From Gautieria morchelliformis (lineage: Eukaryota; Basidiomycota; Agaricomycetes; Gomphales; Gomphaceae), in NCBI GenBank assembly GCA_015179125.1, contig WHVA01000019.1, positions 372,001 through 436,000 of the forward strand: DNA of 64,000 nucleotides, in the 5' to 3' direction. The translations under genes were made by a program, and so were the position numbers. Below, in pieces: positions 1-64,000 of the stretch. Within the stretch, counting starts at the first letter, position 1, and every line of letters begins with the position of its first letter. Below the pieces are notes generated by a model, which saw only the letters and a program-made list of their open reading frames with translations, was not told the origin of the DNA and did no database searches.

Positions 1-40
1 ATTTCATTCCGACTTGCTAGAGGCGTTATCCCTCCATATG

Positions 41-120
41 TATCCGAGTTCTGTCTGCTGTCTCGCTTCCACATGTGGCATGTGACATGTGGAGGTTAGA
101 CAGCAGACAAAACTCAGATA
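41..120. repeat. Imperfect inverted repeat (long hairpin)
   Basis: The arms at 41-76 and 85-120 are reverse complements with about five mismatches in 36 positions, around a short loop that itself contains ACATGT-type palindromes. It could fold into a long hairpin or be the core of a small MITE. No coding sequence overlaps it convincingly. Confidence 0.6.
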
Positions 121-122
121 CG

Positions 123-1159
123 TCAGACTGTCGTGAGTGCGAGTCCCCACTGCATCCAACGGAGCAGCATATAGCGAGCAGCAGGATGCAATTCAGGGAC
201 ACGGAAGCAGGAGACATAACGCAAGACACCTCATGGACGCTACCCAACCACCTCTCCCTATGGAAACTTATCCGCACCGGCCGGGTAGCCAGTGGGGAGC
301 AGCAGTGAGAGTATGGGCATGGCCATGAGGGGGACTGCGCAAGTCAAGGAGCCAATGAGAAGACCAACACGAAGGTCGCTCAAGGACGGGCCACCACGGC
401 GCAGGTTCAACGAGGCATGAGTTTGCTGCGCGAGGAAGCAGAAGCAGCGCAGAGACCGAGGGCTCCATGTTGCGCTGAGAGATAGCCAGCAGTTAAAAAA
501 TAGATCCCGCGCTTCAAATACATGAATATTAGCCGACCTCCCCTGTTTATGATGCACATTGCCTGGGAGATCATGATTGCGGTATTATTGACATTAAGTG
601 AGTGTTTGGACACACCGTTGTGAACATGAGAGAGCTCCAGCAGCTACAGTATCGGGAGCCCTCCAGGTTAGGCACGGCAGGAAAGGGTCGCCGGTGGCCA
701 TGTCGTGAATCGATATTACTGCGAGACCGCTCGCACACGTGCGGCCAGTGGACTAATACTAGCACAGCTGGCCAAGGTATTATGGGGATCGATCGAGCAA
801 CAAAGTTAGTGAAATTAGGATCGAAGAATAGGAACATATGGACGTACCGGGAGGGGCACTATCTCCGAGGCAGAGGGGATCGAAAGTGGAGTCGAAAGCG
901 TGGGCTACAGCTGGGGCACGTGTAGCTCAGCAGCTCCGTCACAGGACCCGCAGCCGCACCTAGTCCTCAAGGGGTCAACGACACGCTGCGGCGCGCTGGC
1001 ACGGCGTGAACGAAGGGGCACGGGGGAAGGGGGGATTAGCACACGGTAAGGAGACGATAGGAAGCAGACTTGTGAGCGAAGCTCAGCCGCCATCGCAGGC
1101 GCCACAAACTACACATACACGCAACCCGAGATCCATGCTCCCACCAAGTCGCCCGCACG
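123..1159. other. No recognisable gene
   Basis: Only short open frames occur on both strands, without recognisable motifs. The stretch is the flank into which the LINE (3' end at 1160) was inserted. Confidence 0.4.
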
Positions 1160-1185
1160 TTTTTTTTTTTTTTTTTTTTTTTTTT
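1160..1185 (-). other. A-tail of the LINE
   Basis: A run of 26 T on the plus strand lies 3' (minus strand) of the LINE ORF2, as expected for the poly(A) end created by target-primed reverse transcription. It fixes the orientation and 3' end of the element. Confidence 0.85.
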
Positions 1186-1386
1186 ATATCCAATTTATCG
1201 TCTTTTGGGGCCGAGCCCTATGTAAGACGGATTCTACAAATACCCAGTCGACAAGTGATTCCTTGCCCCCCTTTCGTTATCGGTCTCTGCTTGCGCTCAG
1301 TGGGCTAGGCCCCGAGCGATTCCGTGCCTGTGTGGGCGAGGGTTTGTATCTTTGCGCCTTGCGCCTCTGCTGTGCCTCCCTGTGTT

Positions 1387-4300
1387 TCAACCTCTCTCTC
1401 TGCCCTGCTCCTGTTGTAGCGTGAGGTCCCCATGCGTCCTCTCGAACCTGCGCGTTTCGCTGATATACTTGAACAGGTGTTTCATCGCTTTGGGTCTTCC
1501 CAGGAGCGTCCTCGTGGACTTCGCCTCCCTTCGCATCTGTCTCTCGAGCTCCTTCCTCGGCGCGTCATAGCCTGGGCATCTGAACAAGAAGTGGTAGACG
1601 GTTTCTTGGGCTCGGTTGCACGTCGGCATAACGGTGAGTTCGCCTTTCCGATCCTATGTAGGTGTTTGTTAAGGCCTATATGTCCTGTCCTGAGCTGCAC
1701 TAGTAAGCTGGCCTGTTTCCGAGGCAAACTCTGCTTAGCTTGTCATATGCATTGGACGGCATGGATGGACGGTCTTGTGCGCCATCGGAGCTCTAGGTGA
1801 CTTTGCAAAGGCTGCTCTGGCTGTCCGTTTGGTGTCCTGGTGATGTCCCTGGAGCTCGGCTGCTTTGCTTCTGGGCAATATTCCTCTGCACTCGATTGGT
1901 ATCAGCCTCTCTTCACTCGATGACCCCTTTGCCGCTTTTTTGGCTTCTGCGTCGGCCCTCTCGTTCCCAGCGATTCCTGCATGCCCGGGGACCCATCTCA
2001 TGAGCACGTTGACGCCTGGCTGCAGGCTTACCACTCCTTCGATTTGCCTGTGCAAAGCCTCTACCAGGTATTGTCCCGAGATCGCCCTTTCCTTCCTCGT
2101 CGTCTGTATCGCCGCTTGACTGTCGGTGACGATGACATACTTTTTTCCCCTCTCAGTGTTGAGGAGCTTTGCACCTATCGCGGCGGCTGTCAGCTCAGCT
2201 TCGAATACAGTGTGCTCACGCTCGGTGCCCATATACAGCCTAACCACCTTCACTGCCCTATCCCCTCTGTATAACACCGCTGCCGCTCCCACACCTCCTT
2301 CCATGCACGAGCCGTCCATGTAGACCTTGACATCCACTGCCTCTCTGTTGTTTTCTTCTGCAGCCTGGTCTTTATCCGGAGGGACTCGGGTCTTGAAGGC
2401 TGGGGTCCATTTGGGCCCGTAGATTACTGTTCTGATCTTTTCCATCCTCTCTGGCTGGAGCTCGAACGCGTGCAGGATTTCGTGAATGGGCGCTCTATGT
2501 CTCTTTATGTATCGCTTGGCCGCGGTGCGTACGTCGGAGGCCAGAGGGTGGCTGTCGGGGAGGCAGGCGAGTCTTAGTGCGGCTCTGTGAACTAGCTTGG
2601 AGACCAGTAGCGGGAAGGGCAGAAGGTTCGCGTGTGCGTCTAGTACGTCGTTCGCCGTTGACCTCATGGCTCCCGTTATCATGATTGCGCTTGCCGCTGT
2701 ATTCTAGCCAGCTTGTTTATGTATCCCCTGGTCCCTTTTGTGTGCTCTGAACCTGGCACGAGGAAAACGTCAGCAGCGTACATCATCTTCGGATTGCGAC
2801 TGTTAAGTAGTATCGTCTCATGTACTTAGCTGAGACTCCTTTCGCTGGCCTCGATAGTCTCCTGTACTGGGCGATGTATTTGTCACCTTTCTTGAGCGCG
2901 TGGTTGACCTGCTCTTTGAAACGTAGTTCCTGATCCACGACGACTCCCAGGAATTTGTGCGAGCTTGCCGGCTTTATGCAGTGAGTCCCGATCGTTATGC
3001 TTGGCCTCACGATCGGTCTGGTTTTCTTGGCATTGGTGGGTCTTTCCTCTGCGCCTAGTCAGGCCCATCAGCCCGAATTTGTCCAGGGCAAAGTCGCATT
3101 GGTGCACGCTGGCCCACTCATTGGCGCCCCCGGCCTTGTCATGATGTCTGACAGTTTGCCGAAGGCCTCCTCAAGATCGACGCCTTCTGCCATGATAGTG
3201 GTGTCGTCTACGAAACCCACACAACCTTCGCCCTCACCGCGCCGCACTACTTCGAGCAGGTCAGCATTGTAGAATTGTAAGCTACTGCGGATACCGGGCA
3301 TCCTTGGTCCATCCCTGCTCTATCGGCATGGCCTGTGTGCTATGGTCGTCGAAGCTGATGACCGTGCTCCTTCCCTCCACCCTTCTTTGTATCCACCTAG
3401 TGTACTCTTCGGGAACACCCCTCCGTCTCATGTTGTGCACTAATCGTCAAGGACAATGCTCGGGAAAGCTCCCTTTATATCCAGGAAAAGCACCCCTAGT
3501 ACTTTCCCCTTCCTCCATGCGCGCTTTGCAGCCCCTATGGTGTAGTGGAGGGCATCAGTGGTTGTTCTTCCAGGGCGGCACCCGTAGTGGTTGTCCGGGA
3601 GTAACTGGTAGTTTCAGCCATCTTGACCAGGTCCTCTGTGACGCAAGCCGACAGGACCTTCCCTATCGTGTCGAGGAGCGCTATGGGCCTATATGCCCTG
3701 GGGACTGCGTAATCGGCCTTCCCCGCTTTCTTAGTACTTTGGTGATTGAGTCCCTCCATTCCGACGGGTATGTGTCGAGACTGAAGGTAGCTCTGTACAA
3801 AGGGCCTAGAAACGGTAGTAGCACGTCAATACACTGCTTAATGACGATATTGGGGATACCATTGGGCCCCGGTGCCTTGAAGGGGTTCAGCCTGTCCACG
3901 GCTCGACGTATTTGGTCGTCGGTAACAGGCTGAAAATCGAATGCGGGGGTGGGGTATTCGAAATCTGCTGGTACTTGGTCCGCCTCTGCTCTGGTCTTTG
4001 GAAAGAAAGCAGTGAACAGCATTTCTGCTTTTTGTTCATTTGTGCTGGCCACCCATTTGGTGCCGTCGTCGCGCCTGGCTGTGAGTGTCGGGACCCTTGC
4101 CTGCCCGCCGTCAGTCGCGTCTGCCGACGCGTACCGGTGCGCTGTCCATACGGTTTTTTCGTCTATCTCTTCGAGAAAGGCGTCCCAGTGCAGCTTTTTG
4201 TTTCTTTCTATGGCATCGGCGTACTGGTTCCTGGCGATTTTGTAGTCTTCGTGGGCTTTGTCTGTTGGTTCCCCCCGCCTCGCGTAGGCTTTTCTTCCCA

Positions 4301-5327
4301 GACTCCTGGAATTGGATCTAAGCTTAGTTAGTTCCCTGGACCACCATCTTTTCATATAAGGGGACGGCTTAGTCTTGGGCGCAAGTTCCTCTGCTGTTTC
4401 CAGTATTGCTGTGTTTATCTCCCTGAGGTGATGTCGGAAAGCCAGTTTGTCTGTGGGTGTCGGATCGGGGATGCTGTCTTGCAGGCGTTCTCCGAGCTTT
4501 TCATTGAAAACCTTCCAGTCTACCTCCCTGTAGTTGGGCCTTGGGGTGTAGCTGACCGTTGCGAAGGATGTATCGATTACCGTGTCTATTGGAAGGTGGT
4601 CGCTCTTCACTGGCATCTCCTCCGGCACTGTTTTACAACTGATCAGCCTCTCTAATAGTATAGTGGAAATGAAGACATTATCGGTTCTCGTGTAGTTTCC
4701 TGTGGACAGGGCTCGCAACGTGGGTATGGCCCTAGGTAGCGCCATTTGCAAGTCTTGTTCTGCGATTGCCTCTAGTAGCAGTTGTGCTGCATCCAGATTG
4801 CTTCTGGTAAAGAGGTGTGCGTTTCGCTCGTCATCCCACAGCGGGTGGTGGCGGTTGAAGTCGCCGAGCCATATGACTCCTTCAATGTTCTCCTCTTCTG
4901 TTTGATTCTGCTCTGCTCGATCTTGCATGTATCGTCGTATGTCACGTACACTGTCTGAGTTAGTGCAATCACAGTATATGTTGAAAATTAGGACTACACC
5001 CGTTTCTGTATGCATTTTTATCGCTGTAATCTCTGACGAGCCTACTTCGATTGCCGGCCATGCATTTGTTGCGATTTTCTTGTTGACAAGCATGGTAGAT
5101 CTGGTGCGCTTGCCCTTGTCCTTGTAATGGGATCCTGGGTAGACGGAGTACCAATGCGGCGATGCTCGAGCGTTCCCTAGGAAGTCCACGTATGGTTCCT
5201 GCATGGCTATTATGTCGTACCTGTCGGGTGGGCATTTTGTCAGTAAGTCTGTGACCGCGGTGAGGGATTTATTCGTGTTCTGTTGTCTTATCCGCAAGGT
5301 TTTTCTCTCTTGTGCCTCGTTATTCAT
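1387..5327 (-). pseudogene. LINE ORF2: endonuclease / reverse transcriptase / RNase H
   Basis: Starts at 5327; its ATG overlaps the ORF1 stop as ATGA, suggesting termination-reinitiation. The first ~250 residues are an endonuclease/exonuclease/phosphatase domain with MQEPY, GDFNRHHPLWD, RTDN and SDHLPI. The reverse transcriptase follows (about 4000-2780), with an FVDD catalytic box near 3200. RNase H (2682-1735) keeps YMDGS, FEAELTAA, VTDSQAA and GNERADAEA, that is all four acidic residues. The C-terminal piece (1629-1387) has the Cys-His-Cys motif (CNRAQ...HFLFRC) usual in this clade. Frameshifts near 3725 and 3590 and several in-frame stops between 3535 and 2690 break the RT, so no functional polyprotein is made. 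Confidence 0.88.
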
Positions 5328-6922
5328 CCATGGCGCAGGCTTTGGTGGTCTTCCTCTCGTTGTTGGTCATCTATCTGGCTCCCTCCTATTCCGAACTCGT
5401 CTAGCCTTCGCTGTCTGTCTCCTTGTCCAGCCCAGCCCTGGTCTCTGTGCCCCCTCGGCGGGTTAGCCCCTCTTCCTTCGTTGTGGCTGTGCCTCCCTGT
5501 GTTGGTGCTCAGGCCTCGGGTGTTAACAGGATCTGGCGGCGCATGCCATCCCGGTACGCCACGCAGGCCTGTCATATTGGTAGGGATCCCCGTTTCTACG
5601 CCTGTGTCCGCAGTTCCCTGCTGTTCCCACATCCACGGATTCTCGTCAGGGAAATACTTGTACGTGTGCTCAGGGTCGTTTCTCTCTACTGTCTGGCATG
5701 CGGCTCTGAAGCTGGGGAAGGTGCAGTCCCATGATGTGTGGCCGTGCGTGTCGCAGCTCGCGCAATGGAATTTGTCCGGGTCAGTTTCCTCGCAGTCTGC
5801 AGTCCTGTGCTCCTTTCCGCACGTCCCGCACCTGTTGGGGCCGGGGCAGTCAGCTGCCATGTGCCTGGTGTTGTACTTCTGGCATTTGAGGCACTGACGC
5901 GGCTCCCTCTTCATCCTTCTCGCCCAGGTACGTTTCCCAGCTATTATCATTCCCTCTCAGATGCTTTGGTTCGCCGCTTCAGTTGTGGTGAATTTTGCGA
6001 TCAGGTGCGCTGTTTTTTGTCCAGCTGTTCTTCTGTGGGCCGGCTTTATCCATCGTGTCGCTATGAGGGTGCCGCTTGGCAGCCTGGAGTCGCGTTCTAT
6101 CTTTCTCATCTCGGCGAATGCTTCCGGTGAGTGGCTGACGGGTACGTATTCTATGATGACTGACAGCGCCCTGTCTTTGATTGTGGCCGTCGCGCTGAAT
6201 TTTTCCAGGAATGTCGCCTTGTTGGCCTGTATCCATCTTGCCGCCGTGTTTGTGGTGAGATCGAAGACAATCCCTCCATTCGCTAACTTCTTGACCCCTA
6301 TGAAGCACATCTCTCCCACGTTCTCCGGTGTTTCGATCTCGTTCGCAGCTTCGTTTGCTTTGGCGACGAGCTCCTGCTCGTTGAGTTCGTCGAAGGCATT
6401 TTTCTCTGCCCGTGGATCGCTGTCTATCAGGATTTGGCGTTCTCTAGCCCGTGCTTTGGCAAGATTGGTGGGGTGTGAAAGTGGTACATTACCTCGTAGT
6501 GCAGCCGCGTATGTCACTCTGCTCCCCCCGTGTTCCTCTTCTCTGCTCATCTCTCTTCGGCTCCCGTGTGCTTCGCTCATCTGTCTGGCTGCCTCTTGCG
6601 CCGTTACTTGGGCGGCTTCTGTCAGATTCATCGCCGTCTCCGAGACCTCCTCCATCTTGTCCAAGACCGACTTCATCCTCTCGCCCATGTACATCGCGAC
6701 TGTCTCCCCCATGCTCTTCGCTGCTTCTTCCAACATTAAAATGGCTATTGCTCTGGCGCCCTCTTGCAGAGTTTTGACCGTTGCGCTATGGGCTAGCGAC
6801 AGGAGGGTGTAGCTGAGTAGTTCCGTGGTAATGGGTTCGTCTCTTGCGAAGTAGCCATTCCTGTCTAGATAGGTGCGTGCTCCTTCTTTGGTGCGGACGG
6901 CTGCATACGGATCTGCTAACAA
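5324..6922 (-). pseudogene. LINE ORF1 (gag-like, three CCHC zinc knuckles)
   Basis: About 530 codons in one frame, interrupted once by TGA near 5955 (after ANQSI, before EGMIIAGKR), probably CGA to TGA. The N-terminal half is hydrophilic with a predicted helical stretch (METHYLaccepting-like repeats are not evident). The C-terminal part has three knuckles: CLKC...H...C, CGTCGKEH...C and CASCDTHGH...C, which bind nucleic acid in LINE ORF1 proteins. It would package the element RNA. The stop overlaps the ORF2 start at 5324-5327. Apart from the nonsense codon the frame is intact, so the element decayed mainly through point mutation. Confidence 0.85.
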
Positions 6923-7149
6923 CTCCGCTCTGGACTTGCTGCCGCCTTGCTGGTTGCTGGCTCAAGTTCGGGGTTGCGACGCCGCGTTTGGTGGGGGGTC
7001 TGTGCTGGATGGCATGGCGCGTTTTTGTGGCGAGTGTGTGCGAGTTATCACAGCGATGTGCTAGCGATGCTCTGTACTCGGTTTTGGGTGTTGGATGTGT
7101 AGAGGATAGCGTTTTGTAAAATTTTGGTATGGTGGTTAGCGTGAGAAAG

Positions 7150-7720
7150 TGTGCCCACCCATGTTGAGTGAGTTGAGATACTCCACAGGATACACATTGT
7201 CCTCTTCATTTCCTTTGACCAAGTCTGCACTGGGATAGAGACACTCATCCCCAGGGAATACATTGAGCACCTCAGCATTAATCCCATCCATTTCCATATT
7301 GCGAGGGCAAAGGATGGCACATTCCAAAAAGTATTTGTCTTGGAGTTCCTCCCCAGTACCAATGTTAGGATAAATAGCTGCAATGAGATCTGAAACCTGT
7401 GGTCCACAGATCATGTGCTGAGGAAATGTCAAAGAATTGTCCAAAGGGAGATCCTTTCCCTGACCACCATCAGAGAGCCACTGAGAAAATTGTTCACTCT
7501 GGGGATCATGAGGGTCCACCTGCATATTTTGAGTAAGATGGAGGACCTTGACATGATGCCACAAAGGAGATCTTTGGATAGAAGCACCCACGATCTCCTC
7601 CTTGTTACCTTGAGGAACGACAGGCAGAGTTTGCTGGAAATCTCCACCCCAAGCCACAGTAATACCACCGAATGGATGATCTGGATGCTCTAGGACATTC
7701 CTGCCTGAGATTCTATACAT
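7150..7720 (-). pseudogene. Helitron PIF1-like helicase fragment
   Basis: About 190 codons resembling the middle of the Helitron RepHel helicase. Visible motifs are WGGDFQQTLPVV (the GGD-FQ-LPV box of PIF1-type helicases), an LWHHVKVLHLTQNM stretch, and PGDECLYPSADLV...EYLNSLN near the end. Homology stops abruptly after SLNMGG at about 7150, exactly where the LINE 5' region begins, so the helicase was truncated there. The upstream (N-terminal) side also ends at 7720, without the Walker A region. It is a dead fragment of an autonomous Helitron; the minus orientation matches the neighbouring LINE, probably by chance. Confidence 0.82.
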
Positions 7721-8159
7721 GTTTCCTAACTATTTAAGTAGTTTGGAACGAAGCTATACTAAGATATAGATGGAAAGATGCTTGTGGAGCGAACAGATGC
7801 CGCCGGTGCATGATATATGCACCGCTGGAGTATGTACGTATCTGTCCATTAGGTACTTCTACCTTAAACTGTGGAGCTTTCTATACTATTGTGGAGCTAC
7901 TGCATTTATTCAGGAACGATGGTTCGCCTCCCACGCTCCATCTTGGATCTGTACCTTGAGCAGCCCCGGAACCTGGCTCAGTGTTAAAGGGGCCAGCTAG
8001 ATGCACGCACATCTGATAATGCATGCGCATGCAATAGATCCCAGGTCAGGAACTCACATATGCACGAGTATGAGTCGAATGTACTAGGATAGGGCTTGAC
8101 ATTCCCATCCATAATATAACAACTCCCACTTGTCCTACCCCACCCCACTCACTAACATC
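7721..8159. other. No recognisable gene
   Basis: AT-rich sequence without a supported ORF. A degenerate string near 7987-8003 (TTAAAGGGGCCAGCTAG) recalls the hairpin-CTAG end of the Helitron at 16741, but the palindrome is not preserved. Confidence 0.3.
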
Positions 8160-8630
8160 CTAACCACACGCTCCATCCACACCTCCCCTCCCCTCCCCTC
8201 CCCCACCCCCCACTAGCCGTAATGCATTCACATCATCCTCCCCCACGCACCTTTTTGCCTCTGTGCCCACCACCGCAAGCTCACGCATCAGTGGCCTCAG
8301 TGCCTCCACGCGGTCCTGCAGTGTCAGCTCATGTCCTATCATGCTGAACACAGCGTGGCAATGGTAAGGGATGTGAGGGTGACACGCTGGAGAAGTAGGC
8401 ACATGCAGGGTCAGTGGTGAGGAGGTGGAGGGAGGGTGGTTGGCAAGGGTGGCAAAGAGGGTTTTGCGGAGGAGCATGAGGGCAGAGGTGGTTTGGTAGA
8501 GGGTGCGGGTGTGGTGCACGCTGCTGCTGGCCTCAGGCTTGGGGGGTTCGGCATTGGGCTTTTCTCCCAGTCTGGAGGATATGTTGGATTTTTCAGATGA
8601 AGTGTCTGAAGTAAGTAGTGAGGAGCACAT
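8160..8630 (-). CDS. Hypothetical ORF, 156 codons
   Basis: I do not recognise this product. The ORF is open for 156 codons, with a Ser/Pro-rich N-terminal half, a more normal-looking stretch (IGHELTLQDRVEALRPLMRE), and a Gly-rich end created by CCTCCC simple repeats at 8183-8208. It has no neighbour on the same strand that suggests an operon or function. The low-complexity end and isolated position make it doubtful as a gene; it may be a remnant of a Helitron-captured exon. Confidence 0.2.
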   Translation of the reverse strand: MCSSLLTSDTSSEKSNISSRLGEKPNAEPPKPEASSSVHHTRTLYQTTSALMLLRKTLFATLANHPPSTSSPLTLHVPTSPACHPHIPYHCHAVFSMIGHELTLQDRVEALRPLMRELAVVGTEAKRCVGEDDVNALRLVGGGGGEGRGGVDGACG

Positions 8631-8639
8631 CTTCTGGTT

Positions 8640-9744
8640 GTAAGTGCATTATAATAATATATTGCACATCTACACTAATTCGTATCCAGACCTGCTTTCT
8701 ATTCTATTTCCCACACATCATCAAATATGTGCCAACTGCCCAGATCTATCGTCAGATAGTGGTTCACCTGGCAACCCAATTCCTGAAGCCATGGAGCTCC
8801 ATCCTTGAAGTTCTGCTGAGGTCAAAAGCTGGGGCAAGGTGTGTATGGGTGATGGTGGCAATTGCATCCAAATGAGTACTGCCAGAATGATGATCACAGG
8901 CTGAGACCAGTCTTTCATTCGAGTAAGTATCTCTCATATCACCTTTTTTATTGTTGTCTAATTGATGTTTATATGAATTAGTTTGATCTACTTGTCAACA
9001 TTCATGCCAACAAACCAAAGTGACCTTTGCTATTCAAAACCTAATGTTTCTATGGACAGCTGCACCATATATTCGTGGTGAATCTACCCGCTGAACCCCT
9101 CTTCGAGCCACTGCCCACCACATGCCTCCTTGCAGCTGTGCAGAGGTGTGACAGGTGGAGACAATGTGATGCTTGAATATGTTACCTACATGAGCATGCG
9201 ACCGCAAATGGAAGTCATAGAGCTCACGGCTATTAGCTGTATGGTCAGTCGTGTGAATGTAAACAATGGGGAATAATCGACAGAAATAAGGGCTTGGTAC
9301 ACCCTGCATTTATAGACAACCCTGAGACAGTCGCCATAATGGACATGTAGAGTATATATTGATAATGGACAGTGTTTCTACAAGTGAAGCCCTAACCATT
9401 TGATATGAGCAACTTGCGAGTGGTGGGTTCAATATTTTGCTGGATGCTGCTCCAACAATGCTCGGGTATTCCAACTTATATTCTGGTGGGCTGTCCACAT
9501 AGTATATACATGTGATGCTACCCTGAACTCTCCTGAGGTTCCACACTTTGATTAACTGGTGTTTGCACGACAAAACTGACTGGATAATCTAAGGCTAGTT
9601 TGTGGCTGAGGTGACCCCTTGAACCATGAAAAAAATACGTGGAAAAATACGTGGACCACAATATGATGGGAATTACACTTATATGGATTATATCATGGAC
9701 TCCCCTGGTACTTCTGCTGGGGATTTTTCCCACAGTGTCTATCC
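8640..9744. other. No supported gene
   Basis: Short minus-strand frames occur (for example 9034-9309 and 9310-9573), but none shows a recognisable domain. The AT content is higher than in the flanking coding regions. Confidence 0.3.
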
Positions 9745-10034
9745 AACTCCATCTGATCACACTGATCCCTTAAGGACATGACTGCAGTATGGTATACAAC
9801 TGCTACTGTTAATGTGCTCTTGCCTGCCATAAGAATCCACCGTTCTATAACCAGCCATGTCCAATATTATTTGTATTCTAACCAGGTGGGGATTGTCAAG
9901 GTTGTATAGCCGCTAAGCATCTTGAATTGCACTTATCACCCTGTGCATCCAGCATAAAGACAAGATTATTCAGAGTACGATGAGGAGAATTCTACTTACA
10001 GATCACAGAAGAGGTGTAATCGTGCCATGAGAGT
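9745..10034 (-). repeat. Displaced 3' flank of mucin-like gene copy C1
   Basis: This stretch is closely similar to 51455-51785, which lies directly 3' of gene copy C2. In C2 the sequence runs on without a break into the coding tail. Here it stops at 10034-10040 and the homologous remainder resumes at 17876. The two halves are separated by the 7.8 kb inverted-repeat element, which therefore inserted into the 3' end of C1. Confidence 0.8.
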
Positions 10035-10041
10035 CAGAACT
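10035..10041. repeat. Target-site duplication, left copy (CAGAACT)
   Basis: CAGAACT at 10035-10041 recurs at 17876-17882 immediately outside the right inverted repeat. The uninterrupted paralogous locus (about 51779-51787) has the string once. The duplication is 6 or 7 bp, depending on whether the element starts with T or A. Confidence 0.8.
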
Positions 10042-10140
10042 ATGCAAAGCCAGACTGGACAGCTCCATTTTTAGCTGCCACACCACCGTTCCGGGCACGA
10101 TTTATCAGCGGATGAGTCGGCATGGGCCTTAGACCCCAGA
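10041..10140 (+). repeat. Left terminal inverted repeat
   Basis: Begins TATGCAAAGCCAGACTGG. The reverse complement of 17775-17875 begins TATGGAAAGCCAGACTGG, and the match continues, with scattered substitutions, through TTTATCAGCGGATG and TTAGACCCCAGACA. Confidence 0.85.
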
Positions 10141-10249
10141 CAGTAATACCTCAATACATAATTCTATACTTATTGCAGGCCGGCGCGTCATTACCTCGAC
10201 GCCTTGTTGACGCATCACTGTTGCACAACAGTGACGCCGTGCCAACTGC

Positions 10250-10806
10250 TACATCGTTGTACCGCCTACTCTTTGATTGATTATCTTGGGACTGGTCTAA
10301 TATCAGGTAAGAATAACTTTGGTTTCGTGTCTGTATTGACGCTTAACATTCAGTAGTTGTTGCCACTAGTTTCTCGATGTCTCCTGCAAGGTCAGTACTT
10401 CTACTATCACTGAAGAGTATCATAGCTTCCTAATGTTTTCGTCACCGGGCAGATATTTGACACTGTGTGTAGCGACGGCACATGCTCGTCCACTACGTTG
10501 TCTGACGGCACTGTTGTTCGTCATGCATGCCCTGAGGCCTATGGCAAACCTCTCGGTAAGATATGCCCTGGCACTCCCAACCAACTAATCAGCTGATCCT
10601 TCTACAACAGGTACCGCTCTTGTTTGTTCCTTCCTGGAAATGTTTTTATCCTTTGTCCATCACAACACTGTTCCCGCCGGTGACCACAGGTAGAATTTAA
10701 TGCCTTCACGAAATAACAGCATTACTTACGGGGCGCATACGTTACAGGTATGGTGGCCCTTCTGATCGGCAGCGCTCTCGTCGGTGCCTCAGGCGCACTT
10801 AACTGA
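10250..10806 (+). pseudogene. Membrane-protein gene remnant, LrgB/LrgA-like (tentative)
   Basis: Five pieces join in one frame with GT-AG introns and matching phases: up to 10306, 10354-10390, 10453-10555, 10611-10689 and 10748-10806 (TGA). The product is strongly hydrophobic, with stretches such as DYLGTGLIS, RPMANLSVPLLFVPSW and MVALLIGSALVGASGALN, suggesting several membrane spans. The LSVPLLFVP-type string is reminiscent of fungal LrgB-like (plastidial glycolate/glycerate translocator related) membrane proteins, but this is from memory and weak. No start codon or N-terminal half is visible, so it is a 3' gene fragment carried in the element. Phase-consistent splicing is the best evidence that it was once a real gene. 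Confidence 0.4.
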
Positions 10807-11063
10807 GGGGGTGGAGCAATATCCCACATGCTTGGTCGCGGCGTGGAATTCAATTCGAGGATCCCAAAAAACAAAAACAGGTCCTAGGTGAACATGTTCC
10901 ACTGCATTATAAAAGGCATCGAAGTAGATATAATACTGTACGTCAAGTGCAATTAAAACTGTGTGACAAAAAAAAAAGGTCCGGTTGCATTATCAGCCAT
11001 CACAAAAAATATGGCTAAGTCAAATTCAGTGTTTGGTCAAAAAAAAAAACCCCAAGTCATGTG

Positions 11064-14000
11064 CTACTGCAGATCTCCACCAGCTTCTTCTTCAAATGGC
11101 TCTGGGGTGAGCAGTCCAAAGTGAGTGCAAAAGTGATTGCACTCATGTTGGTCTGGAAATGATCGGAACGCTGCTGCTACATTTCCCTGACTGAAGATCG
11201 CTGCCAGCGCCCTGATCAGTTCGCCAAGAGTATCTGTGTTAGCACTAGCCTCAGTGTATTAATGATGGCCTCACGGGTGTGTCATGATCTGTGGGTCTGA
11301 AAGTAAAGTGTCACCACCTGTTATCAAGGACATGAATTAGTGTTGTGCAGCTGGGGAGATTCCAAATCATGCCTTGGAAATCAGATACAAAATCCAATCC
11401 ACCGGTCTTTGTCCATTGCACATGCTGTGCAAAACACAGGAAGCAGGCCAAGTTGTAATCTTTGCTCATGCAATTGGGTAAGGGTTTGGCAGAGCCATTG
11501 TGGACGAATTTACGAAATGATCCCTGGCTCGCATCAATCAACTCTTCCAAGAGCAACGCCTTGGTTGCTTTGCCCTCCGTGTTCCGAATAATGGCCAGGC
11601 CAGCATTGACAAAGCGTACCTGGGCACAGAGAGTCAGTCTAGATGAACCAGAAAGCATGACACCGGCACTTGCCTCTGGCACTGAAAAGGCCTCCTGTGA
11701 CACTGCAGCTTTCCCCGCATGCCGTTTCACAAAGCAATAGACCATATCCATCAGGGACATCGCCCAATACAGAGCCTTACCTTCACGGCCCATAATATCT
11801 ACCTCATATGCCCCTGAAAAGCGTTTCACCCGGTCCTTTCCACGGACCATCTCCTTGTAGTATGCTCGCTTGACTGCAATAGACTCATATGGGATCGTTC
11901 CTAGTGCCGGAGGAACCAATGTCTGTGGTGCATCAAGGGATAACCGTCCTGGATGGGCAGTTTTGAATGAGCCTGGTGGTGCCAGCTCGGTCTGCGGATC
12001 AGTATACAAGTGGCCATGGTAAGCGTGGACACTGAAGTCGGGGGAGGGACATGAAGAAAGCATCTCGTTGAAAGCCTTCAATGAAATCGGGAAAATTCGA
12101 TTGCATGCTGCACCTCGGAGCCTTATTTAGACATGAACAAATACATCATGGATTGAAAAGACAGGTTCACACACTGGGAAATGTACTCTTTGCCACCTGT
12201 TGTTGCAGCACACTGCGTAGGACTGCTCTGTCTGGGGATTGCCATTCAGGACTGTGTGACCTTTTGGTGCAAGGAGTACGTTCAGGAGAGGTGGGCATGG
12301 ATAACTGCATTGTTACTGGGTCAATTACTGTGCAACAAACTTGCCAAACACTTACTGGACGCTTGCAGGAGTCTCCCAGTGTCTGCCTGTCAGGAGGGGA
12401 CTCAACATCTGCATGGGAGAGGGAAGAAACATCAACACAGGGCATGTGGATCTGGGCAAGGGGGCTCATTAGTACAATTAGGAGATACATTGATACATAG
12501 CTACCAGCACTTGGTCCGAATGTATACTGGCACGTGGCAGGGGTCTGGTGGGTCGCATGACAGAGGGCAATGCACTGGCAGGCTGACGAATGATGTTGGG
12601 TGCATTCATGCTCCTGCACCAAAATCAAGCATAATATATTCGATTTATTGTATGGTGTTTCAATCTTTTCTCACATTGTTCTTGTACCATGCATCTATTT
12701 CTCTGATTATTTTAGAAATTTTCCAGTCACTCCTTATCTCTCCATTTCACTTTGTTATCTCTATTTTCACAGGCGGCGGCACCCAGCGGAGTTTGAAATG
12801 ACTTCGACGCGCGAGCCCATGGGCGCTAAAGGGCCGGGTGCACGTATATGCCTTCTGAGACAGGATAGTGCTCCTCTCTCAGTGACAATAAATTCACTGA
12901 GAGAGGCGAGTAGTATTCTTTATATTTACATAGCATGTTGACTGAAAATCATGTAGTGTATTTGATTCTAGGTACTGTATTAATATATCAGTGACAATAA
13001 ATTCACTGAGAGAGTGTATTTGATTCTAGCTTTCTAAGAACTCTACCGAACCTTCCCTGCCATAGCCCCATAGTTGCTAACAAATGATATGTAAGAGATT
13101 ATGGTGTTTCCAAAATGAATAAATCAACTGATACCTGGTCTGGTGACGGGGGCTTTCCAACATTGCGTAGGATCTGGGAAAGCGAAGGAGGGCTCCATGT
13201 GTCAGGCCCAACAATCACAGCCGGTGGGCCTAGGACCGATCCCGGATTGCCTCCAGTGCCTGGTGAAGTACCGCCCTAGGATACCAAACACGTTGATATG
13301 ATAGAGCCCTGAATAGGAATTGGGTGTACATACCATGGCCTCCCAATTAGCTAGATGTTCCTGGATTTTGTCCCACTGACGTGCACTTATGACTAGTTCC
13401 ACCTTTAGTTTGCGTGGCTTGAAAATTACCTCACCCGGTTTCTTGCCAGGGTGAATAAAATAACGGTATACGGCATCTGTGTTGGCATTAGCAGCGTCGA
13501 GGTCCTCCCAATCATCCAGTGTCAGAGATATGCCGGGGCATATTCATGGAATTTGGGTAAGATTTTCTCATATACCCTTTGCTTGAGGTCCATGGCGCCG
13601 ATACATGCGGGGATACCCGCAAGGCCTAGTCTAATATTCTATTGAATATTGTTGTGAGTCCACACACATCCGGTTCAAGTACAGGAATACTTGGGACATA
13701 CCTCAACTAATTTGTTCTTTGTTCGACCTGGCACAGAATAGGTTAGATGCACAAGGATGTGAATGTTTTCCTGAGGTTTGCGATATGCCAGCGCACCGGA
13801 TACAGCTCTCTGGTGCTCGTATCTCAGGTGATTCACATTGTATCCCACAGCTGATCAGGCCTTAGGTGAGCACTGCGGCCGGTATATATCTATACATGAT
13901 GTACCTGGTTGCAACCTAGGCACAGTGATTATCTGACCCAGTTCCGCATCCGGTGAAGCGCGCACCCGACCCATGGCCTGCACGCGGCTTTGTCCTACTG

Positions 14001-14420
14001 GTTAGATCGCATTCCTCATCAGCCACTACAACTACGGGTTGCGTGTGAGTGGTCTCTCACAATTGCGCTGGGCCGTGTTTGTTTGCTGATGAATCCGTTC
14101 CACGTTCACCTGGGGAAAGCGTGCGGCCGTGTCGTCACTCTGGCGAACATGGTTGCCGTGGGCTGCGGAAGCCGTGCGAGATGGTGAGTGTCATCGTGAG
14201 CACATTTCTCGTACTCACAGGCAACATATGTCGTGGGAAGTTCAATGGTCCTTTCGTAGCACGGTGCGCAGTACCATCGCACCTGGGTGCCCTGAGGATT
14301 GCTGACAGGGTGCCGTTTGGAACCAGCAGGAAGTTGAGGACTGGGACATGACTGCCGTTCGCAGATTAACTGGGAAGGGTGGTTGTCTGTGAAGTCAGCC
14401 ACGGCGTGACCACTAGCCAT
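11064..14420 (-). CDS. Alpha-type protein kinase (MHCK/EF2K family), intron-containing
   Basis: The C-terminal part (12081-11064) is clearly an alpha-kinase domain. It has EGKALYWAMSLMDMVYCFV, then LLLEELI, YNLACFLCFAQHVQ, VSDFQG, GGDTLLSDPQIMTHP, and finally HECNHFCTHFGL with its zinc-binding Cys/His, ending at TAG (11066-11064). The 3' part needs splicing: DFQ-G joins across a GC-AG or decayed intron near 11320, and another short break lies near 11265. Upstream minus-strand exons about 14420-13130 carry a Cys motif (ICERQSC...YCAPCY) and stretches such as VNHLRYEHQRAVSGAL and RQWDKIQEHLANWEAM, compatible with the N-terminal region of these proteins. Exon limits between 13130 and 12090 are unclear, and a shift or stop near 13535 may disable it. 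The family is expanded in agaricomycetes. It lies wholly inside the inverted-repeat element. Confidence 0.68.
12591..12840 (+). mobile_element. Degenerate Helitron-like 3' end within the kinase locus
   Basis: A ~38 bp string (GATGTTGGGTGCATTCATGC onward, 12592-12630) recurs almost unchanged at 16465-16503. About 200 bp downstream is GGCGCTAAAGGGCC (12826-12839), a decayed version of the perfect GGCGCTAAAGCGCC hairpin that ends the Helitron at 16741-16760. The two loci therefore share subterminal and terminal structure of one Helitron family, although the CTAG terminus is lost here. Confidence 0.4.
12879..13030. repeat. Interrupted direct repeats with a small palindrome
   Basis: A 26 bp unit (CAGTGACAATAAATTCACTG then AGAGAG) occurs at 12879-12904 and 12990-13015. 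A 15 bp string TGTATTTGATTCTAG occurs before and after the second copy. CTCTCTCAGTG...CACTGAGAGAG forms a perfect stem at the first copy. It looks like a local tandem duplication. Confidence 0.6.
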
Positions 14421-14650
14421 GGAGAGGGCATGGCCTTTTGCATGGTTAACGAAAATGAGTGCGTGTCCTCTTATATACTCAAACCACACTTACTTGTCTT
14501 ATAGATGTTTTTGTCTGTGCACTTACTGACTTACTGTGCTTTAAAGGTCAGTTAGTGTTTTGGGCGTGGCACTCAACCCGCGCACGCCTTTCGAAAATAG
14601 TACGGGCATCTCTGGCCGTACTATTGTCGAACGGCGTGCGTGGGTCGACT

Positions 14651-16557
14651 ATGTCATCCAAACATCCCAACCAGCACAAGCCCTGCCGTACGTGGGTTTC
14701 ATTGCTTCGCAGGTATAGTACAAGCTCACGCCATCCAGCCCCCCTAGCAGAGCTTGCGCCGCATATTGAGAAATATTATGGCATGTGTCTCACAGACACA
14801 GAAATCCTCAAGCATATTCTGGACCGGCATATTGACTCAACGAGGCATGGCCTGAGGTATGTTTACAGTGCCCATGCAGACGGGACACATGTCTATGCTC
14901 AACTAACTATGCGTCCCATACTATAGCCTCAAATCCTTGAAGCGCATGCGGAAGATCCTAGGGTTGCAAAGCACTCGCCAGCAAGCTCATACCCTTGAGA
15001 CTGCAGCCGCTGCTCTACTCCGTGTGCGGGCTCGCTATCCAAAAGCGGGCACAAGGGACATGATCACCCAAGCGTTCCGGGAGGAGAATATCAAGGTGTC
15101 ACGGTACAATCTTCTTCTGTTTCTTATAGACCCATGTGCTGAATACCCAAATTCAGTCATGTTGTTTCTCAATTCTTCAAAGAGTATGAGCCAGAAGGTA
15201 TCCGAGAGCGCAAGGCCAATCGCCTCAAGCGCAAACGGTTCTGGGCAGCGGGGTCAATGATATATGGGCTATAGACCAACATGACAAGTGGAAACGGTTT
15301 AATTTGTGGCTGCACACAGGCATTGAGCCATACAGTGGTTTGATCCTATGGATCAAAGTGTGGTGGACTAACAAAAACGCCCAGCTGATCTTGCATTACT
15401 ATTTAGAACAGGCATCAAAATTAGGCGGTAACCCATTTTTGCACGTTTCAATTTACTGCCCTCACTGATATCTGGGTTCAAGCAATTCCAATGGTGACAC
15501 AGAGTGATCCGGGCTCAGAGAACTACGGCATGGCAAATGCTCATACGACCTTGCGCCATATGCTTGACCCATCTTTGGAAGGGACACATCAACATCAGTG
15601 GATGCGGCAGCACAACAATGTCAAACCTGAAATCAGCTGGTCCCAGCTCCGGAGGCGATTCACGCCGGGATTTGAAGACCTCTTGGAGCAAGGAGTTCAG
15701 TCCTGCCTCTATGACCCAGACAACCGGGTTGATGTGTAAGGTCATCCATGCAAGCTTCACACCCATTGTTGACAATCTGATCTAGAATGGTTTTCCACTG
15801 GTTGTTCATTCCATGGTTTCAGGCTGAACTGGATGCCTGGAAGGACACACACAACACTGCCCCCAAGCACGCCGACAAGAATAAAATCTTGCCGCACGGG
15901 CGCCCCCAACTCATTTTTGAGGCCCCTCACATGTATGATAGCATGGATTTTAAGGTATATGGTCCCTATAAATGATGGCTTTGGTCCACTGAATCAATCA
16001 TACCAGGTTGGAGTCACACCGGAGGCAATTGAAGACATATGGGCATTCTATACCCCGGCACAAGATCCAGTATTCAACCTTGTCCCCCGGATTTTGATCA
16101 TCTGGTTCAGCAGATATACAGTCAGGCTGGGAGCCCCATGATCATGTGTGATAGCATATGGGACATCTATGCTACGGTAGTGACTGGAGTCCGTCGGGTT
16201 TATATGCTGACCCCCACTACTGCTTTGGAGGATGCCATAGGCGGTTTCACCGGCCCAGCATTGGATCTGGCTACTGGACTTCATGAACTTGGCCATGGAG
16301 ATGGTCAAGTCATGGAGGATGGCTTTTACTATATGGGGGGCCGGATCGACCAACCCATGCTGCCCCTTGCTGCCACTTCTAGTACCAATGATCATTCAGG
16401 AGCCCAAACATGTGGACCTGTTGTGGAAGGAAGTGGGATGGTCCATGCTCTCTTATCTGGTGAGGATGTTGGGTGCATTTATGCTCCTGCACCAAAATCA
16501 AGCCAAATAGATTCCACCATTCGTATTTATCTTGATTTTGACTTGAAACCATGCTGA
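14651..16557 (+). pseudogene. Fungal rve-type integrase-domain protein, frameshifted
   Basis: Starts at MSSKHPNQHKPC. An N-terminal helical region follows (SLLRRYSTSSRH... and LGLQSTRQQAHTLETAAAALL), then VNDIWAIDQHDKW, a D-type catalytic position, with LWLHTGIEPYSGLILWIKVWW. After an intron (about 15430-15483) comes VTQSDPGSENYGMANAHT, the second catalytic Asp, then KPEISWSQLRRRFTPGFEDLL and ADKNKILPHGRPQLIF. This is the integrase-catalytic-domain family common in agaricomycetes. Introns at about 14856-14926, 15111-15180, 15430-15483 and 15955-16012 give sensible joins. Two single-base deletions break it: near 15250 (FWAAG|VNDIW) and near 16085 (NLVP|PDFDHLV). It could be the element's recombinase or a captured host gene. 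Confidence 0.65.
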
Positions 16558-16740
16558 CATTCATTCCATGATTTGTCAAATTTTTCTTTGATTTTTCGAA
16601 GCTGTATTTCCACTTCTTTTCATGTTCTGTCCAACCGACCCTTTGTGGGTGGTTGTGGACAGGTTTCCTTTTTGAGGTGCGGCTGTTCACTACCGTGCTA
16701 CGTTCTATGGGCGCTTAGCATCGCACACCGTGGCATCACG

Positions 16741-16760
16741 GGCGCTAAAGCGCCGGCTAG
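16741..16760 (+). mobile_element. Helitron 3' terminus (hairpin plus CTAG)
   Basis: GGCGCTAAAGCGCC at 16741-16754 is a perfect 6 bp-stem hairpin, followed after two bases by CTAG (16757-16760) and T. This is the CTRR|T architecture of a Helitron 3' end. The sequence 5' of it includes the end of the integrase pseudogene. I could not find the matching TC start. Confidence 0.65.
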
Positions 16761-17008
16761 TATGTTCCTTTTCGATTTGTTGACCTAGAAATCCTGTAGT
16801 GAATTAATTTCTAGTCTTCTTCTGATCACCAAGTCCAAACCTACTGCCTATAATTCCTGTCTTCCACAGAGGAATCAGAGACTGAAGAGCCTATTGAATG
16901 GTAACCATAGCTGTTTGTCAATAATAGACCAAAGTATGTGGCAGATAGACAACCAAGATAGATCCCTGCCTTCAATGACTGAAACTGCTCAGAGGGTACA
17001 ATTTCAAT

Positions 17009-17220
17009 TGTCGGGTCCGATACTCAAGGCTCGGACCCATATGGTTGACTACAATTTCTATCAAGGCCAGTCGGGTCCGATACTCAAGGCTTGGACCCGC
17101 ACGGTTGACTACAATTTCTATCAAGGCCGATACTCAAGGCTCGGACCCGCACGGCTGACTACAATTTCTACCAAGGCCAGTCGGGTCCGATACTCAAGGC
17201 TCGGACCCGCACGGTTGATG
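17009..17220. repeat. Tandem repeat, ~60 bp unit, about 4 copies
   Basis: The unit contains GGGTCCGATACTCAAGGC, then CGGACCCGCACGGTTGAC and TACAATTTCTATCAAGGCC; the third copy lacks the leading ~9 bases. GGGTCCGA and TCGGACCC inside each unit are complementary, so every copy can form a hairpin. Confidence 0.8.
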
Positions 17221-17660
17221 TTTTCAAGGCCACTTGCATTTTTTTTTTCAATGCCCCCTGAATTTCACTTAGCCTTTTTGTGGTGCAACAGGACCTGTTT
17301 TTTTGTTATTTGTTTTTATTTGGTTTTTTATTTTTTGTTTTTTTTTTACCCGCACGGTTGACGAGTTCTATCAAGGCCACTTGCATTTTTTTTTCAATGC
17401 CCCCTGAATTTCACTTAGCCTTTTTGTGGTGCAACAGGACCTGTTTTTTTGTTGGTTGTTTTTATTTGGTTTTTTGTATTTTTTTTTTTTTACCCACACG
17501 GTTGACAAGTTCTATCAAGGCCCCGTGAATTTCACTTAGCCTTTTTGTGGTGCAACAAGACCTGTTTTTTTGTTGTTTGTTTTTATTTGGGTTTTTTTTT
17601 TTGTTTTTTTTTTGTTGTTTTTTTTTTTCTTTTTTTTGTTGTTGTTTTTTTTCACTATAC
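17221..17660. repeat. Tandem repeat, ~150 bp T-rich unit, 2-3 copies
   Basis: Each unit contains CAATGCCCCCTGAATTTCAC, then TTAGCCTTTTTGTGGTGCAA, then long T runs broken by G, and ends with ACCC(G/A)CACGGTTGAC...TCTATCAAGGCC, the same end string as the preceding 60 bp array. The last copy degenerates into a T/G-rich tract (17581-17652). Confidence 0.75.
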
Positions 17661-17774
17661 AGTTTTAACTTCACTTACCGATTATTGTCATGGCCTATAA
17701 CGGAGTAGCACATGATCATTTATTTTTTCACCGTACACCTTTATTTCACCCCAAGACCTGTGTTTATTATGATG

Positions 17775-17875
17775 TCTGGGGTCTAAGGCTTCGTGCCGAC
17801 CCATCCGCTGATAAATCGTCACCGAAACAATGGCGCGGCGGCTAAAAGTGGAGCTGTCCAGTCTGGCTTTCCATA
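17775..17875 (-). repeat. Right terminal inverted repeat
   Basis: Reverse complement of the left repeat at 10041-10140, with TATGGAAAGCCAGACTGG at its outer end and CAGAACT just outside (17876-17882). Confidence 0.85.
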
Positions 17876-17882
17876 CAGAACT
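17876..17882. repeat. Target-site duplication, right copy (CAGAACT)
   Basis: Direct repeat of 10035-10041, immediately outside the right inverted repeat. Confidence 0.8.
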
Positions 17883-17907
17883 GCCTGGGAAAGACCGACC
17901 AAATATT

Positions 17908-20167
17908 TCATCTAGTGCCCTCTCTTTCTTCAGTGGGGGAGGATTGCTCAGCCTCACTGTGCCTAGGCTCTGAGTATGGTGGTGGCGGATCCGAGGACCC
18001 CAGGTTACTGCTAGACCTTGATTGGGAGGTGATGCTAAGTCGGCTTGGCGCTACGGTTTGCGTTTCAAGCCGTCGAGGAGTACCTTGCGTCGCAAGTCCG
18101 GGGTCTGCGAATGGGTCTGATTGCTGGGAAACAACGCGTGCGTCATCTCCGAAAGGGTCGCGCAGGACAGCAGGCACGACCTCGTGTTTAGTATGAGCAG
18201 TGGAATCAGAAGTGACGTTGGTAACTGGAGAGAGGTCGATCGCCGCCATTTTCGCGCGATTGGGATGGTTCTCGGGGTCATCACGATGCGCCGCATAGGG
18301 CTCTATTACAAACGGCAAGAAGCGATCGCGAGAGGGAGGAAGGGACCGCGCCGTGTGGGTACTGAGGTCAGTTGCACGCATACGCCGCTGCTTCTTTCGG
18401 CGCAAAACGATGCACACTGTAAGTAATATCAGAACGAACAGGGTTGAGCCTACGGCGGCACCGATCTCGACGCTTTGGTTGGAGCCACCAGTTCTGAAGT
18501 AGGATATGAGGAAATTGCCAAATATGTCATATGAAAAGAAACGAACGAAGAGCCACGTGCAGAGGGGTTTGGCACGACGGCGGTAGTGAGCACCTCGGTG
18601 GGAACTGCCCCCATGTCAGCTGCAGGAAAAAAGGTGGCCGTGATTGACACAGGTGGACCCTTGGTTTCCGTTGTTTGGTGTCTGGAAGGACGTGTCAGAC
18701 GAGTTTCAGGATCGCGACCGGGGACAGACACAAAAACAATCAATATGCCCATCGTTTTTCATCTCCCAATACAACAGAAAGCGAACACAAGATAGTGAAA
18801 TAAAGACATACCCCTGTGCATCAGTTGTAACGATTTTTGAGCCCGGAACTACAACTGGCGCAGTGGCAATGGTGCTGCCAGCGTTGTCCCCCAGAGCTGT
18901 TGGGGCTGCGGCACCAGTATTGTTATCCGTGAGGCTGCAGTTTGTGGCGTTAAAGAAGCACAACCGGGAAAGGCATGGAACATCCTTACAGGGTCAAAAT
19001 AGATGAAGCGTGAGATGAGTGGGAAGTTGCAGCCGACTGGGATGCAAGTGCTGTCATCCCTGCTGGTGTTGTGAACACCGGGGATGAGGAAGCCGAAAGT
19101 ACTGTAGTCCCGCTTGGTTTTACCGGCGACGATAAAGGTGTCTTTGAAGCTGGGTGTGCTTTCGGTGTGTATGGCGTGGTACTGGTGAGGCCTGCAGGTG
19201 GATGTGGAGAATTCTGAGTGATTCTGTACATACACGATGAACACGGAGACTGTATATTCTATACAGAGAAAATACACTCACGGGTTACTCTTCGCACCTG
19301 CGGGTGTTGTTCCTTTGGGAGTGTAAAGGAGAGGACTTGTGGGGACATCCGTCAAGATGCCCACAGTGCTATCTAGGAGACTTACGAACTCTCCGTCATA
19401 CCATTGCGATCTTTGGAACTGACGCCATTACCACCCTTATTCAAGCCACTATCCCTTCCATGGATTCCCGACTCGATATATGAAGCCTGGGTGGGTACCA
19501 CCTGCACTGAGGCGGAAGTCCTAGCGCTGGTGACTCCTGCTCCGACTGCGGTCCCTCCAGTTACCTCAAGCCCCACATTCTTAACAATGCGTGGGAGACC
19601 TCCTCTGCCGTTGTTGTCCTTGCCAGTGTCGTCAATAATGCCCGACGACAAACTCGGAGGAGCGACGTCAAATCCAAAACCACGTCTGATCACAATGATC
19701 CCTTCACTACCACCATTGGTCGCGCCATTTCCTGACGGCGAAGGAGGGGAAAATCGAGTCACGGACCCTTGATAAGACGGTGACTGGAACGATTGTGTGA
19801 AATGGAATTGCGAAACTCCAGCACTCTGCTGTACAGACGGCACAGCCGGTGAGATTGCATTCCTTGCAGACACGAAAGCCTTCGAGTTTGATCCCGGATT
19901 CGAAGATGGTGGCAGAAACCCACAAGAGCGTGCTTGCGTCAAACCAGTACTACCAGGAGATGCCATAGGTGCAGGGTCTGTGACTGAATGATAAGTATAT
20001 TCGTGTCTCATCGGGTTACGGCAGCGACTCAAGATCCTGGACCACCGACCAACACCAAGGGAGCCAAATGATCTATATCCACTCACGTATATCTTTAACC
20101 ACTCCTGTAGACCGACCTACCGCAGACGTAGTGGTCGTTGATCCCCATGTGTAGGCACTGGTGTCAT
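17908..20167 (-). pseudogene. Mucin-like single-TM protein family, copy C1
   Basis: Paralogue of C2 and C3 with the same exon order. The first coding exon (20167-20087) is 81 nt, against 82 nt in C2 and C3. One base is missing (CATGGGG versus CATCGGGG), so the frame runs into TAG after 16 codons unless another start is used. The Ser/Gly-rich exon (about 19990-19386) has GFGFDVAPPSLSSG and VGLEVTGGTAVGAGVTSART. A further exon has GMTALASQSAATSHSSHASS. The tail exon has a basic stop-transfer (RRKKQRRMRA) after a decayed membrane segment, then AIDLSPVTNVTSDSTAHTKH and a DPPPPYSEP motif, ending at TGA 17908. Function is unknown; the layout resembles fungal cell-surface glycoproteins. The 3' flank is interrupted by the 7.8 kb element. 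Confidence 0.72.
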
Positions 20168-20439
20168 CGCGCTGCGTGTGTGACGGGGAAAGTAGGGATA
20201 GCCTGGGGATATTTGCCCAGATGATTGAATGAATGCTTCAGCATGGGATCCGTGTGTTGTGTCAATAATAAATAGGCTGTGGCGATCACGGATAACACAT
20301 ATAGAGGCATGAAGAAGAATAGCAAAGGGACTAGTCGTCGAATGACATCAGAACTACTGTAACAATGGATACGGAACAGCCAGTACATCAAGCCCGTGAT
20401 GGTGCGAAAGATTTTGGTAGGAATCATAAGCTTTCTCAA
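20164..20439 (-). CDS. Small hydrophobic ORF upstream of C1, stop overlapping the start
   Basis: A 91-codon frame with two hydrophobic stretches (GLMYWLFRIHCY and LVPLLFFFMPLYVLSVIATAYLLL). Its TGA overlaps the C1 ATG as ATGA. The same arrangement is kept at C2 (54154-54429) with many substitutions but no frameshift. It may be an upstream ORF coupled to the main start, a short membrane protein, or an upstream signal/anchor exon whose splice I cannot resolve. It is unlike any family I recognise. Confidence 0.35.
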   Translation of the reverse strand: MRKLMIPTKIFRTITGLMYWLFRIHCYSSSDVIRRLVPLLFFFMPLYVLSVIATAYLLLTQHTDPMLKHSFNHLGKYPQAIPTFPVTHAAR

Positions 20440-20796
20440 CTGAGCCTATGCGACTGTTCCAGTGCCACATTCAAGACAGCTATTGGATCCGAGCGGCGAG
20501 AACACGTAATACTTTCAACAAGGCAACGGGCCATTAAGGATGTGATGTAGTACTGTGCCCTAAAACATATGACGTGGTCTTCGGAAGTGCAGTAGAGTGT
20601 GACCGGTGCGCGTTGCATGAGGTTGCTCATTGAAGGGATCTCAGATCCGACCAGCGGGAGAAGTCGAGGACATAATATCAAGAATATGAGAACTTGATCA
20701 TATGTGTACAGCGCATCAGAGAGAACAGCAGCAGGAAACTGCACTGGTGATGCATTAGTAACATTTTCCCACCCGGTGTATATCAGCGAGTTACAT

Positions 20797-20915
20797 CGCC
20801 AATACTCACCTCGACACTACCCAGTGGTGTACACTGGTGGTCACCGGTCACCGGTGAAGGGTAGTCCCCCTCGGTGATCTATTCTCGTGCTCACCGGTGA
20901 CCACCCATCGGATCA
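20797..20915 (+). repeat. ~110 bp repeat, left member of an inverted pair bounding the island
   Basis: GCCAATACTCACCTCGACAC...CAGTGGTGTACACTGGTGG...GTGACCACC...GGATCAG. Its reverse complement is at 51265-51375. Both contain nested GGTCACCGGTGACC-like palindromes. The CAGTGRTGTRCACTGG core looks like a hAT-type terminal repeat, but I see no matching flanking duplication. Confidence 0.7.
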
Positions 20916-20918
20916 GGT
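20914..20918. repeat. Copia1 target-site duplication, left (CAGGT)
   Basis: CAGGT directly precedes the 5' LTR and recurs at 25833-25837 directly after the 3' LTR. Five bp is the usual Copia duplication. Confidence 0.9.
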
Positions 20919-21151
20919 TGTAGGAGGAAAACGCGTAAGCCAGGGGCAAACCGCGTCACCCCGTGTCACCCCATTGTGACACAGTATGCGCAGTCTCATT
21001 GTTCCAGTTGTTTATTGTCCTACGTGCCCATTGTAGTTTACTTTTCATTGTTCTTCTACACTATAAAGTAGGTAGCTAGAACCCCCAGTTTCCTCAGTAC
21101 TTTGCACTCGAGCAAATACTGAGATTCGCATAGCATATAATAATTCTTACA
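20919..21151 (+). repeat. Copia1 5' LTR
   Basis: 233 bp, TGTAGG...TTACA. It contains a possible TATA-like string (CTATAAAGTAGG near 21061-21072), which would drive element transcription. It is followed directly by GGTTATTGGGCCCCGCACC, the probable primer-binding region, whose exact tRNA I did not assign. Confidence 0.9.
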
Positions 21152-21203
21152 GGTTATTGGGCCCCGCACCTAATACAATTAACCCTCCAGTTCCCTCCTG
21201 ATC

Positions 21204-23522
21204 ATGTCTACCACAACTTTCACCACCACAGACCTCCTCCCTTCCTCGGTACCCAAGCTTATGGCCAACGGTCTCAACTGGACCGCGTTCTCAATGTGTT
21301 TCCAAGACGCCGTAGAAGCCAAAGGCTTGTGGGGGTATTTCGATGGCACAACCCCCCAGCCGACTGTCAGTGTACCGCCCACAACTGACGAAGAGGATGC
21401 CCTAGCTAAATGGGTCAAGGAGGACCGGACTGGGAAAGCACTTCTGACTCACCGAATACCTGACTCCACCCTGATCCGCATACACGGCAAATCCTCCCTG
21501 ACAGAACGATGGGCACTGATCGTAAAAGAATTCTCAACGAAAGGAGCTTTTGCACAAGCAGATTTGCGTACCCATTTCATGGAGTCTAAGTGTCCCGACA
21601 AGTCGAACGTCCGCGAATTCCTCGACGGACTACGAGTCAAGAAAGAAGAGTTAGCTACTTTTGGCGTAGACATTGAAGAAAAGGATTACCGATCGACGAT
21701 CATAAAATCCCTCCCCCCACACCTTTCAGCCTTCGCATCGAACCTTCTAGCCGGTGCCAAGCTATACAGCTCGACAAAAACCATCGACCCCGACGAACTC
21801 ATTACGCTAGTATCTGAAGAGTATGAGCGTCACATAGCTCAGCGGTCCAGACGCTCAGGGCACGGTAGTGGAAAAAGCGAAGACAAGGACGAGGCAATGT
21901 TTGTCTCACCTAACGGGAAGGGGAGGAAAATTGATCGAAAACCGAAAGGGACGTGCTGGAACTGCGGTGACAAGGGACACTACAAGAATAAATGTCCCAA
22001 GCCTGTTAAAGAGACCGGTGACAAGAAACACGACTCACAAAAAGGGGGTGGCTCTGCAAACGCCGCTATCGAATCAGATGACGAAGACGAAGCTGCCTTC
22101 TTCGCCGATCTCGATGACGACGACGAGCTCCCAGTGCTGCTATCGAACTACGAATCTGACTCGGATGCTGAAGAACATACCGAGGATTGGTTTTCTGAAC
22201 TAGGCGATGACGCTGAGTGTATCGAGTCACAGGATGATGTTGACAGAAGCGAGTGTGCTTACCCAGTCGACATCTGTGACGATCAAGCGGTCGCAGAAGC
22301 TGAAAATGCAAACGCTGTCCACATTCAAGACGGCGCAGAAGCAGAAAATCAAACGCACATTGAGGTATACGACTCCGGCTGCACCAGGCACATCACCCCA
22401 TACTGCGAGGCGGTGACAGACTTTAAGGCCATAAGTCCTAAGTCGTTCCAAGCTGCGAATAAACAGAGTTTTAATGCGGTTGGAACAGGCGAGATGGTGA
22501 TCGACGTACCGAACGGAGTCACGACATCTCAGCTAAGGCTAACTGAGGTGTTGTACTCACCTGAGGTTGGCTATACCCTCGTGTCAGTTGGAAGACTCGA
22601 CGAGGCCGGTTTCAATCTAACATTTGCAGACAGCAAATGCGTTATACAAGAGCGAAACGGCCAGAAGGTCGGAACAGTCGAAAAATCCGGACAAGGCCTC
22701 TACAAAGTGACACATGAGTCAGATGCAGCAAATACTGCTGTAGAAACACTCAGCTTGGACCAATTTCACCGGCGCATGGGACACATTGCCCCAGAGACAG
22801 CTAGAAAACTGGTTATCAATGGTCTGGTAACAGGAGTAAAACTCGAAGTCTTACCATCAGGAACCCCCTTCTTTTGCGAGTCTTGCGTATACGCTAAGGC
22901 GACTCACAAACCTGTCCCGAAAGCCAGGGAAGGAAGCCGTGCCTCAAGCTTCGGAGACGAGGTGCATAGCAATCTATGGGGACCTGCCCCAGTTGCCACC
23001 AAAGCTGGCAAAAGATACTATGTTACATTCACAGACGATATGTCTAGATTAACGCACCTCCATTTGTTGCGCACAAAAGACCAAGCCCTTGCAGCATACA
23101 AGGAGTATGCCATGTGGTGTGACACACAGCTGAACGTTCGTGTCAAGAAACTCCACTCGGACAGCGGCGGAGAATACCTAGGAAAAGAGTTCATAGTGTA
23201 CCTGAAGTCAAAAGGGACCACGCAGAAACTTACCGTACACGACACGCCCCAACACAATGGAGTCGCCGAGCGTCGCAACAGAAGCATCATCGAACATGTA
23301 CGAGCCTTGCTACATGCCAGTGGACTGCCGAGATTCCTATGGGGTGAGGCTGTGCGTCACATCGTATGGCTAATGAATCGGACGTCAACTAAGGCCGTTT
23401 CTGGAAAAACACCATATGAAGCTGCTTTGGCAAAAAGCCTGATCTTAAACACATACGGGAATGGGGTGAGAAAGTATGGGTACGCACAGAAAGTGGTGAC
23501 AAACTCGGGGGACGTGTGGTAG
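21204..23522 (+). pseudogene. Copia1 Gag-protease-integrase
   Basis: Gag region (residues 1-240) with SSVPKLMANGLNWTAF and HGKSSLTERWALIVKEF; zinc knuckle CWNCGDKGHYKNKC near residue 251; an acidic linker; protease motif VYDSGCTRHITP near residue 388. Then comes the GAG-pre-integrase zinc finger (HRRMGHIAPET...CESCVYA) and the integrase core with TDDMSRLTHLHLL and HSDSGGEYL and a downstream E in GVAERRNRSI. It should continue into the chromodomain-less C-terminus, but a one-base deletion near 23427 (GCTTTGGCAAAAAG, expected one more T) shifts it to a stop at 23520. The protein coding continues in another frame from 23430 to 23875. A functional product would need correction or another copy in trans. 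Confidence 0.9.
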
Positions 23523-23875
23523 AGGGCCGATGGCTCGGATTTGACGAGCGCAGCAAGGGGTATAGGATCTATTGGCCTGAAAAGCAAACAGTAACTGTGG
23601 AGAGGAACGTTCACTTCAACAACGCAAGTTCATCAGCTCCACATCTCGAGAGGGAGGATTGGCAAGTTACCGAGATGGTAACTGACTCACCTTCCTCTCA
23701 AAGGGCTAAAAACACCATTGCCTCAGTACCCCCCACCATCAATCCACCTAGCGGCATGACAAACCAAATTCCATCTGACTCCGAAGCCGAAGCACCCACA
23801 AAACACATACACAAGCCAAGTCAGCGAATCCGCGACATTCTGGAAGGAAAAGGAACTTCCACACCGATCCTCTGA
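23430..23875 (+). pseudogene. Copia1 integrase C-terminal segment (shifted frame)
   Basis: Continues the integrase after the frameshift near 23427: KPDLKHIREWGEKVWV, GRWLGFDERSKGYRIYWPE and VERNVHFNN, the conserved Copia integrase C-terminus. It then runs through a low-complexity linker to PSQRIRDILEGKG, and stops at 23873. A second one-base shift near 23855 separates it from the reverse transcriptase frame. Confidence 0.85.
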
Positions 23876-23900
23876 TCCAGTCATCCCAACAGGAGTTCAA

Positions 23901-25592
23901 ATGCCTACAACCATTGAGTCAAATACAGAAGTCCTAGAAGGAGAAGGATCAGCTGATTGGCTAATGCTAGCCGACGAACTCGATGAGTACGCACTGGTAG
24001 CTGAGACGAGCGAACTTGAAGCCATCGAACCACGGTCCCTTGCTGAAGCCAAACGACACCCCAATTGGCATTTGTGGGAAGCAGCTATTCACGAAGAATT
24101 AGCAGTGCTCCGCGATGCCGGTACCTGGAAACTCACCGAAGCCCCACCTGGAGCCAACATCGTAGGCTCCAAATGGGTTTTCCGTGCCAAGAAAGATTCA
24201 ACTGGAAACGTGGTACGTTATAAGGCTCGACTCGTTGCTCAAGGATTCTCGCAAGTACCTGGAGTGGACTACTTCGATACCTTTGCTCCCGTTGCAAAAC
24301 TCACCTCAATTCACACCGTACTTGCCCTAGCCGCTGCAAATGACATGGAGTTACATCAGATAGACATCAAAGGCGCATATCTGAACGGAGAACTCACCGA
24401 CAACGAGACAATCTACATGTCTCAACCCGTAGGGTATCACGCCCCAAGCTCTTCTGGTATGGTTTGCCACCTACAGAAAACGTTATACGGACTTAAGCAG
24501 TCTGGTCGACGATGGTATCAAAAGCTAGTGGATATCATGCTTACCAAACTGCTCTTCTCTCACTGCGATGTAGACCAGGCCGTATTCTTTCATCGCTCGA
24601 ATGACTCGCTCGTGATTGTTTTGGTACATGTCGATGATTGCACGATTGCAGCTACAACGGAAATGTTAGTAAAACAGTTCAAGGCAGGAATCGCGAGGCA
24701 CGTCGAAATAATGGACCTGGGCGAACTACACTGGCTGTTAGGGATCGAACTCAAACGCGACAGAGAAAGACGTACCATTCATCTCTCTCAGAGATCCTAT
24801 ATCGCCTCCATAATATGCCGTTACAATCTGGACGACCTGAAACCCGCGTCCACGCCAATGGAACACGGTCTGTTGCTTTCGATGTCCCAAACACCGAAAA
24901 TGACTGCCGAATGGGCTCTGATGCGCGATACGCCATACAGAGAAGCCGTAGGATCGTTGATGTACGCGGCATTAGGAACGCGCCCTGACATTGCTTTCGC
25001 TGTTCAGAGCATATCCCGATACTCGACGAAATTCGGCCCTACTCACTGGAATGCAGTAAAAAGAATATTTCAGTATTTAAAAGGAACTGCAAACCTTGGG
25101 TTGACTTACGGACACGCAAACAACGCGCTGACCGGATATGCTGATGCTGATGGCAGCATGGCGCTGGACAGACACGCTATTTCTGGATACGCGTGGATAA
25201 TTCACGGTGGTGCAGTTTCCTGGAGCGCAAAAAGGCAAAATATCATTTCTCTGTCCACAACAGAGAGCGAATATGTGGCAGTAACTCACGCGGCAAAAGA
25301 AGCTTTATGGCTTCGCTCCCTTATCAAACAGCTTTTCAACGACGAGTTGTCCGCCACGACCCTATTTTCCGATAACCAATCGGCTATCGCGCTCGCGAAG
25401 GACCATCAGTACCATGCGAGAACCAAACATATAGACGTACAGTATCATTTCATTCGCTGGATCGTCGAAAAAGGAGCAGTTCGATTAGTCTACTGCCCGA
25501 CCGACGACATGATAGCAGACACGCTTACCAAAGCGTTGCCGTCTGCGAAGGTAAAGCATTTTGCGGTTGAGCTCGGGTTGACCACGGTTTGA
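23901..25592 (+). pseudogene. Copia1 reverse transcriptase and RNase H
   Basis: 563 codons open from the first Met, but the true frame runs upstream (HRSSDPVIPTGVQ) into the frameshift near 23855, so the start is only the first Met of a polyprotein segment. The RT has SKWVFRAKKDSTG, YKARLVAQGFSQ, DTFAPVAKL, IDIKGAYLNG and the active site LVHVDDC. RNase H has YADADGSM, TTESEYVA, FSDNQSAIAL and ARTKHIDVQYHFIR. All catalytic acids are present. Without the two upstream frameshifts this would be a functional polymerase. Confidence 0.92.
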
Positions 25593-25599
25593 GGGGGAG
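25591..25599 (+). promoter_or_regulatory. Copia1 polypurine tract
   Basis: GAGGGGGAG directly abuts the 3' LTR (25600), the expected plus-strand primer position. Confidence 0.85.
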
Positions 25600-25832
25600 T
25601 GTAGGAGGAAAACGCATAAGCCAGGGGCAAACCGCGTCACCCCGTGTCACCCCATTGTGACACAGTATGTGCAGTCTCATTGTTCCAGTTGTTTATTGTC
25701 CTACGTGCCCATTGTAGTTTACTTTTCATTGTTCTTCTACACTATAAAGTAGGTAGCTAGAACCCCCAGTTTCCTCAGTACTTTGCACTCAAGCAAATAC
25801 TGAGATTCGCATAGCATATAATAATTCTTACA
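25600..25832 (+). repeat. Copia1 3' LTR
   Basis: 233 bp, differing from the 5' LTR at three CpG positions only (CGCG to CGCA, GCG to GTG, TCGAG to TCAAG). CAGGT follows at 25833-25837. Confidence 0.95.
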
Positions 25833-25837
25833 CAGGT

Positions 25838-27301
25838 CACTATTGTAAGCTGCAACGGCCTCCAACGGCAGTAATACACGCTTCACCAGTCAGGTGCCGC
25901 CCGGCATCAACGGCCGCTGACTTTCGGCGGCCAACCGTGACGCCGGTGGCAACTACCATTTGAAGCACAGACTGACAGTGCGCGGTACGCACCCACCCTC
26001 GATTGGCACCGCGCACTGTCACACAATGCGTGGCACCGTCGTTCATCAGGTCCCATCGGACGTCGCTCGCACCCAACGCCAAGTGGCGGCCTATGGTGCA
26101 CCGTCGAGTTCTGCGAGGAACAACGTCACCACTCGGACTTGCGCAAACATCAAGAGTGAGCCACGCTCAGGAGGTGGTGTCAAACGGACTCGAGGCTATG
26201 TGTAGGATGGAGCCGTTTAGTATTGTGAGTTATCAGTTGATTTTCATTTCCTTACTTTGAGATTTTCAGTGACCTTATCACATCCCCTCTCTATGAAGTA
26301 TCGCCTATATTCCATGCCGAGTCACGGAATAACAGGTACTGACTCATTACAGCCAACATCCCTCACCCATAACTTTCCTGGTCGACCAAACAGACTTTCA
26401 GTGAGGCTTATATGGACTTTTCATTGAAAATTTCTTCTTTACCATTCAAAATTTTACATGGCTATACCCTTGAGTTCCTGTGCATTGTTCACTGAAAAAA
26501 CATAAGGCGCCACAAAACCCCCGATGAAGTACGTAGATACTACGGGTCGCTTCAGAAGACCCGCCAGGAGCGGAGACCAGACCGGGGAAGCCAGTTCAGC
26601 CGCCCCCCCCCCCCCCCTAACCCCCTCCAACCCCACGCATAAGCTCTCCCCGCGAAACTCGCCCTGCCTCATGAGGCCCATGCCTAGCAGCCCTTACCCA
26701 ATATAAAAGTAGTTTATTTAGAGGTTTATTATCTTACATGGGGCACTGCCCCAAAACATATAAATGCATTTAAAATAAAAAATAAACATAAGGCATTGTT
26801 TGTAAATTACCAGTGAAAATCACACTGAAATGTTGTTAAAGTATCATGGAAATATTCAATGGCATTCAAGGACAAGGTATCAAGAAGATATAAGAAGCTC
26901 TTATGGGCACAACGTGCAGGAGACAGTCTGGCAGAGGGTGACACATTGCAAGCAAGTGGGGATTTGTCAAGTAGTGGGGATCGGAACGTGAAGCAGTATG
27001 AGAAGGGGAAAAAGAGGCGGTGTTTGGTGGGAGTGAAAATGAAAGGTCACAGAAGAAGAGGAAAAGGGTGGATGTGAGTTCATCAAGCCTGGATTATTGA
27101 GATGTACTGCATATATAAACATAGGCATCAAAGGTGCAAGAGGCCCAGAGGCCATGGGGAGTGAGGTGGGGGGAACTACCTGTTCACACAAACAGCAGCT
27201 TGGACAGTTGGGGGTGAACATGAGTGACAATGAAATGAACAAATCTGAAGGTACATGGAAGCAAATGGAGTTCCCCTGAGACCAGCTCCAAGCATTGTGG
27301 A
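25838..27301. other. Intergenic; no supported gene
   Basis: Short ORFs only. It contains a 14 bp perfect inverted repeat (25973-25986 and 26008-26021) and a C run at 26602-26617. Pre-insertion sequence of the island resumes here after the Copia1 duplication. Confidence 0.4.
25973..26021. repeat. Perfect 14 bp inverted repeat
   Basis: TGACAGTGCGCGGT (25973-25986) and ACCGCGCACTGTCA (26008-26021) are perfect reverse complements around a 21 bp loop. Confidence 0.8.
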
Positions 27302-27472
27302 TGTAAAGATGCAGATCTTAAGCCTTATGTCACAAGGGCAGACAGAACTTGACCAATGAGTGGTATTCTGGATGCTACGTAGTGACAGTGTAAGGTAAGA
27401 TGTGATTGGGAACCGCTGGCCAGTTCCCACACATGAACTGGGTCCCTAAGGGGCCCACTGGTATTAGCTAAG

Positions 27473-27638
27473 TGTTACACGCAGTAGCTGAGTTTGGAGG
27501 AAGAAGTGATTAGATTACTACTGGTATGATTGTATCTAATACTGCGCACCTGAGTTCGGAGGAAGAAGCGATAAAGCTCTTCCTTCGAACTCAGACAGTT
27601 ACTAAGTGACTGCATCACGTGATGCAACACAAGCCACA
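27473..27638 (-). repeat. Copia2 3' LTR
   Basis: 166 bp; aligns end to end with 32611-32776. Contains an internal inverted repeat (CTGAGTTCGGAGGAAGAAGC...GCTCTTCCTTCGAACTCAG). Confidence 0.85.
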
Positions 27639-28402
27639 CACCCCCCTGGCACAGACAGTCTATTGTCAGAATAATTCCATGAGGCACCAATGTCACTCCA
27701 CCAATTCACGAGATAGTGCCTTGGTCAATAGATCCGCAGGCATGCTGTGTGTAAGCCCGTAGTCGACTTGGATAATTTTCTGTGTGACCTTCTCACGTAA
27801 CCAGAAATATTGAAGGTCCAGATGTTTCATCTATCCATGATACTCTGGATTCTTAGCAACTGACAGCGCAGATTGGTTGTTGATGAAAAGGTGCGACGGC
27901 TCTTCAAGGAGGATGTTTATAAATGTTATATATATGTATATATAGCTTAGCTCATCTATATTTCATAAAATATATCAAAATTGAGGCAGTTGCCAGCACC
28001 TGTAAGGCATGCTTAATCCTAGCCCCAAAGTTCTTTCTCACAGTCTGCTGCTCCCCCAGGAAAGGGTGTATACCCCATTGTCTAAACATCAATAGTACAT
28101 ATCTTTGTACTATACATGCATATTATTTTAAACATACCTTCTAATCAGATCTCTCAACCATATATAATAATATAGTACAGGTATTGTCCATACTTGCTTC
28201 TATATTCTGTGATTGTACATCTAACATGTGTCATGTATACTTTTAATATATAGTCATCCACATCCTCTGAAATTGCTCTGTTATATCAATACACACCATG
28301 CTTTAGCACATACAACCATATTTTTAAAATATCAGAACATTCAAAAAAATTTAGGATGTCCACAATATACAAGTTGCTCAAAATGATGGATTATGAATTT
28401 GG
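27639..28402. other. Copia2 3' non-coding region
   Basis: AT-rich stretch between the RNase H remnant and the 3' LTR. Near 27700-27910 the minus strand still shows RNase H-like codons (for example around DYGLTHSMPADLLTKAL-like spacing), but it is too decayed to call; the remainder holds nothing I recognise. Confidence 0.35.
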
Positions 28403-29695
28403 TTAGGGTTGATATTTTAAAAGATATCTAATATATCCTAGAAGAATATACATTGTTGTCAATGTGAACATCCTCCCAACTCTAGAACCAAGTTCTCCTA
28501 GTAGACTGCGCAACCAAACAATCTCCATCCCTGCTAGTACTGAGGCAACAAACTCGGCCTCCATTGTGGATAATGTGACTATGTTTTGGAGCTTGCTGGC
28601 CCAACTGACAGCTCCAGTCCCAATCTTTGTGAGGAATCCCGAAGTTGATCGTCCATTGTCAGAATTTCCTCCATGGTCTGCATCCGTCCATGCTTGGAAT
28701 GATTCGGTTGATTGGTTGGGCGTGAAGGTGAGTGACAGATCAATTGTTCCTTTTAAGTAATGCAGGAGGTGCTTCACGGCCATCCAATACACTGGCCCTG
28801 GGTTTGAATTGAATCGTGCGAGGCATCTGACGGCATAAGCAATATCTGGACGAATTGCAATGGCTAGGTAATTCAGTGCTCCTACTGCATTTAGATACGG
28901 TATGTCTTTCATTTCCTCTATTTCTTCTGGTGTTCATGGTCCCATGGACGAGTTTAGGTTCAAACCCGGGGTCATAGGCGTGAATACGGGCTGGCAATCT
29001 GCCATCTGGAACCGGTTGAGGATTTCCCGAATATACTGCCTCTGTGAGAGTTTCAGTGTTTTCAGTGATCGGGCGTATGCCACCTCCACCCCTAGCAGTG
29101 ATGTTGTGGGTCCTAGAACCTTCAATTTGAAGACTTTGGCCAGCTTACTCTTTACTTGATCCAGGTCTTGTTTCGAGTCTGATACTAGGGTTAAGTCATC
29201 AAAGAAGACAGGTATGATAATTTTGGTGCTGTCATTCATCCAAACATACACACTTTGGTCGGATTGGAGTCGCTTGAATTTCATTTCTTCCAGTGCTGTT
29301 CCGAGTTGCTCGTACCACAATCTTCCGCTTGGTTTTAATCCATACAGTCCTCTCCTCAACTTGCACACCCAGTCTGGTCCTCCATGGTGATAGCCTTCTG
29401 GTTGTTGCATGTATATTTTTGCATCGTCACCCAGAACTCCATTCAGGTAAGCATTGGCTATGTCGACTGATTCGATGTGCGCTCCTCAAAGTGCTCCTTG
29501 GGCTAATATTGTGCACAGGGCTGCCCGACGTGTGGTAGGAGCGAACACTTCGTCATAATCTATTCCTGGGCGCTGAGTATACCCTTTTGCTACTAGGCGA
29601 CTCTTGTACTTGTCCAAGGATCCGTCAGAATGAACCTTGATTCGGAATACCCAATGGGAGCCAATGGCGTTTTCACCGGGTGGTAATTTTACCAA
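28403..29695 (-). pseudogene. Copia2 reverse transcriptase / RNase H
   Basis: Frames broken by stops and shifts: 29695-29486 (IGSHWVFRIKVHSDGS, KSRLVAKGYTQRPG, YDEVFAPTTR), 29410-28934 (MQQPEGYHH, CKLRRGLYGLKPSGRLWYEQ, and a VFFDDLTLV active site) and 28912-28460 (YLNAVGALNYLAIAIRPDI, WTDADHGG, LSTMEAEFVA). The IDNQSAI/KHID part of RNase H is missing: homology ends near 28460, where the sequence turns AT-rich. Non-functional. Confidence 0.87.
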
Positions 29696-29722
29696 TTCCT
29701 ATGTCCCATTTTCCAGTAGGGC

Positions 29723-31237
29723 TCAGATCTCTGCATCCGTCGATTTTTTCCACAGTGGTGCATCGGAGTGTCGCATCGCTTCTGCGAATGTATTAGACAC
29801 ACGATCGTCTTTTATTGTTGCATTTAGGATGAATTCGACGGTGTTCAGTAAGCCCATGTCTGTGTTGGCTGTATCCGGTCTGTCATAGATGAATTCCAGG
29901 GCCTGGAAGGTTGATGCGATAGCTGCTGCACCCCCCTCCAGGTCTGGATCATCATGGTCCGATGGGACTCTTGGCCAGAGGAAGGGGTCGTGGAGGAGCC
30001 GGTAGTTGATGCGGGTGGCATTTCTGGTGGAACGGCAGGGTGGAGCAGGTGGAGCAGGTGGTTCAGCAGGTGGAGCAGCTGGCGGGTCGGGTTCTGGTGC
30101 AGGAGGGATGGGCTGGAGTGGATCTTCGAGGTCGACTTGTGGGAGTTCAGCATTTTGATTTGGTTGCTCTTCTGGTGGGGCTGCAGGCTGGTTTGGGAGT
30201 GGTGCCAGTACAGGAGGGAGTGATCCGTTGTTGTTGTCAGGGATGGAGAGGCCTGGGAACTCATTTTCATCGAATATGATGTCCCTAGATATAATGGTGC
30301 GTCTTGTGACAGGGTCCAGGCATCGCCAGCCTTTATAACCATCTTTGAAGCCGAGGTAGATGCATTTTTGGGATCTAGGCTGCAGTCCATTCCTCTCATC
30401 CTTCTGTACATGAACGTGGGCGGTGCAGCTGAATGTACGTAGCATTTCAAGGTTTGGTTTATGACCAAACCAGGCCTCATATGGTGTTTTGTCTGCAAGC
30501 ACTGAGGTTGGAGTAGCGTTAACGATTCGGACTAGTAGCTTTATTGCATCTCCCCACATTGACGCCGGCAGGTGGGCTTCCTGTAGTAGGGAAATTGTTC
30601 CTTCAATGAGAGTTTGATTTGTCTGTTCTGAGATCCCATTTTGCTGTGGTGTGCCCTTCATAGTAGGTTCATGAAGTATGCCTCGGTGCTGGAAATGCTG
30701 GTCCCACTTATGACCAATATACTCCCCACCTTCGTCGTCTCTGAAATGCTTCACTCTCAGGTTTAATTGATTTTCTGCTAGTGCTTCGAATGCTCGGTAG
30801 GCATCGAACACCTCATCCTTTGTCTTCAGGAGATAGACAATCCTGTACCTTGTGCAATCATCCATGAAGGTGATCCAGTATCGGTGTCCTGATGGTGTGC
30901 GGACTGGGAGAGGCCAGTGTACATCTGAGACAATGAGATCGAGTGGGTCGGATGCTCGGCTATCACTCCTCTTTGGAAAGGGGTTGTGGTGCTGCTTCAC
31001 AGCAATACATGGTTCGCAGATATGAGGAACAGTCCCATTTGAGTTTACATGTATTCCATCAACCATTTTATTTTCTAGGAGCTTCTCCAGTCGCACCTGT
31101 CCAATGTGTGCAAGTCGTCTGTGGAGTAATGGTCGGTCTACAATTGTCGAAGAGACGGTGAGTGCGAGTTCTTGATTTGGGATTGTGTTCCCAGTTAAGA
31201 AACCTGTCCTGTTCAATACGGTGGCACAGAAGCGCAA
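29723..31237 (-). pseudogene. Copia2 integrase
   Basis: 504 codons open. HHCC-type finger (LLHRRLAHIGQVRLEKL...CEPCIAVKQHH), core residues in ITFMDDCTRYRIVYLL and HFRDDEGGEYIG, and NGISEQTNQTLIEG, where the usual AERTNRT has changed to SEQTNQT; the catalytic E is retained. The C-terminal region has KCIYLGFKDGYKGWRCLDP and FDENEFPG, then a Pro/Ala-rich linker. The frame opens into the RT segment but meets stops near 29705. Confidence 0.88.
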
Positions 31238-31238
31238 T

Positions 31239-32568
31239 TTATTGTCTCAGATAAACGATATGTGGATATGGTGTGTGGTAAGGTGGAGGACCACGAGTAG
31301 GTTGTTCTGGAGTGCCGGCACGTGTAGAACTTTTCGAGAACAAAATGTCTTGTGCCGGCTTCCCATCAATCATGGGGGAAAACAATACTTGCCCCCACCC
31401 AGCTGAGTACACTACTTCATTTGTTGCTAGTCTGATAGGTACTCTGTAGTACTCATTATTCTGCAGCCAATGACAATGAGGAGTCATGTGGCTGGTGGCC
31501 CCTGTGTCGGTGTTCCAACACAGATCGGTGTCTCCATTGATTGATGATGAAGGCGAAGGTTGTAGGTTCGCATTCCCAGCGAGTTCCTCTGTGACATCGT
31601 TTGATGTACTTGTCTCGTTTCCTCAGGATGTGGATAGCGTCGCTGCAAGTGATGCGAGGGATTGCTATGATACGATCCTTCGTAAGGTTGACCGAGCTCG
31701 GGGGCGAAACCCGAGGTACGGTCCGAGGTTACGGGGTGAGGTTCTGATAGGGAAATCGGAGAGGGACTAGGCTTCAGCTTATGTGCTGCACCGACCCTAC
31801 GCACGAGTCCCAACTTCGGAGGCAAACGAATAAGAGGCGAGGTTTGGCTTAAGAAGCGAGGCTTAGAAACTAACTAGCGATCAAAGTATACGATAGTTGA
31901 TTTTCAGACTGAGGAGTAGGAATGCATACAAGGGGGTTTATATACGAGCGAGGGTACAAGTCAGGGGCGAGCAAATGCTGGGGAAGGTCAGGGCGAGGTC
32001 AGGGCGAGGTAATATACGAATGATGCGTGATGGAGCGGAATCAGTAACTAAGGGGATTCGGGCATGGGGTCAGGGTCGGATATGAGCTCTAGCTCTAGCT
32101 CGGGCTCAGGTGCAGGATTAGAATCACCAGTACTCGGGCACGAGTATCACAAGGCTCGGGCTCGGAAGAAAGGTTATAGCGGTAAGTAACCGGCCAAAGG
32201 CCGGGTTCTTACAGGGATGCTTGTTGCTTCAGGTTTCTGTTTCCTGTGGCAATAGTATTTCCATCGAGATTTTTGCTTTTTAGCCTTTTCCACATTTCAA
32301 TGGGATTAATGGTATTTTCCATGATGTTCTCGACGTGGACATATTGTGTCGGAGCTAGGGATTAGAGTATGGTGCCGGCAGCCTCCTCCCTCTTCAGGAG
32401 CCATTTTTCCGCTTCTCTCGCGTCCATCAGTCTTTTGAGGCCTTCGATGCCTATTCACTATGCATCTATTTTCACAAGCTTCTCCTGCATTTCAGTTGCC
32501 CAGGCATGGTAATTCATGCCTGTAAGTCTGACGCTTTTCGCGCGACCTTCAGCTTCTGATTTGGACAT
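31239..32568 (-). pseudogene. Copia2 gag and protease, interrupted
   Basis: Gag start at 32568 (MSKSEAEGRAKSVRLTGMNY, then HAWATEMQEKL), with stops near 32455 and 32360 but recognisable Copia gag text (YVHVENIMENTINPIEMWKR). Gag is interrupted at 32213-31681 by an LTR-like segment and resumes before the protease motif CWNTDTGATSHMTPHC (near 31500). The last part (31487-31239) continues with YYRVPIRLATNEVVYSAG. Several frames are used, so it is non-functional. Confidence 0.78.
31681..32213 (-). repeat. LTR-like segment nested in Copia2 gag
   Basis: On the minus strand it begins TGTAAGAACCCGGCC, which includes a GGCCTTTGGCC stem, contains TATATAAACCCCC (promoter-like, near 31935), and ends CAACCTTACG. 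It interrupts the gag reading frame. Start and end resemble an LTR of another family with a decayed terminal CA. No clear 5 bp duplication is seen, so a deletion may have accompanied it. Confidence 0.55.
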
Positions 32569-32610
32569 ACTGAGATCTTTTCCTGCAATTATAGCACAGG
32601 ACACATAACC

Positions 32611-32776
32611 TGTTACATGCAGTAGCTGAGTCTGGAGGAAGAAGCAATTAGATTACTACTGGTATGATTGTATCTAATACTGCGCACCTGAGTTCGGAGT
32701 AAGAAGCGATAAAGCTCTTTCTTCGAACTCAGACACTTACTAAGTGACTGTGTCATGTGATGCAATGCAAGCTACA
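32611..32776 (-). repeat. Copia2 5' LTR
   Basis: 166 bp. On the minus strand it is followed by GGTTATGTGTCCTGTGC, the probable primer-binding region. Confidence 0.85.
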
Positions 32777-32807
32777 CTAAGCACTATGTATGTACACAGG
32801 TTATTTA

Positions 32808-33857
32808 TTTTATGATTAAAATATTAGATTGTGCCTTTAGCAAACAGTTTCTATTGCTTAGCGGTTGGGACCACTATGTCTGTCCCTCTCCTGTGTGCTG
32901 ACTAAGCCTCTCGAGGCGCGTCTGGCACTGATGGACGTTGACGAGAGAATGGTCTCGATCTAAGGGATAACTAAATCAAAAGGCTTCGCTTTTGAGGTAG
33001 TCTAGAGTAAACAGTAATAGTGAACTCTCAACGAAGAATTGGAGTAAACTATCGAGATCTGAGTTCTGTAGCTATCGAACAAGACTACAGTGATTTCAGG
33101 GGGTGAAACAGTTGATTCTGGATGATTGATTCATACATTCTTAGTAGCTATTTATGCTATACTAGTGATAACTATTAGTGTTCGAGATAGTGAGTCAATG
33201 GGTCGAAAAACTACTTGTAACTAGAGGGGTGACTAATTATAGTCATAAAGTCATGGGAGTGATGGGGATAGTATCAGGGTTGTTAAGCTTTGGAATAGAA
33301 TCTTGTACCTATTATACAAAGCCCCTGTCTACATGGTGTCAAGATAGTAGTCAGCTGGTCGTGTCATGGAGCTCAATAGAAAATAGAAATTAAATCTCTA
33401 CTGCCTAGCATAAATGCTAGGCTTGGTGATGGGGCCACTGTCTCTGTGCCTCTTCTGTGGGGCAGCTGATTGAGCACACGTATTAGGAATGACATTCTGA
33501 AGTCATTCCGCCACGTTCGGTGCTCCTGCACAGTCCACACTCCTCTGCAGCGTTTGGTGCCTGCACCTCCTCGGTGCCTGTGGCCTGGCGCCTGTTGATG
33601 TCATGGCCGATGCCTTCAGTCGATAGGCGCGTTGTCTCTGATCGGCCGCATGTGGGCGACGCCCGTATCCCTGTATCTTATCTAATCTGTAGATAAGATA
33701 GCCATTCGTGATGTCGTGTATCTGTCGTCTGTGTCGATGTCCGTCGTAAGTGTCGTTCCTATTCTTTTTAGTCGTTTTTCTTTCTTTCTTTTATTAGCTT
33801 CTTTGTGTACATAGATGACTTAAAATAAAATAGTTGCGCATATCATAACAATTTACA
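32808..33857. other. No gene; possible LTR of the minus-strand Gypsy3 fragment
   Basis: Immediately 3' (minus strand) of the Gypsy3 third ORF is a purine tract, then TGTAAATTG at 33857, so at least the right end of this stretch may be an LTR. A perfect 9 bp-arm hairpin GCCTAGCATAAATGCTAGGC lies at 33403-33422. A short plus-strand string near 33590-33627 reads VDVMADAFSR, the end of a Gypsy RNase H, but it is too short to annotate as a gene. Confidence 0.35.
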
Positions 33858-33868
33858 CCCTCCCCCTC

Positions 33869-35430
33869 TATGAACAACTCAAGAGTTGTAGAGGTCCTCC
33901 ATGATGGAGTCCTTGAGTGATTCCAATACAATGACCTCGGCATTGTATGGGGCTGGCGGAGCATGAGACTCCGCCAGGGGCGCCCCATATCTGCAGAGGT
34001 GTTTGGGTGCGGCAGCTCTGCCTCCTCACCCACAGCGGGGGTTTCCGCCTGGTCGTCGGGGCCGGTGTCCTGGCGGAGCATGGCCTCAATGGCCGGGTCA
34101 TCAGCCGGTGGGGGCGACCGGATGCTCCGAGTTCCTGGTCAAGCTGGGCATGAGTGAGCGGCAGGGGTCTCATGTGGTTGATCAGTTGAGCCAAATAAGT
34201 TGAAGAGCCTCGACTTGAGGGGTGAGGCGACCCCTTTGGTTCAGGGCACGAGGGCCTTCAACCACATCCAGACGTCCATATCTGCGAGGTTGAGGCTCCC
34301 ATCCGCGTTGTCACAGATGTCCGAGGGTATTCCTTCTGGGTTGTGGATCCAACCCTTCAGGATGGCCACAATATCGAGCAGGGTACCCCTCACTATCACG
34401 AAACAATCCCATTTGGGATTGCAAGCGCGTTGCTTGTGCTCGATGCGCTTGAACACGCCGATCATCTCGCATGTCCGCAGATACTGCGGCATGTCCTTCG
34501 CCCACAGCCGGAGCTCAACAAAGCGTGCGTCGTCGAGCGGGCAGACGTCGTACCACTGCGTACATCACTGCGGCACATTTCCCATGGGGTGTGGTAGGAA
34601 GTCTGTCTGGGAGATCAGCGGGTCTCCGAGCGGCATGATCTCCCCTTCCCCAGGTAGGGAAGGTGAACTGGCCCCGCCACTGGTAGCAGGTGCAGGTCCA
34701 CGTGCAGGCCAATGTACTGGGCCTTGACCATCGCTACCTGCCATTGTAAGGCATGGTCGTTAATTGTGTGCAACGGTGACGCCACTAGGTACATGCTGAT
34801 CGTGCATTCCTTTGCAATGGCTAGGCCATTGTACGTGTTGGGGGTGCTGCGCAACTTCTTGTCTTTTTGGGTTGCTCAGCTATGTGCTGACCCCTGTCCG
34901 GGTCGTACGTCTTCCAGATGGAGGAGTCGTATTCCCATCCGTCTGGGATGTCATCGTATGCCTGGTTGGATGGCGCACTCGGCCCCTCTGTTGATGTGGG
35001 CATGGGGGCCGATATTCGGGAGGCTAGTCCCAAAGCTGCCCATGCTGGCAAGGGCGCTGTCATGCGCAGAGATGATGGGCCGGCCACTGAATCAGTGGCT
35101 TGGTCTTGGCGCAGCCTTTTCGAGGCTGCATTTGTGTGCTGGAGTGCCTTCAGCTGCTCCTCCAGCTCTTTTACTTTGGCGTGCTCGGCATCGAGCACGT
35201 TGTCGTGGCTTTCAACCGCACATTCTAGACCTTTGACCTCCTTCTTGAGGTCATGGATGTCCCATAAGGGCTCCACTTGCGCGTGACGCGGTATGGCCCT
35301 TGGGAACTACCCCCGGCCTGCCTCGATGGCATTGCTGATGTCCTCATCCTTCAGCTTCACATTTCGCGTGCTCATCGTGGCCTGCAAGTGTGCGGAATAC
35401 ACTGCGCAAGTGTCGCAGTCATCCGGGTGG
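33869..35430 (-). pseudogene. Gypsy third ORF (coiled-coil protein), second copy, fragment (Gypsy3)
   Basis: Minus-strand copy of the protein encoded at 41748-43716. It has VEPLWDIHDLKKEVKGLE, a heptad-rich coiled coil (AEHAKVKELEEQLKALQH), KRLRQDQATDSVAG, then YNGLAIAKECTISMYL, NPKWDCFVIV, DNADGSLNLADMDVWMWLKAL and a final SLKDSIMEDLYNS-like end near 33890. A purine tract and TGTAAATT follow at 33857, as after the plus-strand copy. The coding is split by stops and frameshifts. Its 5' side is cut at about 35430 by a Helitron fragment. Confidence 0.72.
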
Positions 35431-35431
35431 A

Positions 35432-35765
35432 TGATCGCCAGAGCATCTTGGGAGGAACAGTTTCTCCAAAAATCTTGTCCTTGACGATCTAGTCAATGAG
35501 GTGTTTCTTTTTGAGGTGAAACACCCGCAACACCAGGTCAGGTCTGTCCTGAGCACTTTGTCCAGGGAGCAACTCGGCTAATATCTCGTCCCACTTTAGA
35601 TTGGCAGTCATGGTAACAAAAAAATCAGGGGGACCCTTCTTTGTTGTAATGCCTAGGGAGTTCTGGCAGTTTTGATTCATGTCCCGTGTACTTCCTTGAA
35701 ATGTCGCAGGCAGAATGACCTTTGTGCGCAAGCTGTTTGTATCTCCCATGTCATTGTCCATGCCT
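35432..35765 (-). pseudogene. Helitron Rep-domain fragment
   Basis: Minus strand: TKVILPATFQGSTRDMNQNC, then GPPDFFVTMTANLKWDEI, LLPGQSAQDRPDLVLRVFHL, KKKHLID, a stop, and VKDKIFG. This is the N-terminal Helitron-like (Rep) region with the PDFFVTMT-N-KW signature. The fragment sits between a minus-strand Gypsy third-ORF fragment and the plus-strand Gypsy1 gag and truncates both. The HUH tyrosine region is absent. Confidence 0.78.
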
Positions 35766-36650
35766 CCAATAAATTCGATGTGGTCATGCAGGGCACAAAA
35801 ACCGTTCAGGAGATGCTGAACGAGCTCACAAAGTGGGCGGCACGTATGATACAGCCGCCGGAAGAGTACACATTCTGGAGACAGTTCATGTCCACGCTGC
35901 ATGAAAGGCTGCGCAACGAAGTCCTCAAAAAGGGCTATAACACCGAAGAGCTGCTGGATAGAGCAGCTCTTCGAGACGGCCTGCATGATCAAGGAAGCAT
36001 CCTGATACAACATGGGGATGCGCCGTGCAGAAAGTGCAGCTGTATCAGCGAACGCTGCCCGGCTTGCGGTGAGCAAGCTGGTGACACAGACAGGCCTGAA
36101 CACGCCTATCCTGTTCCCAAGGAATGGAGTGTCGCAGCGACCGCCACCCACACACCCAGCCCAAGCTGGACGACCACCCGAGGCCAAACAGCCTCAAGGG
36201 TCAGGATTGTCACTAAGGCCGTCCCCACCACCGAAGAAGGCGGAGTGCCCCTGGCTTAAGTCCAGTATATGGACAGCGGCCACAAGGCACAACGATGGCA
36301 ATGGGGATTCGGATGAGGACCCCAAAGAAAATTCTCTTCAACAGATTGATGAAGAGAGGGAGGGTGATACCCAACCCAACGAATCTCCGGAGAATGGAGA
36401 CGCGCCCGCTGAAGAGTGGGATCCAGAGCCATCCCAATACTATGAATGGGATGAAGAGGCGGAAAACACCGCCTACAGGTCCAGCGTGATCCTGATTGCA
36501 CTGGAGGACATGGCGGCATGCACTGGAGGACGACGCCACCACAAAAGTCATGGCGGCATGCATGTTGGTCACGCCAGGCAAGGCGGCCGAGCCGGTGTAT
36601 CACCACCAAAGCAAGAACAGGACGTGGCCAACACGCCCATGCGGTGAAAA
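35766..36650 (+). pseudogene. Gypsy1 gag (capsid) fragment
   Basis: TVQEMLNELTKWAARMIQPP, then EEYTFWRQFMSTLHERLRNE and VLKKGYNTEEL form the Retrotrans_gag-type capsid segment. A Cys-containing stretch and an acidic linker follow in shifted frames. The start is lost at the Helitron junction. Confidence 0.7.
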
Positions 36651-37107
36651 CCCTACCCTCTCGAGATACTGGGAGATAAACGGCGTGAAAGCCCACTGCC
36701 TGCTGGATAGCAGGAGCGAAGGGGTACTATGATACCCTGAATTCATGTGAGCCACAGGGATGAGAAAATTCACCCTGGAGCAGCCAATCACACTGCAACT
36801 GGCCTGCATAGGCACCTGTTCCACTATCAAGTATGGAATGAACACGACCATTAAATTCGGTTGCGAAACATATGATGAATACTTCGATGTAGCGAACATC
36901 GAATATTATGATGTGATCTTAGGGACACCGTTCCTAAGGAGATTTGGCATCACCCTGAACTTCTCAAGCCAAGGGACAATCTGTAAGGGGAACGAGATAA
37001 TCCCCATGGGCAAGGTATCATTCGAGGATAATGAGTCGCCGAACGAAGGCAAGGGGCCAAGGGTGAGCAGGATCACCCCGGTGCCGAAGCCAAACCTGGC
37101 TCATTGA
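36650..37107 (+). pseudogene. Gypsy1 protease
   Basis: WEINGVKAHCLLDSRSEG replaces the usual DSGSEG catalytic motif, so the active-site glycine has become Arg, and an in-frame stop follows. The flap and C-terminal part are readable: FTLEQPITLQLACIG, then YFDVANIEYYDVILGTPFLR, typical of Gypsy aspartic proteases. Inactive. Confidence 0.8.
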
Positions 37108-37182
37108 AGCCAGGAGGATGAGTCGCATAATGACTCCTGCTCGAACTCCCCCTACAACCGTAGGGAGAGGCGCTCTCACCTG

Positions 37183-38759
37183 ATGGTGAAAGTGATGGGT
37201 AAAAGAAAGGCGGTCCCGTGGCACGCGGGACCTAATAGACGCACACAGCACCTAATGGCTTCTAAGCAAACCACCACCGTCATCCCTCGCCTCCACGAGG
37301 AATGGATGGAGAGAATCAGTGACCTGGTCAGTGGAATCCTAGTAGAACTCCCACCATTGTGGGAGATCAACCATGAGATCAATCTCATAGATCCCAACAA
37401 ACACATGCGGTATCAACTACTGAAGGGCCCTGAACATTTCCGAGAGGAACTGGCCATGAAGATAGAACACTACACCACTGCAAAGTAGTGGATACCGGCA
37501 GTTGCAACAGGCTGTACCTATGCTGTGCGTGCCGAAGAAGAATGGTACACTGCGAACCGTCTTCGATCTGCGCCAGCAGAACGAGAACACTGTGAAGGAC
37601 GTTACACCCTTCCCAGATCAAGACATCATCCACAGCAACATGGCTCGCTGTCGGTACCGCACCAAACTCGATATGTCCAAAGCATACGAGCAGACGGATC
37701 CATCCAGATCATGTAGCAAAGATGGCCTTTGCTACGATCCTTGGCACCTTCAGGAGCCAGGTGATCCAGATGGGAGATTGCAACGCGCCGTCGACATTCC
37801 AACAGCTGATGACAGCCATCTTCCGCGGCTGCATAGGCCGCTTCGTCCATGTATACATGTATGACATCTTCATCTTCTCGCTCTCGATACAGGAGCACGA
37901 GGAGCACCTCTATATTGTCTTTGACAGACTGAGGAAGAACCACCTTTTTCTGAGCAAGAAAATGGTTGATCTCTATTCCAGACGAATGGAGTGCCTCGGC
38001 AACATCATCGATGGCCAAGGTGTACACACCGACGAGGACAAAATGCAATGCATTCACGAGTGGCAAAGGCCGCGGACGTTGAAAGACATCCAGTGTTTCC
38101 TCGGGCTAGTGCAATACCTGGCACACTACATTCCAGATGTTAGCGCATACACAACCCCCTTGTCGAGTTGTGCGCATAACAATCATCCATTCGAATGGAC
38201 CCCACTTCTGGACAAATGCTGGCAAAGCATTAAGGCGTTGGCCTGTAAAGCCCCGATCCTGCATCCAATCGACGCATGGTGCCCAGAGCCAATCTGGGTT
38301 ATCACCTATGGGTCAAAAGCCAGCGTCGGAGCAGCCTATGGCCAAGGCCCCGACTGGAAAACCTGTCGGCCAGCCGGCTTCTTGTCAAGGAAGTTCAGTG
38401 TTGCTCAGCAACACTACAGGACCCACAAGCATGAGACTATCGCCGTGCTTGAAGCTCTCATGAAATGGAAGGATAAACTTCTAGGACAAAGGTTCACCCT
38501 CGTCACAGATCACAAAGGGCTCGAATACTTCGAGACCCAAAAGAGCCTGTCTGACCACCAGGTAAGGTGGTGGGAATTTTTGTCCCACTTAAACTTCAAC
38601 ATGGTTCATGTTGACGGAGTGGAAAACAAAGTGGCTGACTGCCTGTCATGCTACTATGAGATCGACACGGGTGACAACAGTCACCTGGACCACGTCTTCG
38701 TGAACACTGACGTGCGCTTAGACCCGGAAGGCAAGCTACTGCCCACCGACCGATATTGA
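37183..38759 (+). pseudogene. Gypsy1 reverse transcriptase and RNase H
   Basis: VPMLCVPKKNGTLRTVFDLR, TKLDMSKAYEQ, FATILGTFRSQVIQMGDCNA, APSTFQQLMTAIFRG, then VYMYDIFIFS, where the first catalytic Asp of YMDD is Tyr. FLGLVQYLAHYIPDVSAYT follows. RNase H starts with VITYGSKASVGAAYGQG (the first Asp is also changed) and keeps HKHETIAVLEAL and TLVTDHKGLEYF, and VENKVADCLSCYYE. Stops near 37488 and a frame change near 37700 split it. Gypsy2 retains YMDD at the same position, so the change is a private mutation. Confidence 0.88.
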
Positions 38760-38986
38760 GCTGTGAACAGCAGCAATGAGATGGTCTAACCACCTTGTGG
38801 AGAAGACAGAGGTGTGGGTGCTAGAGTCTGCCACCTTGAACGAGGGCTCACAAAAGCCCAAGAAGGGTGCCACATCACGCGATGATGACGACAATGACAA
38901 TGTCTGAGTCATTGCCACAGGCAACGACGGTGCTCCACTGCGTCAGAGTGTCGAACAAGGCGTAGACCTGTCCAAGGTCCTCCGAG

Positions 38987-39965
38987 ATGCGTACCATAAG
39001 GACCCCATGTTCTCAAAGATCATGGAGCACAAGGAGGCTGATTGAAATTATCATTGATCGAGAACACCATATAGTGGGTCACTACGGCTATCTGAAGACA
39101 TCGAACTACATTCAAAGGTCATACTGGTGGCCGGGCATGAGCCCAGACATTGAGTCATTCTGCACATCGTGCACGAAGTGCCAGATCATGAAAACCAGGC
39201 CACAATGGCCCAAGGGTTTACTACACAGCCTACCCATTCTGGATAGGCCGTGGCAGTCAATCGGCATCGACTGTATGGGGCCCTTGCCCAAATCAAATGA
39301 CTATGACTACCTGATGGTAGTCATCGACCGACTACCGTTGCACGTCCACCTCATCCCAACAACGATGAGTGTGTCAGCCAAGGGAGTAGCCTGGCTGTTG
39401 CTGAAAGAAGTCATCCGACTCCATGGAGTCCCAGACTCCATTGTCTCACATAGAGACTCAAATTACACATCTATCTTCTGGCATGAACTACAGCGGCTCA
39501 TGGGGACTAAGCTCCTCATGTCAACTGCCTTCCATCCCCAAACGGATGGAGCGACCGAGCGCGCCAACTGCTCGATCGGACAGATATTGCGTGCTGTAGT
39601 CAGGGACGACCAGAAGGACTGGGCATCGAAATGCCCAATGGTCGAGGTTGCCCTCAACAGTAACGTCAGTGCAACCACAGGGTTCGCGCCCTTTGAGCTG
39701 AACCATGGCTATATGCCACAGATTGACCTACCCATAGCCACGGACACCCCATTTAAGCAGGTAGCCCGATTCACACATCAGGCCAGATGGAACCTGATGG
39801 CAGCACATGATGCCATGATTGAGCATCGAGTGACGCAAACGTTCCACGTAAACAAGAAACGTACGGCGAGCGACATGTACCTGGCCAATGACCGTGTTTA
39901 CCTGTCAACCCAGAACCTGACTCTACCAAAGGGAAGAGCCAGAAAACTCATGCTGCGGTATATTG
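38987..39965 (+). pseudogene. Gypsy1 integrase, interrupted
   Basis: HHCC finger (HHIVGHYGYLK...CTSCTKCQIMK), core with IDCMGPLPKSNDYDYLMVVI, then SIVSHRDSNYTSIFW, where the catalytic SDRD Asp is His, and FHPQTDGATERANCSIGQIL with the Glu. The C-terminal domain runs to LPKGRARKLMLRYI and is cut at 39965 by an LTR insertion. The remainder (GPYRVIKAHSKAS) resumes at 41239. Confidence 0.9.
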
Positions 39966-41238
39966 TGTCATGACGCATTTATTTACCATACTCAGATGCC
40001 CTGTTTTCCCATTTCTCACTCCACCTCCGTGTTCGTTCCGATCGCCCTCGCCGTGTTCAGCAACCGATCCTCGCTGTTCATGCCATTTACCATAGCCACG
40101 CCGTCAAAGCACGATCGACTTCTTTGGACTGACTTGGCAGTCATCGCTGAGCCTATCACCTCCTCTGCTCAACCCTCTTTCGATGATGTTCCTATGATCG
40201 GATTGTCATGACTTGTGTATTTCCTACACCTTGTTATCCCCATTTCCCCTTTCGCCACTTCTCCCCCGTGTTCGCTCGGCTTCACCCTCCACCTCGACCA
40301 CTCCTGCCCTATGTCATCTCTGTTGGCCCTTCCTCACATTTCGCTGAACAGCCACTCGCTGCTCACATCATTCGCCAGCAGGCACACCATCAAATCACAA
40401 TCGATATCCCTACCCGGCATGATGGCTCGTCAGTAGCTCCATCAGCTTCTCGGTCCAACCCCCTTTTGGTGTTCATATGAGCAGGGTGCATTCGCGGGAC
40501 GTCCTACCCATAGGTCGTGTGGGATCAACCCAGCAGATGAAGAACCCATGCATGGCGGTGTATATGCGGGCCCCAAGACATGATTTCATACATAGGTGCC
40601 TCCGCCACCTTTACTCTCCGTCATTTCATGTTCGCACTCTTCCCTCACTCTATTGTATGTTTATTCCATCTACTTAGTATTCATGACTGCGCACCCCTAT
40701 CCAACCCTGACTCACGATGGCCTCTTTCCTATTCGCTGATACCTTACGAGCATTCGATATAAGTAGTTTACATTCGCATGTATATTCCCCAGTTCAATTA
40801 TCATACGTCGTCCATCTTGTGCAAACTTGACCTCGCGGTGATCATCGTCTTGAGCCTTCTCCTGGAGATTTCTATCTTCAACCAGAAGAGGACTTAGGCA
40901 CCACTGGTGAGTTCTCATACTTCATCTTCATTACCTTAGCCTTTGAACTATTTTCTGTGCTGGCGGCGAAGGGCTCCGAAGGAGCACCTTCGCCGGCAAA
41001 GGGATTGTCGCTACTTAGACAACCCTTCTGTGACACCTTGCACGTTACATGGTCAAGTGCCACGGGCTATTTCGCTACGACTGTAGATAGGGCGAGCTCC
41101 GCTCGGGCAGCCCTCTTATCTTGTGAACATTTATTGGTTCACCTATTCGCCAAACGGCATACTTATTCGCACAAGTCATTCGGGCATTCGCTGTGTTCAC
41201 TAATACACGATATTAACGCCTAAAAACCAATCTTGACA
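39966..41238 (+). mobile_element. Solo LTR, 1273 bp, with perfect 5 bp duplication
   Basis: TGTCATGACG...CTTGACA flanked by TATTG (39961-39965 and 41239-41243), exactly inside the Gypsy1 integrase codons for RYIGPY. It contains an internal partial duplication: TGTCATGACTTGTG restarts at 40205. A related LTR copy lies at 43942-45182. No internal retroelement sequence remains, so it arose by LTR-LTR recombination. Confidence 0.88.
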
Positions 41239-41626
41239 TATTGGACCATACCGTGTCATCAAGGCACATAGTAAAGCCTCGATGGTGACCCTTGAGCTCC
41301 CCGATGAGCTGACAAGCCGTCGTATATCACAGGTCTTCCATTCAAGCCTCATACAACGATACGAGGCTAACAACGAGGATCTATTTCCTCGTCAGGAGGC
41401 CAAGTCATTCTATGACTTTGGATCAAACAGCAACGAGGAGTGGCTCGTGGACGAGATTATCGCACATCAATGGATAAACTCAACGGACCTGGAGTTCCAG
41501 GTCCGCTGGACCCTTGACAACGTAACATGGGAGCCCATGACGTCATGCAAGGATCTCGGAGCTCTAGATCACTATCTAGAGCTCCAGGGGGTGGGCAAAC
41601 CATGCGACCTCCCCAGACGCTGCTAG
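41239..41626 (+). pseudogene. Gypsy1 integrase end and chromodomain
   Basis: VTLELPDELTSRRISQVFHS and SLIQRYEANNED precede a chromodomain: EEWLVDEIIAHQWINSTDLE, FQVRWTLDNVTWEPMTSCKD, followed by LDHYLELQGV. Chromodomains at the integrase C-terminus target fungal chromoviruses to heterochromatin. The stop is at 41624-41626. Confidence 0.85.
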
Positions 41627-41747
41627 ACGTGTCAGTCACGTGCACACCACATGACGTGCCGGCCACAGTGCCATTACATAAATTTTCACCTCGGATCTTT
41701 CCGAGGCGCATCACTTCTTGGAAGCAACCACCACCATCATCTCCTCA

Positions 41748-43716
41748 CGATGATGCCATCCAAGGATGGAATGGACGTTGATCCGTCAACGTCCAAGCCA
41801 TGCTCAACGGCCCCAAAGCAAGGGGCCGCCAACATCCTACGAGCTCCAGTGGATCAAGAACACTGGATGATCGTAGGATGGGAAGACACATTGGCAATCG
41901 TCCACCCAGACGACTGCGACACCTGCGCGGCTTACGCCGTGCACTCACAGGCCGCAACATGCACCCACAAGGTGAAGCTGAAGGATGAGGACATCGGCAG
42001 CGCCATCGACGCAGCCTGGGGATGGTTCCCAAGGGCCATCGTGCGTGACACGCGAGTGGAGCCCTTGCGGGACGTCCATGAGCTCAAAAAAGAGGTCACG
42101 GACCTAGAGCGCGCGGTCAAAAACCGCGATGATGCGCTCAACGCCGAGCATGCCAAGGTAGAAGAGCTAGAGGAGCAACTCAAGGCGCTCCAGCTCACAC
42201 ATGCAGCCTTGAAAAGGCTGCGCCAGGACCCGGCCACAGACTCAGTGGCGGCCCATCACCACCTCAGGCGACGGCACCCTTGCCAGCGCGCGCAGCCTCG
42301 GGACTGGCATCCCGAATATCAGCTCCCACCCCAACATCAACAGAGGGGCAGAGCGCACCATCCGACGCGGTGTACAACATCCCGGACAGATGGGAGTCCG
42401 ACTCCTCCATCTGGAAGATGTACGATCTGGACAGAGCTCAGTGAATAGCTGAGAAGCCAAAAAAGAAGCGCAAGAAATTGTGGGGCACCCCCAGCTCATA
42501 CAATGGCCTGGCCATTGCAAGGGAATGCGCGATCAGTGCATACCTAGCAGCGTCACCGTCGCACACCATCAACAACCTGGCCCTGCAACGGCAGGTAGCA
42601 TTGGTCGAGGCCCAGTACATTGGGTCTCATTTGGACCTGCCACCACCAGCGGGGACAGTTCACCCTCCCTACCTGGGGGAAGGGGAGATCATACCACTCA
42701 GAGACCCACCGATCTCTGAGATGGTCTTCCTACCATGCCCAGTAGGAAAGGCACTGCAGCAATGTACGCAGTGGTACGACGTCTGCCCGCTCAATGATGC
42801 ACGCTTCGTCGAGCTCCAACTGCATGCGAAGGACACGCCGCAGTTCCTACACACACACGAAATGATCAGCATGTTCAAGCGCATCGAGCAGGGGCAACGC
42901 GCTCACAATCCCAAATGGGATTGTTTCGTGATAGCAAGCGGTACCCCACTCGACATCGCGGCCATCCTGGAGGGTTGGATACACAACCCCCAAGGAATTC
43001 CCACCGCCATCTGTGACAACGCGGATGGAAGCCTTAACCTCGCAGACATGGATGTCTGGATGTGGTTGAAGGCCCTCATGCCCTGGGTCAAAGGGGTTGC
43101 ATCGCCCCTCAAGTCAAGACTCTTCAACTTGTTTGGCTCGACTGACCAATGGTCGAGCTTTGTCGATGCCAGGGAGTGCCTGACGCCGCAGAGCACCAGC
43201 CTCTAGCTGTCCATCACGGGCCCATATCCCGTCAGAGGCAGGGCGGGCCCAGACATCCCGCTCACCGAGATCGCACGGTGGCTAGCCTGCTACGCTGGCG
43301 TCACCCGCGAGTGAGTGGCTCGCATTGAACAATATGTTCAATGCAGTCTCACCGGTGCCGCATTCGGTGCCGCCACCCAAGAGGGTCAGCAAAAGATCCT
43401 CGAGACCAGCCACGTGAGAGCCACTGTGCCACTGCCGCTCACTCATGCCCAGCTCAACCAGGAGCTCACGAGCATCCGGCTGCCCCCACAGGCCAATGAC
43501 CCAGCCATCGAGGCCATACTCCGTGAGGACACCAGCCTTGACAACGAGGTGGAAACCCCCACTGTTGGTGAGGTAGAGCCACCGCACCCAAACACCCCCA
43601 CAGAGATGGAGGCACCCCCGGTGGAGTTGCATGCTCCGCCGGCCCCTTATGATGCTGACATCATCGTATCGGAATCATTAGAGGACTCCATCATGGAGGA
43701 CCTCTATAACTCTTGA
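41748..43716 (+). pseudogene. Additional ORF of Gypsy1 between chromodomain and 3' LTR
   Basis: I do not recognise this protein. It starts MMPSKDGMDVDPSTS (the same start is kept at Gypsy2, about 45220). It has a Cys pair (HPDDCDTCAAYAVHSQAATC), a long coiled coil (LKKEVTDLERAVKNRDDAL, then EELEEQLKALQL), a basic stretch KPKKKRKK that could be a nuclear-localisation signal, and a globular C-terminal part (YNGLAIARECAISAYLAASP, PKWDCFVIASGTPLDIAAIL, WMWLKALMPWVKGV). A Pro/Glu-rich tail ends SIMEDLYNS. This copy has a frameshift near 42250 and stops at 42441, 43204 and 43312. With those removed the product would be about 650 residues. The position is that of env in errantiviruses, but no membrane segment or signal peptide is seen. 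Confidence 0.7.
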
Positions 43717-43728
43717 AGTTGTTCATAG

Positions 43729-43738
43729 AAGGGGAGGG
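43729..43738 (+). promoter_or_regulatory. Gypsy1 polypurine tract
   Basis: AAGGGGAGGG abuts the 3' LTR start TGTAAATAACC. The same arrangement occurs after the minus-strand third-ORF copy at 33857-33868. Confidence 0.75.
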
Positions 43739-43941
43739 TGTAAATAACCTATGTACATAGTTATTACCTAATACCATTGGGCCCCTTAGGGACCCACTGT
43801 ACAGTTCACGCGTGGGACCCAGCCAGCAGTCCCCATCGCATCTTACCTTATAACTGTCACTACGTAGCATTCAGAATACCACACATTGGTTAAGTTCTGT
43901 TGTGCCCTTGTGACAAAAGGATTAAGATCTACATCTTTACA
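43739..43941 (+). repeat. Gypsy1 3' LTR
   Basis: 203 bp TGTAAATAAC...ATCTTTACA; closely similar to 49988-50190 (minus) and the split solo LTR 27302-32807 (minus). Confidence 0.82.
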
Positions 43942-45182
43942 AGAAACTCCATTCTCCCTTTCATCATTCCACTTCTATGTTCACTCCGATTGCTCTTCGC
44001 CAAATTCACCGAACAGTTATTTGCTACTTGCGTCATTCGCCAGTAGCCATGCCATCAAACACGATCGACATCCTTTATCCAGCTTGATGGTTCATCACTG
44101 GTCCCATCACCTTCTCAACTCAACCCCCTTTGGGTGTTCCTATGGCCGGACTACATTCGCGGAACGTCCTACCCGTAGATCGTGTGGGATCAACCTGTCG
44201 TGACTCATTTATTTCCCTTACCCAGCTATCCCTACTTTCCCCTCGACCACTCCTCCTCTATGTCTGCTCCATTTGCTCTTTGCCCATTCACCAAACAACT
44301 ACTCGCTACTCGCATCATTCGCCAGCAGGCACGCCATCAAACACGATCGATGTCCTTTACCCGGCCTGATGGTTCATCACTGGTCCCATCATCTTCTTGA
44401 CTCAACCCCCTTTGAGTGTTCCTATGGCCGGAATGCATTCGCTGAACATCCTACCCATAGATCGTGTGGGATCAACCCAGCAGATGAAGAGTCCGTGCAG
44501 GGTAACGTGTATGCAGGTCTCAAGGTGTGTTTTCTTACATAGGTACCTTCGTCCTCTTTCCTCCCCATTGTTTCACATTCTCACTCCTCCCTATTTCTAT
44601 TGTATATGTGTTTAACCTATTTGTATCCTGACTGCGCACCCCTATCCAACCCTGGCTCACGACGGCCTCTTGCCTATTTGCTAATATCATATGAGCATTC
44701 GGTATAAGTAGTTTACATTTGCATGTATATTCCCCAGTTCAATTATCATACGTCTATCTTGTGCAAAACTTGACCTCACTGTGACCATCGTCTTGAGCCC
44801 TCTCCTGTAGATTCCTATCTTTGACCAGAGGAGGAGTTAAGCACCACTGGTAAGTTTTCGTACTTCACCTTCATTACCTTAGCCTTCGTACTATTATCGG
44901 TGCTGTTGGCGAAGGGCTCCGAAGGAGCACCTTTGCCAGTGAAAGGATTGTTGCCGCTTAAACAACCTTTCCATGACATCTTGCAAGTTACATCGTCAAG
45001 TGTCACAGGCTACTTCGCTATGACTGTAGATAGGGTGAGCTCCGTTCGGGCAGCCCTCTTACCTTCTGAACATTTATTGGTTCATCTTATTCGCCGAACG
45101 GCACACTTCTTCGCACAAGCTATTCAGGCATTCACTGTGTTCACTAATACACAATATTAACACCTAAGAACCAATCTTGACA
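43942..45182 (+). repeat. Second copy of the 1.2 kb LTR family
   Basis: Related along its length to 39966-41238. A partial leading copy (43942-44196) is followed by TGTCGTGACTCATTT at 44197 and ends CTTGACA at 45182, as in the solo LTR. On its right it truncates the Gypsy2 third ORF after ~17 codons (45183). Confidence 0.78.
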
Positions 45183-45640
45183 TGTGGCTCAGATGTTGAA
45201 GGATCAACATCCATTCCATCTTTTGATGGCATCATCTGCGTGGGGAGATGATGGTGGTGGTGGTTGCTTCCAAGAAGCGGTGCGCCTCAGAAAGCTCCGA
45301 GGTGAAAATTTAACCGCACCGTGGCCGGTGCGTCACATGGTATACACGTGAATGACACGTCTAGCAGCGCCTGGGGAGGTCGCATGGCCTGCCCACCCCC
45401 CAGAGCTCTAGATAATGATCTAGAGCTTCGAGATCCTTACACGACAACATGGGTTCCCATGTCACGTTGCATAGGGTCCAGCGGACCTGGAACTCCAGGT
45501 CCATCAAGTTTATCCATCAATGTGCTATAATCTCATTGACAAGCCACTCTTCATCGTCGTTCAATCCAAAGTCATCCAATCACTTGGCTTCATGACAAGG
45601 AAACAGTTCATCGTTGTTAGGCTCGTATCGTCATACAAGG
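45183..45640 (-). pseudogene. Gypsy2 chromodomain and start of third ORF
   Basis: On the minus strand the integrase end gives way to a decayed chromodomain (text parallel to EWLVDEI...WEPM, with frame changes), then MMPSKDGMDVDPSTSEP at about 45230, the same start as the Gypsy1 third ORF, cut off after ~17 codons by the LTR ending at 45182. Confidence 0.65.
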
Positions 45641-46600
45641 CTTGAATGGAAGACAGGTGAAATACGACGGCTTTTCAGCTCATCGGGAAGCTCAAGGGTC
45701 ACCGTCGAGGCTTCATTATGCACCTTGACGACACAGTATGGTCCAATATACCGTGGCATGAGTTTTCTGGCTCTTCCTTTTGGCAGAGTCAGGTTTTGGG
45801 TTGACAGGTAAACATGGTCGTTGGCCACGTACATGTTGCTCACTGTACGTTTCTTGTTCACGTGAAACGTTTGTGTCACTCGATACTCAATGATTGCATC
45901 GTGTGCCACCATCAGGTTCCATCTGGCCTGATGTGGGAATCGGGCCACCCCCTAAATGCGGTGTCTGTGGCTATAGGCAGGTCTATCCGCGGCATATAGC
46001 CATGGTTCAGCTCAAAGGGCATGAACCCTGTGGTCACGCTTACATTGCTGTTGAGGGCGAGCTCGACCATTGGGCATTTCACTGCCCAGTCCTTCTGGTC
46101 GTCTCTAACTACAGCACACAGTATTTGGCTGATCGAGTGGTTTGCACGCTCGGTCGCTCCATCCGTTTGGGGATGGAAGGCCGTCGACAGGAGGAGTTTA
46201 GTCCCCATGAGTCGCTGTAGTTCACACCAGAAGATAGATGTGAACTTTGAGTCTCTATCTGAGACAATGGAGTCCGGGACTCCATGGAGGCAGATGACTT
46301 CTTCAGCAACAGCCAGGCTACTCCCTTGGCTGACATGCTCATCGTTGCTGGGACCAGGTGGACATGCGACATTAGTCGGTTGATGACTACCATTAGGTAG
46401 TCACAGTCATTCGACTTGGGCAGGGGCCCCATGAAGTCAATGCCAATAGACTGCCATGGCCTATCTGGAATGGGTAGGCTGTGTAGTGAGCCTTTGGGCT
46501 GCTGTGGCCCGGTCTTTGTCGTTTGGCAATTCACACACAATGTGCAGAACGACGCGATATCCAGGTTCATGCCCAGCCACCAGTATGACCTTCAAACGTA
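45631..46600 (-). pseudogene. Gypsy2 integrase
   Basis: FCTLCVNCQTTKTGPQQPKG, IGIDFMGPLPKSNDCDYLMV, then a frame change near 46260 in which SDRDSKFTS is still readable, AFHPQTDGATERANHSISQI and VTTGFMPFELNHGYMPRIDL. The C-terminal LPKGRARKLMPRYIGPYCVV is intact here, showing the empty site of the solo LTR in Gypsy1. At least two frameshifts. Confidence 0.87.
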
Positions 46601-46693
46601 GTTCGATGTCTTCAGATGGCCATAATGACTGACTATCTGGTGTGCTCGATCAATGATGATTTTGATCAGCCTCCTTCCCCCCTGAAGAACAGA

Positions 46694-48315
46694 TCAGGGG
46701 ATGGCGATGACATCTCTCTGGAGCTGATTCTTTGTACAAATCAGCCCATCCCGGATTCCGAATCTCCGGTGCACATCCTGGTGCTCCATGATCTTTGAGA
46801 ACATGGGGCCCTTATGGTACGCATCTCGTAGGACCTTTGACAGGTCTACGCCTTGTTCGACACTCTGACGCAGTGGAGCACCATCATTGCCTGTGGCAAT
46901 GACTTGGACATTGTCATTGTCATCATCATTGCACGATGCGGCACTGTTCTTGGGCTTTTGTGAGCCCTCGTTCAAGGCAGCAGACTCTAGCACCCACACC
47001 TCTGTCTTCTCCACAAGGTGGTTAGACTGTCTCGTTGCTGCTGTTCGCAGCTCAATATATCGGTCAGTGCGCAGTAGCTCACCTTCCAGGTCTAAGCGCA
47101 CGTCGGCGTTCACGAAGACATGGTCTGGGTGACTGTCGTCACCTGTGTCTCTCTCATAGTAGCATGACAGGCAGTCAGCCACTTTGTTTTCCACTCCGTC
47201 AACATGAACTGTGTTGAAATTGAAGTGGGACAAAAATTCCCACCACCTTACCTGGTAGTCAGACAGGCTCTTTTGGGTCTCAAAGTATTCGAGCCCTTTG
47301 TGATATGTGACGAGGGTGAGCCTTCGTCCTAGAAGTTTATCCTTCCATTTCATGAGAGCTTCAAGCACAGCGATAGTCTCATGCTTGTGGGTCCTGTAGT
47401 GTTGCTGAGCAACACTGAACTTCCTTGACAAGAAGCCGGCTGGCCGACAGGTTTTCCAGTCGGGGCCTTGGCCGTAGACAGCACCGACACCAGCTTTTGA
47501 TCTGTTGATGATAACCTAGATGGGCTCTGGGCTCTGTGCGTCGATTGGATGCAGGACCAGGGCCTTGCAGGCCAACACCCTGATGCTTTGCCTGCATTTG
47601 TCCAGAAGTGGGGTCCATTCAAATGGACGGTTGTTATGCGCACAACCCGATAAGGGGGTCGTGTATGCACTAACATCTGGCATGTAGTGTGCCAGTATTT
47701 TACTAGCCCGAGGAAGCGCTGGACGTCATTGAACGTCCCCAGCCTTCGCCACTCGCAAATGTGTTGCATTTTGTCCTCGTCGGCATGTACACCTTGGCCA
47801 TCAATGATGTGGCCAAGGCACTCCATTTGTATGGAATAGAGATCAGCCTTTTTCTTGCTCTCAGAAAAAGGTGGTTCTTCCTCAGTCTGTCAAAGACAAT
47901 ATAGAGGTGCTCCTTATGTTCCTGTATCGAGAGCGAGAAGATGAAGATGTCATCCATGTATACATGGACGAAGCGACCTATGCAGTCGCAGAAGATTGCC
48001 ATCATCATGGCTCCTGAAGGTGCCAAGGATCGTAGCAAAGGCCGTCTTTGCTACATGATCCGGATGAATCCGGATCTGCTCATATGCTTCGGACATATCG
48101 AGTTTGGTGTCATACCAACAGCAAGCCATGTCGCTGCGGATGATATCTTGATCTGGGAAGGGCATAACTTCCTTCACAGTGTTCTCGTCCTGCTGGCGCA
48201 GATCAAAGATGGTTCGCAGTGTACCATTCTTCTTTGGAACGCACAGCATAGGTACAGCCTGTTGTGCAACTGCCGGTATCCACCACTTTGCAGTGGTGTA
48301 GCATTCTATCTTCAC
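46694..48315 (-). pseudogene. Gypsy2 reverse transcriptase and RNase H
   Basis: VPMLCVPKKNGTLRTIFDLR, TKLDMSEAYEQIRIHPDHVA, a deletion after FATILGTFRS, then FVHVYMDDIFIFSLSIQEHK with intact YMDD, and MECLGHIIDGQGVHADEDKM. RNase H reads SRKFSVAQQHYRTHKHETIA and LTLVTYHKGLEYF, with the catalytic Asp of TDHK changed to Tyr. Split into at least three frames. Confidence 0.87.
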
Positions 48316-48338
48316 GGACAGTTCCTCTCAGTTCATTT

Positions 48339-49570
48339 TCAGCCATCATAGGATGGCTGTGACGATGATCTCAAACTCTTCGAGGTCAGATCCCACAGCG
48401 GATGGCTCAGGGTGTGTGCCAGCTTCACGCCGGCCTTTGCTAGCACAGATGTTTCTGGGTCTGTGTCGGTGGTGTCTGCTAGTGCCACATGGATCATCCG
48501 TGTGATTCCATCATATGGCTCCAGCAGTATGAGGTCTGCCTGATCTGGTATGCCCTGCCCTTCCGTTGGGGCCATGGATCGTTCGCCTGGCTGTGATTCC
48601 ACCCAGGGCAGGTTGTTGTATGCCCTAGTGGGACCTGGGCCCAGGTCGGGCTTGGGATCGGGAGCATGTTGTGCTCTTGGATCTGGGGGGGTCCTGTGCC
48701 TGGTGTCCCCCGTCAGCCCCATGCTGTGGATGCACAGCCTGCTGTTGTAGGCTGTGCACACTTGTCGTGCTTCCTGCACAGCGCATGCAAGCTGCCCTCA
48801 GGCTGCTGAGTGGCGTGGCTCTGGGCCACTGCTTCCTCAGCATTCTTCACTAGCAGCTCAAGGGCCCGCGTATGGCAGCGCACAGCTGCAGCCTCTTTCT
48901 GCTGCCAGTGCGTGGCTTCGAGCTCTAAGCTCTCTGTCATTGCCTCAGAGAATCTGCTCTCTGATGATCTGTTGGATCATCTTACGGCTGTCTGTGGGGG
49001 CAGCCGGTTCTCCTTGGGGTTCATTTCTGAACAGCACGTCCTGTTCGACCTGGGCAGCTGGCGGTGGCATTCGCTGCCGGTCCAGTCCTTTTCGGCATGG
49101 GTCTTCCACCTCGTGGGCACGTTCGCTGGGTGCAGACTGGTGCGAGCTTTGATGTGGCGTCCCATGTTCCCCGAGCGAGCGGAGGGCTGTCTGGACATCC
49201 TCCAGTGTGGCAGTGTCCCGTTGGGGATCTCCTCTATCTGGTGGAGCTCCTTGCCAAACTGCATAAGGGCAGACACAATTTTATCAAGCCGCAATGCGAT
49301 ATGCTTGTGCTTGTGGCCCATGAGGGCATTCTGGTGCAATGCGTCCTGCACCTGTTTGCCATTGCATCCGCGTTTCATTGTCAATGGCGTGTGTCCTCGA
49401 GCTCTTGTGGCTTGAGCTCGAGTATTCTGAGCCCTGAACGTCGTCGGGGGCTCATCTTTTTTGTCTTCATCCTGCTTCGGGGACGATAGTCATCGCTCAG
49501 CTTCGCGAGCAGCGGCTCGAGTCTCGGCTTCATGCCCACCTCAATTGTGATGCTCTGCCATCTCATGACG
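48339..49570 (-). pseudogene. Gypsy2 gag-like leader region
   Basis: Broken minus-strand frames (49566-49381, 49384-48977, 48940-48713, 48779-48339). They contain a basic stretch, a possible helical segment (KHIALRLDKIVSALMQFGKE) and Pro-rich text, but I see no zinc knuckle. By position, after the 5' LTR and before RT, it is the N-terminal gag portion. The conserved capsid and protease found in Gypsy1 are deleted. Confidence 0.5.
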
Positions 49571-49987
49571 GCGAGACTTCTCTGCCTTTCCCTTTGTCTC
49601 TGGGCAGAGGGGATTGGGGGGGCGGCGCCAGCCTATCACTCAGCAATGTCTCATCCTCGACCACACTTGGAGAGACGTGGTCGGGGTTTTCCTTGTCCTC
49701 TATTGGGGGACGAGGGCGGTGAGATCTATGATCTCTCCATCTTCTGGTGTCCTGGGTTCTTGGTCCAGGGTTGTGTCAGCCGTCGTGTCGCTGGGCTGCG
49801 CCTGGGGCATGGACCTCAAGCTCGTGGCTCGCATCTGTCTTTGACTGCATGGAATCATCACGCTCACAGCCGACAGTAGAGGGTCTACTGGAGGGTCTCA
49901 ACGATTTTAGTCATTGACGTAGCGATCCTTTTCAAGATTTCTCCAAATCCACAATCGGTTGGTCACATGGCGATCAACCGCAGGATA

Positions 49988-50190
49988 GTTCAAAGATATA
50001 GATCTTAAGCCTCTTGTCGCAAGGGCACACAGAACTTGACCAAGGTGTGGTATTCTGAATGCTATGTAGTGACAGTTGTAAGGTAAGATGCGATGGGAAC
50101 CACTGGCCGGTTCCCACGCATGAACTGTACAGTGGGTCCTTAAGGGGCCCACCGGTATTAGGTAAGCACTATGTACATAGGTTATTTACA
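49988..50190 (-). repeat. Gypsy2 5' LTR
   Basis: On the minus strand TGTAAATAACCTATGTACAT onward, about 203 bp, matching 43739-43941. Confidence 0.8.
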
Positions 50191-50324
50191 CCCACTGTGA
50201 TGCAATGCAGTGCAGTGTTTACCAATTAAACAAATACAATGAAAACATAATGTATTCCAGTAGCATCTGGTCAGTACCTATAGCTAGGGAATTCAATATC
50301 CATCGTATCCAACCCATGCCTGTT

Positions 50325-50558
50325 TCACAGTGCCTGGATCAAGACACCACAGCTTTTTCTGTGTGGAGGTTTTGCATTTTTACCTTTGCCAGCCTTCATT
50401 GTTGGGGCACCAGCACCCACGCTGTCTGGCTCAGAGGCCCCAGATGCATCACCAATGATGACAGGTATCTGCACTGCTTGTTGTGTACACAGGGAGGCAC
50501 TCGCAGATGGTCTCGACCTCGAGGCTCCCATTGTCATGGCCTTTGATTTCAAAAGCAA
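50325..50558 (-). pseudogene. Duplicated hypothetical ORF fragment, copy b
   Basis: 77 codons. QIPVIIGDASGASEPDSVGA and GAPTMKAGKGKNAKPPHRKS match the neighbouring ORF at 51160-50798 (PVIIGDAAGAAEPDHVGAGA, PTTKAGKGKKHKTSAEKA). The product is Ala/Gly/Lys-rich, basic at the end, and unknown. It is shorter and diverged from the neighbour. Confidence 0.35.
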
Positions 50559-50797
50559 CTGACCTGACTAGGTAAGGTTCATACCTAATCATTGGAAGAA
50601 GGATAACTAGTTCATTCAACAGGAGCGTCTCGCGCTATTTGAGGGGTTGAGTGGAGCAGGCGAGACATGTTCCTAGGAGGCGGTGTGACAGGTGTAGGTC
50701 CAGCTCAGATGTCAGACAGTCAGTTGTACAGTAAAACCAGGCAAAAGCACTGAGTACATACCTGTTTGTGACTGGTCGCCGTCTCCCCATGTAACCT

Positions 50798-51160
50798 TTA
50801 AGATTCCTTTGCACAGTGGCAAAGTGGCTCCCAGAGGGTCCACGGCTTGGCCACTGTCAATAGGTTTATTGAGAGAGTTGCCACCACCATCATGTTAGTA
50901 CTGTATGCAAACCAATATTGCATCTGAACAACCCCAGAGGCTTCAGCAGAAGCCGCAGCCGAGGCATCTTCCACAGCTTTTTCTGCAGAGGTTTTGTGTT
51001 TTTTACCTTTGCCAGCCTTTGTTGTTGGGGCACCAGCACCCACATGGTCTGGCTCAGCGGCCCCAGCTGCATCACCAATAATGACAGGTTGTGGGTCAGG
51101 ATTCTTGCAATTGGGTGAGCTGCTACGCGTCGCTGGCTGTCCAGGCGGCGGCTCTGCCAT
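50798..51160 (-). CDS. Hypothetical ORF, copy a of a duplicated pair
   Basis: 120 codons starting MAEPPPGQPATRSSSPNCKN, then the PVIIGDAAGAAEPDHVGAGA / AGKGKKHKTSAEKA block shared with 50325-50558, then SAAASAEAS, after which the text changes character (an intron may start there). I do not recognise the family. A Lys-rich stretch suggests nucleic-acid binding, but that is speculation. Confidence 0.3.
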   Translation of the reverse strand: MAEPPPGQPATRSSSPNCKNPDPQPVIIGDAAGAAEPDHVGAGAPTTKAGKGKKHKTSAEKAVEDASAAASAEASGVVQMQYWFAYSTNMMVVATLSINLLTVAKPWTLWEPLCHCAKES

Positions 51161-51264
51161 ACAGTGGGAAAGCTTAATAGGGCACAGTGCTACACACTAC
51201 ACCCTAACTACTTTAAATGGTCAGTAGTGACCATTGGAGGCTGTTGGGGCATACACTAGTTAAC

Positions 51265-51375
51265 TGATCCGGTGGGTGGTCACCGGTGAGCACAAGAATA
51301 GATCACCAAGGGCGACTACCCTTCACCGGTCGCCACCAGTGCACATCACTGGGTAGTGTCGAGGGAGTGTTGGCC
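51265..51375 (-). repeat. ~110 bp repeat, right member of the inverted pair
   Basis: Reverse complement of 20797-20915, about 90% similar, including GGGTAGTGTCGAGGGAGTGT. It lies about 80 bp from the 3' flank of C2. Confidence 0.7.
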
Positions 51376-51810
51376 ATATTACTCCAAAATATGGTCGTGC
51401 GGCTACAGTAATAGCAAGTTATCAGCTGACTCCACTGTCTCACCGCTCTATGAAACTCCATGTGATCACACTGAGCCCTTCAGGACATGACTGCAGCATG
51501 GTATACAACTGCTACCGTCAATGTGCTCTTGCCTGCCATAAGCATCTACCGTTCTATAACCAGCCATGTCCAATATTATTTGTATTCTAACCAGGTGCAA
51601 AAAATGACAGGAACTTCAATATGTCACTGCTCGGAATTGTCAACGTTGTATAGCCGCTAAGCATCTCGAATTGCACTCATCATCCTGTGCATCCAGCATA
51701 AAGGCCATATTAGTCAAAGTACGACGAGGAGAATTCTACTTACAGATCACAGAAGAGGTATAATTGTGTCATGAGAGTCAGAACTGCCTGGGGAAGACCG
51801 ACCAAATATT

Positions 51811-54157
51811 TCATCTAGTGCCCTCTCTTTCTTCAGTGGGGGAGGATTGCTCGGCCTCACTGTGCCTAGGCTCTGAGTATGGTGGTGGCGGATCCGAGGA
51901 CCGCAGGTTACTGCTAGACGTTGATTGGGAGGTGATGCTAAGTCGGCTTGGCGCTACGGTTTGCGTTTCAAGCCGTCGAGGAGTACCTTGCGTCGCAAGT
52001 CCGGGGTCTGCGAATGGGTCTGATTGCTCGAAAACAACGCGTGCGTCATCTCCGAAAGGGTCGCGCGGGACATCAGGCACGACCTCGTGTTTAGTATGAG
52101 CAGTGGAATCAGAAGTGATGTTGGTAACGGGAGAGAGGTCGATCGCCGCCATTTTCGCGCGATTGGGATGGTTCTCGGGGTCATCACGATGCGCCTCATA
52201 GGGCTCTATTACAAAAGGCAAGAAGCGATCGCGAGTGGGAGTAAGGGACGGTGCCGCTGAAGCACGGGGGTCAGCTGCACGTATACGCCGCTGCTTCTTT
52301 CGGCGCAAAACGATGCAGACTGTAAGTAATATCAGAACAAACAGGGTTGAGCCTACGGCGGCACCGATCGTGGCGCTTTGGTTGGAGCCACCAGTTCTGA
52401 AATCGGATAGTGAGTCAACTGCCAAATATGACATGTGAAAAGAAACGAACAAAGAGCCACGTGCAGAGGGGTTTGGCACGACGGCGGTAGTGAGCACCTG
52501 GGTGGGAACTCCCCCAATGTCAGTTGAAGTCAAAAAGGTGGCCGTGATTGACGCAGGTGGAGCCTGCGTTTCCGTTGTTGCCTGTCTGGAAGGACGTGTC
52601 AAACGAGTTTCGGGGTCGCGACCGGGGACAGACACAAAAACAATCAATACGCCCATCGTTTCACATCTCCCAATACAATAGAAAGCGAACACAGGATAGT
52701 GAAATAGAGACATACCCCTGTGCATTAGTTGTAACGATTGTTGAGCCCGGAACTCCAACTGGCGCAGTGGCAACGGTGCCGCTAGCGTTGTCCCCCAGAG
52801 CTGTTGCTACAACATTGTTAGCCCCGAGGCTGCAGTTTATGGCGTTAAAGAAGCACAGCCGGGAAAGGCATGGAATATCCTTACCGGGTCAAAATAGATA
52901 TAGCCTGAGATGATTGGGAAGCCGCCGGCGACTGGGATGCAAGTGCTGTCATCCCTCCTGGCATTGCTAACACCGGTGAGGGTGGCATAGACGATGGGAA
53001 AGCCATAGGTGGCGGAGTAGGTGGAGCACTCATGAGGGCCGGAGGTTGAGAATTATGGGATACACTAAACATATACAACAGATTGAATTACAATTTACAG
53101 GTAATGTGGTCGTTGACTTACGGGGTACTCATCCCACCTGGCGCATTTGCTGCAGGGGTTACTCCTTGGGGTTGGGAGAATGCAGGCCTGGAAGGGATAT
53201 CCTTCAGAAAGCTCACACTCAGTTTTCGAATAACCTACGCATTCGATCCGCCGCTACCCTGTCCACCTTGAACCGCACCATGAGCGACACTAGAGGGCGG
53301 CGCCGGCTGGGCAGGTGCATTCGGGGGAGATGGTGGAGACTTACGAATTCTCCGATATACCATTGACGTGTGTGTAAATGCCACGGACGCCGCCATTACG
53401 AGCCGCTATGGGGGCGCCATTGACACTAGCACCCTTATTCAAGCCATTATCCCTTCCATGGATTCCCGACTCAATATTCACCATATATGAAGCCTGGACG
53501 GATGCCGCCTGCACTGAGGCAGAAGTCCTAGCGCTGGTGACTCCTGCTCCGACTGCGGTCCCTCCAGTTACCTCAAGCCCGACATTCTTAACAATGCGTG
53601 GGAGACCTCCTCCGCCGCTGTTGTCATTGCCAGTGTCGTCAACAACGCCCGACGACAAACTCGGAGGAGCGACGTCAAATCCAAAACCACGTCTGATCAC
53701 AGTGATCCGTTCACTACCACCATTGTTCGCGCCATTCCCTGAAGGAGAAGGAGGGGAAACTCGAGTCACGGACCCTTGAGAAGACGGAGACTGTGTGAAA
53801 TGGAATTGCGAAGCTCCAGCACTCTGTTGTATAGACGGCACAGCCGGTGAAACTGACACGGAAGGCTTCGAGTTTGATCCCAGACTCGAAGATGGTGGCC
53901 GAAACCCACCAGAGCGTGCTTGCATCAGACTAGTACCAGCAGATACCATAGGTGCAAGGTCTGTGAATCAATAATTAGTATATTCGTGGCCAAGTTTCCT
54001 CGGGCTACGGCAGCAACTCAAGATACTGGACCACCGAGTAACACCAAGAGATCTAAATGATCTAGATTCACTCACGTATATCTTTAACCACTCCTGTAGA
54101 CCGAGCTACCGCAGACGGGGTGGTCGTTGAGCCCCGATGCCTAGGCACTGGTGTCAT
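51811..54157 (-). CDS. Mucin-like single-TM protein family, copy C2
   Basis: ATG at 54157. Exon 1 is 82 nt (54157-54076; MTPVPRHRGSTTTPSAVARS), followed by GTGAGT. A Ser/Gly-rich exon (about 53965-53347) has VAPPSLSSGVVDDTGN and VGLEVTGGTAVGAGVTSART. Small exons follow, as in C3 (GGMTALASQSPAASQSSQ). The tail exon has ATIGAAVGSTLFVLILLTVC, the transmembrane segment, then RRKKQRR and a cytoplasmic part with HTKHEVVPDVPRDPFGDDAR, SDPFADPGLATQG and DPPPPYSEP (PPxY, a WW-domain ligand of Rsp5-type ligases). It stops at 51811. No signal peptide is obvious. The extracellular part is Ser/Thr/Pro-rich, so heavy O-glycosylation and a cell-wall or sensor role are plausible but unproven. It lacks the mini-exon array of C3. 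Confidence 0.7.
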
Positions 54158-54429
54158 CGCGCTGCGTGTGTGACGGGGAAAGTAGGAATAGCCTGGGGAT
54201 ATTTACCCAAGTGATTAGATGAACGCTTCAGCATAGGATCAGGGTGTTGTGTCAATAATAAATAGGCTGTGGCGATCCCGGATAACACATATAAATGTAT
54301 GAAGAAGAATAGCAAAGCTACTAGTAGACGGGTGTGATCCGAACTAGTGTAACAATGTATACTGAACAGCCAGCACACCAAGGCCCTGATGATGCAAAAG
54401 ATTGTGGTAGTAATCATAAGCTCTCTCAA
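54154..54429 (-). CDS. Small hydrophobic ORF upstream of C2, ATGA overlap
   Basis: 91 codons with two hydrophobic segments (ITTTIFCIIRALVCWLF and LLVALLFFFIHLYVLSGIAT). The stop overlaps the C2 start as ATGA. It is colinear with 20164-20439, with substitutions but no length change. Confidence 0.35.
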   Translation of the reverse strand: MRELMITTTIFCIIRALVCWLFSIHCYTSSDHTRLLVALLFFFIHLYVLSGIATAYLLLTQHPDPMLKRSSNHLGKYPQAIPTFPVTHAAR

Positions 54430-55110
54430 CTGAGCCTATGCGACTGTTCCAGTGCCACATTCAAGTCAGCCATTGGATCCGAGCGCCGAGATCGCGTAAG
54501 ACTTTCAACAAGGCAACAGGCCATTAAGGATGTGATGTAGTACTGTGCCCTAAAACATATGATGTGGCCTTGGGAAGTGCAGTAGAGTGTGACCGCTGCG
54601 CGCTGCATGAGGTTGCTTATTGAGGGATCTCAGATCCGACCGGCGGGAGAAGTCGAGGACATAACAAGAATGTGAGAACTTGATCATAAGTATGTGTTCA
54701 GCGCATCAGAGAGAACAGCAGTAGGAAACTGTACTGGTGATGCATTAGTAACATTTTCCCACGCGGCGACTCGTTCGTCAGTTGATATCAAAACCCCACA
54801 GGAGCATGTCTGACACACACTACTGTGGCATGACAACCCAAAGCTGTGTACGCCTCGGAAAGTTGAACAGATATAACAAGCGCAGGGACCAAAGCCGATA
54901 GGCAAGTTACAGAGCCATTGCAGAGCAAACGAATGGCATGCTTAATCATGCATAGCTAGCTGAGAGCCCCGTATTGCACTCGGGAGCCGGTGCATCCAAC
55001 CTAAGCTCAGTGAGAGTCAGATGGGGATAAAAGTATATCTGCTTACTGTTCAAACAAGAGGTATAATCGTTCCCGGATACGGAACTTAGGAAACTGCTAC
55101 AGTGCTACTA

Positions 55111-55607
55111 CTAAATCTGCTTAGTTCTATCTATCGCTGTGGGTGACAACTCCTCGGGTGCAGGACCCTCCCCATCCAACGCACTACTTGCATTAAATCG
55201 GCTTGGCGCTACGACTTGCATTTCAAGCCGAGGTGTGAACGGCACACACTGGGGATGCATGAATGGCTTTGGATCCGGAAAGACAATCGTGAGAGGCATG
55301 AAAATATTTCAAAGAGTGCGTGGGTTGGTGATGCGAAGGTGTGCCGTCTGTACGGCAGAGCGCTGGGTCGCCCCGTGCTACAGCATTTCCTGTAGGCATG
55401 AAGAGGACGGCGGGCAAGAACTATGGGAGAGGAGCTCAAAACGAAAGACGTGAATGAGAAGCATATTCGTGGTGAATCCAAGGGGTCACAGTAACAACTG
55501 AATGGACCGTCAACCACGTCAAGTGATCAAAACTTACTCACTCGTGTCTGTAGCCACTGCTGCAGATGGACGGGCCGCTACGCGGCCCTGGGCAAGTACC
55601 ACGCCAT
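55111..55607 (-). pseudogene. Collapsed relic of the mucin-like family, C4
   Basis: Contains only the two ends of the gene. Near 55607 ATG and VVLAQGRVAARPSAAVATDT (one base out of frame with the ATG) followed by GTGAGT mirror exon 1 of C3. At 55299-55111, FPDPKPFMHPQCVPFTPRLE, MQVVAPSRFNASSALDGEGP mirrors the C3 cytoplasmic tail (PDPFADPERIPPG, APSRLSAGSSLDGEG). The extracellular and membrane exons are deleted. It lies between C2 and C3 on the same strand. Confidence 0.6.
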
Positions 55608-55619
55608 TGCTCTCCGTAT

Positions 55620-56756
55620 CCATAGGCATGTAGAGAATACTGGCCTATGCTGGTGATTCGTCGATCGCCTCAGTACATGGATAGTGTATGGATATATAGG
55701 TGTATCACGGATCAGATGCCAGATAGAGATATGTATGGGACTGCGGCGAGTCGTCGAGTGTGAGCCAGATAGTAACTTGCATCTTGCCGCCGTCAGCGTC
55801 TAAGAAGAATGTGCGCGCCGGGTATTTCTGCTCGTACATGAGCCTGCATATCCAAGATGATACGAGTTCCAGAGTTCTCTAGACATTCACCTTCTCCGCT
55901 GAGAGACGGCACTCAGCAGCAGGAACACGAAAATGTGACAAGCAGTGTTAAGAAAGAAATCAGCCATGCTGATATAAGATGGTTGGAAGGACTATGCCCG
56001 ACAGACGGTTCACTGCTGAGCTCTCATGAAGGAACATGCGCTGCATGTAGAGATCTGGCCGCCGGTCACTGCTGAGCGCGGAACTGGGAGGCTATAGTGG
56101 CATGGGTAAATAAGGACTTGATATCACCGTGAGTGTATCCCAGCGAGCAGAAACACAAGCTTAGAAGAGAGCAGTGAGTGACGACTAAGTAGCGGCCATT
56201 GAGGTAGCCACACTGCATGACCAATAACACGTGACCATCGACACCAGATTTCAGGTACAGGACCTCTCCCAGCGCCGAGCCCTGCGATACCAGATCTTTA
56301 GATCACTTCGAACCTTGATGCAGACCCGATGCATGAACCAGGATCAGGATATATATATACGTCATTGCAGGGAATATTGGGAACCTGACGGGACAACCCA
56401 CTTGCGGCTTGCCTCTGCCGCCTTGCCAGATGTGCACCGACTAGCTACATGCAAGAGATTGAAAGAGATGTTATACATGAGCATGTGTCGTCGTCGTCAA
56501 TTCGTGACATGACTGAGCTACCTGACGATCCAAGCAATAAAATAACAACAAAGCATGCACGTTGGAAAGCGAAAACTGAAACGTTGAAATTGAAGTGAAA
56601 GGTATATATCCACAAACGGAGAATGACAGTTCAGAATGTCCTATATAATAGGAAACAAACTATAAATCACAACTCGAAAATGTCCATATTGAATGATACG
56701 TGCTCGAACGAGCTCTTCAGACTGCACATCCAATCTGAAGAGGGGAATGGTCAGAG
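55620..56756. other. Intergenic between C3 and C4; no supported gene
   Basis: Scattered short ORFs only. The last exon of C3, beyond the GTAAGT at 56781-56786, may lie at its right end, but I could not place it. Confidence 0.35.
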
Positions 56757-56786
56757 TCAGATGGTGAGAACAATACTTCTACTTAC

Positions 56787-59700
56787 CGTTCCAGCTATAG
56801 AAGGGGTATAATCCTGCTCGGCTACGGAACTGCCGGCACTAAGCCTGCTTGGCTGGTTCGCCTTGGGTGACCGCTCGCCGGATGAAAAGTCTGCTCCATT
56901 TATTGAACTGCCAGCACTAAGCCTACTTGGCGTGATTGCTTTGGGTGACCGCTCGCCGGATGAAAATTCCCCTCCATTGATTGAACTGCCAGCACTAAGC
57001 CTACTTGGCACGATCGCTTTGGGCGTCAGCTCCCCACTTGCGTAACCCTCGCCATCTAACGAACTGCCTGCGCTAAGTCGGCTGGGCGCGGTGACTTGTA
57101 TTTCAAGCGGAGGGGGGGGGCCTGGCGGTATGCGCTCAGGATCAGCGAATGGGTCTGGTTCCGCAAAGAATGACTCGTTGACACGGGCCTCATCGCCGAA
57201 CGGGTTATTCAAAAAGGCGGGGACGGGGACACGTTTAATGCGAGCAGTGGAGTCAGAAGTGATACTGGCTGGCGTAGTGTCGCGATCGACCTGTGTCATG
57301 TCCTCATGACCGGGATGGTTTTCAAGATCGATTGAATGCCCGTCATGGACCCCGGTCTCGAATGATACTCCGCCATCAAGTGAGGAATTATGTGACGGCG
57401 CCGGGTGGGTACTGAGGTCAGTTGCACGCATACGCCGCTGCTTCTTTCGGCGCAAAACGGTGCACACTGTAAGTAATATCAGAACAAACAGGGTTGAGCC
57501 TACGGCGGCACCGATCGTGGCGCTTTGGTTGGAGCCACCAGTTCTGAAATCGGACAGTGAGTCAACTGCCAAATATGTCATATGAAAAGAAACGAACGAA
57601 GAGCTACGTGCAGAAGGGTTTGGCACGACGGCGGTAGTGAGCACCTGGGTGGGAACTCCCCCAATGTCAGTTGAAGTCAAAAAGGTGGCCGTGATTGACG
57701 CAGGTGGAGCCTGCGTTTCCGTTGTTGCCTGTCTGGAAGGACGTGTCAAACGAGTTTCGGGGTCGCGACCGGGGACAGAAACAAAAACAATCAATACGCC
57801 CATCGTTTCTCATCTCCCAATACAATAGAAAGCGAACACAGGATAGTGAAATAGAGACATACCCCTGTGCATTAGTTGTAACGATTGTTGAGCCCGGAAC
57901 TCCAACTGGGGCAGTGGCAACGGTGCCGCCAGCGTTGTCCCCCAGAGCTGTTGCTACATCATTGTTAGCCCCGAGGCTGCAGTTTATGGCGTTAAAGAAG
58001 CACAGCCGGGAAAGGTATGGAATATCCTTACCGGGTCAAAATAGATGAAGCCTGAGATGATTGGGAAGCCGCCGGCGACTGGGATGCAAGTGCTGTCATC
58101 CCTCCTGGCATTGCTAACACCGGTGAGGGTGGCATAGACGATGGGAAAGCCATAGGTGGCGGAGGAGGTGGAGCACTCATGAGGGCCGGAGGTTGAGAAT
58201 TATGGGATACACTAAACATATACAACGTATTGAATTACAATTTACGTGTGATGTGGTCGTTGACATACGGGGTAGTCACCCCACCTGGCGCATTTGCTGC
58301 AGGGGTTACTCCTTGGGGTTGGGAGAATGCAGGCCTGGAAGGGATATTCTTCAGAAAGCTCACGCTCAGTTATCGAATAACCTACGCATTCGATCCGCCG
58401 CTACCCTGTCCACCTTGAGCCGCACCATTAGCAACACTAGAGGGCAGCGGCGTGCCATGGTCCCCACCGTTACTGTTACCACCATCGGCGCTATGAGAGG
58501 GTTGGTTGCTCGATGGGGGGTTGCCCTGGCTCCCTCCGCCACTGTCGCCGCTAGAACTGGAAGTAGAACCCCCACCGTTGCCCCCTTTATCAGGACTGGA
58601 GAGGATGTTATTCGACAGTCTTCACGTATGAAACTGTGAGACTTACGGAGGCTGATTGCCCTTGCCACCATCGCCGCCAGAACTGGAAGTAGAACCCCCA
58701 CCGTTGCCCCCTTTATCAGGACTGGAGAGGATGTTATTCGACAGTCTTCACGTATGAAACTGTGGAGACCTACGGAGGCTGATTGCCGTTGCCACCGTCG
58801 CCGCCAGAACTGGAAGTAGAACCCCCACCGTTGCCCCCTTTATCAGGACTGGAGAGGATGTTATTCGACAGTCTTCACGTATGAAACTGTGAGACCTACG
58901 GAGGCTGATTGCCCTTGCCACCGTCGCCGCCAGAACTGGAGGTAGAACCCCCACCGTTGCCCCCTTTATCAGGACTGGAGAGGATGTTATTCGACAGTCT
59001 TCACGTATGAAACTGTGAGACCTACGGAGGTTGATTGCCGTTGCCACCGTCGCCGCCAGAACTGGAAGTAGAACCCCCACCGTTGCCCCCTTTATCAGGA
59101 CTGGAGAGGATGTTATTCGACAGTCTTCACGTATGAAACTGTGAGACCTACGGAGGCTGATTGCCCTTGCCACCGTCGCCGCCAGAACTGGAAGTAGAAC
59201 CCCCACCGTTGCCCCCTTTATCAGGACTGGAGAGGATGTTATTCGACAGTCTTCACGTATGAAACTGTGAGACTTACGGAGGCTGATTGCCACCGTCGCC
59301 GCCAGAACTGGGAGTAGAACCCCCACCGTTGCCCCCTTTATCAGGACTGGAGAGGATGTTATTCGACAGTCTTCACGTATGAAACTGTGAGACTTACGGA
59401 GGCTGATTGCCACCGTCGCCGCCAGAACTGGAAGTAGAACCCCCACCGTTGCCCCCTTTATCAGGACTGGAGAGGATGTTATTCGACAGTCTTCATGTAT
59501 GAAACTGTGAGACCTACGGAGGCTGATTGCCCTTGCCACCGTCGCCCCCAGAACTGGAAGTAGAACCCCCACCGTTGCCCCCTTTATCAGGACTGGAGAG
59601 GATGTTATTCGACAGTCTTCACGTATGAAACTGTGAGACCTACGGAGGCTGATTGCCCTTGCCACCGTCGCCGCCAGAACTGGAAGTAGAACCCCCACCG

Positions 59701-62700
59701 TTGCCCCCTTTATCAGGACTGGAGAGGATGTTATTCGACAGTCTTCACATGTGAAACTGTGGAGACCTACGGATTCTGATCGCCGTTGCCACCAAGACCA
59801 AGGCTGATACCACCGTTGCTACCACCGACCCCAACGTGTAAAGGAGGGCTTTGGCCACTACCGCCATTTTTGCCGTCATTTCCGGACCCATTGGACGCGG
59901 AACTTGAAGCTTGCGGGGGTGCTACCCCCACTGAGGCAATTCCAGGGACACTAATAGTAACCCCTTTATTGCTCCCAACACCGCCGAGAATACCACCGAG
60001 ACCTCCGCCGTTACTACTAGATGACGAATCCGAATTCTTCCCGCTATTGCCGCTGCCCTTACCGCCATTTTTCGAGCCACCATTGTTTGCTTGGTTTCCC
60101 GATCCATCACTTGAGGCTTGCGGGGGTGCTACCCCCACTGAGGCAGAAATTCCAGCGGCACCAACGGAAATTCCTTTATTGCTCCCAAGCCCCAGAGCGC
60201 CAGTGACGCCGCCAAGGAGACCCCCTCCGCCGTTATTACTACCGCTGCCACTGCTGCTAGATGACGAATCCGAATTCTTCCCGCTATTGCCGCTGCCCTT
60301 ATCGCCATGGTTCGAGCCACCATTGTTGGCTTGGTTTCCCGACCCATCACTTGAAGCTTGCGGGGGTGCTGCCCCCACTGAGGCAGAAATTCCAGCGGCA
60401 CCAACGGAAATTCCTTTATTGCTCCCAAGCCCCAGAGCGCCAGTGACGCCGCCAAGGAGACCACCTCCGCCGTTATTACTACCGCTGCCACTGCTGCTAG
60501 ATGGCGAATCCGAATTCTTCCCGCTATTGCCGCTGCCCTTACCGCCATTGTTCGAGCCACCATTGTTTGCTTGGTTTCCCGATCCATCACTTGAAGCCTG
60601 CGGTGGTGCTGCCCCCACTGAGGCGGAAATTCCAGCGGCACCAACGGAAATTCCTTTATTGCTCCCAAGCCCCAGAGCGCCAGTGACGCCGCCAAGGAGA
60701 CCACCTCCGCCGTTATTACTACCGCTGTCACTGCTGCTAGATGACGAATCCGAATTCTTCCCGCTATTGCCGCTGCCCTTACCGCCATTGTTCGAGCCAC
60801 CATTGTTTGCTTGGTTTCCCGTTCCATCACTTGAGGCTTGCGGGGGTGCTGCCCCCACTGAGGCAGAAGTTCCAGCGGCACTAATAGTAGCTCCTTTATT
60901 GCTCCCAAGCCCCAGAGCGCTACCGATGCCGCCAAGGAGACCACCTCCACCGTGCTTATTGCTGCCGCTGTTGCTGCTGTCCGACGAACTCGGGGGAGCA
61001 AGCACCTGCGTGCTTTGAGACGGTGGGCTGGTGTTGGAACCAGATCCTTTTCCGCTTCCTTTCACCTTGGAAGGTGCGGGGGCAGAGGCCGTCGCCGTGG
61101 CGCTTCCAGATGCGCCGCCGCCAAGTTGAAGGCCGATGCTGACCGGGCCTGCGCCCAAACCTAGACCATTAAGCAGACCACTGCCACTACCTCCCTGGCT
61201 GGGGTTTCCGTTGCCCCCAGGCTGGTGGGATTTTCCTGGATTATTGCTTACTGAAGCCGAGGCCGCACTGGATGTAAGTGCTGTTGTGCCGGTGGCGCTT
61301 GAAGACACACCTGCAGCACTGGACGTCGATTGAGATGCGAGGCCAAGTTTCTTGCCGCCTGCTGCCCCGTTCGAGCCCAGAATTCCACCAACCGCACCGA
61401 GTAAACCCCCGTTACCCGCCTGGCTGGTGCTGCCTTTGTTCCCGTTCTGGGAGGATGTGTTGGGACTATTGCTTGCTGATGCCGAGGCGGTGCTGGGTGC
61501 TGGGGTAGATGATGCGGCGCTCGAGGTTGATTGGGGTAGAAGGCCATCAACACCATTGAGCAGGCCACTTGCCGCTCCGTTTCCGCCCAGAAGTCCACCA
61601 GACTTACCTCTGTTACCGCCCTGGTTCGAGAGGCTGGAACTGGCAGTTGATGACGCGGAGGCCGAGCTGGATGCTGGCGTTGCGATAGTGACGGCACTCG
61701 AGGAAGCCGTGGTGACCCTGGATGTTGAGGGAGACGTGGCGAGGGTGCCAGATGAAGCAGATGCAGAATTGGATCCTGATATAGGTGCTGTGTTTTTAAG
61801 ACTTCCTCTTTGGGGGACTGAGGCGGCGCCGTTCGAACCCTGATGCGTGGGAGACGGAAAAATACCGGATACTACCGAAGTAATGGAAGAGCCGGTCTCA
61901 GTCGAGGACTGCAAAGTCGACGCTCCACCTTTCCTCCCAGTCTTGGAACTGGAGAGGGGGCTCGACGTAGGAGGCACCGAAGCTTTCGAGGGAGTGCTCG
62001 AAGAGATCGCAGTGCCAGAAGGAGACGCTGAAGTAATTAAAGATGGAGTAGCCGAGCTGGAACTGCGGCCACCAGAGGCAGATTTGTGTGAGGCAGACAA
62101 ACGCGCAAATGACAACGCTGCGGACACAGTGGAGGATGCAGAAGGGGCAGGAATATTATTAGTAGCCGACGGTGACGAGTTGCCCACGCTACCCGACGGG
62201 GTACTGCTCTTGGCGCCTCTGCCACCAGCTGAGGTGGACGACGCCAAACCGGACGACAAAGATGCGCTCGCCGGTTTCGAGGCGCCGATGGATGATGCAG
62301 CAGCCACCGCCGAGGATGGCTGGTTGCTGCTACTTCCGGGCGCAGGCACACCTTTACCGCTATGTTCCGAAGGCGTCGGAGAGGGAGTGGCCTGCGGAGA
62401 CGGAGATGCAGAAAACGCAGAAGACGATTTGATCGGTGCACTCGAGGATAGACCATTACCGGGGACGGTAGCGCCTGTCCCAGCCGGGCCGATGTTATGG
62501 CTATTAGGCGTAAGCGAACGAGACGGAGAACTACTGGAGGGTAAAGGAGAGGAAGCTGGAGTCGCAGACCCTTGAGAATGTGGAGATTGAGACGACTGTG
62601 CAGGACGTTGCTGCGACGACGACCCAGCGTTCGCTGGTGAAGAGGGTACGGCCTTTGTTGCTGGTGTACTTGCAGGTACTGAGGCTTTTGAGCTGGCCGG

Positions 62701-62939
62701 CGGCTGAGAGCCGCCAGCGGGTGCTTGCTTGGAGCCAGTACCACCCTGAGAGGCTGTAGGTGTGGGAGCTGTAAACATGAATGAGAAGGGGATGCATGGA
62801 CGACTCTCATGGAATACAGCAGCAACTGCGACCACTGGAGCTATCGAATTCACTCACGTGTGTTCTTAGACCCTGGTGTTGACTGGCCTCCAGCGGGCGA
62901 ACTGGCTAGTGATCCACCCTGCGCAGGCACCGGTGCCAT
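56787..62939 (-). CDS. Mucin-like single-TM protein, long copy C3 with mini-exon array
   Basis: A phase-consistent model covers 16 exons: 62939-62858, 62768-59771, nine mini-exons (59718-58647), 58595-58386, 58334-58269, 58211-58032, 57976-57863 and 57732-56787, then GTAAGT into an unplaced last exon. The sum is 5259 nt, about 1750 codons. Exon 2 encodes ~1000 Ser/Gly/Ala/Pro residues; its 3' third has four 240 bp repeats (GGGLLGGVTGALGLGSNKG). Mini-exons add PPDKGGNGGGSTSSSGGDGG modules. The tail exon has the membrane span ATIGAAVGSTLFVLILLTVC, RRKKQRR, and four PSRLSAGSS repeats. A 42 nt GTAGCT...CAG just before the TM could be another intron. No signal peptide is evident. Its role as a cell-surface glycoprotein or wall sensor is inferred from layout only. 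Confidence 0.75.
56816..57100 (-). repeat. Cytoplasmic tail repeats in C3 (~25 residues x 4)
   Basis: The minus strand encodes four tandem units of the form PSRLSAGSS(I/L)(N/D)G...SGE(R/L)(S/T)PKA, spaced 75-78 bp. C1 and C2 have a single diverged unit (APSRLSITSQS) and a PPPPY motif instead. Confidence 0.85.
58596..59770 (-). repeat. Tandem intron/mini-exon array in C3
   Basis: Ten near-identical GT-AG introns of 51-52 nt (minus strand GTAGGTCTCACAGTTTCATA ... CATCCTCTCCAG, some GTAAGT) alternate with nine mini-exons: 59644-59718, 59518-59592, 59398-59466, 59278-59346, 59152-59226, 59026-59100, 58900-58974, 58774-58848 and 58647-58721. Seven are 75 nt and two 69 nt. Every one begins with one base completing a Pro codon and ends CC, so all are symmetric phase 2-2. 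A long open frame read straight through the array exists only because the repeat is 126 nt and is not the coding frame. Confidence 0.85.
59890..60960 (-). repeat. 240 bp in-frame repeats in exon 2 of C3
   Basis: Four to five copies with exact 240 bp period (for example 60121, 60361, 60601, 60841), encoding ~80-residue Ser/Gly/Asn modules with a short hydrophobic core GGLLGGVTGALGLGSNKGIS. Divergence is only a few percent, so expansion is recent. Confidence 0.9.
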
Positions 62940-64000
62940 TGCTTTCCGAGCTGTATAGCAGCAAAGGAGTGAAGCGTAAGGTCAGCGCTGCTGGAAATTA
63001 AGGTTATTGTGTCGGTATACGGTGAGTGTAGTGTGTTAAGGAGAGATACAGCTATTGTGGATCACAGATCACACATGCATACAGAGGCGAATGGCACCAC
63101 GGTCCGACGTCGTCGCAGCAATGGTGGCGGCTCGAAGTTGAACGTGGTAACTAGTGCCTCCGCACACAGCACTGCAACGTGATGGCGCCCGGCTCCACAC
63201 TCGGTTACATCGTGACGCGTTCTAATCTTGCCATTTGACGTGACGCGTCTACCAACAACATCAGAAGCGTACTGTACAGGTTGTGGACACACGGCCATCA
63301 ATGGAACCACAGCGTGTTCCCATTCGCCCACCCGGTCTCCCCGAGGCATCCAAGATGGGGCTTACTAGGAACCTAACGAAGGATCAATAGGTCTTGCAAG
63401 TATACGTGAGTCGTTCTGCCGCCTGTGGAAGCGTGAGATTGATTGATGTGCCATCAATGTCATTATGTCGCCTACCAACTGAGATCTACAAGAGACGCCC
63501 CTTGTCGTTCCTTTGACGTCCTGTGATTGACACATGTAAAGGCTGTTGATAGCATGTGTGTCTGACTGATCAAAGAGCTAACGGCAGCTATTTAGAATTT
63601 TTTTTCGTCTCAGAGTACAAGAATGTGTTGCTCTCGTTCGGTTTTGTTCCGGCCAATTTTACTGTCCGCCGCGCGCTTATCAGCCATCGACTACGGCTAC
63701 TGACTAACTTCCAACAGGATGGTCGGCGGCATATACCTAGATTTATGTCAGAGGCATAGCACAGGGCTCACTGTCTTCTAAACTCTTCGTGATAAGCGTC
63801 TGGGCTATTCCGACATGGGGTGGAGCTACGGCTAGGAATGAATCCATATGCCAGCCGACGCCCTCAGTGCCATGGTCGATGGTTACGCTCTTGATGACGA
63901 TTTTCGGCGCGGGTTCTATGATCAGGCAGGACCATGTCCGCCGTTGTGCTTATGGCAACATAGAGGCCGTCACTGGGACTGTGAGCTTCCAAACAGTGAT
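62940..64000. other. Upstream region of C3; no supported gene
   Basis: Should hold the C3 promoter and 5' UTR on the minus strand. No ORF with recognisable motifs; a TGACGCGT-type string occurs near 63211 and 63240. Confidence 0.3.

What the first reader, a model, noticed from the sequence alone, without database searches (positions are those of the whole stretch)
58596..59770. Array of nine near-identical mini-exons, each with its own near-identical intron
The array alternates 51-52 nt GT-AG introns with 69/75 nt exons, all phase 2-2, and the flanking exons (62768-59771 and 58595-58386) have matching phase. Duplication of the intron-exon module as a unit has built a repetitive extracellular domain. 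Any mini-exon can be skipped or included without frame change, so one gene could yield many repeat-length variants by splicing, or by unequal crossing-over. C1 and C2 lack it, so the expansion is specific to C3. Coding repeats usually expand within one exon; expansion through spliceosomal intron modules in a fungal surface-type gene is unusual.
Basis: partly seen in the sequence, partly recalled or inferred. Interest (0 to 1): 0.9.

Follow-up and report, generated by a model that had tools for sequence, protein, structure and literature searches.

The report
Intron-carrying repeat array in truffle gene
In one gene of a truffle-like mushroom, a short DNA unit holding one intron and one small exon appears to have been copied about nine times in a row, a neat but not unprecedented way for a repetitive protein to grow and gain introns.

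Summary
On the minus strand, 59770-58596 holds ten GT-AG introns (eight of 51 nt, two of 52) alternating with nine mini-exons (seven of 75 nt, two of 69). All are phase 2 and in frame with both flanking exons. My gene model (C3, 1,740 residues) ends exactly in the public protein P0004, which covers only its last 390 residues. The array was found once in the 122 Mb Gautieria morchelliformis assembly. Five other family loci lack it; four have one intron at that place. Introns and exons differ equally between copies (1.4-2.1% and 1.9%), so the unit was copied as a whole. A mini-exon reads as the next exon's head fused to exon 2's tail: a first duplication spanned one ancestral intron, and the unit then multiplied like a minisatellite. 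Splicing of the array is inferred, not shown. The kind is known: Cryptococcus CNN00420 (EST-supported, polymorphic) and spider MaSp2 genes. Verdict: a new, clean and rather long member of a known kind, and a good test locus. It is not a new mechanism.

The parts
62858..62939 (-). C3 exon 1 (82 nt, predicted start codon at 62939); same length and phase as exon 1 in C2, L021, L022 and L023 (81 nt in C1)
   Evidence: 54 of 82 identical to the L022 exon 1
62769..62857 (-). C3 intron 1 (89 nt, phase 1)
59771..62768 (-). C3 exon 2 (2998 nt, open, Ser/Gly/Ala-rich), ends in phase 2
60017..60953 (-). Intron-free 240-bp coding repeat, 3.9 copies, inside exon 2
58596..59770 (-). The array: ten introns (59770-59719, 59643-59593, 59517-59467, 59397-59347, 59277-59227, 59151-59101, 59025-58975, 58899-58849, 58773-58722, 58646-58596) and the nine mini-exons between them
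   Evidence: unit 126 bp
59644..59718 (-). Mini-exon 1 (75 nt; PPDKGGNGGGSTSSSGGDGGKGNQP)
58647..58721 (-). Mini-exon 9 (75 nt), last of the array
58386..58595 (-). Exon after the array (210 nt); its first 58 nt match the heads of the nine mini-exons at 95-97%
58335..58385 (-). Intron after that exon (51 nt); possibly an older relative of the array introns
   Evidence: p 0.0115 against the array intron and 0.002 against the C1 intron by shuffling, but two unexpected pairs among the 15 compared scored p 0.017 and 0.032
56717..58334 (-). Remaining C3 exons and introns: four introns in phase 2 and a last one (56786-56735) in phase 0; hydrophobic helix, basic stretch, tail with a 78-bp repeat (56827-57077), stop at 56717
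   Evidence: the public model P0004 is an exact suffix of this model, from residue 1351

Best explanation
This is a minisatellite whose repeat unit contains a whole spliceosomal intron. Shown: in four paralog loci a single phase-2 intron lies at this place; in C3 there are ten near-identical ones separated by nine near-identical in-frame exons; introns and exons differ about equally between copies; a mini-exon reads best as the head of the following exon fused to the tail of exon 2. Inferred: a first head-to-tail duplication, with ends at the short shared motif GTGGC in the Gly-coding sequence on either side of the one intron, made the first mini-exon. [quoted passage not shown] Because the splice sites came along and the unit is frame-neutral, each intron is removed and each mini-exon translated, giving one protein of about 1,740 residues with nine extra 23-25-residue Gly/Ser/Asn/Pro-rich repeats. 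Copy number should vary between strains by DNA change, not by splicing.
For: Ten intact GT-AG introns, nine exons all 0 mod 3, and a spliced frame from 62939 to a stop at 56717 whose last 390 residues are exactly the public protein P0004. Four of the five family loci without the array (C1, L021, L022, L023) have one GTAAGTCTCC..CAAG intron there (phase 2 in L021, L022 and L023; in C1 the one-base difference in exon 1 shifts my count), and two public models (P0002, P0005) splice it. Equal intron and exon divergence. The one indel among exons is 6 nt, the one among introns 1 nt, as expected if exons are read and introns removed. Of 2976 windows of exon 2, the one ending at the donor matches the mini-exon tail best: 19 of 23, next best 15 (mini-exon 5). 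Intron 1, at the array edge, carries both substitutions that no other copy has at positions 20 and 22, the edge effect expected of unequal exchange (recalled). The array sequence was found nowhere else in the assembly. The same gene has two intron-free tandem repeats.
Against: No RNA evidence was available. P0004 begins downstream of the array, and two searches of the protein collection with C3 parts, each limited to a length range and to about 7,986 scored candidates of low-complexity sequence, found no annotated protein covering exon 2 or the array. Public models P0001 (C2) and P0003 (C1) read across part of the homologous intron unspliced. My models of C1, L021, L022 and L023 did not stay open to the tail (16, 313, 230 and 230 residues); some of my downstream splice choices differ from the public models, but C1 and L021 also carry real differences (81-nt exon 1; a changed donor). 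Purifying selection is not demonstrated: C2 against C3 gave 3 synonymous and 10 nonsynonymous differences (dS 0.018, dN 0.023); 4 of 6 variable mini-exon sites are synonymous (P = 0.063, copies not independent). The branch-site candidate ATAAC is not the usual CTRAY form (recalled).
Confidence: 0.77

Rival explanations
1. The array is DNA-level only: a minisatellite in a decaying or untranscribed 5' part of the gene. The working protein begins downstream, as in the public model P0004.
For: P0004 starts in the exon at 58211-58032. No clear purifying selection between C2 and C3. Signs of decay in the family: the window's C1 copy has an 81-nt exon 1 where the others have 82, and L021 lacks the GTATGT donor that C1 has. 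Seven of the eight window reading frames scanned matched retroelement-type families.
Against: Exon 1, its start codon, length and phase match C2, L021, L022 and L023. Exon 2 is open for 2998 nt. All nine mini-exons keep frame, all twenty splice sites are intact, and the frame runs exactly into P0004. P0002 and P0005 include the N-terminal exons and the homologous intron. Automatic annotation often loses masked tandem repeats (recalled).
Confidence: 0.15
2. A splicing-based length switch: mini-exons are skipped or included in different numbers, so one gene makes many surface-protein lengths.
For: Every combination of the nine exons stays in frame. An AG 39 nt into each mini-exon (9 of 9) after a pyrimidine-rich stretch would also keep frame. 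Exon skipping exists in basidiomycetes: 12 of 193 events in U. maydis and, per the same passages, numerous cases in C. neoformans.
Against: Introns of 51-52 nt with near-identical donors and acceptors favour local intron-defined splicing (inference). The frame arithmetic follows automatically from duplicating one phase-2 unit and is no sign of selection for skipping.
Confidence: 0.06
3. The introns are copies of a mobile introner-like element that inserted repeatedly.
For: Near-identical introns are a hallmark of introners (recalled; PMC9860276, abstract start in the listing only).
Against: The intron sequence was found nowhere else in the assembly (the tool scores only its best candidates). 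The exons between the introns are near-identical too, which insertion does not explain. No significant fold (z -0.3 to -1.5).
Confidence: 0.01
4. The copy number is an assembly artefact, too many or too few units; the real array differs but is of the same kind.
For: Ten 126-bp units at 96% matches are hard for short reads. The platform of this assembly was not established (PMC7550596, which names the species, says Illumina, PacBio or both; passages).
Against: Copies carry private variants and two unit lengths in a definite order, which artefactual repetition does not easily give.
Confidence: 0.1

Closest known systems
Cryptococcus neoformans CNN00420 intron-containing repeats (Sharpton et al. 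2008, PMC2395259; passages and section 10 seen)
   Same: A basidiomycete gene with tandem repeats (about 107 nt) holding a full intron plus exon ends. Introns 3-5 are identical, and intron 2 differs from them by one point mutation. Short exonic repeats lie in the same gene. [quoted passage not shown]
   Different: There splicing is EST-supported and copy number differs among strains. Here neither is shown, but the array is longer (ten introns against six in that whole gene). No sequence relation was tested.
Argiope MaSp2 and flagelliform spider silk genes (PMC9779670; passages seen)
   Same: Nearly identical small introns between similarly sized exons that encode a repetitive Gly-rich protein; introns average 97.6% pairwise similarity within a gene.
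   Different: Animal genes; some have alternating intron types. Expression was analysed there; not here.
Intron gain by tandem genomic duplication in potato RdRp (PMC4974935; listing and abstract start only)
   Same: Intron gain ascribed to tandem duplication of gene sequence.
   Different: From the listing, a tandem duplication in one gene, not a repeat array; details not read.
SP7-like repeat effectors of Rhizophagus irregularis (PMC11333574; passages seen)
   Same: Fungal proteins with 6-11 imperfect hydrophilic repeats; a conserved intron precedes the first repeat.
   Different: In the passages seen the conserved intron is before the repeats, with no intron per repeat reported. They have a signal peptide and act in plant nuclei.
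Introners (PMC9860276; listing and abstract start only)
   Same: Near-identical introns (recalled).
   Different: [quoted passage not shown] here the intron was found only in one array.

Membership tests
Intron-containing tandem repeat expansion (CNN00420 type) | Tandem unit contains one complete GT-AG intron plus flanking exon sequence | tested here: met
   10 of 10 introns and 9 of 9 exons
Intron-containing tandem repeat expansion (CNN00420 type) | Introns near-identical, diverging no more than the exons | tested here: met
   1.4-2.1% against 1.9%
Intron-containing tandem repeat expansion (CNN00420 type) | Relatives have fewer copies at the same place | tested here: met
   C1, L021, L022, L023 one intron; C2 one 55-nt intron in my model, then a short exon. 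These are paralogs or alleles, not other strains
Intron-containing tandem repeat expansion (CNN00420 type) | Introns are spliced (EST or RNA support) | not testable with these tools
   No RNA data held
Intron-containing tandem repeat expansion (CNN00420 type) | Copy number polymorphic between strains | not testable with these tools
   One assembly only; no second copy of the array or the upstream flank found, and only a weak 103-base hit to exon 2
Introner (mobile intron family) | Copies of the intron in many unrelated genes | tested here: not met
   10 hits, all in the array, in each of two searches of the own assembly (best candidates only)
Fungal cell-surface protein | One membrane helix with basic flank, Ser/Gly-rich ectodomain | tested here: inconclusive
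   Seen by eye in the translation; no predictor run. Pfam gave only three sub-threshold models, best PF21314 at 23.4 bits, cutoff 27.1
Fungal cell-surface protein | N-terminal signal peptide | tested here: inconclusive
   None evident by eye at MAPVPAQGGS; no predictor available

The most novel reading that the evidence does not exclude
The array works as a tunable ruler of a surface protein: intron-sized spacers keep the unit long and homogeneous enough for frequent unequal exchange while being invisible in the protein. Repeat length then changes quickly between nuclei or strains, perhaps with some mini-exon skipping on top. The intron would be kept because it stabilises and homogenises the coding repeat, as its authors propose for Argiope silk.
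Probability: 0.12. Interest if true: 0.7.

Novelty: new member of a known kind. Interest (0 to 1): 0.38.

Why it matters
It is a clear candidate for introns being gained by DNA repeat expansion inside a coding region, with paralogs that keep the single-intron state and a readable first breakpoint. If strains differ in copy number, rates of intron gain and loss by this route could be measured directly, and so could whether ten near-identical adjacent introns are spliced in register.

Tried and rejected
Introner hypothesis: 88-nt and 71-nt array queries hit only the array, ten places each. Intron hairpin: folds of three array introns and the following intron gave z -0.3 to -1.5, not notable. Unspliced reading: one frame of the array is open for 340 codons, but it is not the frame of exon 2; rejected. 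Older duplication: similarity of the following intron to the array intron (p 0.0115) is no better than that of two pairs I expected to be unrelated (p 0.017 and 0.032); left open. Search for a second copy: exon 2 had one weak 103-base hit elsewhere; the upstream flank gave only itself; the 3' flank matched 11 other places. Relatives in other species: five public proteins, all G. morchelliformis, among 7992 scored candidates, and no confirmed locus in the bacterial and archaeal genome collection. SP7-like design considered, not supported. Literature listings that showed no closer fungal case than CNN00420; a search for six array-type phrases found 0 papers holding two of them. This library holds open-licence papers only.
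Full report
Source. Five public proteins related to the family come from Gautieria morchelliformis, on contigs of 490275, 30998 and 165858 bases. The last two equal the lengths of C927 and C267, and P0004 is an exact part of the window's gene. The species is in Agaricomycetes, Gomphales. Eight of the 31 reading frames of 200 residues or more were scanned with Pfam; seven matched retroelement-type families.

Observation. The minus strand from 59770 to 58596 consists of ten introns and nine mini-exons exactly as described. Introns: eight of 51 nt, two of 52. Exons: seven of 75, two of 69. Tandem Repeats Finder: unit 126, 10.0 copies, 96% matches, 58538-59793. Spliced, the gene reads from a start codon at 62939 through exon 1 (82 nt), exon 2 (2998 nt), the nine mini-exons, a 210-nt exon and six further exons to a stop at 56717: 1,740 residues. 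The public protein P0004 is an exact suffix of this model from residue 1351, so the splicing of that tail agrees with the public model. A first version without the last intron had 1,744 residues. From the array on, all introns are phase 2 except the last, which is phase 0.

Unspliced alternative. If any array intron is kept, the frame of exon 2 meets TAG or TAA at once (10 of 10). One other frame of the unspliced array is open for 340 codons, but it is not the frame of exon 2. I take it as chance made visible by a unit of 42 or 40 codons.

Family. A search of the own assembly with the conserved tail gave 12 exon matches (a lower bound), in six loci: C1, C2 and C3 in the window, C267 (L021), C927 (L022) and C638 (L023). 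L021 is 98.6% like C1 over 2492 bases and L022 is 96% like L023 over 4039. These may be alleles of a two-nucleus assembly (inference). The other five loci lack the array. C1, L021, L022 and L023 have a single 50-nt intron GTAAGTCTCC..CAAG at the corresponding place. C2 has a 55-nt intron in my model, then a 51-nt exon and a copy of C3's next intron. Only C2 (609 residues) of these five models stayed open to the tail. The others broke off at 16, 313, 230 and 230 residues (C1, L021, L022, L023), partly because I chose splice sites downstream that the public models do not use, partly through real differences: an 81-nt exon 1 in C1 and a changed donor in L021. C2 and C3 share 1037 bases at 96.6% from about 53305 on, so C2 looks like a C1-type front joined to a C3-type back (inference).

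How the unit arose. In mini-exon 5 the first 51 nt are 50/51 like the head of the exon after the array, and the last 23 nt are 19/23 like the end of exon 2 right up to the donor. That window is the best of 2976 in exon 2; the next best has 15. A fusion at position 52 gives 70 of 75 matches, against 62 from the later exon alone and 38 from exon 2's tail alone; fusion points from 51 to 58 give 69-70. The fusion lies at GGTGGC in exon 2 and AGTGGC in the later exon. This is what a head-to-tail duplication across one intron leaves behind. The intron after the 210-nt exon resembles the array intron (score 41 against 28.1 +/- 5.1 for shuffles, p 0.0115) and the C1 intron (p 0.002), but among the 15 pairs compared two unexpected ones reached p 0.017 and 0.032. 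An older duplication before the burst is therefore only a possibility.

How the array grew. Substitution differences between copies are about equal in introns (2.1%, or 1.4% without the first) and exons (1.9%). The whole unit was therefore copied and homogenised. The first intron, at the edge, has two private substitutions. The 6-nt exon deletion sits in the two neighbouring units 3 and 4, each followed by a GTAAGT intron, as expected from local duplication.

Coding evidence, told both ways. For: nine of nine exons are in frame; the exon indel is 6 nt and the intron indel 1 nt; the frame runs exactly into P0004; 4 of 6 variable exon sites are synonymous (expected fraction 0.29 with an assumed transition bias of 3, P = 0.063, not independent). 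Two of five public models (P0002, P0005) splice the homologous intron as I do. Against: P0004 starts downstream of the array; P0001 and P0003 read across part of the homologous intron. Two searches of the protein database with C3 parts, each limited in length range and candidates, found no annotated protein covering exon 2 or the array. C2 against C3, over four exons and 108 nt of the next, gives 3 synonymous and 10 nonsynonymous differences, hence no sign of purifying selection. Coding divergence (13/605) is not significantly lower than intron divergence (15/347), Fisher p = 0.072. Among three of the 240-bp repeats of exon 2, synonymous to nonsynonymous counts are 6:13, 5:14 and 5:3.

Function. 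The tail has one hydrophobic helix followed by RRKKQRR; the long part before it is Ser/Gly/Pro-rich. Pfam gave no match above its curated cutoff. A surface role is plausible, but no signal peptide is evident by eye, so 'extracellular' stays an inference. I expect the mini-exons to lengthen a disordered stalk by 23-25 residues each.

Exon skipping. All combinations stay in frame, but this follows automatically from duplicating a phase-2 unit. In U. maydis 12 of 193 tabulated events were exon skipping and 114 intron retention, and fungi are thought to use intron definition; the same paper notes numerous exon-skipping cases in C. neoformans (passages of PMC2219887). I rate skipping as a regulated system at about 0.06.

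Known cases. Cryptococcus CNN00420 has tandem repeats of about 107 nt with a full intron. Introns 3-5 are identical, splicing is EST-supported and copy number differs among resequenced strains (PMC2395259). Argiope MaSp2 genes have nearly identical small introns between similar exons, 97.6% similar on average, and the authors cite homogenised introns in flagelliform silk (PMC9779670, passages). The present array is the same kind of thing, with more introns than the whole Cryptococcus gene. Hence 'new member of a known kind'.

Noticed in passing
window 60017-60953 and 56827-57077: The same gene has two more tandem repeats without introns: 240 bp x 3.9 in exon 2 and 78 bp x about 3 in the tail.
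   Followed up: partly
window about 53344-53188: Paralog C2 looks like a C1-type front joined to a C3-type back; in my model its intron uses an acceptor lying in what is exon in C3. The public model P0001 instead reads across the donor unspliced.
   Followed up: partly
L021:2563-4123 (against C1, window about 20364): The C1-like copy on C267 has an insertion of about 1.56 kb roughly 200 bp upstream of the start codon, with inverted ends (AGGGCCTATCACAGTAG and CTACTGTGATAAGCCCT), probably a DNA transposon; C1 lacks it.
   Followed up: no
window about 20167-20087: C1 exon 1 is 81 nt where the four other paralog loci and C3 have 82: a one-base difference in a G run that breaks the frame in C1, perhaps a sequencing error.
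   Followed up: no
L021 near 5680: L021 reads CTATGCGT where C1 has the donor GTATGTCT; the public model P0005 reads on into that intron and stops.
   Followed up: no
window 58596-59770: One unspliced frame of the array stays open for 340 codons; probably chance.
   Followed up: partly
window 58212-62939: Most of this gene, including exons 1 and 2 and the array, appears to be missing from the public annotation; P0004 covers only the last 390 of 1,740 residues.
   Followed up: partly
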